A stretch of DNA of 64,000 bases. Source: Blautia parvula (GTDB taxonomy: Bacteria > Bacillota > Clostridia > Lachnospirales > Lachnospiraceae). Positions within the stretch are counted from its first letter, which is position 1. Each line of letters starts with the position of its first letter. The notes below the pieces were generated by a model that was given only the letters and a program-made list of their open reading frames with translations, did no database searches and had not been told where the DNA came from. The stretch is from contig NZ_CP084061.1 in the NCBI RefSeq assembly GCF_020215665.1, positions 3,332,501-3,396,500 of the forward strand, read 5' to 3'. Position numbers and translations under genes: made by a program. Shown here piece by piece: positions 1-64,000 of the stretch.

Positions 1-29
1 TCTGTCTGTATGGATTACAGATCCATCCC

Positions 30-1697
30 TTATTTTTCAATCACCAAAGCTTCGTAAGGTCTCAGCCTGATGCTGTGGGCAGCTTCCTGCCCCTCATAGT
101 TGCCGATCAGCACCTTTTTGCCTGCAAATTCTTCCGGTACACAGTAAACGGTTTCCTCTTCTGAGAAATTGCAGATAACAAGAAGCTTCTCATTGTCCAG
201 GCTGCGCGTATACACAAAAAGCTTTTCATCTTCCGGCATCAACAATTCATAGTGGCCGTAGACAATGATCTCCTTTTCCCTTCTCAGGCGGATCAATTCC
301 TTATAATAGGAGAATACAGAATCTGCGCGTTTCACCTGCTCCTCCGCATTGATATCCTCATAGTTCGGGTTCACCCTCATCCAGGGAGTACCTGTGGAAA
401 ATCCTGCATTCACATCTGCGTTCCACTGCATGGGTGTTCTTGAGTTATCCCTGCTCTTATAACGCAGATACCGCATCATGGTCTCCCCGTCTATTTTACC
501 GCTGTCCACATATTCGTGATATGCATTGATACTCTCAATATCGCAGAAATCCTCTACCGTGTTAAACTCCATATTTGTCATACCCAGTTCTTCGCCCTGG
601 TACACATATGGGGTTCCCTGCATCATGTGCAGACAGGTAGCCAGCATTTTAGCAGAAACCTCGCGGTAACGCACACTGTCATTTCCAAATCTGGAAACGA
701 TTCTGGGCTGGTCATGATTGGACCAAAACAGACTGTTCCAGGCTGATCCCTCCAGTTCATTCTGCCATTTCGTTAGGTTTTCTTTCAGTTCTGTGAGCTT
801 TATCTTTCTATCGCTCCATTTGGAAAATTCTCCGCCGTCCAGTCCCATATGTTCAAACTGGAATACCATACTTAACTCTGTACCTTTTTCTGAGGCATAT
901 TTCTTTGCTTCCTCAACAGTAACGCCGGCACACTCCCCAACGGTGAGCAGATCATATTTTGACAGTACCTTCCGGTTCATCTCCTGCAGATATTCGTGGA
1001 CATGAGGACCATTCTGTACATATGGGGACGCGTCTCCGTGGAGGCCGTCACGTACCTCCCCGTCAGGAAGCCCCTCTGCCTTGGAGATCATGCTGATAAC
1101 ATCCATACGGAAACCGTCAATGCCCTTCTGGCACCACCAGTTCATCATGGAAAATACTTCATCGCGCACTTTGGGGTTCTCCCAGTTCAGGTCCGGCTGC
1201 TTTTTGGAGAACATATGTAAATAGTACATATCTGTGTTTCCGTCATATTCCCAGGCAGGGCCATTGAAGACAGATCCCCAGTTGTTTGGTTCTTTTCCGT
1301 CTTTTCCTTCACGCCAGATATAATAATCACGGTACGGATTATCCTTAGACTTTCTGCTCTCCATAAACCATTCGTGTTCATCCGAAGTATGGTTCACCAC
1401 CAGGTCCATAACAATCTTGATACCCCTGGCGTGAGCTTCCTCCAGCATCCTGTCGAAATCCTCCATGGTACCGAATTCTTTCATGATTGCCTGATAGTCA
1501 CTGATATCATAGCCATTGTCATCATTTGGTGACTGGTACACCGGGGAGAGCCAGATCACATTGATCCCCAGCTCCTTCAAATAATCCAGTTTACTTGTAA
1601 TACCATTGATATCTCCGATTCCGTCTCCATTGCTGTCGCAGAAACTCCTTGGATATACCTGATAAACTACGCTTTCTTTCCACCATGCTTTTTTCAT
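30..1697 (-). CDS. Oligo-1,6-glucosidase (GH13 alpha-glucosidase)
   Basis: Intracellular GH13 enzyme predicted to release glucose from isomaltose, panose and short alpha-1,6-linked oligosaccharides. The 555-residue length is typical of GH13 subfamily 31. The (beta/alpha)8 motifs are visible: VVNH near residue 100, nucleophile D199 in GFRMD, acid/base E255 in VGEC, and the third acid D329 in NHDQ. The residue after the nucleophile is V200, a known mark of alpha-1,6 rather than alpha-1,4 preference. There is no signal peptide. It is the last gene of an operon with binding protein and permeases, so it would hydrolyse imported sugar. A GGAG Shine-Dalgarno precedes the start. The exact substrate is inferred. 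Confidence 0.9.
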   Translation of the reverse strand: MKKAWWKESVVYQVYPRSFCDSNGDGIGDINGITSKLDYLKELGINVIWLSPVYQSPNDDNGYDISDYQAIMKEFGTMEDFDRMLEEAHARGIKIVMDLVVNHTSDEHEWFMESRKSKDNPYRDYYIWREGKDGKEPNNWGSVFNGPAWEYDGNTDMYYLHMFSKKQPDLNWENPKVRDEVFSMMNWWCQKGIDGFRMDVISMISKAEGLPDGEVRDGLHGDASPYVQNGPHVHEYLQEMNRKVLSKYDLLTVGECAGVTVEEAKKYASEKGTELSMVFQFEHMGLDGGEFSKWSDRKIKLTELKENLTKWQNELEGSAWNSLFWSNHDQPRIVSRFGNDSVRYREVSAKMLATCLHMMQGTPYVYQGEELGMTNMEFNTVEDFCDIESINAYHEYVDSGKIDGETMMRYLRYKSRDNSRTPMQWNADVNAGFSTGTPWMRVNPNYEDINAEEQVKRADSVFSYYKELIRLRREKEIIVYGHYELLMPEDEKLFVYTRSLDNEKLLVICNFSEEETVYCVPEEFAGKKVLIGNYEGQEAAHSIRLRPYEALVIEK

Positions 1698-1718
1698 TGT
1701 TCAGTCTCCTTTTTCATT

Positions 1719-2549
1719 TTATGCTTTCACCGCACCGTTGGTAACACCGCTGATAACCTGTTTCTGCGCAAAGAGATAGAAGATCACGATGGGCAGAAGA
1801 GCCAACAGGTATGACGCAAAGGCCAGGCTGTAGTCAGTTGCAAATTCACCCTTGAACACATACTGCGCAAGCTGCAGCGTCTGGTTCTTCTGGTCGCTGA
1901 TGATGACCAGGGGCATGGTAAAGTCATTCCAGCACCACAGGAAGGTAAGGATTGCCACTGTGGCATTCATGGGCTTCAGGGTTGGGAAAATGACCTTGTA
2001 AAACATCTGGAAGGTATTGGCACCGTCAATGGTCGCCGCTTCATCAAGCGCCGTTGGAATGGACTTGATATAGCCGGAATACAGGAAAATATTCATGGGA
2101 AGGCCCATGACAATGTACAGTATGATCAGCCCCGGCACATTATCCATATGGAAAAAACTCACCTGCTTAACCAGCGGCAGCATGATAATATTAAACGGAA
2201 TAAACATGGCACTGATCAGGAAATAGTAAATAAAATCATATAACTTCCTGCCCCTGTTCCTTGTAATGGCAAACGCCATAAAGGAGTTTGTCACAATGGT
2301 CCCGGCAACTGATACCACTGTAATGATCAGTGTATTTCTAAATGTAACGAAAAAATTTGTCTTCTCAATAGCTGTCAGAAAGTTCTCAAAATGCAGCTTG
2401 TTGGGGAATGCCAGCACAGACTGGGCGATCTGCTCCGGTGTTTTCAGAGCGATGACTACTGTGATATAGAGCGGAAACAGAATCGTAACCGCCGCAAGCG
2501 CAAACAGAACGATTGTGAGTATGGTACTGCTTTTCTTGTTCTTCAACAT
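1719..2549 (-). CDS. Carbohydrate ABC transporter permease (MalG type)
   Basis: Inner-membrane permease of a CUT1-type sugar importer, 276 residues with about six membrane helices. The EAA loop that contacts the ATPase is visible around residues 170-190 (EAATIDGANTFQMFYKVIFP). It sits 21 bp upstream of the glucosidase gene and 3 bp after the partner permease, which implies co-transcription. It has a strong SD (GGGAGG). No ATP-binding subunit is encoded in this operon, as is common in Firmicutes where a shared MsmK/UgpC-type ATPase serves several importers. The sugar specificity (maltodextrin or isomalto-oligosaccharide) is inferred from the neighbouring enzyme. Confidence 0.9.
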   Translation of the reverse strand: MLKNKKSSTILTIVLFALAAVTILFPLYITVVIALKTPEQIAQSVLAFPNKLHFENFLTAIEKTNFFVTFRNTLIITVVSVAGTIVTNSFMAFAITRNRGRKLYDFIYYFLISAMFIPFNIIMLPLVKQVSFFHMDNVPGLIILYIVMGLPMNIFLYSGYIKSIPTALDEAATIDGANTFQMFYKVIFPTLKPMNATVAILTFLWCWNDFTMPLVIISDQKNQTLQLAQYVFKGEFATDYSLAFASYLLALLPIVIFYLFAQKQVISGVTNGAVKA

Positions 2550-2552
2550 ATC

Positions 2553-3407
2553 TTACGCCTCCCTCTTCTCTAAAACTCTTGTCTGGAACAGTGAAATCAC
2601 AGCTATGACAATGAAGAAAATCACCGCATTGGCTGACTGGTATGCATACTGGGCACCTGAAAATCCCTGCTTGTAAATAAGCACGGAAATGGACTGTGTG
2701 GAGGTACCCGGCCCGCCGTTTGTCATGGCGATAATCTGGTCAAATACCATGAGGAAGTTCTTCACACAGAGTACCATGTTGATGGTGAAAAACGGTGCGA
2801 TCAGCGGGAAAGTCATCTTCCAGAAGGTCGTCCATCTGCCTGCCCCGTCAATGCTGCTGGCCTCATAGATATCCGTGTCGACCGTCTGCAGTCCTGACAT
2901 ATAGATGATGGTATTAAAGGCCACTGCCTGCCATACACCTACCACCAGAATACCGATCCAGGCCAGATTCTCCTGCCCCAGAATATTACTGCTCAAAAAT
3001 CCAATTCCCATCTTTTGTCCCAGATCCGGCAGAACATTGGAGAAAATAAAGTTAAATACAAAGCTGACGATCAGTGCACTGAGCATATAAGGAAGGAAAT
3101 ATATGGCCTTCAGTGCATTCTTGCATTTAATTTTCGCATTGAGCGCAAGTGCCAGCAAAAGGCTTATGATATTGACCAGGATGGTTGCACAGATGGCGTA
3201 TTTAAAGGTAAACTTGTAGGCATCTCCGATAGCCTCGTCCCCCCACAGTTTCAGATAGTTGGTAAGACCTACGAAATCCCAGGTTCCGTACCCCTTCCAG
3301 TCTGTAAAGCTGTAGAAAATTCCTTTTAAAAAGGAAAATGTGTGAAAGGTGAAAAACAGTACCAGCATTGGTATGATGATCACCATATAAGCTCTGTTCT
3401 TTTTCAT
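2553..3407 (-). CDS. Carbohydrate ABC transporter permease (MalF type)
   Basis: Partner permease of the same importer, 284 residues. It has an N-terminal membrane segment (residues 8-28), further helices and an EAA-type loop (YEASSIDGAGRWTTFWKMTFP region, about residues 180-200). The C-terminal NGGPGTST signature is frequent in MalF/LacF-like sugar permeases. It lies between the binding-protein gene (12-bp gap) and the MalG-type gene, the usual order for CUT1 operons. The start is preceded by a GGGGA SD near the binding-protein stop codon. Confidence 0.9.
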   Translation of the reverse strand: MKKNRAYMVIIIPMLVLFFTFHTFSFLKGIFYSFTDWKGYGTWDFVGLTNYLKLWGDEAIGDAYKFTFKYAICATILVNIISLLLALALNAKIKCKNALKAIYFLPYMLSALIVSFVFNFIFSNVLPDLGQKMGIGFLSSNILGQENLAWIGILVVGVWQAVAFNTIIYMSGLQTVDTDIYEASSIDGAGRWTTFWKMTFPLIAPFFTINMVLCVKNFLMVFDQIIAMTNGGPGTSTQSISVLIYKQGFSGAQYAYQSANAVIFFIVIAVISLFQTRVLEKREA

Positions 3408-3418
3408 GATTCATCCCC

Positions 3419-4639
3419 CTAAAAACTGTTGTATTTGTCGTATTCTTTATCCAGTTTCTTTAAAAATTCTTCCACATCTCCCTGCTTGCTCACAAAGGTC
3501 TGCAGTGTCACCGTAAAATCAAAGCCGGTGGGGTAATAATGGTCCGCGAAATCTCCGATATTTCCCTGAGCGAATTTCTCTGCAACACCTGCCACGCTTG
3601 CATTATCCTGCACTACCGTGTCCACAGAGGGAAATGCAAACTGATCTTCAATATATGCCTTTACTTTGTCATCCCGGAAGATAAAGCTTATGAAATCTTT
3701 CGCCAGCTCTTCCTCCTTGGTTTCCTTATAGATGGTCGGCATTACATCAATACCGGAAATAATGGCGTTTTTGCTCTCATCGTTTGTGACCGGAAGGGCA
3801 AACATGTCCAGATTCACATCAGGATTGGCTTTCTGGATATTGGGTATCGCCCAGTTTCCCTGGAACATCATGGCTGCCTTGCCGTTGGCAAAGTCAATAT
3901 TTCCGTCATCATAGCCCTTACCCAGAAGGTCCTTCTGTCCGTACCCGGTGAGTGTCAGAATCTTCTCAGCCGCCTCCTCGTGAGTACCCAGAAATGTGGT
4001 CTTTCCCTCTCTTCTGTCCAGGAAAAAGTCCATTCCCGCCAGGTCATATGTCATGGGAATCCACAGCGGGCCGCCTGTCCAGGAATCCTTTAAAGTGAAA
4101 TAAAAGGGCTGGATTCCCGCGCTTTCAAGCTTTTCGCACACATCCATCAGCTCATCCCAGGTCTCGGGGATCTCAAGCCCCTGTTCCTTGAAAATATCCA
4201 CATTGTAGATGATCCCCTCTGCGTTTGTGGCATAGGGCAGACCATAGAGCTTTTCCTCCTGGTCAGGATTCAGGTTATAGACCTGCTCTTTGTAGGCATC
4301 CTTGATCCGGTCAGCCTCTTCCATATCACTTAGATCCATGAGGATTTCCGCCTCGGACATATCGCGGAAAGTCATGTCTCCTCCCATGAAAATAATATCC
4401 GGCACACGGTTCTTGGTAAGCTTGGTCCTAAGCACAGTGGACGCGTCCGGCGGAGAGTTGAATTCAATGGTCACATCAGGGTGTTCCTGTGTGTATTCAT
4501 CAATAAAAGACTGCAGAATCGCCTGATTCTCCATCTTGGTAGAGAAAATTTCCAGGTGGTTTTCTTCCTTCTGTCCGCAGCCTGTCATCAGCAGAGCACA
4601 GCCCGCAAGAGCGGCGGCGGCTAACAATCTGTTTTTCAT
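3419..4639 (-). CDS. Extracellular sugar-binding lipoprotein
   Basis: Solute-binding protein for the downstream permeases, 406 residues. A lipoprotein signal peptide is clear: basic start, hydrophobic stretch, then lipobox MTGC at about residues 18-21, so the mature protein is tethered to the outer face of the membrane. The body has family 1 binding-protein features (GKAAMMFQGNW near residue 250). It is the first gene after the operator-flanked promoter and would be the most highly expressed of the operon. A GGAG SD lies 7 nt before the start. The ligand is probably an isomalto- or malto-oligosaccharide, judged only from the linked GH13 enzyme. Confidence 0.9.
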   Translation of the reverse strand: MKNRLLAAAALAGCALLMTGCGQKEENHLEIFSTKMENQAILQSFIDEYTQEHPDVTIEFNSPPDASTVLRTKLTKNRVPDIIFMGGDMTFRDMSEAEILMDLSDMEEADRIKDAYKEQVYNLNPDQEEKLYGLPYATNAEGIIYNVDIFKEQGLEIPETWDELMDVCEKLESAGIQPFYFTLKDSWTGGPLWIPMTYDLAGMDFFLDRREGKTTFLGTHEEAAEKILTLTGYGQKDLLGKGYDDGNIDFANGKAAMMFQGNWAIPNIQKANPDVNLDMFALPVTNDESKNAIISGIDVMPTIYKETKEEELAKDFISFIFRDDKVKAYIEDQFAFPSVDTVVQDNASVAGVAEKFAQGNIGDFADHYYPTGFDFTVTLQTFVSKQGDVEEFLKKLDKEYDKYNSF

Positions 4640-4666
4640 ATGTTTCTCCTTTCACTCAACAAAAAC

Positions 4667-4758
4667 AAAAGACGTTTTGCGCAAAACCTTTTCTATCTGT
4701 CACAAATTATAGCAACAAGACGGAAACAGTACAATAGGTTTTGCGCAAAACGTCTTTT
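4667..4758 (-). promoter_or_regulatory. Paired LacI-type operators flanking the sugar-operon promoter
   Basis: Two copies of the perfect palindrome GTTTTGCGCAAAAC lie at 4674-4687 and 4738-4751. Each is embedded in a 23-bp arm (4667-4689 and 4736-4758), and the arms are exact inverted copies of one another. The operator centres are 64 bp apart, about six helical turns. Between them is a minus-strand promoter. This arrangement fits cooperative binding or looping by the LacI-family protein encoded immediately upstream (4795-5805). Binding itself is inferred. Confidence 0.85.
4706..4734 (-). promoter_or_regulatory. Sigma-A promoter of the glucosidase/ABC operon
   Basis: Reading the minus strand, -35 TTGTAC (4729-4734) is separated by 17 bp from -10 TATAAT (4706-4711), which carries an extended TG motif. 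Transcription would start near 4699 and run into the binding-protein gene. One operator abuts the -35 and the other lies just downstream of the start site. Confidence 0.85.
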
Positions 4759-4794
4759 TAGACAACTGGCATATACTTTTTTTGTAGAATTTTA

Positions 4795-5805
4795 CTATAA
4801 GGGCTTTTGTTTCACGGAATCCCGGACCACAACCTCCACGGGAAGCCTCTCCTGCCCCTTAAATTCCTCCTCCTGGATCAGGCATATCAGCCTTTTTACA
4901 GCCTCCTGGCCCTTCTTCATGATATTCTGCCGGACAGTGGTTATCTCCGGTCTGCAGATCTCCGCATAGGGGCTGTCGTCAAATCCGGCCACAGACACAT
5001 CCCCCGGAATATCCACACCCTTATCCTGGAGGAAATGAATGGCCTCCAGAGCATAAAAATCAGATGCAAAAAAGAGTACATCACGGCTCTTTAAATCCTC
5101 CAGGCTGTCTTCCAGCCACGCTTTCCGCAGTTCCCGGTTCTCCGGCATGATTCTGCGCCCTGCCGCGGCGCCTTCTGCCCCGTGCTCTTCCACTGCCTTT
5201 TGAACGCCCAGCCAGCGCTCATGATCCACGCCCACATCATTGTCTGCCAGAAAGAGGATATTCTTATGTCCCTGTTCTGCCAGGAATTTCCCCATGGCAT
5301 ACCCCCCTTCAAAGTCCTGCAGGCCAATGTTGGCAACCTTTTTCTCCCCGTAATAATTGTCAATGCTCACAAGAGGGATCTGGCACTTCTCACTTAACTC
5401 CAAGTTCTCCTCTGAGGACAGGCCCAGAGTGATCAGCCCCTCCACTTTCCAGGTGGCAGCCAGTTTCCAGCTTTCCTCCTGGGAATTTGCCAGATGGAAA
5501 AGCATATAATAATTCTGTCTGTATATCTCCAGCTCCAGAGAGTTGAGGATAACGCTGGTAAAAGGGTCAGAGGCAATGCTTCTGCGCTTTCCTTCCCGCT
5601 CCCCGATCAGCACGCCTATGAGCCTGGAACGGTTCTCCGCCAGCATAAGGGCACTCATACTTGGAATGTACTGGTTTTTTTCCAGAATCCTCTGAATCTT
5701 ATCAATATTGGCTTTGGAAACTTTTTTTGTATTTCCGTGAATAACATTGGAGACTGTGGTTGGGCTCACCCCGGCCTCTTTTGCAATATCCTTTATCCTG
5801 ACCAT
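4795..5805 (-). CDS. LacI-family transcriptional regulator
   Basis: Sugar-responsive repressor, 336 residues. It has an N-terminal LacI helix-turn-helix (residues 3-25, IAKEAGVSPTTVSNVI), a hinge, and a periplasmic-binding-like ligand domain ending with the usual SVAGFDDSP and RPEITTV motifs. It lies upstream of, and co-directional with, the sugar operon; the 155-bp gap holds two identical palindromic operators, the likely targets of this protein. It begins only 13 bp after cvpA, so it may also be transcribed from the cvpA promoter. SD AAGGAG precedes the ATG. The effector is unknown, probably an oligosaccharide related to maltose or isomaltose. Confidence 0.9.
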   Translation of the reverse strand: MVRIKDIAKEAGVSPTTVSNVIHGNTKKVSKANIDKIQRILEKNQYIPSMSALMLAENRSRLIGVLIGEREGKRRSIASDPFTSVILNSLELEIYRQNYYMLFHLANSQEESWKLAATWKVEGLITLGLSSEENLELSEKCQIPLVSIDNYYGEKKVANIGLQDFEGGYAMGKFLAEQGHKNILFLADNDVGVDHERWLGVQKAVEEHGAEGAAAGRRIMPENRELRKAWLEDSLEDLKSRDVLFFASDFYALEAIHFLQDKGVDIPGDVSVAGFDDSPYAEICRPEITTVRQNIMKKGQEAVKRLICLIQEEEFKGQERLPVEVVVRDSVKQKPL

Positions 5806-5818
5806 ATGTAAAACTCCT

Positions 5819-6505
5819 TTATATTTTCAAAAATCCTGACACGAATTTGAGAAGCAGATTGGAATCGTAGAGCCATTTTGTAATGGGATTCTCCTTTGCC
5901 ATCTCCACGGCTGTCCGTCCCCAGTCAGTGCTCCAGAACAGGGTGATCACCAGGAAGAACACCCAGACAATGAGAAGCCCCTGCACACATCCGGCAGCCG
6001 CTCCGGCCGTGCGGTTTAACAGGCTCAGCACCGGCAGACTGAAAATGCTGTCAAGAGCTGCCACCGCAAACCGCAGGATCAGGGACACCACAAAAAACGT
6101 GACCAGAAAGGACAGGCTGTTGACGATCATATGGGCAATGGAGGCGGAGAGATAACCGGCAAAGGCGTCTGCCAGTGAATCCCCGTAGGATCCCCCGCTC
6201 TCCTTTAACATACTTTTTATACTCTCCGGGAGAGGAAGTTCTTCAATGAACGCGGTCTGACTCTGTTCCCCAAGTTCTCCCTCCAGCCCTGCGGCTATGG
6301 ATTCACTGCATTTTTCCTCGATGGTGTCATAGATCGGTGTCTTCTCTTCCACAAAATCCACCACATAGGGGTTCAGGAAATAAACCAGTACCATGCTCAC
6401 AAGAATAGAGAACATAGCTGCAATCGTCCTGATAAACCCTCTGCGTATACCATTCATAATACATAGAACAAATACGGCAAGTACAATAATATTAAGCCAA
6501 TTCAT
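5819..6505 (-). CDS. CvpA family membrane protein
   Basis: A 228-residue protein with four hydrophobic segments (about residues 3-22, 28-46, 125-150 and 165-190) and the N-terminal NGIRRGF pattern typical of the CvpA/colicin V production family. The role in Firmicutes is poorly defined; it is associated with the envelope. The middle region between helices two and three is acidic and extracytoplasmic or cytoplasmic depending on topology. It is co-directional with the DUF5711-type gene upstream and the LacI gene downstream. An AGGAG SD precedes the ATG. Confidence 0.75.
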   Translation of the reverse strand: MNWLNIIVLAVFVLCIMNGIRRGFIRTIAAMFSILVSMVLVYFLNPYVVDFVEEKTPIYDTIEEKCSESIAAGLEGELGEQSQTAFIEELPLPESIKSMLKESGGSYGDSLADAFAGYLSASIAHMIVNSLSFLVTFFVVSLILRFAVAALDSIFSLPVLSLLNRTAGAAAGCVQGLLIVWVFFLVITLFWSTDWGRTAVEMAKENPITKWLYDSNLLLKFVSGFLKI

Positions 6506-6574
6506 AATTTTCTCCTGTGTAAATCTTTAAGATAAACGATGGTTACTTTTCACTGCATGCCCGGCAACAAACGA

Positions 6575-6599
6575 AGCTGCCGCGTAACCGCCGGCAGCT
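6575..6599 (-). terminator. Possible terminator hairpin between DUF5711-type gene and cvpA
   Basis: An 8-bp perfect stem (AGCTGCCG / CGGCAGCT) with a 9-nt loop lies just after the stop of the upstream gene. On the minus strand it is followed by TCGTTTGTTG, a weak U tract, so termination would be partial at best. Confidence 0.4.
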
Positions 6600-6613
6600 C
6601 CACATTATTTCTG

Positions 6614-7777
6614 CTATTTTAATTTAATTGTCTTGATGCCATTCTCAGACACGAGAATGTAGCGGTTGGAGCCGATTTTAAAAATATCTTTGATGACACC
6701 CTCATCCATATTTCCATTGAACTTCTCGATTCCGCTGAGGGAATACATGGATACCTGGCTGTCATTGTTCATGATGATCATATCATCGCTGATGCGGATA
6801 TTCTTATATTCCATATTGAAGCTGCGGCTGAACTTTTCTTTTCCGGTAAGGTCATACAATGTCATAGTGTATTTGTCATCCTTGCCGTCACTTTTGAAAA
6901 CAAGTCCCACATATTTTTCATTGCAGAATGTGCTGACTATGTCTGTTTTGATCTTCTTATTCGTCTTCTCCCTGGGAACGCTGCTCCCTTCGTATATGGA
7001 GAAACCGTCATCCCTGAAAGCTGCTGAAACGCCGCCTTCCAAATATACTACCTGGGGAACCACCACGCCCTCATATGTAAATCCGGCGACTATATTGTCA
7101 ATCTCACCCTGCCCTTCGTCCCCGAAATTATAAAAGGCCACGTAACTGGTCGTCTGCCCGTTCTCCACATAGAGATAGGAAATCATGATCAGCTTTCCGT
7201 CAGGGGAAACTGCCAAATCCACCGGATATCCGGGGCTGTCTATTCTGGTCTGGTTTTCTGCGATCAGGCTGCCGTCCGTGGCATAGAAATCAATCCATGT
7301 CTTCTCTCCATCCCGGAGAATAGCTGCCACCACACCGCTCTGGGCCACCCTTGCCTTTAGAATGGGCATGCTGGTCTCCACAGCTCCCACAGGGGCATCC
7401 TTCCTGAAAATATACATCAGCGTGCCTTCCTTGTCCGCCACAACCGCTGTCTCATCCCGGACATCCGCCACAGGGTCTGTCATCTCATAGCTCTGCTTCC
7501 AGACTGTCTCCTGCTTCTGATTCAGCAGGGACGCACCGTCTGACGCGTACTTGAGAACACAGTCCCCCAGCTTTACATATCCGGCTGACTGCACGTCCTC
7601 GTTCTTGGCTGAGGACAGTACGGAATACTTGTGATAAGTCCTGCGCTGTATCACCACTACAGCGATAATAATAACTGCTATGACCACCAGGGCAGCGATC
7701 AGTATGCGTTTTAACTGCTGTCGTCTGCGCCTGCGGGATTTCTTTTTTCTTTTTTCGTTTGTCTTATTGTCTTCCAT
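6614..7777 (-). CDS. DUF5711-type membrane-anchored protein
   Basis: A 387-residue protein that fits the DUF5711 family by recall. A very basic cytoplasmic N-terminus (residues 1-25, KKKSRRRRRQQ) is followed by one membrane helix (about 26-46). The extracytoplasmic part is rich in beta-strand patterns that repeat roughly every 40-50 residues, such as IWKQSYEM-like and SDDMIIMNNDSQVSMYS segments, which suggests a beta-propeller-like fold. No catalytic motif is evident. It is followed by cvpA and preceded by the MPN-LysM gene, all on one strand, so an envelope role is reasonable but unproven. Confidence 0.6.
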   Translation of the reverse strand: MEDNKTNEKRKKKSRRRRRQQLKRILIAALVVIAVIIIAVVVIQRRTYHKYSVLSSAKNEDVQSAGYVKLGDCVLKYASDGASLLNQKQETVWKQSYEMTDPVADVRDETAVVADKEGTLMYIFRKDAPVGAVETSMPILKARVAQSGVVAAILRDGEKTWIDFYATDGSLIAENQTRIDSPGYPVDLAVSPDGKLIMISYLYVENGQTTSYVAFYNFGDEGQGEIDNIVAGFTYEGVVVPQVVYLEGGVSAAFRDDGFSIYEGSSVPREKTNKKIKTDIVSTFCNEKYVGLVFKSDGKDDKYTMTLYDLTGKEKFSRSFNMEYKNIRISDDMIIMNNDSQVSMYSLSGIEKFNGNMDEGVIKDIFKIGSNRYILVSENGIKTIKLK

Positions 7778-7830
7778 TCACTCTTCCTTATCGAATCTGT
7801 AACTGTTTTCGGCTATTATAGCACAAAATT

Positions 7831-9159
7831 CTACGGGAGTAAAATTTTTTGTCCCGGGAAAATAAAATCTTCCGGTGACAGGCCGTTCAGCGCACAGATT
7901 TCCTTGATCTTAGAGCTGTTGCCATAATATCTCATGCTGATACTTGTTATGGTGTCGCCCTCGTGAATGGTGTAGGACTGGTGTGTGGAGCCTGCTGTCT
8001 GGCCGGAATCCCCGTCATCGCTGTCCTTCGCATCGGCAGGACTGTTTTTGCTGTCATCCTCTGCATCTGTCCCTGATGCATCGCTGCCGCTGTCCGTCTT
8101 TTTCTCTGAAGCTCCGTCATCCGCATCCGGATCCTTTGCATCGTCTTTTTTTCCGTCTGTATCCTTCTGTCCATCAGAAGTTCCATCCGATGATTCGGAG
8201 GTGGCTGCCCCGTCTGTGCCGGCATCGGTTTCTTCGGTGTCTGTTCCCGCCGCCTCCCCGTCTGCCGCATCCTGACTGTCCTTTTTCCGGTTCTCGGATA
8301 CCAGTCCATTGACCGGTTTTGTCTCCACAAGCTCCTTGCCGCTGTTCTTATCATCCAGCTTTGAGATGACTGTCTCTGTCTTTTTCAGCTTGTGATAATC
8401 ATTTAAGTACAGGACTCCCACAGCCAGCACAGCCACCATCATGCACACGCTGGCAGTCCGGAACACGGAGGTGTTCTTTGTCTGCTTTTTGCCCTCAGAC
8501 TTTGTCTCCACCTTTTTCCGGAATGTCTTCACCGCCTGGTCACTGACCTGTTCACTTTTCGTCTCGGCCTTGTCATTCTGGGCCACGAGGAAATTCTGCA
8601 TGGGCTCATTTTTTTCATAATAGATATAAAAGCCCGGCTGTCTGGACAGTTCTCCGTCCTCATATCGGTAAAATGCTTCTTCTTTTTCAAGGGGTTCCAT
8701 CACCATGAGCACCTTGTCATTGCCGCCGAAATGATCCAGATGGGTCCGGCAGATGACTTCGTGAAGCTCCATGGAGCATCCGGGAATGGACAGATACCAT
8801 CCCACAATTTCCTGATCCGGAAAATATTCCTTGTTCTTCTCATACACGTGGTTCCAGATTTCCCTGGTAAAGGAAAGGTGTTCTTCAGTAATTTCCATGT
8901 CAGGAAGTACAACAGCGCTTTTCACAAAAAGGTAGGAAATACCGTCTTTCCAGTTGGCCTGTCCCAGAAGAATTGCAGCTTTTCCTTTTGAAGAATTCCC
9001 GGAAGAGATTCTACAAAGGTAAGTGTACGCATAATCTTCTATATAGATTTTTTGTGTTTCGTTGACTTCTCCTATCTGGCGTATGTTGTTGGGGATGCGG
9101 AAGAATCCTTCGTTTCCCTCAGGCTTTTGTTTTTCTTTTTCGTAGACTATTTCTATCAT
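7831..9159 (-). CDS. Degenerate MPN (JAB)-like domain / TM / LysM protein
   Basis: A 442-residue protein with three parts. Residues about 35-185 resemble an MPN/JAB domain. The strand-turn IVGWYLSIPG (118-127) lines up with the GWYHSHPG of metalloprotease MPN domains, but both metal-binding His are replaced (L123, I125), so it should be inactive. A membrane helix lies near 232-252. A long Asp/Ser/Thr-rich linker (about 280-390) leads to one LysM domain at the end (about 393-441; YTIHEGDT...NGLSPEDFIFPGQKI). The topology would put the MPN part in the cytoplasm and LysM at the wall. The MPN call is my own pattern match and needs a structural check; the LysM call is secure. Confidence 0.75.
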   Translation of the reverse strand: MIEIVYEKEKQKPEGNEGFFRIPNNIRQIGEVNETQKIYIEDYAYTYLCRISSGNSSKGKAAILLGQANWKDGISYLFVKSAVVLPDMEITEEHLSFTREIWNHVYEKNKEYFPDQEIVGWYLSIPGCSMELHEVICRTHLDHFGGNDKVLMVMEPLEKEEAFYRYEDGELSRQPGFYIYYEKNEPMQNFLVAQNDKAETKSEQVSDQAVKTFRKKVETKSEGKKQTKNTSVFRTASVCMMVAVLAVGVLYLNDYHKLKKTETVISKLDDKNSGKELVETKPVNGLVSENRKKDSQDAADGEAAGTDTEETDAGTDGAATSESSDGTSDGQKDTDGKKDDAKDPDADDGASEKKTDSGSDASGTDAEDDSKNSPADAKDSDDGDSGQTAGSTHQSYTIHEGDTITSISMRYYGNSSKIKEICALNGLSPEDFIFPGQKILLP

Positions 9160-9311
9160 AAAGATTCACCCCTTTGGGCAACAGGATAGCACGGATCTTC
9201 TGCGAAATTTAGCGGATTAAGAAAGGTACATGCCTTTTTTTAACGACAAACATCCCGTTAAAAAGACAGGATAAAGAGAGGTAAAAACGGACAAAATAGG
9301 GGAAAGAAAGG

Positions 9312-10001
9312 ATGGATAAAAATATGGACACACACCTTGATACGCCCGTTTACTATATTGAAGGCCGCACAGACAGAGCCGGCAACAAGATCGGCTCTCT
9401 GCTTACCGAACTATACGCCAAATCCGACAGCAATTTTGAAGAACTTGTCTTCCTCTGTATTGGAAGCGACCGCATCACCGGCGACAGCCTTGGACCTCTC
9501 ATAGGCCACCGCCTGGCAAAAGAACATCTGAACCGCTGCTGTATATACGGCACCCTTGCCAATCCGGTCCATGCCCTGAACCTCCAGGAGACCGTGGAAT
9601 CTGTAAAAAAAGAACACCCCAACAGCCTGACCGTGGCCATTGACGCCTCCCTTGGCTCTAAAAAGCACCAGGGCTTTGTCACAGTGGGACAAGGTTCTCT
9701 GGAACCGGGCCTGGGCGTAAAAAAGAAACTGCCCCCGGTAGGTGACATATCCATTACGGGCATTGTCAACCTGTCGGGAGCATTTGAGCATTTTCTTCTG
9801 CAGACAACACGCCTGTCCACAGTCATGGAGCTGGCGGATGCCATCGTCTCAGGGATTCTGGTCGCACACCGTCAATACTTCGGCACACGCCGCCCTTCTC
9901 TTCTCGCCTTCTTCCATCCGGAGGAGGAACGCCGGCGCAGCTTGACGAAATTGACTCCGTTGTCCGCGGAATCCGCTGCTGCCAGACCAAAGGGGAGCTG
10001 A
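9312..10001 (+). CDS. yyaC: YyaC family spore protease-like protein (DUF1256)
   Basis: A 229-residue member of the YyaC/DUF1256 family, which is related to the germination protease GPR and found in spore formers. Recognisable segments are FLCIGSDRITGDSLGPLIG (about residues 46-64), the conserved AIDASLG (about 111-117) and GDISITGIVNLSG (about 142-154). The last 35 residues are low-complexity and extend past the usual family length of about 205. They overlap the antisense HD gene by 130 bp, so the true functional end may be less constrained. A second in-frame ATG at 9324 is an equally plausible start. It is divergent from the LysM gene. Confidence 0.85.
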   Translation: MDKNMDTHLDTPVYYIEGRTDRAGNKIGSLLTELYAKSDSNFEELVFLCIGSDRITGDSLGPLIGHRLAKEHLNRCCIYGTLANPVHALNLQETVESVKKEHPNSLTVAIDASLGSKKHQGFVTVGQGSLEPGLGVKKKLPPVGDISITGIVNLSGAFEHFLLQTTRLSTVMELADAIVSGILVAHRQYFGTRRPSLLAFFHPEEERRRSLTKLTPLSAESAAARPKGS

Positions 10002-10585
10002 TAATCCTGGTAATGGTAATCCTCCCCAAACACCTTTTTCATCAGCCGCACTGCCATATAATAAATCCCCCTTGGGAACCAGGCACGGTAGTAATACCTG
10101 CCGATCTCACAGGTTCCGCAGTATTTATCCGTCAGGGTAATGATCCATGTCTCTCTGTGCATGGGCGGAACCGGGGTCACCGGAAACATGTGCTTGAGAA
10201 TCATCTCTTCTTCCAGCTTGTTGAGCCGGAAGTATTTTTTTGCATTATGCAGAGCTGTGTGGGGATGGGTCATGGCGTGGACCGGGTCACCGGTCTTCTT
10301 CCTGTGCCCTCTCCAGTCATACAGGAACAGATCGTGCAGCATTCCTGCTCTGGCCGCTGACCTGGCATCCAGGCCGAAGAACTTACAGATACGGAAATTA
10401 TAGTAGGCCACATTCAGGCAGTGCTGGTAGCAGCTTGTCTCACAGTGATGCGGATACTCCTTCATCCTGAGCACATAAGGATGATGTACCAGATCCTTTA
10501 TGCACTCATAAAACTCTTCATTCCCCTCATCCTTCACTGTACTCACACGGGAATGCTTTCTTCTGAACAACCCCTTACGCTTCAT
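9872..10585 (-). CDS. HD domain protein
   Basis: Predicted HD-superfamily phosphohydrolase of about 237 residues. It has the conserved pattern H...HD (MLHDLFLYDW, about residues 81-90) with further His in HAMTHPHTAL and LKHMFPV, the usual metal ligands of this fold. The substrate is unknown. I chose the ATG at 10585 because the GGAG SD lies 10 nt before it, whereas the upstream ATG is too close to the SD. The C-terminal basic tail is encoded opposite the yyaC 3' end. The gene is preceded by a strong terminator of the transketolase operon, so it needs its own promoter, which I could not define. Confidence 0.75.
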   Translation of the reverse strand: MKRKGLFRRKHSRVSTVKDEGNEEFYECIKDLVHHPYVLRMKEYPHHCETSCYQHCLNVAYYNFRICKFFGLDARSAARAGMLHDLFLYDWRGHRKKTGDPVHAMTHPHTALHNAKKYFRLNKLEEEMILKHMFPVTPVPPMHRETWIITLTDKYCGTCEIGRYYYRAWFPRGIYYMAVRLMKKVFGEDYHYQDYQLPFGLAAADSADNGVNFVKLRRRSSSGWKKARREGRRVPKY

Positions 10586-10610
10586 ATCTGTCATGCTCCT
10601 TTATGTCCTT

Positions 10611-10643
10611 AGAAAAAGGGATGCCGCCTGTTGGTGACATCCC
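10611..10643 (-). terminator. Terminator of the transaldolase/transketolase genes
   Basis: On the minus strand a hairpin with outer stem GGGATG/CATCCC, an inner GC-rich stem with one mismatch and an AACA loop is followed by TTTTTCT. It lies between the tktB-like stop and the HD gene start. A second small hairpin (CAGGTT/AACCTG, 10654-10668) precedes it. Confidence 0.75.
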
Positions 10644-10725
10644 TCACTTTAACCAGGTTTCTAACCTGATTTTAAAACATATGTTATTTTTTGTAAAGGC
10701 CTATACAAGTACCTGCATATCTCTC

Positions 10726-11664
10726 TTATACAAATGCTTTTACTTTGGCATAGATACCGTTTGCGTCAATGCCGTATTTTTCCAGCAGCTTCACTGCAGG
10801 GCCTGATTCACCGAATACATCATTGATACCGATTCTCAGCATTTTTGTCGGCGCTTTCTCGCTCAGGACTTCTGCAACAGCTCCGCCCAGACCTCCGATC
10901 ACGGAATGCTCCTCAACGGTAACCACTTTGCCGGTCTCCTTTGCTGCCTTCACAACCAGCTCCTCATCCAGAGGTTTGATGGTGTGGATATTGACCACTT
11001 TGGCGTCGATTCCGTCTGCAGCCAGTTTATCTGCGGCAGCCAGAGTCTCACTTACACAGAGACCTGTGGCAAAAATAGTCACATCCTTGCCTTCTCTCAA
11101 AACAATACCTTTTCCGATCACAAATTTATAATCCGGTTTGTCATTGATCACCGGAACAGCGAGACGTCCGAATCTGAGGTATACAGGGCCTTCATGCTGG
11201 TAAGCAGCTTCAACTGCCGCTTTTGCCTCAACATCATCGGAAGGGTTTAAGATAACCATTCCCGGGATTGTGCGCATCAGAGCCATATCCTCGTTGCACT
11301 GATGGGTGGCGCCGTCCTCACCTACGGAAATACCTGCATGGGTCGCGCCGATCTTTACATTCAGATGAGGATATCCGATGGAGTTGCGCACCTGCTCGTA
11401 GGCACGTCCGGCAGCAAACATGGCAAATGTGCTGGCAAAAGGAACTTTTCCGGTGGTGGACATACCTGCCGCAATACCCATCATATCACACTCTGCGATA
11501 CCGCAGTCAATGTGACGTTCCGGAAATGCTTTCTGGAAGGTACCGGTCTTGGTTGCACCTGCCAGGTCCGCGTCCAGAACTACCAGGTTGTCGTATTTCT
11601 TTCCTAATTCTACTAATGCATTTCCATAGCTTTCTCTGGTTGCGATCTTCTTTACTTCTGACAT
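10726..11664 (-). CDS. Transketolase, C-terminal subunit
   Basis: 312-residue pyrimidine-binding plus C-terminal half of a split transketolase (non-oxidative pentose phosphate pathway, TPP- and Mg-dependent, cytoplasmic). Typical segments include the DADLAGATKT start region, FGIAECDMMGIAAGMS around residues 55-70, which carries the Glu that activates TPP, and TVEEHSVIGGLGGAVAEVL near residues 245-265. It overlaps the N-terminal subunit gene by 13 bp, which suggests translational coupling for 1:1 production. AGGTGA SD lies inside the upstream gene. Confidence 0.95.
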   Translation of the reverse strand: MSEVKKIATRESYGNALVELGKKYDNLVVLDADLAGATKTGTFQKAFPERHIDCGIAECDMMGIAAGMSTTGKVPFASTFAMFAAGRAYEQVRNSIGYPHLNVKIGATHAGISVGEDGATHQCNEDMALMRTIPGMVILNPSDDVEAKAAVEAAYQHEGPVYLRFGRLAVPVINDKPDYKFVIGKGIVLREGKDVTIFATGLCVSETLAAADKLAADGIDAKVVNIHTIKPLDEELVVKAAKETGKVVTVEEHSVIGGLGGAVAEVLSEKAPTKMLRIGINDVFGESGPAVKLLEKYGIDANGIYAKVKAFV

Positions 11665-12491
11665 AATGCTTCACCTGCCTTTTCCAAATCTGCCATAGCG
11701 ATTTCATATTCTGCATCATTCGGAGCTTTTCCGTGCCATCCGGCTTCATTTTCCATGAAGGAAACGCCTTTGCCCTTCACTGTTTTCATGATAATGGCAG
11801 TGGGCATTCCCTTTGTCTCTCTGGCCTCTTTAAAAGCTGCCTCAAGCTGGTCAAAGTCGTTGCCGTCTGCCACGTTGATCACGTGGAAGTTGAAGGCTTC
11901 AAATTTCTTGTCAATGGGGTACGGAGAACAAACATCTTCAATGCTTCCGTCAATCTGAAGTCCGTTGTTGTCCACGATCACTACCAGATTGTCCAGTTTT
12001 CTGAATCCGGCAAACATAGATGCCTCCCAGACCTGGCCTTCCTGGATCTCGCCGTCACCCAGCAGGGTGTAAACACGGTAATCCGCGCCGTCCATCTTAG
12101 CGGACAATGCCATTCCGACTGCTGCGGAGATACCCTGTCCCAGGGAACCGCTGGACATATCAACGCCCGGGATATGTTTCATATCCGGATGTCCCTGCAG
12201 ATAAGAGCCGAGATGACGCAGAGTTTTCAAATCCTCTGTGGGGAAATATCCTCTCTGTGCCAGAGTGGAATAAAGGCCCGGTGCTGTATGTCCTTTTGAG
12301 AGGACAAAACGGTCACGGTCTGCCTTCTTCGGCTCTTTCGGGTCAATATTCATTTCCTGGAAATACAGATACGTAAATAAATCTGCTGCTGATAATGAGC
12401 CGCCCGGATGTCCGGCTTTTGCGGAATGAACAGCAGTCACGATGCCTTTGCGGACTTCGTTAGCTGTCTTCTGAAGTTCTAACTTGTTCAT
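11652..12491 (-). CDS. Transketolase, N-terminal subunit
   Basis: 279-residue TPP pyrophosphate-binding half of the split transketolase. Diagnostic motifs are GHPGGSLSAADL near residue 27, the GSLGQGISAAVGMAL segment near 115, and the TPP/Mg motif GDGEIQEGQVWEA followed by VVIVDNNGLQ (about 145-177). It is expressed with the C-terminal subunit downstream and the transaldolase upstream (71-bp gap containing an RNA hairpin), so the three form a pentose-phosphate unit. AGGAGG SD precedes the ATG. Confidence 0.95.
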   Translation of the reverse strand: MNKLELQKTANEVRKGIVTAVHSAKAGHPGGSLSAADLFTYLYFQEMNIDPKEPKKADRDRFVLSKGHTAPGLYSTLAQRGYFPTEDLKTLRHLGSYLQGHPDMKHIPGVDMSSGSLGQGISAAVGMALSAKMDGADYRVYTLLGDGEIQEGQVWEASMFAGFRKLDNLVVIVDNNGLQIDGSIEDVCSPYPIDKKFEAFNFHVINVADGNDFDQLEAAFKEARETKGMPTAIIMKTVKGKGVSFMENEAGWHGKAPNDAEYEIAMADLEKAGEALCQK

Positions 12492-12519
12492 TTCTTCCTC
12501 CTGATGGTTTGTTCTGTGA

Positions 12520-12543
12520 ACGGGAGCCTGTCCGGCTTCCCGT
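12520..12543 (-). other. Intergenic RNA hairpin between transaldolase and transketolase genes
   Basis: A 6-bp stem (ACGGGA/TCCCGT) extended by GCC/GGC with a one-base bulge and GGACA loop. No U tract follows, so it is more likely an mRNA processing or stability element than a terminator. Confidence 0.45.
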
Positions 12544-12562
12544 CTGCCTCTATACAGTTCTA

Positions 12563-13216
12563 TTATTCGCCGAAAACTGCAATATAATCTTTCTGGAATT
12601 TCTCAATACCCTGGTCTGTCAGTGGATGTTTTGTCATCTGCTCCAGAACCTTGTAAGGTACAGTCGCAATATCCGCGCCTGCCAGAGCACACTCTGTCAC
12701 GTGCATCGGATGGCGTACGCTTGCTGCAATGATCTCTGTGTCAATGCCTGCAACCTGGAAGATCTCTACGATCTCACGGATCAGATCTGTTCCGCATACA
12801 GAGATGTCATCCAGTCTGCCCAGGAACGGGGAAACATAGGTTGCGCCTGCTCTTGCTGCCAGCAGTGCCTGGTTGGATGTAAATACCAGTGTAACGTTGG
12901 TTTTGATACCTTCTGCGTTCAGAACTTTAACTGCTTTTAATCCCTCTGTTGTCATTGGAATCTTAACGATCATGTTCGGATGGATAGCTGCGATCTCGCG
13001 GCCCTCTTTGATCATGCCTTCTGCATCTGTTGTGGTGGCTTTCACCTCACCGCTGATCGGTCCGTCTACGATGGAAGTGATCTCTTTGATAACCTCATTG
13101 AAGTCACGTCCCTCTTTTGCGATCAGGGATGGGTTTGTGGTCACTCCACAGATGATTCCCATGTCATTTGCCTTGCGGATGTCTTCTACATTTGCAGTGT
13201 CGATAAAAAATCTCAT
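12563..13216 (-). CDS. Transaldolase (short TalC/Fsa-type)
   Basis: 217-residue class I aldolase of the pentose phosphate pathway, exchanging dihydroxyacetone units between sugar phosphates. The Schiff-base lysine is K85 in IVKIPMT. The SPFLGRLDD segment has Phe where fructose-6-phosphate aldolases carry Tyr, which favours transaldolase over F6P aldolase activity. It is the first gene of the unit with the two transketolase subunits. SD GGGAGG precedes the ATG. The 231-bp upstream gap holds AT-rich dyads and a LacI-family gene ends there, so sugar-dependent regulation is possible. Confidence 0.9.
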
Positions 13217-13264
13217 AATTTTTTCCTCCCGTTCAAAACCTTTGCTTTGTCATTTGATACACTC

Positions 13265-13293
13265 AGTTTACCCCATAAAACATACCTTCGCAA
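13265..13293 (-). promoter_or_regulatory. Possible promoter of the transaldolase-transketolase genes
   Basis: Minus-strand TTGCGA (13288-13293) lies 17 bp from TAAACT (13265-13270). The -10 is poor, so this is tentative. Upstream the gap also holds two dyads: TTTTATTA-CTAA-TAATAAAA at 13413-13432 and AATCCT/AGGATT at 13383-13403, possible regulator sites or, for the first, a weak lacI terminator. Confidence 0.4.
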
Positions 13294-13447
13294 GAGCTAT
13301 CGATTTTATAAATAATTTAACTTATTAATAAACCGGATTTTTATTAACTATTTTCGGTAGTTTTATAAAATCCCTTTTGCCCAATCCTATAATTTTCAGG
13401 ATTTTGTCTTTATTTTATTACTAATAATAAAATGGATTTCATTTAAT

Positions 13448-14554
13448 TTATTTTGTTTTTTTCTTCTTTTTCTGCTTTTGTTTTACATAACCTGTGGTCT
13501 TGCGTACAATCAGCTTCGGTTCATACTCAATATGATAGATGCTGGTGGGCTCACTGTCAGAATATGTATTCATGAAGGATTCAATCTTGCGCATGATAAT
13601 ATCGCAGGCATCCCGCCCTTTCAGAGGTACAAAGTGCTCTATGGTGGTGAGGGACATATGTGACATACCGGAAAATATGATGTTGTCGCAGCCAAGTACA
13701 GACACATCACCGGGAATCTTATATTTTTCTTCCTGGAGGGCATCCATGATGCCAAAGGCCATCATGTCGTTCAGTCCCGCAAACGCGGTCACTTTCCTCG
13801 GCCCCGCCAGAATTTCCTTTGTCAGGTTATATCCCATCCGGTATTCCGAGTCAATGCTTGGGAGCTGGTCATCCAGGGCGTCATCCGCCGCTTTGATGAT
13901 CACATGGCCGCCCAGGCCCTCCTTCTCATACTCCTCCACAAATCCTGCCACACGTTTGGAGCGCTGCTGCTGCCTTTTTGTAAGCGGCGGCGCGATAAAC
14001 GCTACGTCCCGGTGGCCTAGATCCAGCAGATGCCTGGCCATAAGGCTGCCCACCTTAGTATTGTCCTGGTTGATGGCATCTACTTCCACACGTTCCCTGT
14101 TGCTTATGATGACCAGCGGAATCTTCTTCGCCAGCTCCTCCACCTGCTGCATGTACACAGGACTTGGGTTGAAGGTGTAGATGATGCCCGCCGGGATAAC
14201 CGTGTGCATCATCTTCAGGTACTGCTCCTCCAGCTTCAGCTCCCTCTGTGTGTCACAGGTGAAGACCGCATATCCTTTTTCCTTGGCTACTTTTTCAATT
14301 CCCTGCAGAAGCATGACATAATAAGGGTTGGTAAGGGTGGGGCAGAAGACTATGATCAGCCTGCTGTTACCGGCATCCTTTCTCGGACGTCTCTTCGGTA
14401 TGTTGTATCCCATTTCCCGGGCAGCCTGCTCCACCTTCTGTATCGTCTCTTTCGAGAAGGAAACATTGTACTTTTTATTCAGCACCATGGATACCGTTGC
14501 CTGGGATACTCCCGCTGCTTTCGCGATATCCGTGGACGTCACTTTCTTCTTCAT
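13448..14554 (-). CDS. LacI-family transcriptional regulator
   Basis: 368-residue repressor with an N-terminal HTH (ATVSMVLN, about residues 18-25) and a ligand-binding domain with NPYYVMLLQGIEK, GHRDVAFIAPP and SVLGCDNIIFSGM motifs. The tail is strikingly lysine-rich (KQKQKKKKKTK). It starts 10 bp after recR, so it is probably the last gene of the pfk-dnaX-ybaB-recR string. It lies directly upstream of the transaldolase-transketolase genes, which makes control of pentose-phosphate or sugar-catabolic genes a reasonable guess. The effector is unknown. Confidence 0.88.
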   Translation of the reverse strand: MKKKVTSTDIAKAAGVSQATVSMVLNKKYNVSFSKETIQKVEQAAREMGYNIPKRRPRKDAGNSRLIIVFCPTLTNPYYVMLLQGIEKVAKEKGYAVFTCDTQRELKLEEQYLKMMHTVIPAGIIYTFNPSPVYMQQVEELAKKIPLVIISNRERVEVDAINQDNTKVGSLMARHLLDLGHRDVAFIAPPLTKRQQQRSKRVAGFVEEYEKEGLGGHVIIKAADDALDDQLPSIDSEYRMGYNLTKEILAGPRKVTAFAGLNDMMAFGIMDALQEEKYKIPGDVSVLGCDNIIFSGMSHMSLTTIEHFVPLKGRDACDIIMRKIESFMNTYSDSEPTSIYHIEYEPKLIVRKTTGYVKQKQKKKKKTK

Positions 14555-14564
14555 GTTAAAGCTC

Positions 14565-15164
14565 CTATAGTTCTACCCTTCCCTCCAGCGCACGAAGAAG
14601 GGTAACTTCATCAATATATTCCAGATCGCCACCCACAGGAACCCCGCTGGCGATACGGCTCACCCGGATACCGGTAGGCTTCACCAGTTTGCTGATGTAC
14701 ATGGCGGTGGTCTCTCCTTCCAGGCTGGAATTGGTGGCGATGATCACCTCCTCAATATCATCCTGGGAAAGGCGCTGCATCAGTTCCTTTAACTTAATGT
14801 CATCCGGACCGATGCCCAGCATGGGAGAAATCGCGCCGTGCAGCACGTGATACACACCGTCATATTTTCCGGTCTTCTCGTATGCTGCCAGGTCCCTGGT
14901 ATTCTCCACCACCATGATGACCTTCCTGTTTCTTCTGGGGTTATTGCAGATCGGGCAGATTTCCTGGTCTGTCAGGGTGTAGCAGTTCTTACAATACTGT
15001 ACATTGGCCTTGGCATTCACAATGGACGCGGAAAGCTGCTCCACCTGGTCCTTTGGCATATTCAGAATGTGGAATGCCAGGCGCTGGGCAGATTTTGCCC
15101 CAATGCCCGGCAGACGGGAAAGCTGCTCAATTAATTTGTTGATATGACTGCTGTAGTATTCCAA
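14565..15164 (-). CDS. recR: Recombination mediator RecR
   Basis: 199-residue RecR, acting with RecO/RecF in RecA loading at gaps. It shows the N-terminal helix-hairpin-helix (LPGIGAKSAQRLAFH, about residues 18-32), the four-cysteine zinc finger (CKNCYT...CPICN, about 57-74) and a Toprim domain (VVENTRDLAAYE and EEVIIATNSSLEGETTA). The start is TTG with AGAGGTGA SD 6 nt upstream. It follows ybaB with a 29-bp gap, the standard dnaX-ybaB-recR arrangement. Confidence 0.96.
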   Translation of the reverse strand: MEYYSSHINKLIEQLSRLPGIGAKSAQRLAFHILNMPKDQVEQLSASIVNAKANVQYCKNCYTLTDQEICPICNNPRRNRKVIMVVENTRDLAAYEKTGKYDGVYHVLHGAISPMLGIGPDDIKLKELMQRLSQDDIEEVIIATNSSLEGETTAMYISKLVKPTGIRVSRIASGVPVGGDLEYIDEVTLLRALEGRVEL

Positions 15165-15193
15165 TATTTTTCACCTCTGCGGTATACGGCCGC

Positions 15194-15550
15194 TTAGAAC
15201 GGGAATCCGCCGCCAAGGCCTCCAAGCCCGCCTGTGAGCTTAGACATAAGCGCCGCTGACTCCTCTTCCATCTTGCGGAGCGCCTCATTGGTAGCTGCCA
15301 TAATAAGGTCCTCCAGCATTTCAATATCATCCGGGTCAACCACTTCCTCAGCCAGCTTCACCTTTGTGATCTCCTTCTTGCCGGAGACGGTCACTTCAAC
15401 GGCTCCGCCGCCTGCTGTGGCGGTAAATCCCTTCTCCTCCAGTGCCTTCTGGTTTTCCTCTGCCTGACGCTGCATCTTCTGCGCCTGCTTCATCAGATTA
15501 TTCATGTTTCCGGGCATTCCCATTCCCGGAAATCCTCCTTTTTTAGCCAT
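15194..15550 (-). CDS. ybaB: YbaB/EbfC nucleoid-associated protein
   Basis: About 118-residue DNA-binding protein of the YbaB/EbfC family, usually encoded between dnaX and recR as here. The N-terminal [23 protein letters not shown] and central [17 protein letters not shown] patterns are typical, with a glycine-rich tail. I chose ATG at 15550 because GGAGG lies 8 nt upstream; an in-frame TTG two codons earlier is too close. Confidence 0.93.
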
Positions 15551-15562
15551 ATTCAAATCCTC

Positions 15563-17197
15563 CTATTCTTCCTCTTCCATTTCTTCTACTACTACATCCA
15601 TGCGGATGTTCTGTTCGATCAAATCATCTACGGAAATCGAGGCCAGCCCCGCAGGGCCTTTATGCTCCCCGCCTGCCAGTAAAAGCTCGATCTCCACGCT
15701 CTTTCCTGTTTTCTTCCGGATGATTTCTTTAAGCATGGGTATGGTATCCGGATTGTCCATGCAGATTTTCGCCTGAAAATTTCCAAACTCCACATACAGG
15801 ACAGGTTCTCCTGTACTGCCGTTGTATTTCGGCGTGGAAGTCAGGAGCATCTGCTGCAGAAAGCCTCTTGTCTCCCGCACTATGGAATTCCAGTTCTTCT
15901 TAATATACTGCAGATCCTCAGGAGCTGCCTTCTCAGGCTTTGCCTCCGGCTCTGAAGGTTTTTCCTCCGCTGCGGCATCCGGTACCCCGCCGTATGCCGG
16001 TGAACCGTATTCACCTGCCTGTGCCGGTCCTGCCATCACGACACCGTTCTCCAGCTTTTCCTCCAGTACCCGGATTCTGTCAAACAGGGAATCCAGGTTG
16101 GTCTCCATAACAGGCTGACAGAGTTTTATCAGCGCGATCTCCACCAGCACCCTCTTCTGGGATGCATAGCGGATCTGGTTGGAAAGCTCTGAAAAAATGC
16201 GGATGTAGCGCATCAGTGTCTCCGCATCCAGCATACGGCTCTCCTCCCTGAGAAGCGCCATATTCTCCGCAGAGACATCCACAGCCTCCTCCGGTGCATC
16301 TGAAGTCTTCACCAGCAGCAGATTGCGCAGATACCAGATAAAATCCGCCACAAACTGCCCCAGTTCCCTTCCCTGGATGATCAGATCCTCCAGGGTCCTG
16401 ATAGCGCCTGCGGTATCCTGCTTTACGATCAGCCGCAGAAGCCTGCTGAACACCTGTGTATCCACAGCCCCCAGCACCTCAAGGGCCTTTTCATAGGTCA
16501 ATGTCTCACCCAGATAAAAGGCGATACACTGGTCCAGCAGGGAGAGTGCATCACGCATGGAACCGTCCGCTGCCTTTGCAATGTAGCGGATGGCCTTCTC
16601 CTCCACGTCTGTTCCCTCTTTATCCATCAGCTCCGTCAGCCTTGCCGCTATGGTATCCACGGTAATGCGTTTGAAATCGTAGCGCTGACATCTGGACAAA
16701 ATGGTGATAGGGATCTTGTGGGCCTCCGTGGTGGCAAGAATGAAGATAACATAAGAAGGAGGTTCCTCAAGCGTCTTTAACAGTGCATTAAACGCTCCTG
16801 TGGACAGCATATGAACCTCATCTATGATATATACTTTATAACGTCCTTTTGCCGGACGGTAGGCCACTTCCTCGCGGATCTCACGAATGTTATCGACGCC
16901 GTTGTTGGAAGCGGCGTCAATCTCTATGACATTCATGGAGGTCCCCGCATTGATCGCCTGGCATGTCTCGCATTCATTGCAGGGGCTTCCGTCTACCGGA
17001 TGTTCGCAGTTTACCGCCTTTGCCAGAATCTTGGCAATGGTAGTCTTACCTGTACCACGGGTGCCGCAGAAAAGATAGGCATGGCCGATCCTGTCTGCCT
17101 TCATCTGGTTCTTCAATGTGGTTACAATGTGTTCCTGCCCCTTTACATCTTCAAAATCCTGAGGGCGGAACTTCCGATATAGAGCAGTATAGCTCAT
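15563..17197 (-). CDS. dnaX: DNA polymerase III subunit gamma/tau
   Basis: 544-residue clamp-loader ATPase. The Walker A GTRGTGKT is at residues 45-52, followed by the zinc-binding cysteine cluster (CEHP...CNECETC, about 64-82), the DEVHML Walker B and the LEEPP sensor region. A Pro/Glu/Ala-rich linker (about 395-430) precedes the tau-specific C-terminal domain, so full-length tau is made. It lies 19 bp after pfk and 6 bp before ybaB, so transcription with pfk is likely. Confidence 0.96.
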   Translation of the reverse strand: MSYTALYRKFRPQDFEDVKGQEHIVTTLKNQMKADRIGHAYLFCGTRGTGKTTIAKILAKAVNCEHPVDGSPCNECETCQAINAGTSMNVIEIDAASNNGVDNIREIREEVAYRPAKGRYKVYIIDEVHMLSTGAFNALLKTLEEPPSYVIFILATTEAHKIPITILSRCQRYDFKRITVDTIAARLTELMDKEGTDVEEKAIRYIAKAADGSMRDALSLLDQCIAFYLGETLTYEKALEVLGAVDTQVFSRLLRLIVKQDTAGAIRTLEDLIIQGRELGQFVADFIWYLRNLLLVKTSDAPEEAVDVSAENMALLREESRMLDAETLMRYIRIFSELSNQIRYASQKRVLVEIALIKLCQPVMETNLDSLFDRIRVLEEKLENGVVMAGPAQAGEYGSPAYGGVPDAAAEEKPSEPEAKPEKAAPEDLQYIKKNWNSIVRETRGFLQQMLLTSTPKYNGSTGEPVLYVEFGNFQAKICMDNPDTIPMLKEIIRKKTGKSVEIELLLAGGEHKGPAGLASISVDDLIEQNIRMDVVVEEMEEEE

Positions 17198-17216
17198 GAA
17201 AATTCTCCTTTTTCAG

Positions 17217-18296
17217 TTAATCCCCGAAGCTGATGCCAATCCTCTTTGCCGCCTTGATCAGCTGGTCGTCCGGAGATACCATCTTCAGTTTGCCGGCGCA
17301 TTCCTGAAGCGGGACTTTCTTGATCTTGCCGTTGACGATTCCCACCATGTAGCCGTATTCATCTTTTAAGATCAGGCCTGCGGCTGCGGAACCCATATGG
17401 GTGGAGAGCACACGGTCATACGGACATGGGCTTCCGCCCCTCTGCATATGTCCCGGAATGGTGATACGGATATCCAGATCCAGTTTCTCCTTCAGCTCTG
17501 CCTCCAGCTTATAGGAAACGGATGGATATTTCTTCGCATTTTCTTCCATTTTCTTCTTCAGCTCTTTCTTGGGAAGCGCTGCGTCCTCTTTGGAAACCGC
17601 GCCCTCCGCCACGGCCAGGATGGTAAAGCCTTTTCCGGCTCTGTTCCTCTTCCTGACTGCGTCAGCTATCTTATCAATATCATATGGGATTTCAGGAATC
17701 AGGATAATGTCCGCGCCGCCTGCAATACCGGCGTGCAGGGTCAGCCATCCCACTTTATGCCCCATGACTTCCACAATAAAGATACGGCTGTGGGATGCTG
17801 CCGTTGTATGGATGCAGTCAATCGCTTCTGTGGCAATATTCACCGCACTCTGGAAACCAAATGTCATATCCGTTCCCCAGATATCATTGTCTATGGTCTT
17901 GGGAAGGTGGATGATGTTCAGTCCCTCTTCTCTCAGCATATTGGCTGTCTTCTGGGTACCGTTGCCGCCCAGGATCACCAGACAGTCAAGGCGCAGCTTG
18001 TAGTACGTCTGCTTCATGGCCTCAACCTTGTCAAGGCCTCTGTCATCCGGCACGCGCATTAATTTGAAGGGCTGGCGTGATGTGCCCAGGATCGTACCGC
18101 CTCTTGTGAGGATTCCTGAGAAATCCTTGGCTGAGAGCATTCTGTAGTCTCCGTATATCAATCCTTTATACCCGTCATCAAAGCCATAGACCTCCAGTTC
18201 ATCCAGATTGGAAGCCAAACCTTTCACAACACCGCGCATGGTGGCATTGAGCGCCTGACAGTCACCGCCGCTTGTTAACAAACCGATTCTCTTCAT
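17217..18296 (-). CDS. pfkA: 6-phosphofructokinase
   Basis: About 359-residue PFK catalysing fructose 6-phosphate phosphorylation. It has the GGDCQALNA N-terminus, GGTILGTSR, PKTIDND with the catalytic Asp (D136) and PGHMQRGGSP. At the phosphoryl-donor site the sequence is GGNG (110-113) in place of the usual GGDG, and K133 replaces the Gly of classical ATP enzymes. Gly at the 104-equivalent favours ATP, Lys at the 124-equivalent is found in PPi and mixed group III enzymes, so donor preference is uncertain. ATG at 18296 was preferred to the GTG at 18305, which has no room for an SD. It leads a five-gene string ending in lacI. Confidence 0.92.
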   Translation of the reverse strand: MKRIGLLTSGGDCQALNATMRGVVKGLASNLDELEVYGFDDGYKGLIYGDYRMLSAKDFSGILTRGGTILGTSRQPFKLMRVPDDRGLDKVEAMKQTYYKLRLDCLVILGGNGTQKTANMLREEGLNIIHLPKTIDNDIWGTDMTFGFQSAVNIATEAIDCIHTTAASHSRIFIVEVMGHKVGWLTLHAGIAGGADIILIPEIPYDIDKIADAVRKRNRAGKGFTILAVAEGAVSKEDAALPKKELKKKMEENAKKYPSVSYKLEAELKEKLDLDIRITIPGHMQRGGSPCPYDRVLSTHMGSAAAGLILKDEYGYMVGIVNGKIKKVPLQECAGKLKMVSPDDQLIKAAKRIGISFGD

Positions 18297-18451
18297 ATAT
18301 TTCACATCCCATCTTATGATATAGTATTTACTTCAGTCCCCATTCTGGGTTTGGAATACAGACCCAGTCAGTTTCCGCGGTTCTGCTCCCACATATTGCG
18401 GCTGGGAGCCTCCACGCATATTTCGGCGAATAAATTTACTCACCTGCATCC

Positions 18452-18480
18452 ATTATAGCTTATTTTATTTTGTACCACAA
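18452..18480 (-). promoter_or_regulatory. Promoter of the pfk-dnaX-ybaB-recR-lacI string
   Basis: On the minus strand TTGTGG (18475-18480), 17 bp, then TATAAT (18452-18457). The -35 overlaps the last codons of the preceding small gene. The start site near 18445 leaves a leader of about 150 nt. The leader holds two hairpins: GCTCCCA/TGGGAGC and CTGGGT/ACCCAG. Confidence 0.75.
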
Positions 18481-18932
18481 CTTAAAATTTTCTTTTCGGA
18501 AAATGCGGGAAAGGCCGAACAGAAGGTATCCCCTGCATTTTTCACTGTAAGCTGAAAAACCATATGTTCGCCCGGCTGCAGCACTCCAAGCTTTAAGGGC
18601 GTCCCGGAGGCCCTGCCGCTGTCGTACGGATCACCGGCCTTTGTCAGTTCCCACGTAATCTCCTCCGGTGCCTGTATGGTAAGATAGTATGCCTCTTCCT
18701 CCGCCCCGGTATTCCGGATGGAAAACACCTGGCTTCGCTCCTCGTCCGGCTCCATATCTTCAAAAGACAGGAAAGGCCGCTCTGTGATGACAAATTCGGG
18801 CTGGGCGGTATCTATCTTTTCTGTTTCATTTTCCATCCGGCCGGTTTCCGGAAGGTTTTCTGCGGCTGTACTGTATGTAAATCGGCTCACAGCGGCGCAC
18901 AGAAGCCATAAAATCATCATTTTTCTTTTCAT
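18465..18932 (-). CDS. Small secreted protein of unknown function
   Basis: 155 residues with a probable signal peptide (MKRKMMILWLLCAAV..., cleavage near residue 24) and a beta-sandwich-like body: QVFSIRNTGAEEEAYYLTI and KLGVLQPGEHMVFQLTVKNAGDT resemble the conserved edges of exported beta-sandwich domains. I do not recognise the family. The C-terminus may be altered: after an A4-G-A4 tract near 18485 an alternative frame ends with NFKLWYKIK and a stop only 8 nt beyond, which reads like a natural final strand. A GAGGAGG SD precedes the ATG. The leader upstream contains a promoter, a terminator and an SD-pairing segment. Confidence 0.65.
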   Translation of the reverse strand: MKRKMMILWLLCAAVSRFTYSTAAENLPETGRMENETEKIDTAQPEFVITERPFLSFEDMEPDEERSQVFSIRNTGAEEEAYYLTIQAPEEITWELTKAGDPYDSGRASGTPLKLGVLQPGEHMVFQLTVKNAGDTFCSAFPAFSEKKILSCGTK

Positions 18933-18952
18933 ATGCTTGTCCTCCTCTTATA

Positions 18953-18986
18953 TTTTATGCATAAGGAGGCACTTTATTGCATAAAA
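18953..18986 (-). promoter_or_regulatory. Leader hairpin near the SD of the small secreted protein
   Basis: TTTTATGCA (18953-18961) and TGCATAAAA (18978-18986) form a 9-bp perfect stem. On the minus-strand RNA its loop contains CCTCCTTA, which can instead pair with the TAAGAGGAGG that includes the gene's SD, giving two alternative structures between the terminator and the start codon. Confidence 0.5.
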
Positions 18987-18987
18987 A

Positions 18988-19020
18988 GAAAACGGACAGG
19001 TATGCGGCCTGTCCGTTTTC
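18988..19020 (-). terminator. Terminator in the leader of the small secreted protein gene
   Basis: A 13-bp perfect stem (GAAAACGGACAGG/CCTGTCCGTTTTC) with a 7-nt loop. On the minus strand it is followed by TTTTTAT. It lies between a strong minus-strand promoter and the downstream gene, so it either ends a roughly 80-nt small RNA or acts as an attenuator. Confidence 0.8.
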
Positions 19021-19068
19021 TTTCGTTGAGGAATTCAAATTACATTAACACATTTATGGTCGATATTT

Positions 19069-19097
19069 ATTATACTATACTCCTCTGCTTTTGTAAA
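19069..19097 (-). promoter_or_regulatory. Sigma-A promoter divergent from the SRP RNA gene
   Basis: Minus-strand TTTACA (19092-19097), 17 bp, TATAAT (19069-19074). It faces the terminator at 18988-19020, about 40 nt from the predicted start at about 19062. The SRP RNA promoter lies 50 bp away on the other strand. Confidence 0.75.
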
Positions 19098-19145
19098 GTA
19101 CAGAATCATTTTTTTCTCTCTTTTTTATTTCAGCTCTCTTTTTCA

Positions 19146-19174
19146 TTGACAAAACGTCTAAAAACCGATATACT
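19146..19174 (+). promoter_or_regulatory. Promoter of the SRP RNA gene
   Basis: Near-consensus TTGACA (19146-19151), 17-bp spacer, TATACT (19169-19174). The predicted start near 19181 coincides with the 5' end of the SRP RNA. Confidence 0.9.
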
Positions 19175-19181
19175 TTTAGAT

Positions 19182-19447
19182 ACCGTGCAGCCGGGGAGAT
19201 AGCGGTGCCCTGTACCTGCAATCCGCTACAGCAGGGGTGATGCCAAATCTGAGGGGCTTTCTTTGCGGAGCTGCCCTTTATAAGTGGCGCTGACGTCTGG
19301 GTCTTGCGCAACAGAACTCTATGAACCGTGTCAGGTCAGGAATGAAGCAGCACTAAGTAGAATCTTCTGTGTGCCGCGAGGGTGCCTGGGCCGAGTTAAC
19401 TGTAGAGGTAACGTCCGTGAAGGGGTTTCGAGGTGCGGCGCACGGTG
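19182..19447 (+). ncRNA. ffs: Signal recognition particle RNA (large, Firmicute type)
   Basis: About 266 nt. The S-domain core is recognisable (GTCAGGTCAGGAATGAAGCA at about 19328-19347), which binds Ffh, and the 5' part forms an Alu-type domain as in Bacillus and Clostridia. The ends pair (ACCGTGC at 19182 with GCACGGT at 19440-19446). It has a consensus promoter and is followed by a terminator shared with the dedA 5' region. Ends are inferred from pairing and promoter spacing. Confidence 0.9.
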
Positions 19448-19461
19448 AAAAAGAATAGAAT

Positions 19462-19516
19462 AACCTCCACTGTATCGTCATAAGATGAAAGAGACGATTG
19501 CAGCGGAGGTTTTTTT
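19462..19516 (+). terminator. SRP RNA terminator overlapping the dedA ribosome binding site
   Basis: AACCTCC (19462-19468) pairs with GGAGGTT (19505-19511), with inner pairs CTG/CAG and CGTC/GACG and a 13-nt loop, followed by a seven-T run. The GGAGG in the 3' arm is also the best SD for dedA, 8 nt before its ATG at 19518. Confidence 0.8.
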
Positions 19517-19517
19517 G

Positions 19518-20132
19518 ATGAGTTATTGGATGATGCATATAATGGATGCCTACGGGTATCTGGGGATAGCCCTCCTCATTCTGGTTGAGAACCTGTTCCC
19601 CCCTATTCCCTCCGAAGTCATACTGACCTTCGGCGGCTTTATGACTACATATACGAAGATGAACATTATCGGTGTTGTGCTCTCCTCCACTGTGGGCAGT
19701 GTGTTCGGAGCCATCCTTCTATACCAGATCGGCCACCTGGTCCCCCGGGAAAAGCTGGAATCTCTTCTGGAGGGCAGGATTGGGAAAATACTGCATTTTA
19801 AACCGGAAGATGTGGGGAGCGCCATGGAATGGTTTGACAGCAAGGGAAACTATACGGTTCTCTTCTGCCGCTTTATTCCCATTGTGCGAAGCCTGATCTC
19901 CATTCCCGCCGGAATGGCCCATATGAACCTGGGCACCTTTCTGTCCCTGACCACGATCGGGAGTTTTATCTGGAACCTGGTACTCGTCACCCTGGGAGCC
20001 ATCGCCGGAACCTCCTGGCAGAAGGCCGCCGAATGTCTCGGCACTTATACCCAGGTGGCCCGTGTCGTTATCCTGGTCTTCGCGCTGGTCGGTATTTTGG
20101 TTTACATAAAAAGGCGTTTCCTTCAGAAATGA
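19518..20132 (+). CDS. DedA family membrane protein
   Basis: 204-residue polytopic membrane protein of the DedA family (undecaprenyl-phosphate or phospholipid flippase-type envelope proteins). The family signature is present: ENLFPPIPSEVILTFGG near residues 24-40, FCRFIPIVRSLISIPAGMAHMN around 115-135, and FIWNLVLVTLGAIAG. I chose ATG 19518 because GGAGG lies 8 nt upstream and the upstream ATG at 19485 lies inside the terminator loop without an SD. It appears to be transcribed by read-through from the SRP RNA gene, with its SD in the terminator stem. Confidence 0.88.
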   Translation: MSYWMMHIMDAYGYLGIALLILVENLFPPIPSEVILTFGGFMTTYTKMNIIGVVLSSTVGSVFGAILLYQIGHLVPREKLESLLEGRIGKILHFKPEDVGSAMEWFDSKGNYTVLFCRFIPIVRSLISIPAGMAHMNLGTFLSLTTIGSFIWNLVLVTLGAIAGTSWQKAAECLGTYTQVARVVILVFALVGILVYIKRRFLQK

Positions 20133-20150
20133 GGGGAACGTTCTTTTTAT

Positions 20151-20284
20151 GTAACGATTCAGCCAGCTGAATCGTTACGGGTATTCGCCCATTAAAAATC
20201 GCTTCGCGATGGGGCAAATACCTGCCGCCACTACTCTTTTGCACGGTCAGCGCAGTAAATGCGCAGACCTGACTGAACAGTTAC
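20151..20284 (+). repeat. Structured interspersed repeat, copy 1 (134 bp)
   Basis: Starts GTAACGATTCAG and ends CTGAACAGTTAC, imperfect 12-bp terminal inverted repeats. Inside are three hairpins: a perfect 12-bp-arm palindrome at 20151-20178, a stem built from GGTATT...AATACC (about 20180-20222), and GGTC-GCGCA/TGCGC-GACC near 20250-20270. It is nearly identical to the inverse copy at 32361-32494. It lies between convergent dedA and the homocysteine methyltransferase gene. No ORF is supported. Confidence 0.85.
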
Positions 20285-20288
20285 CTTT

Positions 20289-21146
20289 TTATTTCAAAAT
20301 GTCAGCCAATCTCCTGATATATTCCGGTGTCGTTCCGCAGCAGCCGCCCACAATATTCGCGCCGGCTTCCACAAGCACCTTCATGTGCTCTGCAAATTCC
20401 CCGGCTCCCATGGAATAGACCGCATTACCTTTATCATCGATCACGGGCATTCCGGCGTTTGGCTTTACAATGACAGGAATGCTGACCTTTTCCCTTATAT
20501 TTTTCACTACGGAAACCAACTGGTCCGGGCCTGTGGAACAATTGATGCCGACAGCATCTGCGCCCATCTGTTCCAGTGTCTCCACTGCATCATAAATATT
20601 TCCGCCAAAGAATAAGCTGCCGTCAGACTCCACGGTCAGAGTGCACATAACCGGCAGTTCGCACACTGCGGCAGCGGCATCTATGACTGCCATCACTTCA
20701 TCCACACCCAGCATGGTTTCCGCAATGAGCAGATCCACGCCCGCATCCGCCAGGACAGCGATCTGCTCCCTGTACGCCTCAAACAAGATTTCATAGGGCA
20801 CATCCTGTTTGCCGGTGGTGGTCAGGTCGCCTGCAATGTAACACGCATCCCCGACTGCATCCCTGGAAATGCGCACAAGTCCCCGATTCAATTCCTCAAC
20901 CTTATCCTCCAGCCCATGATTGGCAAGACTTATTCTGTTCGCTGAAAATGTGGAGGCGTAGACAATTTTGGAACCCGCCTCACAATACTCCTTCTGCAGT
21001 TTCTGCAGCACCTGGGGGTTCTCGTAAACCCACTGTTCGGAGCAGACACCTCTGGGCATCCCTTCCTTCATGAGATTTGAGCCTGTGGCCCCGTCTAAAA
21101 GCAATGTTTTGGCCTGTACCAGTTCCCTAAATTCCTGTTTTGTCAT
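20289..21146 (-). CDS. Homocysteine S-methyltransferase family protein
   Basis: 285-residue TIM-barrel methyltransferase equal to the Hcy-binding module of MetH. The zinc ligands are visible: GINCS (about residue 200) and GGCCGTT (about 267-273). The N-terminal LLLDGATGSNL motif is typical. Being only this module, it may transfer methyl groups from S-methylmethionine or work with separate corrinoid proteins; the donor cannot be decided from sequence. It overlaps the 3' end of tadA by 20 bp, so translation is probably coupled. SD GGAG precedes the ATG. Confidence 0.88.
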   Translation of the reverse strand: MTKQEFRELVQAKTLLLDGATGSNLMKEGMPRGVCSEQWVYENPQVLQKLQKEYCEAGSKIVYASTFSANRISLANHGLEDKVEELNRGLVRISRDAVGDACYIAGDLTTTGKQDVPYEILFEAYREQIAVLADAGVDLLIAETMLGVDEVMAVIDAAAAVCELPVMCTLTVESDGSLFFGGNIYDAVETLEQMGADAVGINCSTGPDQLVSVVKNIREKVSIPVIVKPNAGMPVIDDKGNAVYSMGAGEFAEHMKVLVEAGANIVGGCCGTTPEYIRRLADILK

Positions 21147-21624
21147 GACATTTCTCCTTTGCTTTTGCTTTCTCTTTTCTCAATTCCCGGAAGAATCCGC
21201 TCAGCATATCACTGCACTCCGCTTCCAGCACGCCGCGTTCCACTTCTGCCTTATGGTTAAACCCCTCCATCTCCAGCAGGTTCAGGACAGAACCTGCACA
21301 CCCGGCCTTGGGGTTCATACTGCCGATGACCACTTTATCAATTCTGGCCTGTATGATGGCTCCTGCGCACATCTGACAGGGTTCCAGGGTGACATAGAGC
21401 GTGCATCCCTCAAGCCTCCAGTCCCCCAGCTTTTTGCTGGCTTTCCGGATGGCATTCATCTCTGCGTGGGAGGTGGTATTTTTATCTGTATTTCTTCGGT
21501 TATAGCCTCTGGCTATTATTTTCCCTTCATATACGATCACACAGCCAATGGGAACTTCCCTAAGGGCGTACGCTTTTTTCGCCTGCTTTATGGCTTCCTT
21601 CATAAACTTTTCCTGTGTATCCAT
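21127..21624 (-). CDS. tadA: tRNA adenosine(34) deaminase TadA
   Basis: About 165-residue deaminase making inosine at the wobble position of tRNA-Arg(ACG). Zinc-site motifs HAE (TTSHAEMNAIR) and PCxxC (LEPCQMCAG) are intact, with the catalytic Glu in HAE. I chose ATG at 21624 because GGAAGG/GGCGG lies within 8-12 nt upstream and the family normally starts with a short helix before KEAIKQAKKA; the longer reading adds 15 atypical residues. It overlaps the downstream methyltransferase gene. Confidence 0.92.
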   Translation of the reverse strand: MDTQEKFMKEAIKQAKKAYALREVPIGCVIVYEGKIIARGYNRRNTDKNTTSHAEMNAIRKASKKLGDWRLEGCTLYVTLEPCQMCAGAIIQARIDKVVIGSMNPKAGCAGSVLNLLEMEGFNHKAEVERGVLEAECSDMLSGFFRELRKEKAKAKEKCHDKTGI

Positions 21625-21762
21625 TTCACGATCCGCCTTCCTGTATGATTCCGTCCGCATTGCGGGCAACGGGCCCTGGCCGTTGTTTCTGAATTATACT
21701 ACACTCCGCTTTTGTAATGCAATAGCCAAGAACGGCCCAGTATAAAAGTCTTTCCCATTTCT

Positions 21763-21836
21763 TTCATAAATTCTTCAAAAATTTCAGAAAAGCTTTATTG
21801 TGCTGTCATAAATTCCTCACATTTCTTGGATATACT
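21763..21836 (+). promoter_or_regulatory. PhoB-box-like direct repeats and -10 of small RNA gene 1
   Basis: Half-sites TTCATA (21763) and TTCAAA (21774) are 11 bp apart; GTCATA (21805) and CTCACA (21816) are again 11 bp apart and 42 bp downstream. CTGTCATAAAT at 21803-21813 matches the first half and spacer of the classical Pho box. The last half-site ends 9 bp before the -10 TATACT (21831-21836), the spacing seen in PhoB-activated promoters, and there is no consensus -35. Binding by an OmpR/PhoB-family regulator is inferred. Confidence 0.6.
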
Positions 21837-21842
21837 GTAATT

Positions 21843-21960
21843 GTCAGCAAGGAGGACGGCAGCAGGAGCCGGACCTCACAAAAAAGCCAACTGACTTATT
21901 TATATAGATTTTTCTTTTCCCTCCCTCTTTTGCCGGTACTTCGCAGAGTACCGGCTTTTT
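21843..21960 (+). ncRNA. Unrecognised small RNA 1 of a tandem pair
   Basis: Predicted transcript of about 118 nt with no convincing ORF. GTCAG (21843-21847) can pair with CTGAC (21891-21895), closing a 5' domain. A segment shared with copy 2, AAGCCAACTGAC plus a U-rich stretch (21884-21920), follows, then a 9-bp perfect terminator stem GCCGGTACT/AGTACCGGC (21932-21955) with TTTTT. An AAGGAGG at 21849-21855 has no start codon nearby. I do not recognise the RNA family. Confidence 0.6.
21932..21960 (+). terminator. Terminator of small RNA 1
   Basis: Nine-base perfect stem GCCGGTACT/AGTACCGGC with loop TCGCAG and a T5 tail. Confidence 0.88.
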
Positions 21961-22042
21961 CCTGTCCGAAAAGAGTCTTTCGTTTCTTCTTCAGATTCTT
22001 TTTAAATATTTTTAAAATGCTTCAGAAAAGCTTTATATCCTT

Positions 22043-22074
22043 GTCACAGAATCCTCACATTTGCAGGTTATACT
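22043..22074 (+). promoter_or_regulatory. PhoB-box-like repeat and -10 of small RNA gene 2
   Basis: GTCACA (22043) and CTCACA (22054) are 11 bp apart and end 9 bp before TATACT (22069-22074), the same geometry as copy 1; the two -10 elements are exactly 238 bp apart, as are the flanking TTCAGAAAAGCTTTAT boxes. Confidence 0.58.
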
Positions 22075-22080
22075 TTAATT

Positions 22081-22217
22081 GTTGTTGAAGAAGACAGCAG
22101 CTGCATTACAGTGATATATGTGGCTGCCGGGCTTCGCCTAATAAAGCCAACTGACCTATTTACATAGATTTTTCTTTTCCCCCTCTTTTGCCGGTACTCG
22201 CCAAGGTACCGGCACTT
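22081..22217 (+). ncRNA. Unrecognised small RNA 2 of a tandem pair
   Basis: Predicted transcript of about 137 nt. The 5' domain differs from copy 1 and is 22 nt longer (GCAGC 22097-22101 pairs with GCTGC 22123-22127). The 3' segment AAGCCAACTGACCTATTTAC onward and the terminator are conserved. An 18-codon GTG-initiated frame exists but lacks an SD. The pattern of a divergent 5' domain and conserved 3' domain suggests two related regulators with a shared functional end. Confidence 0.58.
22190..22217 (+). terminator. Terminator of small RNA 2
   Basis: Stem GCCGGTAC/GTACCGGC (22190-22197 and 22206-22213) followed by ACTTTTC; weaker U tract than copy 1. Confidence 0.65.
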
Positions 22218-22238
22218 TTCAGCTGTTGGAAAAGGTAA

Positions 22239-22266
22239 ACAAAAAACCCGCTGGTTATGCGGGTTT
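22239..22266 (-). terminator. Terminator of tRNA-Ser
   Basis: Minus-strand stem AAACCCGC/GCGGGTTT with a 7-nt loop followed by TTTTTTG, just downstream of the tRNA 3' end. Confidence 0.85.
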
Positions 22267-22273
22267 AAGACAG

Positions 22274-22361
22274 CGGAGACGGTGGGATTCGAACCCACGT
22301 GCCGGTTACCCGGCAACTTGATTTCGAGTCAAGCTCGTTATGGCCGCTTCGATACGTCTCC
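22274..22361 (-). tRNA. tRNA-Ser (anticodon CGA)
   Basis: 88-nt class II tRNA. Acceptor GGAGACG pairs with CGTCTCC and the discriminator is G. The anticodon stem CTTGA/TCAAG holds the loop CTCGAAA, giving CGA for UCG codons. A variable arm (GCCGGGTAACCGGC) and a T-loop GTTCGAATC are present. CCA is not encoded. Confidence 0.95.
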
Positions 22362-22371
22362 ATACCTGTTC

Positions 22372-22400
22372 ATTATAAAGCCAGCCTGCTTTCCGGTCAA
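22372..22400 (-). promoter_or_regulatory. Promoter of tRNA-Ser
   Basis: Minus-strand TTGACC (22395-22400), 17 bp, TATAAT (22372-22377), with the start about 10 nt before the mature tRNA. Confidence 0.88.
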
Positions 22401-22508
22401 GTACAAATGTGAGTTTTCCCTGGTAAAAGCCCACTGTGTATAGTAAAATATAAAGTATCAGCAAAGGACTTACGGTCCTGCCCAAACGATACCTAAAGGG
22501 GGATTTTT

Positions 22509-23204
22509 ATGCCAATCAATGGTTTCAACAAAACAACGCTTCTGGATTACCCCGGCAAAATAGCTGCCACCATTTTTCTGGGAAGCTGCAATTTCAGGTG
22601 TCCCTTCTGCCATAACAGCGGGCTTGTCCTCTCACCCGGAGAACAGCCGGTCATTCCCACGGAGGATGTGCTTAAAGTTCTGAAAAAACGCCAGGGCATT
22701 CTGGAGGGGGTCTGCATCACAGGAGGAGAACCCACCCTGGACAAAGATATCTTCTGCCTTATAGACAGGATAAAGGAGCTTGGCTACCCGGTCAAGCTGG
22801 ATACCAACGGCTCTCATCCCTGGATCCTGAAAAAACTGATCAACAATAAGATGGTAGATATGGTCGCCATGGACATCAAATCCTCCAAAGAATCTTATGC
22901 CAGAGTTGCAGGCAGCAAGCATCTGGACTTAAAACCAATCTGTGAATCCGTGGATTTCCTTATGTCCGGCAGTGTCCCCTATGAATTCAGGACAACCGTA
23001 GTCAGGGAGCTGCATACCCAGGAAGATTTCCGCTCCATCGGAAACTGGCTTGCCGGGTGCAGCGCCTACTACCTCCAGGCCTATAAGGACTCCCCTGAAG
23101 TCATAAGGCCTGGATTCAGCAGTTATTCCAAAAGGGATTTGGATTATTTCTGTCTTATCCTGTCAAGAACGATTCCTGCGGTTTATATCCGGGGTATCGA
23201 TTAA
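22509..23204 (+). CDS. nrdG: Anaerobic ribonucleotide reductase activating protein (radical SAM)
   Basis: 231-residue radical SAM enzyme. The CNFRCPFCHN motif (about residues 26-35) supplies the 4Fe-4S cluster, and GGEPT (about 76-80) binds SAM. The N-terminal GFNKTTLLDYPGKIAATIF is typical of the NrdG2-like group in Clostridia, which generates the glycyl radical on anaerobic ribonucleotide reductase; a related pyruvate-formate-lyase-type activase is the alternative. No nrdD lies in the window. Its 3' end overlaps the antisense repeat-rich gene by 42 bp. SD GGGGGA is 5 nt from the ATG. Confidence 0.85.
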   Translation: MPINGFNKTTLLDYPGKIAATIFLGSCNFRCPFCHNSGLVLSPGEQPVIPTEDVLKVLKKRQGILEGVCITGGEPTLDKDIFCLIDRIKELGYPVKLDTNGSHPWILKKLINNKMVDMVAMDIKSSKESYARVAGSKHLDLKPICESVDFLMSGSVPYEFRTTVVRELHTQEDFRSIGNWLAGCSAYYLQAYKDSPEVIRPGFSSYSKRDLDYFCLILSRTIPAVYIRGID

Positions 23205-25823
23205 ACGGTACCAGTAGCCAAAGCGCGGCATGGCAGCTTTGCCCTGCGTTTTGGCTGCCTTGAAGTTGGGGAAGCCGAACATACCTGCCATGAGACATTC
23301 CTGCCGGTCATAAACACCCGGAACACCCAGTATGTACCGGCCGTCATCTCTTCTTCTGCCCAGGAGCAGGTAATGATAACGGTAATATCCATGTCTCAGA
23401 AAATTGTTGTTCATCAGCCCCCTGTCTCTTCTGGCAAGTATCCGCAGCTCCGCAGGTGTTATCTGTCTGCAGTCCACAATCTCCCCGTCTGAAAACGGAG
23501 CAAATACGGCAGGCTGTCTGGCGGCCTGTGCGGACTGCCCGTGAAGCTCACCTTCCTCCGGACTCTGTACCGTCTTCTCTGTCACTTCTTTTTCCATCTG
23601 CCTCATGTTGCGGATGGCATCCTCATCCTGGTCCAGTTCTTCCAGAAGGTTCACTGCATCCTCCTCACGGTCACCTGCCGGGTTCCACGTAGACTGCTCT
23701 GCTGCATCCGTACTGCCGGATGCTTCGATCCGCATTTCACTGTCCGGATACTGGTCCCTTCCGAAGATTTCATGATCAATCGTTTCCCGGTACAATTCTT
23801 CTTCTGTGTATGGAGGCCTCTCCATGTCCGGGGCTGTGGTGTCCGGATTCCGGTCTGTGTCCGGCATTGCAGTATTCCGGTTCTGGTTCATATCCGGCAT
23901 TGTGGTATTCCGGTTCTGGCCCATATTCGGTACTGCTGCGTTCCGGTTCTGGTTCATATCCGGCATTGTGGTATTCCGGTTCTGGTTTATATCCGGCATT
24001 GTGGTATTCCGGTCCTGGCCCATATTCGGTACTGCTGCGTTCCGGTTCTGGTTCATATCCGGCATTGTGGTATTCCGGTTCTGGTTTATATCCGGCATTG
24101 TGGTATTCCGGTTCTGGTTTATATCCGGCATTGTGGTATTCCGGTTCTGGCCCATATTCGGTACTGCTGCGTTCCGGTTCTGGTTCATATCCGGTATTGC
24201 GGCATTCCGGTCCTGGTCCATATTCGGTACTGCTGTGTTCCGGTTCTGGCCCATATTCGGTATTGCTGTGTTCCGGTTCTGGCCCATATCCGACCGTGAC
24301 GGTTCCATAACCGGCTGTACTGTATTTTCTGTCCGTGAAGGGGCGACCGGCTCCATTCTCTGCTCAGATCGTTCCTCCTGTCCTGTTTCCGGTTCATCCT
24401 CCTCATAATGCTGTGGAAAATAAGTTCCCCTCTCATTTATACGAGGCGGCATGTAAGGGTCCCCCTCTGTCCGGGACGGCATTGCCTGCCTTCCTTCCTC
24501 TGTTTCAGAAGATTCATTGGAACGGTTCTCCTCCATGCGTCTGCCCGGCGCGGAAGTCTCATTATCCCGTCCTATGACTGGTGGATAGCCCCAATCCCGG
24601 TGGCCTGCATTCGAGAAATTACTCCTCTCTTCCCGGTTTCTATCAGGAGTATTCATACCTCCCTGTCTGAATGTATTGGACGGATATCTGCCCTGCCAAG
24701 GAGTGTCATCCATGGAATTATTCCTTCCGGCTCGGTTACCATCCACAGCATTATTTCCCGCTTCCCAGTCCGCCTCTATGGCATTCTCCCTCTCTGCGCG
24801 GTTTCCTCCCACGGCATTGTTTCCCGCTTCCCAGTCTGCCTCCATGGCATTTTCTCTTTCCGTGCGGTTTCCTCCCATGGCATTGTTCCCGTCTGCACGA
24901 TTTTCCTCCATGGCATTGCCTGTCTCTGCACGGTTTCTTTCCATGGCATTCCCTGCTTCTGCACGGTTTCTTTCCATGGCATTCCCTGCTTCTGCACGGT
25001 TTCCTTCCATGGCGTTCCCTGCCTCTGCACGGTTTCCTTCCATGGCGTTCCCTGCCTCTGCACGGTTTCCTTCCATAGTATTTCCTCTCTCTGCACGGCC
25101 AGCATTCGTTGAATCCGTTTCTATTTCCACTGTTGTGTCTGTGCGGTAATCCATTTCCTCCAGATTATCATCCGGGCTCTCCCCGCTGAACAGATTAACT
25201 GTCTCTTCAGAATGCTCCGCTAACGGCAGGGAACCCTCTTCATCGTCCAGAGCAACTGGCCCCTCTGCTTCCATGAGCGCCTCCGCTGCTGCAACACCCT
25301 CCGGCAGTTCATCCTGCACAGCCTCCGGTCCTGTCTCCAGCTCCTCTTTCTGCATATTATTATTTGTCTCAGTGGCTCTGTCCGCGTTCCGGGATCTGTC
25401 CTCCTGCATTCTCGGGAGCCTGATTTCTTCCAGGCGCACAGGACGATCATCCCACCCTGTACCATACATGATTCCATCTCCGGTCAGCATGACCAGACCG
25501 CTCAGGTCGTTCAGTCCGTACGCAGTGCCTCCCATTCCCTGATCCGGTACTTCCGTCTGAAACTGGACCGTATCACCTGCCAGGTCACATTCTCCAAGAT
25601 AAATGCCTTCACATCCGTCGCTTTTTCTCACAAACCCGTAAATTTTACAGGGTGCCTCCTCTTTTCCATAGATCCCTTGAATCCGATAGTTCATGCGGCA
25701 CTTACCATCCCGGGCCTCTACTTTGATAAATCCCTTCCCATTTCCTTTCTTTCCATCCGGGTACTCATATACATACGCAACAAATCGCCGATATCCAGCC
25801 AAATTTTCTTTCTCCAATACCAA
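23163..25823 (-). CDS. Large repeat-rich protein with conserved end domains (DUF6128-like)
   Basis: 886 residues. The N-terminal 135 residues (RRFVAYVYEYPDGKKG...) and C-terminal 110 residues (FLRHGYYRYHYLLLGRR...YWYRLI) look like globular, conserved domains; the family name is from memory and tentative. The middle is acidic, hydrophilic and holds two separate 11-residue repeat arrays. No signal peptide or membrane segment is seen. The reading starts at TTG 25823 without an SD; a TTG at 25802 with GGAG 9 nt upstream is likelier. It is convergent with nrdG. Function unknown; the low-complexity middle suggests a scaffold or spore-coat-like role, but nothing proves it. Confidence 0.7.
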   Translation of the reverse strand: MVLEKENLAGYRRFVAYVYEYPDGKKGNGKGFIKVEARDGKCRMNYRIQGIYGKEEAPCKIYGFVRKSDGCEGIYLGECDLAGDTVQFQTEVPDQGMGGTAYGLNDLSGLVMLTGDGIMYGTGWDDRPVRLEEIRLPRMQEDRSRNADRATETNNNMQKEELETGPEAVQDELPEGVAAAEALMEAEGPVALDDEEGSLPLAEHSEETVNLFSGESPDDNLEEMDYRTDTTVEIETDSTNAGRAERGNTMEGNRAEAGNAMEGNRAEAGNAMEGNRAEAGNAMERNRAEAGNAMERNRAETGNAMEENRADGNNAMGGNRTERENAMEADWEAGNNAVGGNRAERENAIEADWEAGNNAVDGNRAGRNNSMDDTPWQGRYPSNTFRQGGMNTPDRNREERSNFSNAGHRDWGYPPVIGRDNETSAPGRRMEENRSNESSETEEGRQAMPSRTEGDPYMPPRINERGTYFPQHYEEDEPETGQEERSEQRMEPVAPSRTENTVQPVMEPSRSDMGQNRNTAIPNMGQNRNTAVPNMDQDRNAAIPDMNQNRNAAVPNMGQNRNTTMPDINQNRNTTMPDINQNRNTTMPDMNQNRNAAVPNMGQDRNTTMPDINQNRNTTMPDMNQNRNAAVPNMGQNRNTTMPDMNQNRNTAMPDTDRNPDTTAPDMERPPYTEEELYRETIDHEIFGRDQYPDSEMRIEASGSTDAAEQSTWNPAGDREEDAVNLLEELDQDEDAIRNMRQMEKEVTEKTVQSPEEGELHGQSAQAARQPAVFAPFSDGEIVDCRQITPAELRILARRDRGLMNNNFLRHGYYRYHYLLLGRRRDDGRYILGVPGVYDRQECLMAGMFGFPNFKAAKTQGKAAMPRFGYWYRLIDTPDINRRNRS
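23823..24284 (-). repeat. 33-bp tandem repeat array A (14 units)
   Basis: Encodes 14 units of 11 residues, consensus N/G-QNRNTTMPDM, with one degenerate terminal unit. Units alternate in a higher-order order (AAVPNM and TTMPDI/M types), indicating block duplication. Confidence 0.9.
24711..25104 (-). repeat. 33-bp tandem repeat array B (about 12 units)
   Basis: Encodes about 12 units of 11 residues, consensus NRAEAGNAMEG, degenerating towards DWEAGNNAVGG at the C-terminal side. It has the same unit length as array A but a different sequence. Confidence 0.88.
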
Positions 25824-25913
25824 TTATTCCGTAAAGTATATGAGCAAAAAAAACATTTAGAACTCTGCATAAAACCCGGATGAAAAAGTTTTTGAAAAAA
25901 ATGCAAAAATATG

Positions 25914-25942
25914 TTGACATTTCTGCCGCCATTATATATAAT
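25914..25942 (+). promoter_or_regulatory. Promoter of tRNA-Pro
   Basis: Consensus TTGACA (25914-25919), 17 bp, TATAAT (25937-25942). Confidence 0.9.
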
Positions 25943-25977
25943 AACAAATGCTGAATGACACAGCCGAAACAAAATAA

Positions 25978-26051
25978 CGAAGCGTGGCTCAGTTTGGTAG
26001 AGCGCTGCGTTCGGGACGCAGAGGTCGCGTGTTCGAATCACGTCGCTTCGA
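25978..26051 (+). tRNA. tRNA-Pro (anticodon CGG)
   Basis: 74 nt. Acceptor CGAAGCG/CGCTTCG with discriminator A; anticodon stem CTGCG/CGCAG with loop TTCGGGA gives CGG for CCG codons; T-loop GTTCGAATC. CCA not encoded. Confidence 0.95.
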
Positions 26052-26063
26052 CTTTCAGCAGAA

Positions 26064-26096
26064 GCATCGGAAACGTAAAGTTTCCGGTGCTTTTTT
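26064..26096 (+). terminator. Terminator of tRNA-Pro
   Basis: GCATCGGAAAC/GTTTCCGGTGC stem with one wobble, GTAAA loop and a T6 tail. Confidence 0.92.
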
Positions 26097-26118
26097 CTTG
26101 CCCAAAAACAAGGACCTC

Positions 26119-27066
26119 TCAATTGAGAAGCCCCATCTGTCTCAGTATAAATATAGTAACAAACAATGTAAATATAGAAACAGCACTGCTGAAAACCACA
26201 AGCTGCCCTGCAAGCTGTTCATCTGCTCCCGCCTGCTGGGCCATGATATAGCTTGACACCGCGACCGGTGTCTGGTAAGCCAGCAGTGCCGCCAGCAGGT
26301 CTGAATTACGATATCCCATTGCAACCACCATAGGAATAAAGATAAGTGGCAGAATCACCATCTTGACCGCAACTACCCCTCCGGCAATTTTCAAGTTCCC
26401 CCTCACTTTAGAGAAATCAAAGTCTCCTCCCAGGATCAAAAACGCAATGGGTGTCGCCAGTTTTGCCAGATCATTCAGCGTGGTGTCTGCCGCCTTGGGA
26501 AGTTTAAAGCCCAGAAGCGAGGCAATGATTCCCAGAACCGATGCAATGATCAGCGGATTTTTCAGAATCCCCACAAGAACCTTCTTAAAGTCCCGCTCCC
26601 TCTTTCCTCCGAAAAAGGACAGCGCGATCACTGCCAGAAAATTATACATGGGCACCAGAACCGCGCTTAAAATAGCGGCAGTCACTGTATTGGCCGAACC
26701 ATACATATTCTCCACCACCGCCACTCCGAATATGACGTAGTTGCTCCTGAAAATCCCCTGGATCACCACGCCCTGCTGGTTTTCCTTTTTCACAACTTTA
26801 GGTACAATGAGACATAAAAGAACAAATAAAAGAAGCAGACTACCTGCCGCAAAAAAACAAAGCCCGCCCTGCATCTGCTCCCTGATGTTGCTCTGATATA
26901 TATTTTTAAACAGCATACAGGGCAGAAATACTTTAAATACAAGGGAATTTGCTTTTTTCAGCAGGTCTTTGTCTGCAAGATCCGTATAATTAGCTATCGC
27001 GTAGCCTATCACCATCAGGAAAAATAATGGGGCGATGACATTAAAAGACAATATGATATTTTCCAT
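26119..27066 (-). CDS. AEC family transporter (auxin efflux carrier-like)
   Basis: About 315-residue integral membrane protein with ten predicted helices, split by a short cytoplasmic stretch around KKENQQG and GGKRERDFKKV. The AEC pattern NPLIIASVLGIIASLLGFKLP and the C-terminal AYQTPVAVSSYIMAQQ are typical of bacterial members that export or exchange carboxylates such as malate. The substrate is not predictable. I chose ATG at 27066, which has GGGAGG 6 nt upstream, over a longer frame with ten atypical residues. Confidence 0.85.
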   Translation of the reverse strand: MENIILSFNVIAPLFFLMVIGYAIANYTDLADKDLLKKANSLVFKVFLPCMLFKNIYQSNIREQMQGGLCFFAAGSLLLLFVLLCLIVPKVVKKENQQGVVIQGIFRSNYVIFGVAVVENMYGSANTVTAAILSAVLVPMYNFLAVIALSFFGGKRERDFKKVLVGILKNPLIIASVLGIIASLLGFKLPKAADTTLNDLAKLATPIAFLILGGDFDFSKVRGNLKIAGGVVAVKMVILPLIFIPMVVAMGYRNSDLLAALLAYQTPVAVSSYIMAQQAGADEQLAGQLVVFSSAVSIFTLFVTIFILRQMGLLN

Positions 27067-27275
27067 TTCTGTTCCTCCCGGCGGTTTTATCCGCATGATT
27101 GTCTATTATACGCCCTTCTCTCTGCCTGCACAATTCCCTTCCCGCACGGTTTTAAATATTTTTGCTGTCACCCTGTGACCTACTTCCGTGACGATTCATT
27201 GCTTCATTATGTCTTACGATCAGTGAGACAGCGCTTTTACTTTCTTTCACCTCTTTTTTACCCATACGGAAAAGG

Positions 27276-27315
27276 GCTAAAAAACAGAGGCCTGAATAAA
27301 ATCATTCAAGCCTCT
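27276..27315 (-). terminator. Terminator of the LacI-family gene at 27.3-28.3 kb
   Basis: Minus-strand 12-bp stem AGAGGCTTGAAT/ATTCAGGCCTCT with one mismatch, followed by GTTTTTTAG. It overlaps the last codons of the gene. Confidence 0.82.
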
Positions 27316-28324
27316 TCACACTTTCCCTTTCACTTAAACTGGAAGGTATGGCGATCTTCATATGCGGCGTTCCGCTCTCCAGCAGTCCCCGCCTCAAAAG
27401 TTTCACTGCCTCCTGGGCCATCTCTTCCAGATGAATGCTGATACTGGAAAGCTGTGGCTGCATCAGGGTTGCAAGTACTGTGTCGTTGTAACTCAAAATG
27501 CTGAAGTCCTCAGGTACCCGGTACCCCATCTGCTGCACCCCCTGCATTACACCAATAGCTGTGGCCTCATTAAAGGTAAAAAATGCTGTGGCAGGATTTT
27601 TTTCTTCTTTCAGGTAAGCACTTGTCTTCTCCAGCACATTGGCTGCCTCCCTGTCAGTGTCCAGATAAACCGCCTTTAAGTCTTTTCTGTAATACTTCAT
27701 GTACTCCCCGAATATTTTTCTTCGTTTTTCCGGCGCGTCATTGCCCATGGAGTCCGTTGACATCAAAGGACCCACAAATGCAATGGTTTTGTGGCCCATT
27801 TCAGCCAAATAGTTCACCCCCTGATGAATCCCCACCTGGAAATTCGGCACCACAGAGCTGAACCGATCCTCATACGGTGAAGAGTCCAGAAAAACGATCT
27901 GGTTCGTCCACTGCTCCATGGCATGAACCTGCCTGGCGCCAAACTGCCCCACTGCTATAATTCTGTTCAGCCCTGACTGGCTGTTGCTCTTATAGCATTC
28001 CTCCTCCTCATCGTACTGAAGGGTGACCGTCTCAAATCCCTCCTCAAAGCAGCTTTTATCCAGGCTGCTCTTTAGATACAGATAATAAGGGTCCTCCAGC
28101 TTCATCTGGGAATCCATCATTTCAATCATTCCGATTCTGAGCTGTGCTGCTTTCTTACGGCTGCTTCTGACACTCTTACTTTCGTAGTCCAGTTTGCCGG
28201 CTACCCTCAGGATTTCTTCTCTGGTACTGTCAGTCACACTGAGGGAGACATCATGATTCAGCACTCTGGAAATCGTAGCTATGGAATAACCGGTCAGCTC
28301 AGAGATTTCTTTTAGTGTAGCCAT
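27302..28324 (-). CDS. LacI-family transcriptional regulator
   Basis: About 340-residue repressor with an N-terminal HTH (LKEISELTGYSIATISRVLNH) and sugar-binding domain (MGHKTIAFVGP, FSILSYNDTVLATLMQPQLSSI), closest in pattern to the EbgR/galactose-repressor group. No sugar operon adjoins it: neighbours are an AEC transporter and the divergent rsmF, so the target is unknown. ATG at 28324 has GGAG 8 nt upstream; the GTG three codons earlier does not. Confidence 0.87.
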   Translation of the reverse strand: MATLKEISELTGYSIATISRVLNHDVSLSVTDSTREEILRVAGKLDYESKSVRSSRKKAAQLRIGMIEMMDSQMKLEDPYYLYLKSSLDKSCFEEGFETVTLQYDEEEECYKSNSQSGLNRIIAVGQFGARQVHAMEQWTNQIVFLDSSPYEDRFSSVVPNFQVGIHQGVNYLAEMGHKTIAFVGPLMSTDSMGNDAPEKRRKIFGEYMKYYRKDLKAVYLDTDREAANVLEKTSAYLKEEKNPATAFFTFNEATAIGVMQGVQQMGYRVPEDFSILSYNDTVLATLMQPQLSSISIHLEEMAQEAVKLLRRGLLESGTPHMKIAIPSSLSERESVKRLE

Positions 28325-28389
28325 ATCACTCACTCCGCTTATCTTATGGTAATTTTACTTGTTTTGCCCTTGCCTTTTACTTAATTTAA

Positions 28390-28418
28390 ATCATATCATT
28401 TTTACCTTTTATTTACAA
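28390..28418 (-). promoter_or_regulatory. Promoter of the LacI-family gene
   Basis: Minus-strand TTGTAA (28413-28418), 17 bp, TATGAT (28390-28395). Confidence 0.7.
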
Positions 28419-28502
28419 GAAAATACGAGCAGACTGGCAGGAATCAGCATATTACACAACAATGCCGTCAGGGATTTTCCAGTGGCGCAATAAAATCCTT
28501 CA

Positions 28503-28511
28503 TGCTATAAT
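28503..28511 (+). promoter_or_regulatory. Extended -10 promoter of rsmF
   Basis: TGCTATAAT, an extended -10 with no good -35, 40 bp before the rsmF ATG. Confidence 0.65.
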
Positions 28512-28550
28512 AAGGCCAAAACCACGCATTCTGCGAAAAAGGAGACAGCT

Positions 28551-29930
28551 ATGATCGAACAGCTCCCAAAAGCTTTCCTCAGCCGCATGGAGGACATGCT
28601 TCAGGATGAATATACTGCGTTTATAAAAAGCTATGAAAATCCAAGACATTTCGGCCTCAGAGTCAATACACTGAAAATTTCCGTGGAGGAATTTCTCAAA
28701 ATAAATCCGTTTCATCTGACACCTGTTCCATGGACAGAAAACGGCTTTTACTATGAGGAGGCAGACCACCCGGCAAAGCATCCCTACTATGCCGCCGGCC
28801 TGTACTATCTGCAGGAGCCCAGCGCAATGGCTCCCGCCGCGCTTCTTCCCGTCACGCCGGGGGACTATGTACTGGACCTCTGCGCAGCTCCCGGAGGCAA
28901 GGCCACAGAACTGGGCGCAAAGTTAAAGAAGGAGGGTATGCTGGTTGCCAATGATATCAGCAATTCCCGTGCGAAAGCCCTGCAGCGAAATATTGAACTG
29001 TGCGGCATCACCAACTCGTTTATCACCAATGAAATACCCGCATCACTGGCTAAAGCCATGCCGGAATTCTTTGATAAGATCCTGGTCGACGCTCCCTGTT
29101 CCGGGGAGGGAATGTTCAGAAAAGAACCTGCGGTTGCAAAAACATGGGATGAGGACAGACCCGACTTCTTTGCAAAGCTGCAACGGGAATGTGTCTCTGC
29201 CGCCATTTCCATGCTGAAGCCCGGCGGGCTGATGCTCTACTCCACCTGTACCTTTGCACCGGTTGAAAATGAAGGGACGGTTTCCTTTATCCTGGAAGAG
29301 TATCCGGAAATGGAACTTTTGGAGATTGACGGATATGAGGGATTTTCCCCCGGCAATCCGGAATGGGGAAATAAAAATCCCGAACTTGCCAAATGCCTTC
29401 GTATTTTCCCTCACAAAATGGACGGGGAAGGACATTTTATGGCACTTATGAGAAAGAAAGGCAGCTCCCGGCAGACCATATCCGACTTCGGTACAAAACC
29501 GGATAAAGAGGCACAGAAGCTGCTGTCTGAATTTTTCGCGGAGAAAGATATTCCTTTCCCCACCAATCGCATAGAAGTGCGCAGCAGCAATGTATATTGT
29601 CTGCCGCCTGCGGATAACCGCTTCAGGGGAATCCGCTTTCTCAGAAACGGACTGTTTCTGGGTGAGTTAAAGAAAAACCGTTTTGAACCATCCCAGCCGC
29701 TGGCACTGGCCCTGAAAGCCCATGAATTTCCCTCCTGCCTCAGCCTTTCCCCGCAGGACGACCGCATTGGACGTTATCTGAAGGGAGAAACCCTTCTGGT
29801 GGAAAAAGGGGAGTGCACAAAGGAGAAAGGGTGGCAGCTCATCTGTGTGGATGATTTCCCCCTGGGTTTTGGAAAGCTGGTAAACGGCACATTAAAAAAT
29901 AAATATCCTGCCGGATGGCGTATACATTAA
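28551..29930 (+). CDS. rsmF: 16S rRNA m5C methyltransferase (RsmF/RsmB type)
   Basis: 459-residue SAM-dependent RNA methyltransferase of the NOL1/NOP2/Sun family. SAM motif LDLCAAPGGKATELG at about residues 105-119; the cysteine for product release is in DAPCSGEGMF (about 180-189), and the nucleophile in LYSTCTF (about 230-236). The C-terminal 150 residues match the RsmF RNA-binding extension with a PUA-like fold. The stop codon overlaps that of the convergent His-rich gene by 4 bp, with no terminator between them. SD AAGGAG. Confidence 0.9.
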   Translation: MIEQLPKAFLSRMEDMLQDEYTAFIKSYENPRHFGLRVNTLKISVEEFLKINPFHLTPVPWTENGFYYEEADHPAKHPYYAAGLYYLQEPSAMAPAALLPVTPGDYVLDLCAAPGGKATELGAKLKKEGMLVANDISNSRAKALQRNIELCGITNSFITNEIPASLAKAMPEFFDKILVDAPCSGEGMFRKEPAVAKTWDEDRPDFFAKLQRECVSAAISMLKPGGLMLYSTCTFAPVENEGTVSFILEEYPEMELLEIDGYEGFSPGNPEWGNKNPELAKCLRIFPHKMDGEGHFMALMRKKGSSRQTISDFGTKPDKEAQKLLSEFFAEKDIPFPTNRIEVRSSNVYCLPPADNRFRGIRFLRNGLFLGELKKNRFEPSQPLALALKAHEFPSCLSLSPQDDRIGRYLKGETLLVEKGECTKEKGWQLICVDDFPLGFGKLVNGTLKNKYPAGWRIH

Positions 29931-30589
29931 TTTTCATGGAGCTGCCTGTCCATGTCCCCGAACATATCCCGGACAAGACTGAGCAGTTCCTCCTCTTTCA
30001 CAGCAAATACAATGGCAGCCATGTAAAGAATCAGCTCAGGCAGATTGGATTCTTTTTTCATTACGGTCCTGTCTGTCAGGGAATACATTTCCACGTACCT
30101 GATTTCCACTGAGGTCTTGATATGCCCGATAATGCCGCCGCGGCTGTCTATCTCACCTGCCAGCGCCTCCATATACTCTGTGAGCAGTTTTCCGGCCCTG
30201 CCCCTGTCCGCTGCTGTGTGGTACTCTGCCGAAACCACAACAGCATTGTCCTGCAGAAGGGACGTTACTTTCAGTTTTTCTTTTTTCTGCGTACATGAAG
30301 GGCATTGACATGCTTCGTCATGATGATGTTCGTGTACATGATGACCGTCCCCGGCATGATCGTGACCGCACGTTCCGTGACCTTCCGCTGTATGATCATG
30401 TCCGCACGTTTCATGACCTTCTGCTATATGGTCATGTCCGCACATTTGGTGACCTTCCGCTGTATGATCATGTCCACACGTTTCATGACCTTCCGCTGTA
30501 TGATCATGTCCGCACATTTGGTGACCTTCTGCTCCATGGTCATGTCCATGTTCATGCTGCCTCTGCATATTTTTTTCATCTTCAATCAT
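29927..30589 (-). CDS. His/Cys-rich metal-binding protein
   Basis: 220 residues. Residues about 10-95 consist of repeated 12-residue units (AEGHQMCGHDHT-like, five to six copies) plus HEHHHDEACQCPSC, giving dozens of His and several Cys, which would bind Zn, Ni or Co. The remaining 120 residues (from KLKVTSLLQ) form a globular domain I do not recognise. It overlaps the CobW-type GTPase gene by 8 bp, so the two are translationally coupled and likely partners in metal handling. The repeat could be a metal store or the missing metal-binding part of the short GTPase. No signal peptide; cytoplasmic. Confidence 0.75.
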   Translation of the reverse strand: MIEDEKNMQRQHEHGHDHGAEGHQMCGHDHTAEGHETCGHDHTAEGHQMCGHDHIAEGHETCGHDHTAEGHGTCGHDHAGDGHHVHEHHHDEACQCPSCTQKKEKLKVTSLLQDNAVVVSAEYHTAADRGRAGKLLTEYMEALAGEIDSRGGIIGHIKTSVEIRYVEMYSLTDRTVMKKESNLPELILYMAAIVFAVKEEELLSLVRDMFGDMDRQLHEN

Positions 30590-31193
30590 TATCCGTCACT
30601 CCCATCACCATATCCCACACATGTTCCTCCACATGGCCGACTGCTGAGGTAGCGATCCGCGCGGCATTCGGGTTCATCTCCGCAATATCCTTCTCCACTG
30701 TCCTGAGCACATCCTCGGACACCAGATCTGCCTTATTCATGAGAACTACGTCTGCACGCTCTGTCTGCCCCACAAAAAGTTCCCGCATGGCATTCAGAAG
30801 CCGTTTCCATCTGGATACATCCACTACCGTACAGACACGTGATTCCATTCCGATCCCTGCCGCCAGGTTATCCTGTATCAGCCCCGGATATGCCAGACCC
30901 GTTGTCTCCACGATCAGCCAGTCAGGAGTATACTGCTTTTCAATCTCATAGGCAGCGGAGACCAGTTCTCCCGCCAGAGTACAGCAGGCACAGCCATTGA
31001 AGAGATTCTCCACGTTAAATCCGTTTCCCCGCAGAAGCTTGTCATCTATCCCTTCTCTTCCCACCTCATTTTCCAGGATCACCACTTTATAGGCACTGCC
31101 TGACCCGGAACTGTCCACCAGATAGCGGGCAAGCTGGAGGAGGAGCGTTGTCTTACCTGATCCCAGAAAACCGCCTAATATCAATACCTTCAT
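30582..31193 (-). CDS. CobW/P47K-type G3E GTPase, short form
   Basis: 203-residue GTPase of the G3E metallochaperone family (CobW, UreG, HypB, MeaB relatives). Walker A GFLGSGKT (8-15), metal motif CACC (C68, C70, C71), ETTGLAYP switch region and NKADL base-recognition motif are all present. The C-terminal CobW_C domain found in most CobW proteins is absent. It is sandwiched between a UroD-type methyltransferase gene (51-bp gap) and the His-rich gene (8-bp overlap). The inferred role is GTP-driven metal or corrinoid cofactor delivery to the methyltransferase; the metal is unknown. Confidence 0.85.
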   Translation of the reverse strand: MKVLILGGFLGSGKTTLLLQLARYLVDSSGSGSAYKVVILENEVGREGIDDKLLRGNGFNVENLFNGCACCTLAGELVSAAYEIEKQYTPDWLIVETTGLAYPGLIQDNLAAGIGMESRVCTVVDVSRWKRLLNAMRELFVGQTERADVVLMNKADLVSEDVLRTVEKDIAEMNPNAARIATSAVGHVEEHVWDMVMGVTDND

Positions 31194-31244
31194 TTATCAT
31201 CACTTCTTCCTGCATCACTGCCGTATCACTTTTCATGCAATGCA

Positions 31245-32279
31245 TCACTTTTTATAGAACGCATCACCGTAACGGAATACTTCATCAAACAAGATACCAT
31301 TTTTTCTTATTACTTCGGGATCATCGATTGCCCCCAGATATCCGCCGCACCAGCAGAAACCGCCGCCCGGTGCCAGGCGGTCCATGGTATCCCTTACAGC
31401 CTGCCGTATTTCCTCTTCTGTCACATTCGGGTCAGCCAGATGGTCGCGCGGGTCGAATCCACCCATGATCACCAGTTTGTTGCCGTACTTCTCTTTGATT
31501 CCCGTCAGGTCATTACAAGTCTGCGCCGGGTCCCAGGCATTGACGCCGATGGAGAGCCAATCCTCAATGAAAGGTTCTGCCTTGCCGCAGTTATGCATGG
31601 TAATGGGGATTCCCAGATCACGCCCGAATTTTGCCTGTCTGTTGTGGAAGGGCAGTACCAGGTCATGATACATCTGCTGGGAGATAAAAGGAGCTCTCCA
31701 GGCAGCCGTGTCATCCATAAGGGTCAGCACATCAGGCTTCACATAACCGATGATCTGCCGTGTGATCTCCGTATAAAAATCACACATGTAGTCAAAAAGC
31801 GCGTATACCTCCTCCGGTTCCTCCGCCATGGCACAGAGACCTTCCGTAAATCCCATGAAAGCCATCAGGTTCTGGAAATATCCCACGTGAAGATTCAGGG
31901 CTATGGCTGTATCCTCCCGGTTTACCCCCTGGCGGTAAAAACCCTCCAGTTGTTTTTTCGCCATGGCTTCCCAGTCTACCCCTTCCAGGGAGGGTGCTTT
32001 GATCACATCCCGCCACTTCGTAATGTCATCCAGGATAAATTCGCCGGGTTTTGGAAGCAGGGCATTTCCGGTCTCTCTTGTGGGGACATAGGTAACACCC
32101 CAGCAGTCCTTGCCGCCTCCCTGAAAACGGAAATACGCCACGATTTCAGGCTCCAGCATACAGGATGTACAGGGTCTGGTCATATTGGGCATAGGGCCGA
32201 AACTATAGGTCGGAACCCACTCCGGCTGTTCTCCCCGCAGAGTCATGAGATAATTGGTCTTCTCTGTCATTTTTGCCAT
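31245..32279 (-). CDS. Uroporphyrinogen decarboxylase-family methyltransferase (MtaA/CmuA-like)
   Basis: 344-residue TIM-barrel protein. The zinc-site pattern of corrinoid methyltransferases is present: H229-x-C231 (MHNCG) and C309/C311 (GFCWCGG). Haem-type UroD proteins lack this pattern, so methyl transfer involving a corrinoid protein and a thiol or C1 carrier is likelier than porphyrin decarboxylation. No corrinoid protein or activator gene is adjacent. The operon continues into the CobW-type GTPase and the His-rich protein. SD AAGGAGG. The upstream promoter was not found; a structured repeat lies 80 bp upstream. Confidence 0.82.
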   Translation of the reverse strand: MAKMTEKTNYLMTLRGEQPEWVPTYSFGPMPNMTRPCTSCMLEPEIVAYFRFQGGGKDCWGVTYVPTRETGNALLPKPGEFILDDITKWRDVIKAPSLEGVDWEAMAKKQLEGFYRQGVNREDTAIALNLHVGYFQNLMAFMGFTEGLCAMAEEPEEVYALFDYMCDFYTEITRQIIGYVKPDVLTLMDDTAAWRAPFISQQMYHDLVLPFHNRQAKFGRDLGIPITMHNCGKAEPFIEDWLSIGVNAWDPAQTCNDLTGIKEKYGNKLVIMGGFDPRDHLADPNVTEEEIRQAVRDTMDRLAPGGGFCWCGGYLGAIDDPEVIRKNGILFDEVFRYGDAFYKK

Positions 32280-32360
32280 ATTGTATCCTCCTTCTTGTGA
32301 TCAGATGCTGCCCGGCATCAAAATCACATATGCGGCCGGACAGAACAATGAACTTTTCTG

Positions 32361-32494
32361 GTAACTGTTCAGTCAGGTCTGCGCATTTACTGCGCTGACC
32401 GTGCAAAAGAGTAGTGGTGGCAGGTATTCGCCCCATCGCGAAGCGATTTTTAATGGGCGAATACCCGTAACGATTCAGCTGGCTGAATAGTTAC
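32361..32494 (-). repeat. Structured interspersed repeat, copy 2 (134 bp, inverse orientation)
   Basis: Reverse complement of copy 1 (20151-20284) with only a handful of differences over 134 bp, including the same three hairpins and the 12-bp ends. It lies between spoVG and the UroD-type gene. Confidence 0.85.
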
Positions 32495-32608
32495 CTTTTC
32501 TGATTCTATTGTATCTTTTCTCCTGACTCTTCACTACGTCTGCGGGGTACAAAAAATGACTTTCTGCTCCTGCCACTTTTGTACTTTTCATTTTCCTTTG
32601 CACAGCGC

Positions 32609-32645
32609 AAAAAAAGCCGCCTGCAGAATGCAAACGGCTTTTTAT
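32609..32645 (-). terminator. Terminator of spoVG
   Basis: Minus-strand AAAAGCCG/CGGCTTTT stem with an internal TGCA/TGCA pair, followed by a seven-T run. It begins just after the spoVG stop. Confidence 0.82.
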
Positions 32646-32650
32646 ACTTT

Positions 32651-32938
32651 CTATGCTTCAGCTTCAGCTTCCACAGGTTCCTCGGCGAGCACCTGTTCGT
32701 ATTTTTCCAAAATAATGCCCTGGATTCTTTCACGGGTTTCAGAGTTAATCGGATGTGCGATGTCCCTGTACTCACCGTCGGTTGCTTTACGGCTGGGCAT
32801 GGCAATGAACAAACCTTTCTCCCCTTCGATAACCTTGATGTCATGCACTACAAATTCTTCATCGATTGTAATGGAGACAACAGCTTTCATCTTACCTTCC
32901 TTCGCAACTCTTCTTACTCTTACATCTGTGATGTTCAT
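32651..32938 (-). CDS. spoVG: Septation/sporulation regulator SpoVG
   Basis: 95-residue SpoVG, a small nucleic-acid-binding regulator. The family hallmark ITDVRVRRV at the start, the central [15 protein letters not shown] and the C-terminal [13 protein letters not shown] are all present, with the usual acidic tail. It is a single gene with a strong terminator. SD AAGG is 8 nt from the ATG. Confidence 0.95.
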
Positions 32939-33025
32939 AAAAACCTTCCCCTTTCATATGCCATTCTTAAAAAGTCCTGCTTATGATGTCACTGCACCCT
33001 GCACACTTTTTACTTGTGTATTTTC

Positions 33026-34141
33026 TTATAGTACATAACGCTCGTTCTTCTCCACTACGATCTTAATGCCGTCCTCACCGCAATAGTAGGAATTGGCACG
33101 GATCGTATCACGGCTCTCCACGATACAGTTCTCAATGTGGGTATTATCCCCCAGATACACGTCGTTGAGAATAATGGAATTCTTGATCACGCAGTTATTG
33201 CCTACAAATACTTTCTTAAACAGAACAGAGTTTTCAACCTGTCCGTTGATGATACATCCGCTGGAAACCAGACTGTTCTTCACATCTGAACCGGGATTAT
33301 ATTTTGCCGGAGGCAGATCATCAATCTTGGACTGTACTCCAGGGTACTGATTGAAGAAGTAATCTCTTACTTTTGGTTTCAGGAAGTCCATATTGGTTCT
33401 ATAGTAAGATTCCACAGTGGAAATGTTGCTCCAGTAAGTATTGATCTTATAGCCATAGATTCTCTTCAGGTTCTTATAACGGATGAGAATATCTTTTACA
33501 AAATCATATCTGTCTTCCTGTGCACATTTTTCCAGAAGCTCAATAAGCTGTCTTCTTCTGATCACATAGATACCGGTGGAGACAGTATTGGTGCGTGTAA
33601 CCATGGGTTTCTCTTCAAATTCTTCGATTCTGCTGTCCTCATTCATTTTCAGGCAGCCGAATCTGGTAGTGTCATCCCCATACACATCTGTACAGACAAC
33701 TGTAATGTCCGCGCGCTTTGCAATATGGTACTCCAGAACTTTATTGAAATCCAGCTTGTACACACCGTCGCCGGATGCGATCACCACATAAGGCTCGTGG
33801 CTTGATTTGAGGAAATTCAGGTTCTGGATCATGGCATCTGCTGTGCCTCTGTACCAGAAGCTGTTGTCAGCAGTAATGGTCGGTGTGAAGGTGTAGAGAC
33901 CTCCCTGCTTTCTGCCGAAATCCCACCATTTGGATGAGCTCAGATGCTCATTCAGGGAACGGGCATTATACTGTGTCAGAACCGCAACTTTTTGAATATG
34001 GGAATTTGACATGTTGCTAAGCGCAAAGTCTATGCTGCGGTAACTTCCGGCGATGGGCATTGCCGCAATCGCTCTTTTCTGTGATAACTCTCTCATTTTA
34101 TTGTTATTGCCGCCGGCAAGAATAATACCTATTGCTCTCAT
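33026..34141 (-). CDS. glgD: Glucose-1-phosphate adenylyltransferase regulatory subunit GlgD
   Basis: 371-residue GlgD-type subunit. It has a nucleotidyltransferase N-terminal domain beginning [11 protein letters not shown], which has lost much of the catalytic signature of GlgC (NNNKMRELS instead of GxGxRL), and a C-terminal left-handed beta-helix with hexapeptide repeats. It pairs with GlgC to form the ADP-glucose pyrophosphorylase that feeds glycogen synthesis. The start overlaps the glgC stop by 4 bp (ATGA). Confidence 0.93.
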
Positions 34142-35412
34142 GCTGTCTCACCTTCCTTATTCAATGTTTCGCCGCTCTCCAGTATGCCGTCCGGATAGTC
34201 TTCGCCGGTTGTCTCGCCAACAATGGCTGTATTCTTGCCGATCTTCACATCAGACGGAATTACTGTGTTCTCTCCCACAGTTACAAGGCCAAAGGAGTAA
34301 ACGCCCGGTTTTTCCTTGTTCGGAACCTCCTCGCCGATACCCATGACTACATTGTCCCCCACTGTGACATTCTCAGCAATGATGGCCTTGTCTATCACAC
34401 AGTTTTCACCGATAAAGGACTGTTTCATGATAATGGAATCGCGCACAACTGCGCCCTTTTTAATAACGACGCCTGCACCAATAACGGAATTATGTACCTC
34501 GCCGTATATCTCAGTTCCCTCTCCCACTATACTTCTCTCCACCACAGCGTCAGCGGAAATATACTGCGGAGGAATAATATCACTCTTGGTATAAATCTTC
34601 CAGAACTCTTCATATAAATTAAATTCAGGAATGATATCGATCAGCTCCATATTGGCTTCCCAATAGGACCCCAGTGTTCCGACATCTTTCCAGTATCCGT
34701 TGTACTCATAGGCAAAGAGGCGCTGGCCTTTTTCCTTGCAGTACGGAAGGATATGTTTGCCAAAGTCACATCCGGGCTGGTCTTTCAGTGCGAGAAGGGC
34801 TTCCTTCAGTACCGGCCAGCTGAAAATGTAAATACCCATGGATGCCAGATTGCTCTTCGGATGCTCCGGTTTCTCCTCAAAATCCGTAACGCGTCCTGAC
34901 TCATCTGTGATAGCAAGACCAAAGCGGCTTGCCTCCTCCCACGGAACAGGCATACATGCCAGTGTGACATCAGCTTTGTTTGCTTTGTGGTAATCCAACA
35001 TTACCTCATAGTCCATTTTATAAATGTGGTCGCCGCCCAGGATCAGCACATAATCGGGATTGAACTCCTCCATATATGCCATGTTCTGGTAGATAGCGTT
35101 TGCAGTTCCTGTATACCATTCCGTATCCGTCTTCTTCTCGTATGGCGGAAGAATGGATACGCCCCCAACATTCTTATCGAGATCCCACGGAATACCGATG
35201 CCGATATGAGTATTCAGGCGAAGCGGCTGGTACTGCGTCAGTACACCTACGGTATCAACTCCTGAATTAATGCAGTTACTCAGCGGGAAATCAATTATTC
35301 TGTATTTTCCCCCGAATGTTACTGCGGGTTTTGCGACTTTTGCAGTCAGTACGCCCAATCTGCTGCCTTGTCCACCTGCGAGCAACATTGCAATCATCTC
35401 TTTCTTAATCAT
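34138..35412 (-). CDS. glgC: Glucose-1-phosphate adenylyltransferase catalytic subunit GlgC
   Basis: 424-residue enzyme making ADP-glucose from glucose 1-phosphate and ATP. Catalytic motifs are intact: [14 protein letters not shown] (about residues 9-22), the [10 protein letters not shown] region, [10 protein letters not shown] and [11 protein letters not shown], followed by the beta-helix domain. ATG at 35412 has AGAGGTGA 5 nt upstream; the longer reading adds 15 residues without an SD. It forms a two-gene operon with glgD; glgA/glgB are not in the window. Confidence 0.95.
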
Positions 35413-35445
35413 GCAATCACCTCTTGTATATTCTATGATTTTTTT

Positions 35446-35454
35446 ATTATACCA
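35446..35454 (-). promoter_or_regulatory. Extended -10 promoter of glgCD
   Basis: Minus-strand TGGTATAAT with no clear -35, about 30 bp before the glgC start. Confidence 0.7.
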
Positions 35455-35554
35455 CATTAAATCATAATTGTGAACAATTTTAACAATTTTTTTTCGACTT
35501 TACATTAGTTTTTGTGACATTTTACCTGTCTGTAACCATTTCTATAACTGGGGG

Positions 35555-35583
35555 TTTCATTTTGTACTCTTTTTAGGTATAAT
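35555..35583 (+). promoter_or_regulatory. Possible murC promoter
   Basis: TATAAT at 35578-35583 with a poor -35 (TTTCAT) 17 bp upstream; about 70 bp before murC. Confidence 0.45.
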
Positions 35584-35651
35584 AAACGCAAACAGTGTCC
35601 CATTGACACTGCCCCATATAATAATAAAGAAGAGAAAGGAAGCACAACCTT

Positions 35652-37031
35652 ATGTATCAGATAGATTTTAATAAGCCGCTGCACATTCACTTCATCGGCA
35701 TCGGCGGCATCAGCATGAGTGGCCTGGCTGAAATTCTTTTAAAAGAAGGTTTCCCCATATCAGGTTCAGACTCCAGAAAGTCGGAACTGACTGCCCATCT
35801 GGAGAGCCTTGGCGCCACTGTCCGCATTGGCCAGCGCGCTTCCAATATCACAGATGACATTGAACTGGTTGTCTATACAGCCGCCATCCACGAGGACAAT
35901 CCGGAGTTTGCATGTGCCCGCCAAAAAGGGCTCCCTATGCTCACAAGAGCGGAGCTTCTGGGACAGATTATGAAGAACTATGAAATACCTGTGGCTGTAT
36001 CAGGCACACACGGCAAAACCACCACCACTTCCATGATTTCACACATCCTTCTGGAGGCTGATGCCGACCCTACGATCTCTGTGGGCGGAATACTGCCTGC
36101 CATTCACGGCAATATCCGTGTGGGCCGGTCCGAGACCTTTGTCACAGAGGCCTGTGAGTACACCAACAGCTTTCTGAGCTTTTTCCCCAAGATCAGCATC
36201 ATCCTGAATATTGACGCGGACCATCTGGATTTCTTCAAGGACCTGGACGATATCCGCCATTCCTTTAAGCTGTTTGCAGAGAAGCTGCCCGCTGACGGAA
36301 CCCTGATCATCAGCAGCGATATTCCGGATTATGAGGAGATCACCAAAGACCTTTCCTGTGAGATCATCACCTGCGGACTGGAGCACACGGCTGATTACAT
36401 GGCCAAAAACATTACCTTTGATGAATTTGCCCACGCTTCCTTTGACTGCGTAAAAGGTGATGAGGTGCTTGGCCGGTTCTCTCTGTCTGTTCCCGGAGTC
36501 CACAACGCTGCCAATGCCCTGTCTGCCATAGCCCTTGGTGAGAAGCTCGGCCTTTCCATGGAGGATATTCAGAAAGGACTTCTGCACTTCGGCGGTACTG
36601 ACAGGCGTTTCCAGTACAAGGGCAAAGTGGGCGGCGTCACCATCATCGACGACTATGCCCATCATCCGACAGAAATCGCCGCCACACTGCGCACAGCCAA
36701 GAATTATCCGCACAGAACAACCTGGTGTGTCTTCCAGCCGCATACGTATACCAGGACAAAAGCCCTGATGCACGAGTTTGCGGAGGCCCTGACACTGGCC
36801 GACAAAGTGGTTCTGGCTGACATATACGCTGCGCGGGAAACCGACAACCTGGGAATCTCATCCCAAAATCTGCGGGATCTGGTGGCCTCCCTTGGTACAG
36901 ATGCGTATTATTTTTCCACATTTGATGAGATAGAAGAATTTTTATTAAAAAATTGTATCCACGACGATTTGTTGATAACTATGGGTGCCGGAGATGTGTA
37001 TAAAATCGGCGAAAACCTGTTAGGAATGTAA
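35652..37031 (+). CDS. murC: UDP-N-acetylmuramate--L-alanine ligase
   Basis: 459-residue cytoplasmic Mur ligase adding L-Ala to UDP-MurNAc. The N-terminal UDP-binding GIGGISMSGLAEIL (about residues 16-29), ATP loop GTHGKTTTTS (about 118-127), the ACEYTNSFL carbamylated-Lys-region equivalent and DDYAHHPTEI in the C-terminal domain are present. It diverges from glgCD and is followed by a terminator that contains DnaA boxes. Confidence 0.95.
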   Translation: MYQIDFNKPLHIHFIGIGGISMSGLAEILLKEGFPISGSDSRKSELTAHLESLGATVRIGQRASNITDDIELVVYTAAIHEDNPEFACARQKGLPMLTRAELLGQIMKNYEIPVAVSGTHGKTTTTSMISHILLEADADPTISVGGILPAIHGNIRVGRSETFVTEACEYTNSFLSFFPKISIILNIDADHLDFFKDLDDIRHSFKLFAEKLPADGTLIISSDIPDYEEITKDLSCEIITCGLEHTADYMAKNITFDEFAHASFDCVKGDEVLGRFSLSVPGVHNAANALSAIALGEKLGLSMEDIQKGLLHFGGTDRRFQYKGKVGGVTIIDDYAHHPTEIAATLRTAKNYPHRTTWCVFQPHTYTRTKALMHEFAEALTLADKVVLADIYAARETDNLGISSQNLRDLVASLGTDAYYFSTFDEIEEFLLKNCIHDDLLITMGAGDVYKIGENLLGM

Positions 37032-37033
37032 AG

Positions 37034-37063
37034 TTATCCACATTATCCACATGCTTATACACA
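37034..37063 (+). promoter_or_regulatory. DnaA-box cluster 1
   Basis: Two perfect TTATCCACA boxes abut (37034-37042, 37043-37051) and a TTATACACA follows at 37055-37063. They overlap the 5' arm of the murC terminator. Confidence 0.7.
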
Positions 37064-37094
37064 TTTACTCCAGAATAAGCATGTGGATTTTTTT
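37045..37094 (+). terminator. murC terminator built on DnaA boxes
   Basis: 14-bp perfect stem ATCCACATGCTTAT/ATAAGCATGTGGAT (37045-37058, 37075-37088) with a T run to 37094. Confidence 0.85.
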
Positions 37095-37199
37095 GGGTAT
37101 AAGCCAGTTAACATAATAATGTTACATAATTTGATGTAAACCTTTAAAATCCCTATCTTTTCGACATTTTTCGGTTGCCAATAAAAATACTCCACTTTT

Positions 37200-37217
37200 T
37201 TATCCACATTATCCACA
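37200..37217 (+). promoter_or_regulatory. DnaA-box cluster 2
   Basis: Two abutting perfect TTATCCACA boxes at 37200-37208 and 37209-37217, 166 bp downstream of cluster 1, in an AT-rich 410-bp gap (37032-37441). Between the clusters is a TAACAT-AATA-ATGTTA dyad. A TATACT at 37296-37301 is a possible -10 for the dnaD operon, leaving a leader of about 130 nt. Confidence 0.7.
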
Positions 37218-37441
37218 TTTCCCACAAAGTTTTCAACACATCTAAGCAGACGCCTCTCCTAAAAAATGCATATTCTCTTTTCAAAAATTATATGTTATAC
37301 TTACAAAAGACGGGGAAACACTTGCTTGGGCGGACCTTTTTTACATGTCTGCGCTGGGCGTACATGAAAAGTTGTTTTCCTGTTTGTCGTGCCGGAATCT
37401 TTTCGGCTAACTGGATTTCAGGATAGAAAAGGATGTTAGAC

Positions 37442-38527
37442 ATGGGACAGTTCATCATACATAATGATTTTCCCGGAGACTTTACTTTTGTCTCCAACTA
37501 TTTTCTGGATACTTATATGCCGCAGGCCAACGGAGAATTTGTCAAAATATATCTCTGGCTTCTGCGCAGTGCTTCTGTATCCGGCACCGCTCTGGAGCTG
37601 TCATCTATTGCCGATATCTTTAACTGTACGGAAAATGATGTGCTCCGCGCATTAAAATACTGGAAAAATACAGGCGTCCTTGATGTGACCTTCGACGGAC
37701 GCGGTAATTTAAAAGAACTCCGGCTGTGTTCCCTCACAGGCGGAGCTAAAGCTGCGCCGGCCAGGCCTAATACGGCTCCAAAGGCCAAAGCTCTGTCTCC
37801 GGCTGTGCCCGAGGCGGCAGCCTCCAGGGAAAAAGTACAGCCTTCCGGGCAGAAGGCCCTGTCTCCCGACAAAGTAAAAGAACTGTCCGGCCGGGAAGAC
37901 GTGATTGAACTTCTGTTTATTGCGGAACAATATCTGGGGAAGACCCTGACTCCCACAGAGATCAACAAGCTCCTGTACTTTTATGAAGAGCTGCATTTCT
38001 CAAAGGATCTGATGGAGTATCTGATCGAATACTGTGTCTCCAAGGGAAGCCGCAGTATCCGCTATATCGAAACCGTGGCTCTTGCCTGGGCAGAGCAGAA
38101 GATCACTACTGTAGAACAGGCCAAGCAGGAGACCAATACCTATAACAGGAATTTCTTTGCTATCCTCAAGGCTTTCGGCATCAAGAACCGGAACCCCGTG
38201 GACGAGGAGATCCGTTATATGAACCTCTGGCTCAATGAGTACGCCTTTACGCTGGATGTCATATCCGCGGCCTGCAGCCGTACTGTCATTGCCACAGGAC
38301 AGCCCAATTTTGCCTACGCGGATTCCATTCTGCACAACTGGCAGAAAAAAGGCGTCAGACATCTGTCTGATATAGACAAGCTGGACGAGGACCGCCGTCA
38401 GCAGAAGGCCGCCAAGGCCGAGAACAGCGCTGCACGTCCGAAACCGGCACCATCCAAAAATAAATTCAACAACTTCCACCAACGCACCTACAATGTGGAC
38501 GAACTGGAAAAGCAATTACTGAAATAG
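37442..38527 (+). CDS. DnaD domain replication initiation protein
   Basis: About 361-residue primosome protein of the DnaD/DnaB(Gram-positive) family. The N-terminal winged-helix region (about 20-95) and the DnaD C-terminal domain (about 205-300, ending FAYADSILHNWQKKGV, the YxxxIxxxW motif) are recognisable, joined by an Ala/Pro-rich linker. It assists loading of the replicative helicase with the DnaI-like protein encoded next. ATG at 37442 was chosen because AAGG lies about 9 nt upstream; the previous ATG at 37433 is inside that SD. Confidence 0.85.
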   Translation: MGQFIIHNDFPGDFTFVSNYFLDTYMPQANGEFVKIYLWLLRSASVSGTALELSSIADIFNCTENDVLRALKYWKNTGVLDVTFDGRGNLKELRLCSLTGGAKAAPARPNTAPKAKALSPAVPEAAASREKVQPSGQKALSPDKVKELSGREDVIELLFIAEQYLGKTLTPTEINKLLYFYEELHFSKDLMEYLIEYCVSKGSRSIRYIETVALAWAEQKITTVEQAKQETNTYNRNFFAILKAFGIKNRNPVDEEIRYMNLWLNEYAFTLDVISAACSRTVIATGQPNFAYADSILHNWQKKGVRHLSDIDKLDEDRRQQKAAKAENSAARPKPAPSKNKFNNFHQRTYNVDELEKQLLK

Positions 38528-38531
38528 CGGA

Positions 38532-38595
38532 GTAACGATTCAGCAGGCAGGTCTGCGCATTTACTACGCTGGCTGTAAGAATACTGAACAGTTAC
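38532..38595 (+). repeat. Structured interspersed repeat, short copy 3 (64 bp)
   Basis: Has the same ends as copies 1 and 2 (GTAACGATTCAG and CTGAACAGTTAC) and the GGTCTGCGCATTTACT.CGCTG core, with the middle missing. It sits within the dnaD-dnaI gap. Confidence 0.75.
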
Positions 38596-38623
38596 ACAAC
38601 GGAACGCAATTAAGGAGAGTACT

Positions 38624-39613
38624 GTGTCGCTGAATAATTTCCAATACGATGCGCTGATGCGCGCATACAACGAGAAACAACTGAATCACAAGCATGAGCA
38701 GGATGAACACATCCGGCAGGCTTATGATAAGATTCCACGTCTCCAGGAAATCGACGGAGAGATCGCATCCCTGAGTCTGAAAAAGGCAAGGGCTCTGCTG
38801 CTCCCCTCACCCAAGGATGACTTTGACCTCTCCGCCGCCATTGCGGAGCTGTCCGAAGAGCGGACCGCCCTTCTGCAGATCCACGGCTATCCGCCTGACT
38901 ATCTGGAACTGAAGTATGACTGCCCGTTCTGTAAGGACACCGGCTATGTAGAGAATCAGAAATGTTCCTGTTTTAAGAAAGCCGCTGTAGATTTACTGTA
39001 TATACAGTCCAATATCAGGGAAATACTTGAAACAGAGAACTTTGAGAACTTTTCCTTTGAATATTATCCTCAGGACATCACCAACCCTGCCACCGGCCTC
39101 AGTGCACTGGAGACGGCTCAGGACGCAGTGGATAAGGCCTGGGATTTTATTGACCGTTTTCAGGAGCATCCGTGCGGCCTGTTCTTCTACGGCGACACAG
39201 GTGTGGGAAAGACCTACCTCTCCCACTGTATTGCCAAGGAACTCATTGACAGGGCGTATTTTGTGCTGTATTTTTCATCCTTTGACCTCTTCGACCTGTT
39301 GGCGAAGAATACCTTCCAGAAGGATGCAGCCGCCTCTGATGTGGCCGGGTTCATCTATGACTGCGACCTGCTCATCATTGACGATCTGGGAACCGAGCTT
39401 ACCAATAATTTCGTGGCAAGCCAGCTTTTCTGCTGCATCAATGAACGCATCATGAACCATAAATCTACTATCATTTCCACCAACCTTGCCATGGATGATT
39501 TTCTGGAGACATATTCCGAGCGTATCTTCTCCAGGATTTCCAGCAATTACACCATGCTGAAGCTGGTCGGAAATGATATAAGAATCCAAAAAAAACTTTT
39601 AGGAGGAAAGTAA
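38624..39613 (+). CDS. DnaI/DnaC-type helicase loader ATPase
   Basis: 329-residue AAA+ protein. It has an N-terminal helicase-interaction region with a zinc-type cysteine cluster (CPFCKDTGYV...CSCF, about residues 104-121), Walker A GDTGVGKT (about 191-198), Walker B LLIIDDLGTE and the sensor ISTNLA. It would load DnaB-type helicase at origins and stalled forks with DnaD. The start is GTG with AAGGAG 6 nt upstream. An IstB-like transposition helper is less likely since no transposase is present. Confidence 0.87.
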   Translation: MSLNNFQYDALMRAYNEKQLNHKHEQDEHIRQAYDKIPRLQEIDGEIASLSLKKARALLLPSPKDDFDLSAAIAELSEERTALLQIHGYPPDYLELKYDCPFCKDTGYVENQKCSCFKKAAVDLLYIQSNIREILETENFENFSFEYYPQDITNPATGLSALETAQDAVDKAWDFIDRFQEHPCGLFFYGDTGVGKTYLSHCIAKELIDRAYFVLYFSSFDLFDLLAKNTFQKDAAASDVAGFIYDCDLLIIDDLGTELTNNFVASQLFCCINERIMNHKSTIISTNLAMDDFLETYSERIFSRISSNYTMLKLVGNDIRIQKKLLGGK

Positions 39614-39616
39614 AAC

Positions 39617-40810
39617 ATGTCACCAAAAGATGCAACTCCCTTAGATTCCCTTCCCGTAGGCCGCCTTGGCATCATACCGCTGAAAAGCTGTGAAAAACTG
39701 GGTTCCAGGGTCGATGACTACATTGTAAAATGGCGCAGGGACCGTGAACATCAGGAGCAAAAGAACCTGGAGTTTGAAGGCTATGAACGGGACTCTTACC
39801 TGGTCAAAGCACAGACCCCCCGCTTTGGAAGCGGAGAGGCAAAGGGCATTCTGGGCGAGTCCGTACGCGGCGATGATATCTATGTCATGGTGGATGTGTG
39901 CAACCACAGCCTCACCTATTCCCTCTGCGGCCACACAAACCACATGTCACCGGATGATCACTTCCAGGACCTCAAGCGCGTCATTGCTGCCATCGGCGGA
40001 AAGGCCAGACGTATCAATGTCATCATGCCCTTTCTCTACGAGAGCCGCCAGCACAAGCGCTCAGGCAGGGAATCCCTGGACTGTGCCATTGCTCTGCAGG
40101 AGTTAGTGAACATGGGTGTGGACAATATCATTACCTTTGATGCCCATGACCCCCGCGTGCAGAATTCCATCCCTCTGCACGGCTTTGAGACGGTACAGCC
40201 GTCCTACCAGTTTATCAAAGGTCTTTTCAAGGCAGAACCTGACCTTGAGATAACCAGTGACAACACCATGGTGATCAGCCCCGATGCCGGCGGTACCGGA
40301 CGTGCCATCTATCTGGCCAACGTACTGGGCGTGGATATGGGTATGTTCTACAAACGCCGTGATTACTCCACTATCATTGACGGCCGCAATCCTATCGTTG
40401 CCCATGAGTTTCTGGGAACCGATGTTGCGGGCAAGAATATGATCATTATTGATGACATGATCTCCTCCGGCGACAGCATGCTGGAAGTTGCCGCACTTCT
40501 GAAGAACAAAGGAGCAGGTAAGATCTTCATGTGCTCCACCTTCGGACTCTTCACAAATGGAATGGAAAAATTCGACAAAGCCTTCGCGAGAGGTGATTTC
40601 GACAGACTGCTCACCACCAATCTGGTGTACCAGTCTGATGAGCTTCTGCAGAAAGAATATTATGTAAACTGCGATATGAGCAAATATATTGCTCTGCTCA
40701 TTGATACCCTGAACCACGATGCCTCTATCAGCAAGCTGCTGAATCCGGTTGAGAGGATCAATAAGCTGATGGTAAAGCATAAAAAACAACTGGAAAACAA
40801 AGAAGCATGA
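39617..40810 (+). CDS. prs: Ribose-phosphate pyrophosphokinase (PRPP synthase), long variant
   Basis: 397-residue enzyme making PRPP from ribose 5-phosphate and ATP. It has the FLYESRQHKRSGRES flexible loop, FDAHDPRVQ, SPDAGGTGRA and the PRPP-binding loop IIIDDMISSGDSM (about residues 276-288). It is about 80 residues longer than typical class I enzymes, with an N-terminal extension and inserts, as in a subgroup of Clostridia. It follows dnaI with a 3-bp gap, so it belongs to the same operon. SD AGGAGG. Confidence 0.88.
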   Translation: MSPKDATPLDSLPVGRLGIIPLKSCEKLGSRVDDYIVKWRRDREHQEQKNLEFEGYERDSYLVKAQTPRFGSGEAKGILGESVRGDDIYVMVDVCNHSLTYSLCGHTNHMSPDDHFQDLKRVIAAIGGKARRINVIMPFLYESRQHKRSGRESLDCAIALQELVNMGVDNIITFDAHDPRVQNSIPLHGFETVQPSYQFIKGLFKAEPDLEITSDNTMVISPDAGGTGRAIYLANVLGVDMGMFYKRRDYSTIIDGRNPIVAHEFLGTDVAGKNMIIIDDMISSGDSMLEVAALLKNKGAGKIFMCSTFGLFTNGMEKFDKAFARGDFDRLLTTNLVYQSDELLQKEYYVNCDMSKYIALLIDTLNHDASISKLLNPVERINKLMVKHKKQLENKEA

Positions 40811-40815
40811 AAAGA

Positions 40816-40860
40816 AACAGGGATGGGGCCGCAAGATGCGGTTTCCATCCCTGTTCTCTT
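40816..40860. terminator. Bidirectional terminator between prs and the AraC gene
   Basis: Stem AACAGGGATGG/CCATCCCTGTT with an inner CCGC/GCGG stem; CTCTTT follows on plus and TCTTTT on minus. Confidence 0.75.
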
Positions 40861-40875
40861 TATCCCTTACTGCTA

Positions 40876-41805
40876 TTACGATAAGGTAATCTTCGTCTCT
40901 GCCTCCGAAAAACTTTTCACAGAAGAAGCATACTCCGAGGGAGTCATTCGGGTAAATTTCTTAAATTGTAAAGAAAAATATTGATAGGAAGAGTATCCCA
41001 GAATATCAGAAATCTGAGTGTAATTGTATCTTTTTTCCCTAATCAGTTTTCGAGCAGTCTCAATTTTTAGCTGACAGAAATAGTTGATAACACCACAACC
41101 CAGTTTTTCGTGAAACAGTTTCTGAAGCTGTGAACGCCCCACAGAATTATCTTTACAGATTTGGACAACTGTTAAATGTTCAAATATATTCCGCTTTAAA
41201 TATTGAATAATCTCCTGAAACAGTTCGTCTCTGTCCCTATGGAGCATTGGATGGTCTGAGAGCGACTGCAGAGGGATTGGAGGAGCAGTGGGAGTATCGT
41301 ATCTTCGCCGCAGGCTAATCAACAGAAGTTCCAGAGACAGAGCAATCATCTGTTCGCTACCGAATTCTTGAATGGAGTTCCTCTCTAACAAACAGATATA
41401 CGGATTATTCAGTGGTGTATAAAAGGTTCGCCGCGTCTCTGAAATAATCTGTCCCAGATAGAAACGTTCGTTCTGATTCAGAGATACGATACGATCTTCA
41501 AAAAATCTCATACATGGATCCTTACATTCAAAAGATATGACTATCAAGTTGGGTGAAGATACACCATCCCCACGTAATGCATGAAATTCATTAGGCTTGT
41601 GAAAAATCATTTCATTGGGAGCCAGCAACAGCTCTTTATCACCGGCAGTGACATAGATACTTCCGCTGTCTACACAGACCAGTTCCCAGAAATCATGGGA
41701 TTCTCCTTCAAACACATAATCTTTCATATATTCAAAGTAATGTATGGAATAAATCTTACGGATATGAAGATTCTCTTTTAATGTAATACTTTCATAACTT
41801 GCCAT
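40876..41805 (-). CDS. AraC-family transcriptional regulator
   Basis: 309 residues: an N-terminal cupin-type ligand domain (HDFWELVCVDSGSIYVTAGDKELLLAPNEMIFHKP, about 37-72) and a C-terminal double-HTH domain (about 205-300, ending ILGYSSYQYFSLQFKKFTRMTPSEYA). It lies downstream of the GH123/ABC genes in the same orientation, separated by a 231-bp structured gap, and is the likely activator of that locus. The SBP promoter lacks a good -35, in keeping with activator dependence. SD GGAG. Confidence 0.87.
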   Translation of the reverse strand: MASYESITLKENLHIRKIYSIHYFEYMKDYVFEGESHDFWELVCVDSGSIYVTAGDKELLLAPNEMIFHKPNEFHALRGDGVSSPNLIVISFECKDPCMRFFEDRIVSLNQNERFYLGQIISETRRTFYTPLNNPYICLLERNSIQEFGSEQMIALSLELLLISLRRRYDTPTAPPIPLQSLSDHPMLHRDRDELFQEIIQYLKRNIFEHLTVVQICKDNSVGRSQLQKLFHEKLGCGVINYFCQLKIETARKLIREKRYNYTQISDILGYSSYQYFSLQFKKFTRMTPSEYASSVKSFSEAETKITLS

Positions 41806-41840
41806 AACAAATCACTCCAGATGTCAATTGATTTCATACT

Positions 41841-41860
41841 TATGGCCGCCGGCGGCCATA
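41841..41860. repeat. 20-bp perfect palindrome upstream of the AraC gene
   Basis: TATGGCCGCCGGCGGCCATA has no central spacer. It lies 36 bp upstream of the AraC start in a gap that also has a GCTAGC/GCTAGC hairpin (41906-41923). CAATTGATT (41825) and its inverse AATCAATTG (42025) bound the gap. Confidence 0.75.
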
Positions 41861-41969
41861 ACCCTTAAACGGATACGAAACAATCCACATCTATTGTACC
41901 ATGTTGCTAGCGCGACGGCTAGCCCCAGTTACAATTTTATTTTGCTGCCTTTATTCCCTGATTGTAACA

Positions 41970-42010
41970 ATAGACTATGGAACGCTTTTTTGTGGCGTTC
42001 CATAGTCTAT
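41970..42010. repeat. 16-bp perfect hairpin after the GH123-type gene
   Basis: ATAGACTATGGAACGC/GCGTTCCATAGTCTAT with a 9-nt loop; no T run follows on either strand, so it is not a standard terminator. It may stabilise the 3' end of the operon mRNA. Confidence 0.7.
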
Positions 42011-42036
42011 GAGGTATTCAACTGAATCAATTGTTT

Positions 42037-43683
42037 TTATCTGCAGTATTTTGCAATTTCTTGATTGATCCTCTTTCTCATTCCTGTCAGATAGGAGATA
42101 CTTCTCGGATACGATTTAAATTCAACCTTTTCTCCCCCTTCCGGTTCGATGCATTTCATAACCGCGTCTCTTCCTGCCAGTTCTTCCAAGCATTTCATGG
42201 CACATAGATCACTCATGGCCTCATCCATCAGCATCATACGGATAGACTCTTCCGGATTACCATCTTTACCCGGATATACCAGGAATGGATCCCCCGATGG
42301 AAATGCTCCTGCTGCATCCGTACAACGATAAGGATCAATGGGGAAAATGGAATGTTCTGCATTATAGAAGTTATATCCCCAATGTAAAAATCCATTCAGC
42401 TGATACTTGTACATCTGAGCCCCCAAAATCCTGGTTCGATATCCCGGCTGTACAATAAATCGGTTAGACACATCCAGATACTGTGCCGTGCAGTAATATC
42501 CCCATAATTTTTCTGGACGTTTCTCAAGAAATGGCTGAATATGATCCAGTGCACACACCGGCTGAGAAACTACACCTTTCTCATAAAAGCTGTAATCTGA
42601 CAGAGCATCGATCATCTCATATCCTTCCAAATCTTTCTCCATCAGTTCTTTTGCTGCCTTATAGGATTCAAACTGACTTTCGTTTGGTTCATCTGATACA
42701 TGGAAATATGTTACCTTGCTGATATCCATTTTTTCCAGTTCTGCTTTAAAAGCAATCAGGAACTGATGCATAAATTCTCCATACTCTGCCCCTATCGCAT
42801 CGGTATCCCATCCAAACAACTGTATCTGTTTGCCATCTTTATTCCCCATAATCTTAGGTGCCATGGCAGCGCCCCACTGGCTAAACAGGTGAGATATCTC
42901 ATAATATCGGATTCCGCAACGCCTGCACATCTCAACCCAACGCTCAAATCTGTCAAATCCAAACTGATATCCATCTGTAGTTACAGTCACATCCACTAAC
43001 TGTACCGTACGGCGCTGGCCTCCTATCTCAGTATCCAGCGGCGGCGTGAACACAGGTGTCAGCAGCATATTACATTTTCTTTTCACTGCAGTACGAACAA
43101 AGTTTTCTACAATCTGCCAGTATTTCTCGCTGAACACTTCCACATCATAATAATTGGCCAGACAATCTGTGTGAAGCCACTCTGTATGAGGTACTGGCAT
43201 TTTGGAAAGCCGCATGGGAAGCACCTGTACAATCACCACTGCAGATCCCTGCACTGTTCCTTCCACTACCATATCCACACGAATCTGATAGTCACCAGCC
43301 TCCAGACCATCAGTATCCAGATCTACCCACAGGCTTTTCCACTGACCACTGATCAGTTCCACCCCCCAGGGCTGTACCTCTCTCAGAAGATCCGGATACA
43401 GGCCCGGCTCTCTAGTCAAATAGTCATCATCAGCAGCTATATGTGTTGGATATTCACAAGGCACAAGCCCTACACTTCTCACCATCACATGCTCTTTTAC
43501 TGGAGATGTGGCCTGAATCTGGGCTCTTCCCTTTCTGTTGCCACCCCAATGGTATGCCATCTGGAAAGAAACAGTTTCTCCTTTCAGAGCAGTCAGTACA
43601 TCTTCCATCCCCTCCCCGGTTGGTTCGCTGAAGGGAAATACTTTCTCCAATGATGTAATCTTCTTTACTTTCAACTTTTCCAT
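42037..43683 (-). CDS. GH123-type glycoside hydrolase (DUF4091 catalytic domain)
   Basis: About 548-residue protein matching the GH123 catalytic domain formerly called DUF4091, whose characterised members are beta-N-acetylgalactosaminidases. The catalytic Asp-Glu pair is in HVSDEPN (D331-E332 from the chosen start). An N-terminal beta-sandwich (about 10-170) precedes the barrel. There is no signal peptide, so it acts on imported oligosaccharides. It is the fourth gene after a binding protein and two permeases. ATG 43683 gives the conserved start; a GTG at 43710 adds nine residues. The GalNAc specificity is inferred from the family. Confidence 0.82.
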   Translation of the reverse strand: MEKLKVKKITSLEKVFPFSEPTGEGMEDVLTALKGETVSFQMAYHWGGNRKGRAQIQATSPVKEHVMVRSVGLVPCEYPTHIAADDDYLTREPGLYPDLLREVQPWGVELISGQWKSLWVDLDTDGLEAGDYQIRVDMVVEGTVQGSAVVIVQVLPMRLSKMPVPHTEWLHTDCLANYYDVEVFSEKYWQIVENFVRTAVKRKCNMLLTPVFTPPLDTEIGGQRRTVQLVDVTVTTDGYQFGFDRFERWVEMCRRCGIRYYEISHLFSQWGAAMAPKIMGNKDGKQIQLFGWDTDAIGAEYGEFMHQFLIAFKAELEKMDISKVTYFHVSDEPNESQFESYKAAKELMEKDLEGYEMIDALSDYSFYEKGVVSQPVCALDHIQPFLEKRPEKLWGYYCTAQYLDVSNRFIVQPGYRTRILGAQMYKYQLNGFLHWGYNFYNAEHSIFPIDPYRCTDAAGAFPSGDPFLVYPGKDGNPEESIRMMLMDEAMSDLCAMKCLEELAGRDAVMKCIEPEGGEKVEFKSYPRSISYLTGMRKRINQEIAKYCR

Positions 43684-43740
43684 AAGACTCCAATTCCGCC
43701 GCCCTCCCACCGCGGCCTTCTCATTATTTTCGAATAGATG

Positions 43741-44568
43741 CTAACCTTTGATTCCGCTGAGTGCAATACCTTCCACAAACTGCTTCTGCAGGAACACATA
43801 CATAACGAACGGGAACAGGAAAGAAACCGTTGCACCTGCCATGATTAAGCCATAGTTTGTCTGATACTGTGTTTTCAGCAGAGACAGTGCTACAGTCAGT
43901 GTATACATACTGGAATCAGAAGTAGATACCAATGGCCACAAAAAATCATTCCAGGATGTTACAAAAGTAAATACAACCAAGGAAATCAGTACCGGCTTAA
44001 TCAATGGAATAACAATCTGAATAAAAATTCTGTATTCCGGGCATCCATCTACCTTTGCTGCCTCCAACAATTCATCTGGAACACTGTCCATAAACTGACG
44101 GATCAGGAACACACCAAACGCATTCAGAATAATTACAATCAGTGCAAAATATGTATTGGTCAATCCTGCTTTGTTCATCATGATAAATACAGGAATCATG
44201 GTTACCTGACCCGGAATCATCAGAGTCAGCAGATAGATACGGAAAATCACTTCGCGTCCGGGAAATTTCTTTTTTGTAAATCCATAAGCTGCCATAGATG
44301 CAATAATGCAGTTAAAAAGACAGGAACAGAATACTACAATAATGCTGTTAATCAACGCTCTTATAAAACCACTTTTTCCTAATACATACTGAAAGTTTGT
44401 AAAATCAGTAAAATTGATGTCTTTCATATGAAGCATCAATGTTGTAGACTTTGTAAAGGACATGATTGCCATGTAAATAAAAGGTGCGATACAGATTGCT
44501 GCAAACAGAATCAGAAGCAGCAAACCAAGGATGGAAAATACGGTCCATTTCTGTTTTTTCTCGTTCAT
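43741..44568 (-). CDS. Carbohydrate ABC transporter permease (MalG type)
   Basis: 275-residue CUT1 permease with six predicted helices and EAA loop (ELLEAAKVDGCPEYRIFIQIVIPL, about residues 170-193). It lies 3 bp after its partner permease and 57 bp before the GH123-type gene. The SD (GGGAGG) lies in the end of the upstream gene. No ATPase gene is present in this locus. Confidence 0.9.
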   Translation of the reverse strand: MNEKKQKWTVFSILGLLLLILFAAICIAPFIYMAIMSFTKSTTLMLHMKDINFTDFTNFQYVLGKSGFIRALINSIIVVFCSCLFNCIIASMAAYGFTKKKFPGREVIFRIYLLTLMIPGQVTMIPVFIMMNKAGLTNTYFALIVIILNAFGVFLIRQFMDSVPDELLEAAKVDGCPEYRIFIQIVIPLIKPVLISLVVFTFVTSWNDFLWPLVSTSDSSMYTLTVALSLLKTQYQTNYGLIMAGATVSFLFPFVMYVFLQKQFVEGIALSGIKG

Positions 44569-44571
44569 CTC

Positions 44572-45453
44572 TTACTTCGCCTCCCTTTTCTCTTTGAAGA
44601 ACAGGTCTTCGATTACATTGATGATAATAATCATGATCAACAGGAACATTGCCATTGCGCAGGCATAACCCATCTTGTACTGTTTAAATGCAGCATTATA
44701 AATTCCCATAACCAGGGTTACGCTGGAATGCCCGGGACCGCCTCCTGTCATCAGATAAGCAAGGTCAAATACCTGGAAAGACCAGATGATGCCCAATGTT
44801 ACTACTAAATAAGTGATTGGCTTTAGTATAGGCAATGTAATTTTGGTAAACTGCTGTATGGAAGTTGCTCCGTCTACTTTGGCTGCTTCATACAGTTCTT
44901 TCTGAATTCCCATGATACCTGCATAATAGATAACCAGGAAATATCCCACATTTTTCCATACCGCCACGATACAGATACTCAACAGAGAAGTCTGTGTGCT
45001 TCCCAGCCAGTTTACGGAACTGATATGGAAGAAATTCAGAATATTATTCAGAAATCCCCCATCTGTATTCAGGATGATTCTCCAGATGGTACCTGCCGTT
45101 ACTGCGGAAGCAATAACGGGAATAAACATAACGCTTCTCAAAAATCCTCCGGTTTTGTTTCTCATCTTCTCAGCCAGAAATGCTGCCAAAGTCAGTGCCA
45201 GGAGGGTCTGGACCGGAACCGTCATTACTACATACAGCAGTGTATTTTTGGCTGCGTCTCTGACATAGGAATCCTGGAACATTTTTTTATAGTTATCAAG
45301 CCCTACAAACTCTGGAGCATTCATAATATTATAATCTGTAAAACTGAAAAATCCAGACATGAAAATAGGCACAATACAAAAAATCAGAATCAATACAAAA
45401 CTGGGAAGAATGTAAATCACTCCCTGTACTGCCTCTTTCGTTTTTCTCGACAT
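44572..45453 (-). CDS. Carbohydrate ABC transporter permease (MalF type)
   Basis: 293-residue CUT1 permease. The N-terminal helix (about 10-32), EAA loop (ELYEAAKVDGATSIQQFTKITLPIL, about 188-212) and MTGGGPGHSS signature are present. It follows the binding-protein gene by 19 bp. AGGAG SD precedes the ATG. Confidence 0.9.
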   Translation of the reverse strand: MSRKTKEAVQGVIYILPSFVLILIFCIVPIFMSGFFSFTDYNIMNAPEFVGLDNYKKMFQDSYVRDAAKNTLLYVVMTVPVQTLLALTLAAFLAEKMRNKTGGFLRSVMFIPVIASAVTAGTIWRIILNTDGGFLNNILNFFHISSVNWLGSTQTSLLSICIVAVWKNVGYFLVIYYAGIMGIQKELYEAAKVDGATSIQQFTKITLPILKPITYLVVTLGIIWSFQVFDLAYLMTGGGPGHSSVTLVMGIYNAAFKQYKMGYACAMAMFLLIMIIIINVIEDLFFKEKREAK

Positions 45454-45472
45454 ATTGTTCTCCTCATTTGAA

Positions 45473-46717
45473 TTACTTCAGATTTGTGTTATAGTAATCG
45501 GTGGTGTTCTTCAGAACTTCCTCTGGAGTCAATTCTCCCAGCATCATAGACTGCAGGTTCTTAAACAGGGTATCATACAGAGAACTTGCCCCCTTGAATA
45601 CAGGCAGTGACTGGAATTCATCTCCATGGTTAGTAAATAAATCTGAGAATCTTTCATCTCCTGTATAAGTATCATCTGAAGTAATCGGTGGCTGCTCAGA
45701 TACTCTTGTATGGAAATCAGACATTACATCTTTGCTTGTTACATATTTCATCAGTTTTGCAGCAAGCTCTTTATTCTCACACTTCTTAAACATTACCAGA
45801 CTGTCAGATGCCACAAACGTCTTAGTATTTTCTGGTCCTGAAAGAATGGAATAATCCCAGTTGATATCTGTTACCTGCAGTGCATTACTGGATGCATTAA
45901 AAATCATAGCAGCTTCACCATTTTTGAACGGCTCCAGTGCATCATCGTTGGAGGTACTGGAATCCGGCAAAAGCCCCTCTTCTTTCAGGCTGTAAATATA
46001 TTTGGTAGCTTCCAGACCAGCTTCAGTATCAATGGTAAGATTTCCTTCCTCATCTACGATTTCTCCGCCAGCGCCCCAGAAAATGGGCCAGTAGATTGAA
46101 TTCAGAGATCCATAATGCGAATTTCCCCAATCTTCCATAAGAGGTGCTACATCCGGTACATTTTTTTTCACTGCCTGACATGCCTCTTTCAGTTCATCCC
46201 ATGTGGCAGGAACCCTCTCAATGCCAGCCTGCTTCAAAATGTCCATATTGGCAGTCAATATCCTTGGGTTTCCTACTATAACTGGTAGTGCATACTGTTT
46301 GCCTTGGATATTTCCCAGATCATAGTATAGATAATTGTCTTTCTCTTCATCTGTGAAATACTTATCTATATCAGACAGTGCTCCCATATCAATGTAATCA
46401 TAGAACATTTCCATGTACAAATATCCCACATCCGGACTATCGTTGGAATTTACTCCTGTCAGGTATTTCTCTTCGTAATTATCCCACGGAATAATTTCCA
46501 CTTTTACCTCACAGTTGTTTTCCTCTTCAAATACATCCATTTTTTCGTTCCAGAATTCCTCATCTGTCACTTCACCATCTGCAGCCGCAAAAGTCGGGAA
46601 CCAGAATGTAAGTTTTTCCTTTCCAGATGCGGATGAACCAGATTTTCCACAACCACTTAACATTCCCATTAACATGGTTGCTGCCAACAGACACATTGTA
46701 ACTTTCTTTTTCATCAT
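45473..46717 (-). CDS. Extracellular sugar-binding lipoprotein
   Basis: 414-residue solute-binding protein with a lipoprotein signal (lipobox LSGC, about residues 20-23) and a family 1 binding fold (NGEAAMIFNASSNALQV near residue 270). It is the first gene of the GH123 operon. The ligand is probably an amino-sugar-containing oligosaccharide given the linked enzyme, an inference from context. Strong GGGAGG SD. Confidence 0.9.
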   Translation of the reverse strand: MMKKKVTMCLLAATMLMGMLSGCGKSGSSASGKEKLTFWFPTFAAADGEVTDEEFWNEKMDVFEEENNCEVKVEIIPWDNYEEKYLTGVNSNDSPDVGYLYMEMFYDYIDMGALSDIDKYFTDEEKDNYLYYDLGNIQGKQYALPVIVGNPRILTANMDILKQAGIERVPATWDELKEACQAVKKNVPDVAPLMEDWGNSHYGSLNSIYWPIFWGAGGEIVDEEGNLTIDTEAGLEATKYIYSLKEEGLLPDSSTSNDDALEPFKNGEAAMIFNASSNALQVTDINWDYSILSGPENTKTFVASDSLVMFKKCENKELAAKLMKYVTSKDVMSDFHTRVSEQPPITSDDTYTGDERFSDLFTNHGDEFQSLPVFKGASSLYDTLFKNLQSMMLGELTPEEVLKNTTDYYNTNLK

Positions 46718-46785
46718 TATTGTTTCCTCCCTTTCTTGTTATATCTCACAAAAAGCAGTGGTTCTGCTCCCGTTTGCTAATGACA

Positions 46786-46833
46786 ATTATACCATTTTTT
46801 CTTTTTCCGGATTACATAGAATTGTCCAATTCT
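46786..46833 (-). promoter_or_regulatory. Promoter and palindromic site of the GH123/ABC operon
   Basis: Minus-strand -10 TATAAT (46786-46791) has a poor -35 (TAATCC). Just upstream is the palindrome AGAATTG-GA-CAATTCT (46818-46833). The position fits a regulator site, possibly for the AraC-family protein at 40.9 kb. Confidence 0.6.
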
Positions 46834-46888
46834 CACATAAAATCATCCCTTTTATCCGAAAAGGCCAGCAAAGTGAGGCATTCCCCCT

Positions 46889-48517
46889 TTATAGGTGCAG
46901 ATATACTATATGGAAGGGAATGCCTGCTCTTTTCAGAACCTCCGTCTCCCTTCTGTTACAGGTAAAAATAATGACCTGTTCTTTCTCTTTGTACAGCCAT
47001 CCAAGCGTCTCTTTCATGCGCTCCTCATCGTACATGGCAAATACCTCATCGAGCAGAAGCGGCATAGTCTCCTCACAGCAGAAAATATCTCCCACAGCAA
47101 TGCGCAGAGCCAGATATACCTGTTCTATGGTTCCCTGGCTTGCCATAAAAAGAGGCACATGGCGCTCTTCTGTAAACAGGTCGATCTTCAGCTCCTCATC
47201 TATGGATACCTTCTTATATTTTCCTCCGGTCATGGTGCAGAAAATATCTGAGATGCGGTTCTTCAAAGCTTCCCCCACAGACTCCTGTGCGGATACCGAC
47301 AGACTCTGTATGGTCTCTGCCGCAAGTTCTAAGCTGCGTATCTCCTCCATCTCCGGCCGGTCAGCGATTCCTGTCATCTGAAGCTCTGAGAGTTCTTCCT
47401 GCAGATTGGACAACCTGGTCCTTTTTTCCAGTATCTGGGCCGTAAGCAGGCGGATACTGTCACCGGTGATCTTTCTTTTCGGAAGACTGCCGGAAGTATT
47501 GTCCGGCATGGACTGTCCGGCATGTTTTGTTTCCTCTTTTTTCCCTGCTTTCTTTAAGGCAGTTGAGGTATATGCCATGAACAGGAACTCCGCTATGAGT
47601 ATACATTCAGCGGATATACATGCCGCTTTCCACCCGGCTGTAAAGAAAAGGATTCCCCAGACGATAACATCGCCCACAAGGAGTGCCGAAATCACCTTTT
47701 TCCAGTTCAGTGTTCCTCCTGTTCCCGGCATGTTTTCCTGATGCAGTTCTTTTCGTCTCGCTTCTTCCCGTCTCTGTTCTTCCCGCCTCAGCTCTTCCTG
47801 TCTCTGTTCTTCCCGCCTCAGTTCTTCCTCTCCTGCCTTCTCCCGCTTTTGCTCCTCCAAAAGCTTTTGATGCAGTTCTTCTGTCTCCCGCTCCAGATAA
47901 GCGATTTCAAACTTTATCTTCTTCTCCTCTGCTTCCTGCTGCTGTTCCCTTATCTGCATACGGCTCTGCCACTCTTTCTTTTTCTCCTTCAGAAGCAAAA
48001 GCGCCCTGTCAAGATTCAGCTTCCCGTCGCCGCTCTCCTGATAGCTGCTCAGATAATTCCGCAGTTCCAAAAGCAGGGCGTCCCCGGTACGGCTCTTCAT
48101 CTGTCCTATGGATACTGTATTTTCATATACAGCTTCACTTATGCCGCCCAGCAGCATCTCCAGGTCACCGTCCTTTACAGACAAAAGTTCCCCGTCGCTT
48201 TCGCAGACCAGTTTTGTCCCCTCTTCCCCTCTCCTGAAATCCCGCTCCAGCCTGAATTCTTTGCCGCCGCAGGAAAAGCGCAGACTTCCTTCATACCAGG
48301 ATGGATTGTCCCAGGGAGTATAGCGGGTGTAGGCGTCTGTCCTGGCTGCCCTGCCCCTCATTTTTCTGAGGCCGAATAACATGCCCTGGATAAACGCGTG
48401 GAGCGTACTCTTCCCGCTTTCATTTTCCCCGTATATAATATTGATGCCTTCCTCCAGCCGTATGGAACGGTTCCGGAATCTGCCGAAATTTTTTAAAATA
48501 AGTTCACGGATGATCAT
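46889..48517 (-). CDS. SbcC/YhaN-like AAA ATPase
   Basis: 542-residue SMC-type ATPase. Walker A GENESGKST at about residues 30-38, a coiled coil (about 185-265, very Glu/Arg-rich), and C-terminal signature plus Walker B (PLLLDEVFAMYD). Two hydrophobic helices (about 275-320) sit in the middle of the coiled coil, as in B. subtilis YhaN, so the protein is probably membrane-attached. It partners the YhaO-like nuclease encoded 6 bp upstream in a Rad50/Mre11-type pair. It is shorter than SbcC (about 1000 residues). Confidence 0.82.
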   Translation of the reverse strand: MIIRELILKNFGRFRNRSIRLEEGINIIYGENESGKSTLHAFIQGMLFGLRKMRGRAARTDAYTRYTPWDNPSWYEGSLRFSCGGKEFRLERDFRRGEEGTKLVCESDGELLSVKDGDLEMLLGGISEAVYENTVSIGQMKSRTGDALLLELRNYLSSYQESGDGKLNLDRALLLLKEKKKEWQSRMQIREQQQEAEEKKIKFEIAYLERETEELHQKLLEEQKREKAGEEELRREEQRQEELRREEQRREEARRKELHQENMPGTGGTLNWKKVISALLVGDVIVWGILFFTAGWKAACISAECILIAEFLFMAYTSTALKKAGKKEETKHAGQSMPDNTSGSLPKRKITGDSIRLLTAQILEKRTRLSNLQEELSELQMTGIADRPEMEEIRSLELAAETIQSLSVSAQESVGEALKNRISDIFCTMTGGKYKKVSIDEELKIDLFTEERHVPLFMASQGTIEQVYLALRIAVGDIFCCEETMPLLLDEVFAMYDEERMKETLGWLYKEKEQVIIFTCNRRETEVLKRAGIPFHIVYLHL

Positions 48518-48523
48518 AGAACG

Positions 48524-49579
48524 CTATTCCTCCCTTGACGCCATCAGAGCCTCCATGCCATACACAAAGGCCTTCTCTTCCGTGGCTGAAAGCTCCCTGC
48601 CGTCAAACCGCTTTACATAGGATTCGATCAGGCTGCCGCGGTACTGGCGCATAAGAGATTCCCTGTCATAGACGGTATGGCTTTGGTCCACTGCCTCACG
48701 CACATTTCCCAGCTTCATGATCCGAACCATATCAAACTCTGTGCCCATGGCGTGTTCGCCCTTTATCAGGATCCGGTACAGGTTGTTCCTGCCCTTCTCC
48801 TCCATGAGTCTGACCAGTGCCTGTTCAAGAGAAAACTGTGTGGTACTCTCCTTTACCTTTACAGGCAGAGGGATATAAGAACGGACGGCTGCGGGGACGA
48901 ATTCTATTCTGATCCCCCCGTTTCCATATACGCCTTTTATATAGCCATGGGGTCCCAGATCGTTTTTATCTATGGGTTCCAATGCCCCGGCATAGGCTAT
49001 TTTATCCTTTGCCAGAACCTCCGGTTTGTGTATATGCCCCAGGGCAATGTAAGAAAATCCGGACCGTTCCAGTACGGATCTGTCAAAGGGTATATGTGTC
49101 CTGTCCCCCCCATGTGCCAGCAGGATTTCCAGGGGCTGGCGTCTCTGGGGCCTGATATGGTGATATAAGGGGTCAGTGATCTCTTTCCTGTCATAACTTA
49201 TCCCGTAAACCGCAGCCCCAAGATCCGGAAATTCCACACATGGCTCCTGCTCTCCCCACAGACAGAACACATTCTCTGCCCACGAAAAGCGCCGATAACA
49301 GGATTCCCGCTTCAGATAGTCATGGTTTCCCGCTATCAGTACCACCTTGGTATCCGGTATCGTTGAAAACAGATAATTTACTTCCTTTAATTCTTTCATC
49401 AGAGGCTGTCTGTGAAACAAGTCCCCTGCAATCAGAAACAGGCCGGCTTTTTCTTCGCCGACCTGTCTTATCAATCTTCGGAAACTGTCCCATATCTCAC
49501 GGCCTCTTTCTTTACTCCAGGGAAAACCTTTGTCAGGTTCTGCGCCCAGATGTATGTCAGCGGCATGAAAAAATTTCAT
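48524..49579 (-). CDS. SbcD/YhaO-like metallophosphoesterase (DNA repair exonuclease)
   Basis: 351-residue Mre11/SbcD-type nuclease. Metal-binding motifs are in order: AADIHLG (D8, H10), IAGDLFHR, AGNHDYL and LAHGG with ALGHIHKPE. The two-gene arrangement with the YhaN-like ATPase is usual in Firmicutes. It follows asnS by 12 bp, so it is transcribed with it. GGAG SD. Confidence 0.87.
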   Translation of the reverse strand: MKFFHAADIHLGAEPDKGFPWSKERGREIWDSFRRLIRQVGEEKAGLFLIAGDLFHRQPLMKELKEVNYLFSTIPDTKVVLIAGNHDYLKRESCYRRFSWAENVFCLWGEQEPCVEFPDLGAAVYGISYDRKEITDPLYHHIRPQRRQPLEILLAHGGDRTHIPFDRSVLERSGFSYIALGHIHKPEVLAKDKIAYAGALEPIDKNDLGPHGYIKGVYGNGGIRIEFVPAAVRSYIPLPVKVKESTTQFSLEQALVRLMEEKGRNNLYRILIKGEHAMGTEFDMVRIMKLGNVREAVDQSHTVYDRESLMRQYRGSLIESYVKRFDGRELSATEEKAFVYGMEALMASREE

Positions 49580-49591
49580 GGGTTCTCCTTT

Positions 49592-50983
49592 TTATAAATC
49601 ACAGTTGTTTACAGTTCTCGGGAACGGAAGGACGTCACGGATGTTCTGCATACCTGTCAGATACATGACGCAGCGCTCAAATCCCAGGCCGAATCCGGAA
49701 TGACGGGTGGAACCGTATTTGCGCAGGTCCAGATAGAAGTCATAATCCGCCTCATTCAGGTTCAGTTCCGCCATGCGGGCTTTCAGCTTGTCATAGGAAT
49801 CCTCCCTCTGGCTTCCGCCGATGATCTCGCCGATGCCGGGAACCAGGCAGTCCATAGCTGCCACTGTCTTGTTGTCATCGTTCTGTTTCATATAGAAGGC
49901 TTTGATCTCCTTCGGGTAATCTGTAACAAATACAGGGCGTTTGTACACCTGCTCTGTCAGATAACGCTCATGCTCGGTCTGCAGATCACAGCCCCAGAAC
50001 ACTTTGTACTCAAACTTGTCATTTACCTTCTCCAGGATTTCAATTGCCTCTGTATAGGTAACATGTCCGAATTCAGAGTTCAGTACATGTTTCAGGCGGT
50101 CCAGCAGTCCTTTGTCGATAAAGGAGTTGAAAAACGCCATCTCCTCGGGAGCATTCTCGAGCACATACTGGATGATATATTTCAGCATGGACTCAGCCAG
50201 TGCCATGTTGTCATCCAGGTCAGCAAATGCCATCTCCGGCTCGATCATCCAGAATTCTGCCGCATGGCGTGTGGTGTTGGAATTCTCCGCGCGGAAGGTA
50301 GGTCCGAATGTATAAATATTGCGGAATGCCTGGGCATAGGTCTCACCGTTGAGCTGACCGCTTACTGTCAGGCTGGTCTCTTTTTTGAAGAAATCCTTGC
50401 TGTAATCCACTTTTCCCTCCGGGGTTCTCGGAAGTTTTTCCATATCCAGAGTGGTGACGCGGAACATTTCACCGGCACCTTCACAGTCGCTGCCTGTGAT
50501 CAATGGGGTGTGCACATAGACAAAACCCCTCTCCTGGAAGAACTGATGAATGGCATACGCGATCATGGAGCGCACACGGAACACTGCCTGGAAGGTATTG
50601 GTTCTCGGACGCAGATGGGAAATGGTGCGCAGGTATTCCATGGAGTGGCGCTTTTTCTGCAGCGGATAGTCTGCAGCGGAATCCCCTTCCACAGTGATCT
50701 CCTCTGCCTGGATCTCAAAAGGCTGCTTTGCCTGGGGTGTTGCAACCAGGGTACCTTTTACGATAATGGCAGCGCCTACATTTAACTTGCTGATATCCTG
50801 GAAATTATCCATACTGTCATGGTAAACTACCTGAAGTGTCTCGAAAAAGCTTCCGTCATGGAGTACAATAAAGCCGAATGTCTTGGAATCGCGGACACTT
50901 CTTACCCATCCGCCCACACTCACCTGTTTGTCCAGGTACTGCTCTTTGTCCCTGTAAATTTCTTTTACTGTTGTAAGCTGCAT
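49592..50983 (-). CDS. asnS: Asparaginyl-tRNA synthetase
   Basis: 463-residue class IIb synthetase: N-terminal OB-fold anticodon-binding domain (about 15-105), motif 2 ([23 protein letters not shown]) and motif 3 ([15 protein letters not shown] near the C-terminus). The motif 2 region and length fit AsnRS rather than AspRS. There is no T-box in its leader; a terminator of the upstream gene lies 50 bp before the start. SD AAAGGAG. Confidence 0.95.
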
Positions 50984-51033
50984 ATTTATTCTCCTTTATT
51001 TGCCGGTCCGGTGACCGTAAAGTATCAATTTAT

Positions 51034-51063
51034 AAAAAGCGGAGTGGATTTTTTATCCACTCC
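51034..51063 (-). terminator. Terminator between the beta-propeller gene and asnS
   Basis: Nine-base perfect stem GGAGTGGAT/ATCCACTCC with an A5 loop, followed on the minus strand by GCTTTTTAT. Confidence 0.88.
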
Positions 51064-51112
51064 ACATTAGTATATCTCATTGTTTCCTGCTATGCAAGGG
51101 GTATTTGGCGCT

Positions 51113-53353
51113 CTACCACTCCAGATTTCCGCAGTTTTCGTACTCTTTTTCCCGGTCAAAAGCACTGATTCCGCTGCTGCCGCACAGGTAGAATGTATTG
51201 CCGATATAAATACCGCGCACACACGCCAGTTCGTCCCCGGAACTGTCCATCCATTTGCTTATGCTCTGATACAAAAGCTTCTGGAATCCCTCCTCCGGAT
51301 TATAGGTGAAGACTCCGTAATATCCCTGCAGTTCATAGTAATTTCTGTCATATACTCCCGCACTGAACCCCAGAATATTCTCTTCAGGGTCAATGAGAAT
51401 TGACCTGTAGTCCTCCATAGCCTGGCAGAAATCCACATTTTTCAGCACCATCTTGTCAATCTCCTTAACGTCTGCCGGATTGGAAATATCGAACATGGAG
51501 AGCTTCAGCCCTTTCCGTTCTCCCGTATCCGGGTCCGTCTCCCAGCCGATTCCCAGCAGCTTATTCTCCCCGTAAAAGTGCAGGTATTCGGAGAATCCCG
51601 TGATCTTCAGCTCACCCAGGATCTTCGGATCTGCCGGGTCTGAAAGGTCAACGGAAAACAGGGGGTCCATCTGCCGGTATGTGACAAAGTAGCCGGTGTT
51701 CCCCATAAACCTGGCAGAATATATCTGCTCCCCTTTTGCCAGGTCTTCCACCTTGCCTGTCATCTTCAGCTTATCATCCAGCACATACAGGCTGTTGCTC
51801 ATGCTGCCTCCCCACCATCCGTCCTTGTATCTGGTAGCCACCACCCTCAGATAGCCGTCATATTCATCCATAGAAAATGTATCGTTAATACTCCCGTTCA
51901 CTTCGCCTGCTGCCCTTGCCTGTATCTCACCGTCTTTATAGGAGAACCGCACGATTCGGGTCCGCATCTCCTCACCCCTGTAATCCTCCCCGAAAATGTA
52001 AATGCTCTCCCTGCTCACATAACACCTGCCTGATGCCCCGATCAGGGATTTGCTCTCCTGTATCTTATCCGGTTTCTCCAGGTTCACAGAGGAGATCACC
52101 AATTGTCCGTTCTCCATCTGCGGCACAGCCGGATAGAGCACATCACTGCTGTCCAGAAGTTCATTATTCACGGAAGGCACATAGAGCCTGGGCTGCGCTT
52201 CCTCCGCGTCCTCTCTGTACACAGGATAGAACTGGGAGAGGAGATACACATAATTCCCCACCTTTCTGGTGGAATAATATCCTCCGTCCTGCTCCACCAT
52301 GCCCTTCAGGGTTATTTTGCTCTTATCCGTGATATCATATGTATACAGACGGATAAAATCCCTGCTGTTCACCATATACGTCTCATCCCCCTGCCATTCC
52401 AGGCCCGAATCATATCCGCTGGTGACTACACAGAGGGTATTGCCGTCCACATACATCTCCTGTATGGAATCCGTCAGGTCATCCAGTGATGTCTGGCCTA
52501 CGACTGACATACTGCCCCCATCGGCAGATACAATGCGAAGGGTACCGGAACCGGTCAGTGTATAGATATAGGAGCCGTCCGTCTTCACAATATCCCCCTC
52601 GTCCACGCCTTCTGTGCGGACGTTGGTGGAAGAGAAATCCGTCTCCCCGCCTGCTGCGTAGCCCGCTGCAGTGCCTGCGGTATCCTCCGCGACAGCCGCC
52701 TCCGTACTTGCTGCTGCATCATTTTTTGAAGCACTGCTGCCGCCAGACTCTTCCACATAACCTCCGGTGTCTGCCATCCGCTTCTGCTCCCATTCCTTCC
52801 TGGCATTTTCTGTCTCCGTATATATTTGTTCATACAGCTCTTCGTAGCTGCTCCCGGCAATATATCCCTCTGCCGTCTCTTTGTCCTCTGATTTCTTCTC
52901 CGGAGCCGCCTCATCTGCTTTTGCCATATCTTTGGAGTCTTTTGGTTCTGCTCCCATATCCCCGCCGGAAGCAGCGCTGTCTTCTGCCCCGGTATCTTGT
53001 TTCGCCGCCTCAGAAGAAGTATCCATGGACTGGGCACTATCCGCTTTGTTCTCGCTTCTGTAGTTCAGATTCATAAGGGGCATAAGGTTTACCGCGGCGA
53101 CCACCAGGATCACGCAGGCTGCGGCCACCCCGGCAGTCTTCCAGTAACGGAACGCAAAGTCCGCGGCGGCATCTCTCCATTTCCCGTTTCTGCCCTTCGA
53201 GTTTTTCCCCTGCTCCAGCAAGCGGTCCAGGTTCTCAGGGTTCAGGCTCTCGGGGATTTTCTCCTTGTCCGCAGACTCCCTGATCTTCTGTATGATTTCA
53301 TGCCGGTTATTCTCGTCCTGCATCTGATTGTCATTGAAATTCTCATCCTTCAT
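51113..53353 (-). CDS. Membrane-anchored beta-propeller protein, probable sigma-factor partner
   Basis: 746 residues. A hydrophilic cytoplasmic N-terminus (about 1-80), one membrane helix (about 92-112), an Asp/Ala/Lys-rich stalk (about 120-240) and a C-terminal beta-propeller domain (from about 245, GVDEGDIVKTDGSYIYTLTGSGTLRIV) of the family annotated as beta-propeller domain proteins. The topology and the immediate upstream ECF sigma gene suggest anti-sigma function by the N-terminus. ATG at 53353 has GGGAGG 8 nt upstream; the GTG at 53374 overlaps the sigma stop codon but has no SD. Confidence 0.8.
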   Translation of the reverse strand: MKDENFNDNQMQDENNRHEIIQKIRESADKEKIPESLNPENLDRLLEQGKNSKGRNGKWRDAAADFAFRYWKTAGVAAACVILVVAAVNLMPLMNLNYRSENKADSAQSMDTSSEAAKQDTGAEDSAASGGDMGAEPKDSKDMAKADEAAPEKKSEDKETAEGYIAGSSYEELYEQIYTETENARKEWEQKRMADTGGYVEESGGSSASKNDAAASTEAAVAEDTAGTAAGYAAGGETDFSSTNVRTEGVDEGDIVKTDGSYIYTLTGSGTLRIVSADGGSMSVVGQTSLDDLTDSIQEMYVDGNTLCVVTSGYDSGLEWQGDETYMVNSRDFIRLYTYDITDKSKITLKGMVEQDGGYYSTRKVGNYVYLLSQFYPVYREDAEEAQPRLYVPSVNNELLDSSDVLYPAVPQMENGQLVISSVNLEKPDKIQESKSLIGASGRCYVSRESIYIFGEDYRGEEMRTRIVRFSYKDGEIQARAAGEVNGSINDTFSMDEYDGYLRVVATRYKDGWWGGSMSNSLYVLDDKLKMTGKVEDLAKGEQIYSARFMGNTGYFVTYRQMDPLFSVDLSDPADPKILGELKITGFSEYLHFYGENKLLGIGWETDPDTGERKGLKLSMFDISNPADVKEIDKMVLKNVDFCQAMEDYRSILIDPEENILGFSAGVYDRNYYELQGYYGVFTYNPEEGFQKLLYQSISKWMDSSGDELACVRGIYIGNTFYLCGSSGISAFDREKEYENCGNLEW

Positions 53354-53370
53354 ATTCTTCGCCTCCCTTC

Positions 53371-53871
53371 TCACTGTAATATCTCTTCCATCTTCTTCAG
53401 CGCTCTGTTAAGCCTTGAGCGCACGGTATTGTGGTTTTTATGTAGGATAAGGCCGATCTCCTTACTCTTATACCCTCCGAAGACCTGCATGGCCACAATG
53501 AACCGCTCCTCATCGCTGAGGGAGAAAAATGCCTCCCGCACCTGCATGTCCTGGTCCAAATCTCCCCGCACGCTCCCCTCCTGTTCGTACAGCGGCTCCG
53601 TCTTCCTGGTATACTCCTTCAATTTCCGTTTGCATTTGTTTGATAGAATCTTAAAGATCCAGCCCTTAAAGGCCTCACTGTCCCTCAGCTTCTTGATCTC
53701 CGCATAGGCATCTGCCACTGTCTCGGCCACCGCATCCTGGGCATCCTCCGGGTTCTTAAGTACATATAACGCAAAACGGTACAAATCCTGGTAAACTGCC
53801 TGATATAACTGGGCAAACGCTTCTTTGCTTCCCTGCCTTGCCTCATACGCCAACTGCTTACAGTCCGTCAT
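53371..53871 (-). CDS. ECF-type RNA polymerase sigma factor
   Basis: 166-residue sigma-70-family factor with regions 2 (RQGSKEAFAQLYQAVYQDLYRFALYVLKNPEDAQD, about 13-47) and 4 (KSKEIGLILHKNHNTVRSRLNRALKKM, about 134-160) only, the ECF layout. It is translated just ahead of the propeller gene. The pair probably responds to an envelope signal. The promoter upstream was not assigned; GGGAACA occurs twice (about 53940 and 53967) and resembles ECF -35 elements. Confidence 0.87.
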   Translation of the reverse strand: MTDCKQLAYEARQGSKEAFAQLYQAVYQDLYRFALYVLKNPEDAQDAVAETVADAYAEIKKLRDSEAFKGWIFKILSNKCKRKLKEYTRKTEPLYEQEGSVRGDLDQDMQVREAFFSLSDEERFIVAMQVFGGYKSKEIGLILHKNHNTVRSRLNRALKKMEEILQ

Positions 53872-54019
53872 GCCGCCACCTCTCTTTCTCTTTCCTATGT
53901 TCCTTCTTATCCGTACACGGCATCCCTCATGCCGGTTGTTCCCTTTTATTATATAAATATTAGTGTTCCCTTTGCACCTTTTTGTTGCATTTTACCGCAA
54001 AAAATATTATTCATCTTTT

Positions 54020-54085
54020 TTGCAAAGTTCACTTGACATTTTATGCAAAGCAAGCTATACTAAAATTGCAAAGTTAACTATGCAA
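54020..54085 (+). promoter_or_regulatory. Autoregulatory-looking promoter of the XRE gene
   Basis: Consensus promoter TTGACA (54033-54038), 17 bp, TATACT (54056-54061) is bracketed by repeats: TTGCAAAGTT at 54020-54029, TGCAAAG in the spacer (54044-54050), and the near-perfect dyad TTGCAAAGTTAACTATGCAA at 54066-54085. Binding at these sites would block transcription, so autorepression by the HTH protein is likely. The rest of the 295-bp gap before it shows no other feature. Confidence 0.7.
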
Positions 54086-54166
54086 AAGCAATTCCATCCG
54101 TTTTGCGCGCCCCTGCGCTGACTGTACACACGTTATGCATTCCAGACAAAGGAGCTGATACAGAAA

Positions 54167-54379
54167 TTGGAGACCAAGATACGTGAACTGCGGAAAGCCC
54201 GCAAACTCTCCCAGGAAGAGCTTGCCTTCGCAGTCGGAACCACAAGACAGACTATCACATCCATCGAGGTGGGCAAATATACCGCCTCCCTGGTCCTGGC
54301 CTATAAAATAGCACATTACTTCGGCCTGACCATTGAAGAAGTTTTTGACTTTTCAGATGTGGAAGCCGCTGATAAATAA
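54167..54379 (+). CDS. Small XRE-family HTH regulator
   Basis: 70-residue Cro/CI-type DNA-binding protein with the HTH at about residues 15-36 (LSQEELAFAVGTTRQTITSIEVGK) and the IFxFxE-like tail typical of the YozG group. The start is TTG with GGAG 12 nt upstream, slightly long. It precedes a small membrane protein gene by 15 bp; such pairs are common in Firmicutes. Confidence 0.82.
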   Translation: METKIRELRKARKLSQEELAFAVGTTRQTITSIEVGKYTASLVLAYKIAHYFGLTIEEVFDFSDVEAADK

Positions 54380-54394
54380 GGAGGAGTAAAGATT

Positions 54395-54841
54395 ATGGAA
54401 AAATATAAAAAGACATTAAGAATCAGGATCGCCCTGTTTGGCTCTGTGATTCTCTTAAACGCTGTCCTGTCCATATGCCAGCGTATTATGGATGACAGGG
54501 GAAAAATCCCCGCTGATGTAAGCAGTATCATTGACTTCCAGTCCGGCTTCCTGATGGGCCTTGCCATTTTATCTCTGTTCATGCTAATAAAATACCGCAA
54601 ACTTCTCCGTGACGAGCGAAGTCTGCGGGAATCCTACAACAGGGAAACCGATGAACGGATGGTTCTCATACGCTCCAAGGCCGGGATGCCGGCTCTGCTC
54701 ATAACATCCATAGTCATGATTTTTGCAGGCATCTTCGGAGGGTATTACAATATCATTATTTTCTATACCCTTTTAGCCGCCGGCTTATGCCAGATCCTTC
54801 TCGGTGTCTGCCTGAAGTTTTATTATATGCATAAACTTTAA
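54395..54841 (+). CDS. Small membrane protein paired with the XRE regulator
   Basis: 148 residues with four predicted helices (about 11-28, 48-67, 97-117 and 122-142) and a charged cytoplasmic loop (KYRKLLRDERSLRESYNRETDERMVLI). The DERMVLIRSKAG segment is typical of the membrane partners of small XRE regulators (DUF2178-like). Function unknown. AGGAGG SD, 15 bp after the XRE gene. Confidence 0.65.
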   Translation: MEKYKKTLRIRIALFGSVILLNAVLSICQRIMDDRGKIPADVSSIIDFQSGFLMGLAILSLFMLIKYRKLLRDERSLRESYNRETDERMVLIRSKAGMPALLITSIVMIFAGIFGGYYNIIIFYTLLAAGLCQILLGVCLKFYYMHKL

Positions 54842-54850
54842 TATACGAAA

Positions 54851-54882
54851 AGAGGAAGAGTGCGGTCACTCTTCCTCTTTTT
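54851..54882. terminator. Bidirectional terminator overlapping the MBL gene end
   Basis: 12-bp perfect stem AGAGGAAGAGTG/CACTCTTCCTCT with loop CGGT, T run on plus (54878-54882) and TTTTCG on minus. The stem encodes the last residues (KEEE) of the MBL lipoprotein. Confidence 0.92.
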
Positions 54883-55759
54883 CGTCTGCCGCATCGTTCC
54901 CGTTGCGGGCACCGGCACTGTTGTCCATAATCCTGACTGCTTTCACTGATGTACCGTCCGCGATGAAATCCCAGGCAATCTGTTCCCCTTCCGAGTAATA
55001 TGCCTTTATCCCATATTTCTTAAGCCGCCGGGCAGTTTTACTGTTCACAGAATCCGGATTTTCTTCCTCATTTCCTGTTATGATCCCATAGGCAGGCATA
55101 ACGGCATTTAAAAGAGATTTGGATGTAGCGTCCTTTTCTCCATGATGCCCCAGCTTCAGGACATCTGCCCTGCAGTCCCGAAAGGATTCCAGAAACTGCT
55201 TCTCTTCCCCTTTTTCCATGTCCCCTGTCATAAGAAATGAGGTATCTTTCAAGGACCAGCGCGCCACCATGGAGTTGTTGTTCTCATTTTCCGGGTCCTT
55301 GTCCGGTGGAATCCATACCTGTACCCTGGCCCCTCCAAGTTCCAGCACTTCACCGCCCTGCATCTTTACAATCTCTGTCTGATATTCCGCGGCGGTCTGC
55401 TCCACATCTGTTTTTTTATAGGTAATGTCATCTTTTCCAGAGAGATAGATTTTATCTGTGGGATACTTCTTTAGTATCAGCTTCAGCCCGCCCGCATGGT
55501 CCTTATGTCCGTGGGAGAGAAAAATTCCGTCAAGATGCTCCACCTTCTTCATTTCCAGGAAACGGTCCATGACTGCATAGTCCTCTTTTTTTCCCGTATC
55601 GCACATATAATATCCGCCTCCGGGCACCCGGATCAGGAAAGCATCTCCTTTTCCAATGTTGATAAAAGACAGCACCATCTGCTCTTTGCTGCCGCAGCCC
55701 GCGATCAGAAACAGGGCTGCCATCATCAGGAGCGGTATAAGAAACTTTTTCTTCATCAT
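54866..55759 (-). CDS. ComEC/Rec2-like MBL-fold lipoprotein
   Basis: 297-residue metallo-beta-lactamase-fold protein with a lipoprotein signal (lipobox IAGC, about residues 19-22). The metal motif SHGHKDH (about 82-88) and LGHHGEKDA (about 203-211) match the extracellular MBL domain of ComEC-type proteins. It is anchored to the outer membrane face and probably hydrolyses phosphodiester or nucleic acid substrates, by family inference. It is 3 bp downstream of the M29 peptidase gene. Confidence 0.82.
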   Translation of the reverse strand: MMKKKFLIPLLMMAALFLIAGCGSKEQMVLSFINIGKGDAFLIRVPGGGYYMCDTGKKEDYAVMDRFLEMKKVEHLDGIFLSHGHKDHAGGLKLILKKYPTDKIYLSGKDDITYKKTDVEQTAAEYQTEIVKMQGGEVLELGGARVQVWIPPDKDPENENNNSMVARWSLKDTSFLMTGDMEKGEEKQFLESFRDCRADVLKLGHHGEKDATSKSLLNAVMPAYGIITGNEEENPDSVNSKTARRLKKYGIKAYYSEGEQIAWDFIADGTSVKAVRIMDNSAGARNGNDAADEKEEE

Positions 55760-55762
55760 TCC

Positions 55763-56878
55763 CTACTGAAGGTTTTCCGGATTCAGCACTTCCAGTTCAG
55801 GAACCACGAAGCGCCCGTCTTTCCGTATGAGCACATCGTCAAAATAGATCTCTCCGCCGCCGTACTCCGGTCTCTGGATCAGTACCAGATCCCAGTGGAT
55901 AGCCGATACATTTCCGTTCCAGGCATCATCATAACAGCTTCCAGGAGTAAAATGAATGGAGCCCTGAATCTTTTCATCAAACAGGATGTCCTTCATGGGG
56001 TGCAGGATATAGGGATTCACCCCTATGGCAAATTCCCCCACATAACGGGCTCCCTCATCCATATCAAAAATTCCGTTGATCCTCTCCGTGTCGTTGGCCT
56101 CCGCCTTCACGATCTTTCCGTTCTCAAAAGTAAGAGTTACATTCTCAAATACGAATCCCTGGTAGGAGGACGCCGCATTGTAGCGTATGGTTCCATTGAC
56201 GGAATCCCGGACCGGAGCTGTGAACACTTCACCGTCCGGGATATTGCTCTCACCACTGCAGGGAACCACGGGAATATCCTTGATGGAAAAAGTCAGATCC
56301 GTGCCGGGCGCTGTGATCCTGACCCGGTCTGTGCGCTGCATGTACTCCACCAGGCTCTCCATGGCCTTACCCATTTTCCGGTAATCCAGGGTGCATACAT
56401 CGAAATAAAAGTCCTCAAAAGCTTCTGTGCTGGTGCCGGACAACTGTGCCATGGCATCATTGGGGTAGCGGAGGACTACCCATCTTGTCTTAGCCACCCT
56501 CACCTCATGGTGTACCGGGGTGTTATAATATTTATCATAGACAGCCATATTCTCCGCCGGAACATCGGACAGTTCTGTAATGTTGTCCGCACCTCTCACG
56601 CCGATATAACAGTCCATGGCCTCCATCTCTTCTCTGTCCACCCTGGCCATAAGCTCAACCTGCTCCCTGGTACAGTGAAGAAGCATTTCCCTCTGCACTC
56701 TGGGGTCGGTAAAATGCGGGAAGGGAACTCCCCCTGCCTGATATACCTCCCGGATAAGCTGCTTTGCCAGCTCTGTGGTGGAATATCCTGTGTAATGGAT
56801 ATAGACCTTATCTCCCTTCTGCACATCGCAGGAGTGATTCACAAGCCCGTATGCCAGTTTCCTGATTCTCTCATCCAT
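55763..56878 (-). CDS. M29-family aminopeptidase
   Basis: 371-residue metallopeptidase of the M29/AmpS family. Active-site-like segments are present: GESNIPDGEVFTAPV (about 213-228, metal-binding Glu), GARYVGEFAIGVNPYI and IHWDLVLI (His and Asp ligands near 335). Cytoplasmic peptide degradation is the family role. It is shorter than AmpS (about 410) but of the usual size for the Clostridial group. SD AGG with weak spacing. Confidence 0.82.
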   Translation of the reverse strand: MDERIRKLAYGLVNHSCDVQKGDKVYIHYTGYSTTELAKQLIREVYQAGGVPFPHFTDPRVQREMLLHCTREQVELMARVDREEMEAMDCYIGVRGADNITELSDVPAENMAVYDKYYNTPVHHEVRVAKTRWVVLRYPNDAMAQLSGTSTEAFEDFYFDVCTLDYRKMGKAMESLVEYMQRTDRVRITAPGTDLTFSIKDIPVVPCSGESNIPDGEVFTAPVRDSVNGTIRYNAASSYQGFVFENVTLTFENGKIVKAEANDTERINGIFDMDEGARYVGEFAIGVNPYILHPMKDILFDEKIQGSIHFTPGSCYDDAWNGNVSAIHWDLVLIQRPEYGGGEIYFDDVLIRKDGRFVVPELEVLNPENLQ

Positions 56879-56923
56879 AAGTTGTCCTGCCTTCCATTCT
56901 TATTCCCTGCCGGGCACTGCCGC

Positions 56924-59383
56924 TTATTCCGGCAGTGTCTCAATATAGCTGATAAATACATTTCCTGCCGCTTCAAAGGCTTTGGTGCTGTCATCAAGCC
57001 CCATATACTTTGTCTCACCGCTTGCCGGATCATACAGCAGGGTGTTATAACCGTCATATCCTACAATGACCCTGTTGTCATTTTCCCCCAGTGATACGAT
57101 CACCGGCCTCTGGGCACTCACCTGATAGAGTACCTCTTCCAGTGTACATCCCGTTAAGTTCAGCACAGTCCCCGTATCCCCAAGACTCTCCTGCAGGGCG
57201 GCAGTGTCAAGGGAGGCTGACCGGAAGCCTTCCGGTATGTCATCCAGGTTCAGGGTCACCTTTGTCTTCTGGTTTCCTCTCTCCCACACATACTGCTGGT
57301 TACGGTTTAAAACTACCCCCATCATTTCATCCGCTGCTCTGATGGCCTGGGCCGGGCTGCTGTAGATACCCGCCAGGCTGCCTTTTGCATAGACAAAATA
57401 TCCGTCCAGCGCTTTTTCCTTTATATCCATGTTCAGCACGGTATCGTTCTCATTCACCATGAGCTTTGTCTCCATCCTGAGGGGATTCTTGTTCCTGCTG
57501 TCCTCGGAGAAGATCAGTCTTGTGATATTTGCCTGCCGCACGGTTGTGGCGGTGGCAATGGAGATCACTTCATCCTCCGCATTCTTCACATTGTTCATAA
57601 TGTGCTCACTTGGAATCTCTGTATACCGGTCCACATTCCACTGCGCCTGCTTCAGCTCCAGAAGTCCCTGCTGGATATCCACATCCATAATATATACGCC
57701 GTCCTGCTGGTAATCCTTCACAAGCTTGCCTGAGAATTTCTGGATCTTTACTTCATGCATGGCATAGCGCAGGCTTCCTGTGGCATCCACCACAATATCC
57801 CCGTCTCTGGCTACGCCGTAGACCAGGTCCTCATTGATGAAGCCGAAGGCCCTTATCTTTGTACCCTCATCCGCGGTAATGCGCTTCTGCTCTCCGGTCT
57901 CCAGGTCCATAAAGATAATGTTCATGGTCTGCAGCGGGTCCATTTCCTCCATCCACGCCACATGCCGGTTGGTATTGGACGCCACAAAACAATTCTCCGC
58001 GATTTCTTCCTTTACTACCTTGTATGTCTTGTCCTGCATATTGATCTGATACAGGCTGTTGTCCAGCATGAGGTACAGCAGATCATCCGTGCTCACATAA
58101 GAAAGGATTTCCACATCCCGCTTCATAAATTCATAAGATTTGGTGGTCGGAAGGAAAAATTTTTCTTCCAGCACATTCTGTTCACTGTAATAGTGGTATA
58201 CACAGGTCCCGGTGTATCCCTCATGTTCTCCCCGGTTCATATAACCATAGAACACAAAATCCATATCTCCGTTCTCCTCCACACGCACGATCTTAAAGTC
58301 ATGCATGGAGTAATCGTATCTGTCATCCGTGTCCCGGCCTTCCCGGAAGCTGAAAATCTGCGTCATCTTATTGGTACTGGTATTGTAGGACCACAAGTCC
58401 CCCTGCTGTACAAAGGCCAGAACACTTCCCGCCTGGCTGGCTGCAAACTGGACATTCTTCGGTGTGACACCCAGATTGATCTTGCCCGAGGACACTGACA
58501 TTTCATTTCCCGTAAAAATCTGCTTTGCAGAACGGTTAAAATCCAGAAGCATGACTCTGGTATCCCCATACCGCATGCGGTAGAACTCATCCACCTGATA
58601 GTATTCCTCATATCCCTCCTCATCCTTTGCGGTAATGTAGTAGGTTAAGGTCAGGCTTCCTGTAGTCTCGTTGATATCCTTGATGGTCGGAACGCCCTTT
58701 CTGCTGATGGCTGGGGCAAGGCTTCCCCAGGTGATCATATCCGCGCTTGAGTGGATGTTCACATTGGTAAAGCTGTTGTTCACAGCGGTATCATCTGACT
58801 CCAGATACGTCCTCAGCTCCCCCACGTTGTCTTTGCTGAAGGTTTTGGAGGAAAAACTCTGCACAAACTCCAGGTATTTGTCAACGTTCAGACCTGTACG
58901 CTGAATCACCCTGGTGTAATAATGCCAGGAACCCTTGTCCGTATTCAGAGTAAAGACCAGGGTATACTCCTGGTTCATCAAAATGGAATTCTCCAGGGCA
59001 AACGTGGCAGTCTGCGCACTGCCGTTCTCCTCAAAGTTCTTGATCTTGGCATTTTCCACCACTTTGCTGCCGTCCGAGGTCCTGACCTCATAGACAAGGT
59101 TTTTTATTTTATGGTCGTATGGCAGAATGCTGACAGTCATCTTCTTGTCTGTTCCCACAGGAGTCAGGCTGTCTCTCATGAAATCCACCTGCATTTCCTG
59201 TGCGTAACCGTACATACGGTTCATCTCCTGGCCTTCGTACATCATGGAAAGCACGGGAAGGGACGCCTCCTCCATGTCCATCTTGTTCTCTGTTGTCTCC
59301 TTATTCATAAAACTGGAGAATCCGATAACACCCAGGATAAATATGAGCAGCAGGACTCCCAGCTTTGTCAATACTTTTTTCAT
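56924..59383 (-). CDS. Large membrane-anchored protein with degenerate C39-like C-terminal domain
   Basis: 819 residues. The N-terminal helix (about 6-24) anchors it; the body is beta-strand-rich with repeated patterns (LAFVQQGDLWSYNTSTNKMTQIFS, NTNRHVAWMEEMDP), propeller-like. The last 95 residues (QRPVIVSLGENDNRVIVGYDGYN...LYDPASGETKYM) resemble the peptidase C39/papain-like domain of wall-linked proteins, but the usual catalytic His is replaced by Arg (NRVIVGYD), so it is probably a binding domain. The start overlaps the methyltransferase gene stop by 4 bp. Function unknown. Confidence 0.7.
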   Translation of the reverse strand: MKKVLTKLGVLLLIFILGVIGFSSFMNKETTENKMDMEEASLPVLSMMYEGQEMNRMYGYAQEMQVDFMRDSLTPVGTDKKMTVSILPYDHKIKNLVYEVRTSDGSKVVENAKIKNFEENGSAQTATFALENSILMNQEYTLVFTLNTDKGSWHYYTRVIQRTGLNVDKYLEFVQSFSSKTFSKDNVGELRTYLESDDTAVNNSFTNVNIHSSADMITWGSLAPAISRKGVPTIKDINETTGSLTLTYYITAKDEEGYEEYYQVDEFYRMRYGDTRVMLLDFNRSAKQIFTGNEMSVSSGKINLGVTPKNVQFAASQAGSVLAFVQQGDLWSYNTSTNKMTQIFSFREGRDTDDRYDYSMHDFKIVRVEENGDMDFVFYGYMNRGEHEGYTGTCVYHYYSEQNVLEEKFFLPTTKSYEFMKRDVEILSYVSTDDLLYLMLDNSLYQINMQDKTYKVVKEEIAENCFVASNTNRHVAWMEEMDPLQTMNIIFMDLETGEQKRITADEGTKIRAFGFINEDLVYGVARDGDIVVDATGSLRYAMHEVKIQKFSGKLVKDYQQDGVYIMDVDIQQGLLELKQAQWNVDRYTEIPSEHIMNNVKNAEDEVISIATATTVRQANITRLIFSEDSRNKNPLRMETKLMVNENDTVLNMDIKEKALDGYFVYAKGSLAGIYSSPAQAIRAADEMMGVVLNRNQQYVWERGNQKTKVTLNLDDIPEGFRSASLDTAALQESLGDTGTVLNLTGCTLEEVLYQVSAQRPVIVSLGENDNRVIVGYDGYNTLLYDPASGETKYMGLDDSTKAFEAAGNVFISYIETLPE

Positions 59384-60549
59384 CTATCGTTCCCTTCTAA
59401 GAACAACAGTGATGCAAGGGTGGGTTCTGCCTGAAACTCCCGGGCGCATCTTACCCATGCTTCTCTCTGCTGTCTGCTGACTGTTTTGTTTTCATTTTTC
59501 ACTGCACGTATGAGCAGATTCTTGGGCGTGTGCTCCACATCAATAAACTCCAGGATCTGCGTGTCGTACCCTGCGCTTTCCAGCATCTGCGCCCTGAGCC
59601 CGTCTGTGAGGATGGCCGCAAAACGCTCCTTTAATATGCCGTACCCAAGTACAGGGGCCAATGTGTCATTGGAGATCTGTCTGTTCAGCTCATGCTGACA
59701 GCAGGGCACAGACAGGATGACAGAGGCACCCCATCTCACTGCTTTTGCCAGGGCATGGTCCGTAGCGGTATCGCAGGCATGAAGCGTCACAACCATATCC
59801 ACATGGCTGCACCCTTCATAGGATGCGATATCTCCCTGATAAAAATGCAGTTTTTCGTAATGATATTTTTCTGCCAGACGGCTGCATGTCTCAATGACGT
59901 CCGCCTTCAGATCCAGACCGATCACCTGGATATCATAGCCTTTCAGCTCATGCAGATAGTGATACATGGCAAATGTGAGATAGGATTTGCCGCACCCGAA
60001 GTCAATAATATTCACTTCTCTGTCTTTCGGGAGCCTTGGCAGGATATCCTCAATAAACTCCAGAAAGCGGTTGAGCTGCTTAAATTTATCATAACGGGCA
60101 TGTTTCACCTTACCCGCCTCATTCATGATTCCCAAATCTATCAGATAGGGCACCGCCACCCCTTCCTGCAGCAGATATTTCTTCTGCCGGTTGTGGGTCA
60201 GCATAGGGACAAACTCCTCCCTGCCCTGTATTTTCTTAGTCTTGATGGTCAGTCTGCCCTTCTTGCTGGCAAGCACTGTCCCCTGAACGCCTTTTGCCTC
60301 CAGCTGAAGCTGGCGGAACTCCTGCTGCATCCAGTTGTCTGTGAGACAGAGAACTTCATCCCTCTGATGGTTTTCATGAAGCTCCTTCTGTCCCACAGTC
60401 CTTGTAACCTGATACATAACCCGGCCCTTTAAAAGCAGAGGGCGTATCTGTATTTTAGACGGCCCCTCTTTTTGGCGGGGGCCGCTGATGATAATTCTGA
60501 TCAAATCTTCATTTATATATAAATCCAGAAATTTTTCCAGTTCTGTCAT
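59380..60549 (-). CDS. SAM-dependent methyltransferase (Methyltransf_32 type)
   Basis: 389-residue methyltransferase with IDFGCGKSYLTFAMYHYL (SAM motif I, about 185-202), VTLHACDTATDHAL and PCCQHEL motifs, the pattern of the Methyltransf_32 family, seen in METTL25/RRNAD1 relatives. The substrate is unknown, perhaps RNA or protein. It is translated just before the membrane-anchored gene. AGGAG SD. Confidence 0.8.
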   Translation of the reverse strand: MTELEKFLDLYINEDLIRIIISGPRQKEGPSKIQIRPLLLKGRVMYQVTRTVGQKELHENHQRDEVLCLTDNWMQQEFRQLQLEAKGVQGTVLASKKGRLTIKTKKIQGREEFVPMLTHNRQKKYLLQEGVAVPYLIDLGIMNEAGKVKHARYDKFKQLNRFLEFIEDILPRLPKDREVNIIDFGCGKSYLTFAMYHYLHELKGYDIQVIGLDLKADVIETCSRLAEKYHYEKLHFYQGDIASYEGCSHVDMVVTLHACDTATDHALAKAVRWGASVILSVPCCQHELNRQISNDTLAPVLGYGILKERFAAILTDGLRAQMLESAGYDTQILEFIDVEHTPKNLLIRAVKNENKTVSRQQREAWVRCAREFQAEPTLASLLFLEGNDR

Positions 60550-60610
60550 ATTTTCTCTCCTAAATAAAATGCTTTCCTCAGCATCATTACTATTGTAAAA
60601 GTTTTATGAC

Positions 60611-60637
60611 AAAACCGCAAGCCCCAAGTGCAGTTTT
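60611..60637 (-). terminator. Possible terminator after the small Cys/Arg-tailed gene
   Basis: Nine-base stem AAAACTGCA/TGCGGTTTT with one G-U pair and a short T tail. Confidence 0.5.
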
Positions 60638-60666
60638 CTTGAGACTCTTCTTACTTTTGCTGACAC

Positions 60667-61053
60667 TCAGCGGTATAATCTTCTGCAGCGCCTGCGCCGG
60701 CATCTGCGTCTGTACACTTCGTTGAAGAACAGAACCTCTATCAGATCCTGCAGCGCTTCGTCCGGAAGGTTGCCGCATCTTCTGCAGAAACCGGATTCCA
60801 CTCCCATCCTTCCGCTATCTCTGCGTATCTGGCTGTGGATGGAATCGCAGACTTTGCGCATCATGTATTTGTCCGGATGTTCATCGTACATCCTGCTGCC
60901 CTCATAATCCATACGGTCACATGCATCCTCCACATAACACTGGATGTATGCGGCGTTTTCCGGGTAATTGGCGCGCAGGCGCCGCATATCCTGCTGCATC
61001 ACCCGCTCCTGCCCCAGTATCTCTTCCCTGGGGTCCGCTTTCTTAACTGCCAT
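60667..61053 (-). CDS. Conserved small protein of unknown function
   Basis: About 128 residues, soluble, helix-rich. The body (REEILGQERVMQQDMRRLRANYPENAAYIQCYVEDACDRMDYEGSRMYDEHPD) looks conserved, followed by a stretch with CRRCGN and a terminal RRRCRRRRCRR tail that is strongly Cys/Arg-rich and could bind nucleic acid or metal. I do not recognise the family. ATG at 61053 has GAGG 6 nt upstream; an ATG four codons earlier lacks one. Neighbours are a methyltransferase and a lipoprotein gene. Confidence 0.65.
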   Translation of the reverse strand: MAVKKADPREEILGQERVMQQDMRRLRANYPENAAYIQCYVEDACDRMDYEGSRMYDEHPDKYMMRKVCDSIHSQIRRDSGRMGVESGFCRRCGNLPDEALQDLIEVLFFNEVYRRRCRRRRCRRLYR

Positions 61054-61107
61054 AAAAAACCTCACTGATTCTTCTCATAGTCAGTATATGCAGAAAAGAA
61101 ACCCGCG

Positions 61108-62328
61108 TCACTGTTCCACAGCGGTCCTGGGCGTGTAGGGCGGTACCTGCCCCCCGGGTTCTATGGTGTTGGACACATAGGTGAAGCCATCCCCGTCCTC
61201 TGCCCCGCGTATGGTGACCTGATGGGTAAAGAGCCTGTCATTTTTAAGCTGTGGACTGACCGCATCAACTGTCAGGGTCAGGGTTCCATCCCCGTTATCC
61301 TGTAAATCCACCACCTCCGGAATCCTCTCTGTCCAGTCAGCAGTGTTGCTGCCCGCGATCTGTATCCAGGGATATGTCCCTGTTCCGCTGTTATATCCTG
61401 CCTGCACCCTTAACTGCTCCACAGGTATACTGAAATATTTCTCGATCAGATCTTCAAATTCGCTGCTGCCGATCCCCTCCGGATACTGGGCACTGTCCGG
61501 CAGGCTCCCCTGGTCAATTCGGTAGAGCACATCATACAGGTCGTTGAAGTTCACCTGCCGGAAGTTGGACTCATCCCATTCCACAAGGAACAGATTGTTT
61601 CCCTCATAACCGATGGGCTCTATGTACTGCTCACACATTTTGCGCAGCTCTTCGTCCAGGGGGAGCACGCGTATGGCATCGGTGCCGTCTGCCTCCATCC
61701 CCTCCGGAATATATCTCTCATAGAAAAGGTAGCCTTTCTTTGTATACGCCCATTTCCAGGCTTTGTACCGCACCATATCCACCACATATGGCTCCTGCTT
61801 TTTATTCCAGTCCACGATCGTGGAGGTGATGGTCACTGCTCCTGTTTTGTCTGAGGTGAAATCTATCTTTTCCATTCCTCCGTCATCGTGAATGCGGTAG
61901 ATGGAAACAGCTGCATCCTCTTTTTTCTCCTGACCTGCCAAAAACTTCTCCGCAAGCTGGTAGTTCTCCATGTTCTCCCTGTTCCTGTTATCCAGGGCAG
62001 CATACCCCTGGCTTCCCATCTTCTTTACCAGGGCTGCCACAGTGTCCATGGAAAGCACCTCCTCCTTGCCGCTGTTCTTCTTTGCCTGAACTAAAAGGTC
62101 CTGATAGCTCTTTGCAGCCTGGACAGCGGCCTCTGTCAGGGTTTCTGACTCATCGGCAGGTATTTCCATCTCATAATAGCTGTTTTCCTCTTTTACAGCC
62201 TCCCGGTCCTCCTCTTTGGCGGTATCGGCATTGACAGTCACCTCTTCCTTCTGCTGTACCTTGTCTCCGCATCCGCCCAGGATCAGGCTTACTGCTGTCA
62301 CACACATCATAACCCCTTTTAATCTCAC
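61108..62328 (-). CDS. Lipoprotein of unknown function (DUF6070-like)
   Basis: 406 residues, start GTG with GGAG 9 nt upstream inside the preceding PBP gene. Lipobox GGC near residue 20 (ILGGCG) after a short signal. The body mixes helices and strands and ends with a Pro/Gly-rich PGGQVPPYTP tail; PEGMEADGTDAIRVLPLDEE and VDLQDNGDGTLTLTVDAV suggest a beta-rich extracellular domain. The family name is from memory and uncertain. It follows the PBP gene by 6 bp, so it may act in wall synthesis. Confidence 0.65.
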   Translation of the reverse strand: MRLKGVMMCVTAVSLILGGCGDKVQQKEEVTVNADTAKEEDREAVKEENSYYEMEIPADESETLTEAAVQAAKSYQDLLVQAKKNSGKEEVLSMDTVAALVKKMGSQGYAALDNRNRENMENYQLAEKFLAGQEKKEDAAVSIYRIHDDGGMEKIDFTSDKTGAVTITSTIVDWNKKQEPYVVDMVRYKAWKWAYTKKGYLFYERYIPEGMEADGTDAIRVLPLDEELRKMCEQYIEPIGYEGNNLFLVEWDESNFRQVNFNDLYDVLYRIDQGSLPDSAQYPEGIGSSEFEDLIEKYFSIPVEQLRVQAGYNSGTGTYPWIQIAGSNTADWTERIPEVVDLQDNGDGTLTLTVDAVSPQLKNDRLFTHQVTIRGAEDGDGFTYVSNTIEPGGQVPPYTPRTAVEQ

Positions 62329-62334
62329 ACCACG

Positions 62335-64000
62335 TCACTCCTTTGCCAGCATTTCATCCAACAGTGGTCTGTCCAGATCCACCACATAACCGCTTCCTCC
62401 GCGGTCTTTCACATCCTCCACCATGTTGAGCATCAGGAAACTGTTTGTCTTGTCCCCATCCGTATTGAATACGGCAAACCATCCAAGCTCCGTACCATTT
62501 TCATCATCCTGGGATGCTTTGATCTCTGCGGTTCCCGTCTTGCCGGCCAGGTTCGCTCCTTCTGTATAGGCACCGTGGCCGGTCCCGTTCTCATCCTCGA
62601 TGACTGCCGTCAGATCCTCTTTTATCACAGCGGCAGCCTCCTTGGAAAAGGCACCTGCGATCCAGTATTCCGGTGTTTTATTGTCTGTCATCTCCAGATA
62701 TGGCTTTATCATATTTCCGTCGCCTATAAACGCGGAGTAAATACAGGCCAGATGGAGGGGATTCATCAGAATCTGTCCCTGGCCGTATCCGCTGTCCGCA
62801 AGCTGGATCTCCGAAGTGATTCCGTCTTCATTGGAATACTGGGATTTGCTCATACCGATCTCAAATGGTATCTCCTGCCCGAATCCCAGTTTTTTCAGTT
62901 GTTCCGTCAGTGTATCTGCCCCGATTTTCAGCGCTGCCTTGGCAAAATAAATGTTGTCTGAGTAGACAAGGGCATTCCGCAGAACCGCCTCATCCCCGTA
63001 CTCATGCAGCGTTGTGATCCGGTAATCCCCCCAGCTCTCATCCTTCTGCCAGGAAAGGCCGCTGGCTCCCAGGTTCTCGTCCGCCGAAAGGGTTCCCGTT
63101 GTAAGGCCCACCGCGCCGATGACAGGTTTGAAGGAGGAACCGGGCACCCAGCTTTCCCTTGTCCTGTTGTACAGGGGCTTATCCTCATCGTTGTTCAGGG
63201 AATCCCATTTCTCCTGAGACATTCCCAGTACAAAGTCCATGCTGTTGAAGGTGGGTGTGGATACCATTGCCAGCACCTCACCTGTCTTAGGGTTCATGAC
63301 AATGGAACTGCTCTTGTCGTTCTTATACTGCTCATACACACTCTGCTGCAGGTGGCCGTCAATGGTCAGGGTAATATTCTCCCCGTCCTTCGGGGCTGCC
63401 ATGGCAAGTGCCTCCTTTTCGCTGCCCTCTGCGTCCACAATGGAAATCTTATAGCCTTTCCGGGCCTTCAGCCTGTTCTCGAATAATTTCTCCAGACCGC
63501 TTTTTCCCAGAATGCTCTGTTCGTCATAGCCTTTGTCCCTTAATTCTTCCAGTTCCTCTGCGTTTATCTCCTGGACATAACCCAGAAGATGGGATGTGCA
63601 CTCCCCATAGGGATAAACCCTGCTTTCCGCATCGGAGATCATCACACCGGGAAGTTCCAGCAGTTTATCCTTCAGGGTGGCCTCCCCCTCACCCACAGGG
63701 GTCTCCAGCTGGCTGCTGCTCATCTTCTTCACAGGGACAAAGGAATCATCCTTCACCCAGGAAGCATCCAGCTTTTCGGAAATACTGCCGGCTGTGGTTC
63801 CCAGAAGCGCTGCCATGGTTTCCAGCTCCTCCTGGGGCTGGACCGCCATTTTGCCCGGAACAAGCCCTACATTGGCAACCGTCCCCTGGCCTGCCAGAAG
63901 CTCACCGTTTCTGTCATATATCTCTCCCCGCTTTGCGTCTATGCTGACAACACTCACTTTGTCCGCAGCCTTCAGATTGGGGAATATCATGGAATCACTC
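62335..64000 (-). CDS. Penicillin-binding protein transpeptidase (5' end outside the window)
   Basis: Class B-type PBP, at least 551 residues visible; the N-terminus and membrane anchor lie beyond 64000. Motifs of the transpeptidase domain are intact: SSFK with the active-site Ser (WVPGSSFKPV), YSDN (LVYSDNIYFAKAA) and KTGTAE (NLAGKTGTAE). Upstream is a MecA-type N-terminal region (GEIYDRNGELLA, SRVYPYGECTSHLLGYV). It cross-links peptidoglycan at the outer membrane face. The internal start near 63990 is not a true start. Confidence 0.85.
   Translation of the reverse strand, partial: SDSMIFPNLKAADKVSVVSIDAKRGEIYDRNGELLAGQGTVANVGLVPGKMAVQPQEELETMAALLGTTAGSISEKLDASWVKDDSFVPVKKMSSSQLETPVGEGEATLKDKLLELPGVMISDAESRVYPYGECTSHLLGYVQEINAEELEELRDKGYDEQSILGKSGLEKLFENRLKARKGYKISIVDAEGSEKEALAMAAPKDGENITLTIDGHLQQSVYEQYKNDKSSSIVMNPKTGEVLAMVSTPTFNSMDFVLGMSQEKWDSLNNDEDKPLYNRTRESWVPGSSFKPVIGAVGLTTGTLSADENLGASGLSWQKDESWGDYRITTLHEYGDEAVLRNALVYSDNIYFAKAALKIGADTLTEQLKKLGFGQEIPFEIGMSKSQYSNEDGITSEIQLADSGYGQGQILMNPLHLACIYSAFIGDGNMIKPYLEMTDNKTPEYWIAGAFSKEAAAVIKEDLTAVIEDENGTGHGAYTEGANLAGKTGTAEIKASQDDENGTELGWFAVFNTDGDKTNSFLMLNMVEDVKDRGGSGYVVDLDRPLLDEMLAKE

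Follow-up and report, generated by a model that had tools for sequence, protein, structure and literature searches.

A 64,000-nucleotide stretch of the Blautia parvula genome (a single contig of 6.25 Mb), hereafter the window, harbors a tandem pair of modules that, judging by the sequence evidence, are real small RNA (sRNA) genes of a known kind, members of a family not represented in Rfam 15. We lean towards the view that this pair is a csRNA/LhrC-like envelope-stress set, most likely under the regulator encoded beside htrA, the gene of a quality-control protease, and not a part of the Pho response. Sequence comparison revealed the anatomy of the genes, a covarying hairpin, a conserved activator box, a different repeat in front of pstS, and, in other genera, HtrA-type genes that are preceded by the box.

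The two modules lie in register, 238 bp apart, and fill the region 21752-22220. Each consists of a direct-repeat box followed, after 9 bp, by TATACT, then about 120-140 nt of sequence, and a strong stem-loop with a U tail; both copies contain the activator box, the -10 element, a structured 5' domain, a CU-rich stretch and a terminator. A mechanical repeat search delineated an upstream part of 112 nt (71% identity), a 3' segment of 50 nt (88%) and a terminator region of 50 nt (76%) common to both modules. Together with the coordinates, this search bears out a previous sequence-only reading of this DNA, which described a shared promoter, 3' segment and terminator, with the -10 elements exactly 238 bp apart. 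The 11-bp half-site repeats located 9 bp before TATACT in both copies were confirmed on the sequence, as was the lack of a -35, none being paired with either -10 in a promoter scan of the pair. The claim that there is no ORF led by a Shine-Dalgarno (SD) sequence holds as well: the longest ORF across the pair, 21798-22088, starts with TTG, and no SD was seen before it by eye.

Both genes are on the forward strand. In copy 1, the activator box GTCATA-N5-CTCACA spans 21805-21821 (half-sites GTCATA, 21805-21810, and CTCACA, 21816-21821), and the -10 TATACT is at 21831-21836. The predicted RNA of about 118 nt (21843-21960), which would start 7 nt past the -10 and is delimited by the promoter and the terminator, is conserved in G008 and G009; it can fold into a 5' hairpin (21851-21877) and includes the CU-rich stretch UUUCUUUUCCCUCCCUC (21911-21927), by sequence and fold a candidate SD-pairing region, and an intrinsic terminator with a good U tail (21932-21960) detected by the terminator scan. 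In copy 2, the box GTCACA-N5-CTCACA occupies 22043-22059 (half-sites GTCACA, 22043-22048, and CTCACA, 22054-22059), and the -10 TATACT is at 22069-22074. The predicted RNA of about 140 nt (22081-22220), again with a putative start 7 nt past the -10, has homologues found by both model and pattern searches. It contains the hairpin GAAG-A-C...G-GG-CUUC-GCCUAA (22085-22142) that defines the family, supported by covariation and by a match of 56.5 bits (E 2.8e-14) to R2, a covariance model of this hairpin built from 54 sequences, copy 2 itself among them. This is followed by the CU-rich stretch UUUCUUUUCCCCCUC (22171-22185), with a putative function suggested by sequence and fold, and by a terminator stem-loop with a weak U tail (22190-22220) that is apparent as a folded hairpin and absent from the consensus terminator scan. 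In the minimum-energy fold of copy 2, the lower stem GAAG/CUUC is not formed, and GAAGAAG pairs instead with the 5' half of the CU-rich stretch. Both RNAs have modest fold z-scores (-2.35 and -2.84). Nearby, on the reverse strand of the window, an ORF of 886 aa (23163-25823) contains long runs of near-identical repeats.

A DNA search of 61 genomes, the own genome and 60 relatives, matched 16, three of these only via short stretches (L012, L014 and L016) that were dismissed as chance. Both copies are kept in G008 and G009, and G015 has one copy in the same kind of genomic place. Nine further congeners carry a homologue of copy 2 at other places (G002 at two); in two congeners examined, it is flanked on one side by a gene that by eye encodes a serine dehydratase subunit and on the other by one for an isocitrate/isopropylmalate-type dehydrogenase. 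Copy 1 was seen in three genomes. R1, a model of the same hairpin built from 11 sequences, matched 16 of the 20 genus genomes, including G006, G010 and G016, which the DNA search had missed, and, at E 0.1, 29 of 397 family genomes; R2 matched 25 of 392 order genomes. The box sequence was not part of any RNA query (pattern, R1 or R2), and the box consensus GWCAYA-N5-NTCAYA-N9-TATAMT usually precedes the homologues of the copy 2 hairpin. The matches split by its presence: 21 of the 30 R1 places have the box with 0-1 mismatches and the other nine differ at five or more positions, and 15 of the 25 R2 places have it with 0-1 mismatches and the other ten differ at six or more. The boxless matches (9/30 and 10/25) were treated as chance; several of them fall, by eye, in coding sequence. 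G020 (L064), with a good-looking hairpin and no box (7 mismatches), was counted as a miss. All 15 boxed R2 places are inside Lachnospiraceae, and the matched genomes without a box comprise eight outside and two inside this family. The covariance-model search of Lachnospiraceae genomes that the sequence-only reading had suggested recovered homologues of the copy 2 hairpin in many of them. A pattern scan of an 84,980-species collection yielded 78 loci, mostly, by record title, from Lachnospiraceae genera (Blautia, Mediterraneibacter, Faecalicatena, Dorea and relatives); some are titled only Eubacteriales, Firmicutes or Clostridium sp., and one, from a flavobacterium, was judged to be a chance match. 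The box is present with at most two mismatches of 17 at 75 of the 78 loci, compared with 12 of 1,560 random places, some of which are perhaps true sites.

The hairpin itself covaries, as the sequence-only reading had required of the 5' domain across homologues. Alignment A3 combines 53 of the 63 distinct pattern cores with the window copy; the Hanstruepera locus L158 (8 box mismatches) was left out as chance, and L166 (6 box mismatches) and L169 (at a contig end, where the box is untestable) were retained. Across these 54 distinct sequences, 98.0% of the cells are paired, against 31.5-49.0% in slid-alignment controls. There are 84 double-change cells, against 32.1 in shuffles, with none of the 500 shuffles reaching 84, and changes on both sides occur in 8 of the 15 hairpin pairs. 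The number of double-change pairs and that of further pair types do not exceed the shuffles (272 and 499 of the 500, respectively, reach the observed value), and one pair is broken (A-C) in 7 of the 54 sequences, including the window copy. Because the lower stem, like the R/Y classes of the 5' arm and two 3' positions, was prescribed by the query pattern, it carries no weight as evidence of covariation. In the variants that were found without the query pattern (L132, L305, L307 and L308), the internal loop beside the lower stem is altered and CUUCG is kept. The CU-rich stretch varies within the hairpin family, being present, under a loose rule, at 47 of 77 loci, and the hairpin may therefore have a separate function. 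We know of no csRNA counterpart of this hairpin.

The 5' domains of the two copies had been described as different. They do differ, but they are not unrelated: copy 1 can fold as GAGG-A-CGGC..GCCG-GA-CCUC, in the same layout as GAAG-A-C..G-GG-CUUC of copy 2. Copy 1 is the second-best match to the family model in the window, a weak one (11 bits, E 0.78) that is not significant alone. Its GAGG/CCUC, compared with GAAG/CUUC of copy 2, would represent compensation in the lower stem; in its upper stem, inspected by eye, there is one compensatory change in G008 and one broken pair in G009. Copy 1 is thus a probable diverged, shortened paralogue of copy 2, and the notion of a duplicated, diverged sRNA gene pair of the regulator-controlled type is supported by sequence.

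In a search of the whole window against Rfam 15, only the SRP RNA and two tRNAs reached the gathering score; neither copy did, in line with the earlier statement that no recognised RNA family was apparent. The SRP RNA is of the large bacterial type (RF01854, 192.5 bits) and lies at 19183-19445. Below the threshold, the sRNA region matched snoR30 (20 bits), Spy779816 (20 bits) and L10_leader (15.6 bits), and a search of six homologous loci, 18,708 bases in total, at E up to 1 yielded a single tRNA. The L10_leader match could be taken to mean that the 5' hairpin mimics, as a decoy, the site of ribosomal protein L10 in the rplJ leader (RF00557), such that the RNA titrates L10. This reading, to which we assign hardly any probability, draws on the string GAAGACAGCAG..CUGCCG common to the hairpin and the true rplJ leader of the same genome, and on the weak match itself (E 3.7). 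The conserved family segment GGRCUUCGCC is, however, absent from the L10 leader, R2 matches neither of the true L10 leaders, L020 and L022, even when E values up to 10 are allowed, and no L10 match appeared at the six homologous loci at E up to 1, where a match this weak could not show. Membership in RF00557 was rejected, given 15.6 bits against a gathering score of 44 and 80.8 bits for the true leader elsewhere in the genome; the eleven bases at window positions 22090-22100 (GAAGACAGCAG) that are shared with this leader were judged a coincidence. It is also very improbable that the modules are not genes and represent a decayed repeat or a coding remnant: the compensatory changes, the conserved promoter and terminator, and the lengths of the hairpin core, 49-69 nt and not in steps of three, argue against this reading.

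The box is rare in its exact form. The pattern GWCAYANNNNNNTCAYANNNNNNNNNTATAMT, drawn up after the homologues had been viewed, occurs twice in the window and in none of 100 shuffles, and three times in the 6.25 Mb genome and never in the reversed control; the three genomic sites are those of the two modules and of an unrelated C-rich sRNA. With two mismatches allowed, the genome has 24 sites and the reversed control 21. The exact box was found at 34 sites in 150 family genomes, against 3 control matches, and 31 of the 34 were examined (all except G036:C32, G127:C1:3130653 and G160:C43:184951). At 15 of the 31, a terminator comes next, with no SD-led ORF within 200 nt. At four, all in other genera (L131, L136, L139 and L141), the box precedes an HtrA-type protease, with the Pfam domains Trypsin_2 and PDZ in the first three and PDZ only in L141; these four proteins and the HtrA of the window's genome (G000) all match NCBIfam degP_htrA_DO below its curated cut-off. 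Four HtrA-type genes among 31 sites would have a probability of about 3e-8 under an assumed rate of 3 HtrA-like genes per 3000. The box further precedes OmpR-type regulator genes at two of the 31 sites by Pfam and at a third by similarity (a regulator-like ORF of 132 aa), and a dnaK-like gene, identified by eye, at one.

The third exact box of the genome, outside the window (G000:C1:5956478-5956575; L096, L333), precedes the C-rich RNA GAUAGUUGAUAAACCACUCACUAUCUCCCCCCUC with its terminator, upstream of a carbamate-kinase-like gene identified by motif and by eye. The family of this RNA (GAUAGUUGAUNAACCACUCACUAUCUCCCCCCUC plus terminator, at most 3 mismatches) was found 20 times, in 16 of 299 family genomes, and never in the reversed control. 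At every one of these 20 places the box is present, with 0-3 mismatches of 17, and ends 7-8 nt upstream; G300 carries two copies in tandem, 198 bp apart. The C-rich family has no Rfam match at the gathering score, and a CU-rich stretch is present in this family as well as in both window copies. A fourth candidate sRNA, also outside the window (G000:C1:4237108; L116, L293), resembles the window copies in its 3' part (AAAGCCAA.., GCCGGTA terminator), lacks the C-rich run and follows a two-mismatch box; with 24 such sites against 21 in the control, this box alone proves nothing.

The htrA promoter of the same genome reads TTCATA-N5-TTCACA-N9-TAAAAT. In all 20 genus genomes, the own one included, htrA has the box geometry with TTCATA half-sites (1 repeat mismatch of 11 in 17 genomes and 2 in three) and a -10-like hexamer 9 nt on; these promoters are homologous and not independent, and scans of this sort are expected to turn up half-boxes with two mismatches by chance. 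In Blautia, the htrA boxes have T, not G, at the first position. With a weight matrix derived from 64 sRNA boxes, the htrA promoter is the top-ranked site in G000, G008 and G009 alone (8.9-9.4 bits); in the other nine regions it scores more than 4 bits only in G004 (4.9). Because the half-sites differ in the first base and the matrix seldom unites both groups, two regulators of one type are possible. The htrA gene is divergent from a mutS2-regulator-kinase run, with mutS2 at its head, in 11 of the 11 genus genomes examined (the own one included) and in G022, of another genus, where the regulator adjoins htrA and a proper box was not found. The boxed HtrA genes of L136 and L141 are likewise divergent from mutS2. 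Within the genus, the htrA-side regulator (L292 6334-7038, reverse strand; L319-L329) is 92-100% identical and the kinase about 63-97%; the regulator is below the cut-off of all NCBIfam models among the matches listed (25 of 39). OmpR-type DNA-binding domains were matched 65 times in the genome, and a box scan upstream of 30 of these found none at the gene of the htrA-side regulator itself and a single one-mismatch site, about 1.4 kb upstream of the domain in L278. Altogether, these observations point to the htrA-side regulator as the activator of the sRNAs, short of proof.

The identity of the regulator is where the competing explanations diverge. It is possible, if doubtful, that the same sRNA genes respond to another OmpR-type regulator, neither the htrA-side one nor PhoB. 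The 65 OmpR-type domains leave room for such a regulator, as do the T that replaces G in the htrA boxes, the regulator genes of other kinds downstream of the box in other genera (L146, L148 and L152) and a two-mismatch site (G000:C1:5820759) upstream of a metallophosphoesterase gene that is followed by a regulator gene; against it, the exact box is common to HtrA-type genes in four other genomes, in two of which HtrA is divergent from mutS2. Activation by PhoB under phosphate limitation, as implied by the earlier description of the promoters as PhoB-type, appears unlikely. The OmpR/PhoB-type direct repeat in that description stands, and the half-site GTCAYA and the geometry resemble the E. coli Pho box; in addition, a looser pattern finds one opposite-strand site just past pstS in each of G019 and G011. 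The Pho assignment, in contrast, fails on the pst promoters: those of pstS in five genomes (G000, G008, G019, G011 and G365) carry TTTACATACATTTAACA-type repeats (TTTACA-N5-TTAACA-type) instead, and in the same genome the sRNA box differs from them. Of six pst regions scored with the sRNA-box matrix, five have no site above 4 bits, and the sixth, G146, where pstS was not located, has one of 4.3 bits; there is no phosphate-uptake gene among the identified genes downstream of boxes. The recurrence of the TTTACATACATTTAACA-type repeat upstream of pstS (L097, L099, L100, L102 and L103) makes it a candidate for the Pho box of Lachnospiraceae. In place of Pho control, the reading with the best support is control by envelope stress.

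Under the envelope-stress scenario that we favor, we infer the transcription of the pair, its regulator, signal and targets, and the role of the hairpin as follows. The tandem genes would give rise to two trans-acting sRNAs, one of about 118 nt and the other of about 140 nt. Their activator, an OmpR/PhoB-type response regulator and most likely the product of the mutS2-regulator-kinase run divergent from htrA, would bind the 11-bp direct repeat and activate a promoter that lacks a -35. The CU-rich strand, by analogy with the csRNAs and LhrC, would base-pair with the SD regions of target mRNAs and prevent their translation, and the conserved 5' hairpin would stabilize the RNA or bind a partner. 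The pair would then serve as the RNA arm of a response to envelope or secretion stress, comparable to CiaR-csRNAs or LisR-LhrC; we know of no sRNA tied to the CssRS secretion-stress system. More broadly, there is about an even chance that a Lachnospiraceae envelope-stress regulon includes at least two unrelated sRNA families, one with the GAAG/CUUC hairpin and one with GAUAGUUGAUNAACCACUCACUAUCUCCCCCCUC, under a single box shared with HtrA, and that the deeply conserved hairpin, whose CUUCG end is constant, acts as a functional module in its own right and not as a mere stabilizer.

Among the matches listed in the open-licence literature, none concerned an sRNA set linked to a two-component system in Lachnospiraceae. 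The csRNAs of the streptococcal CiaRH regulon are several sRNAs under one two-component regulator, with a direct repeat of N5 spacing ten nt before the -10, terminators and an unpaired SD-complementary region (PMC3091779, PMC8186281). Like RNAs of the csRNA/LhrC kind, the pair combines a direct-repeat box upstream of the -10 and a terminator with the lack of an ORF, and the N5 spacing is that of the csRNAs (PMC3091779, PMC8186281). The CiaR box is NTTAAG-N5-TTTAAG, whereas the box here is GWCAYA-N5-NTCAYA, and by its box the pair was not placed among csRNAs proper. LhrC1-5 of Listeria is a multicopy sRNA, as is the pair, strictly LisRK-dependent and induced by envelope stress, with UCCC motifs that bind mRNA; the paper on it reports no LisR consensus (PMC4132741). 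Unlike LhrC, the RNAs described here belong to no Rfam family at the gathering score and come from another bacterial class. The CssRS system exerts two-component control over htrA-type proteases and has its regulator pair next to an htrA-type gene (PMC12802291), and the regulator-kinase pair adjoining htrA in the 11 genus genomes and G022 is likened to it by this arrangement. If the envelope-stress reading is correct, a dominant gut family would have two RNA families, together with their promoters and a candidate regulator, that could be tested in culturable Blautia, and a further case of multicopy sRNAs under envelope-stress control would stand beside those of the streptococci and Listeria.
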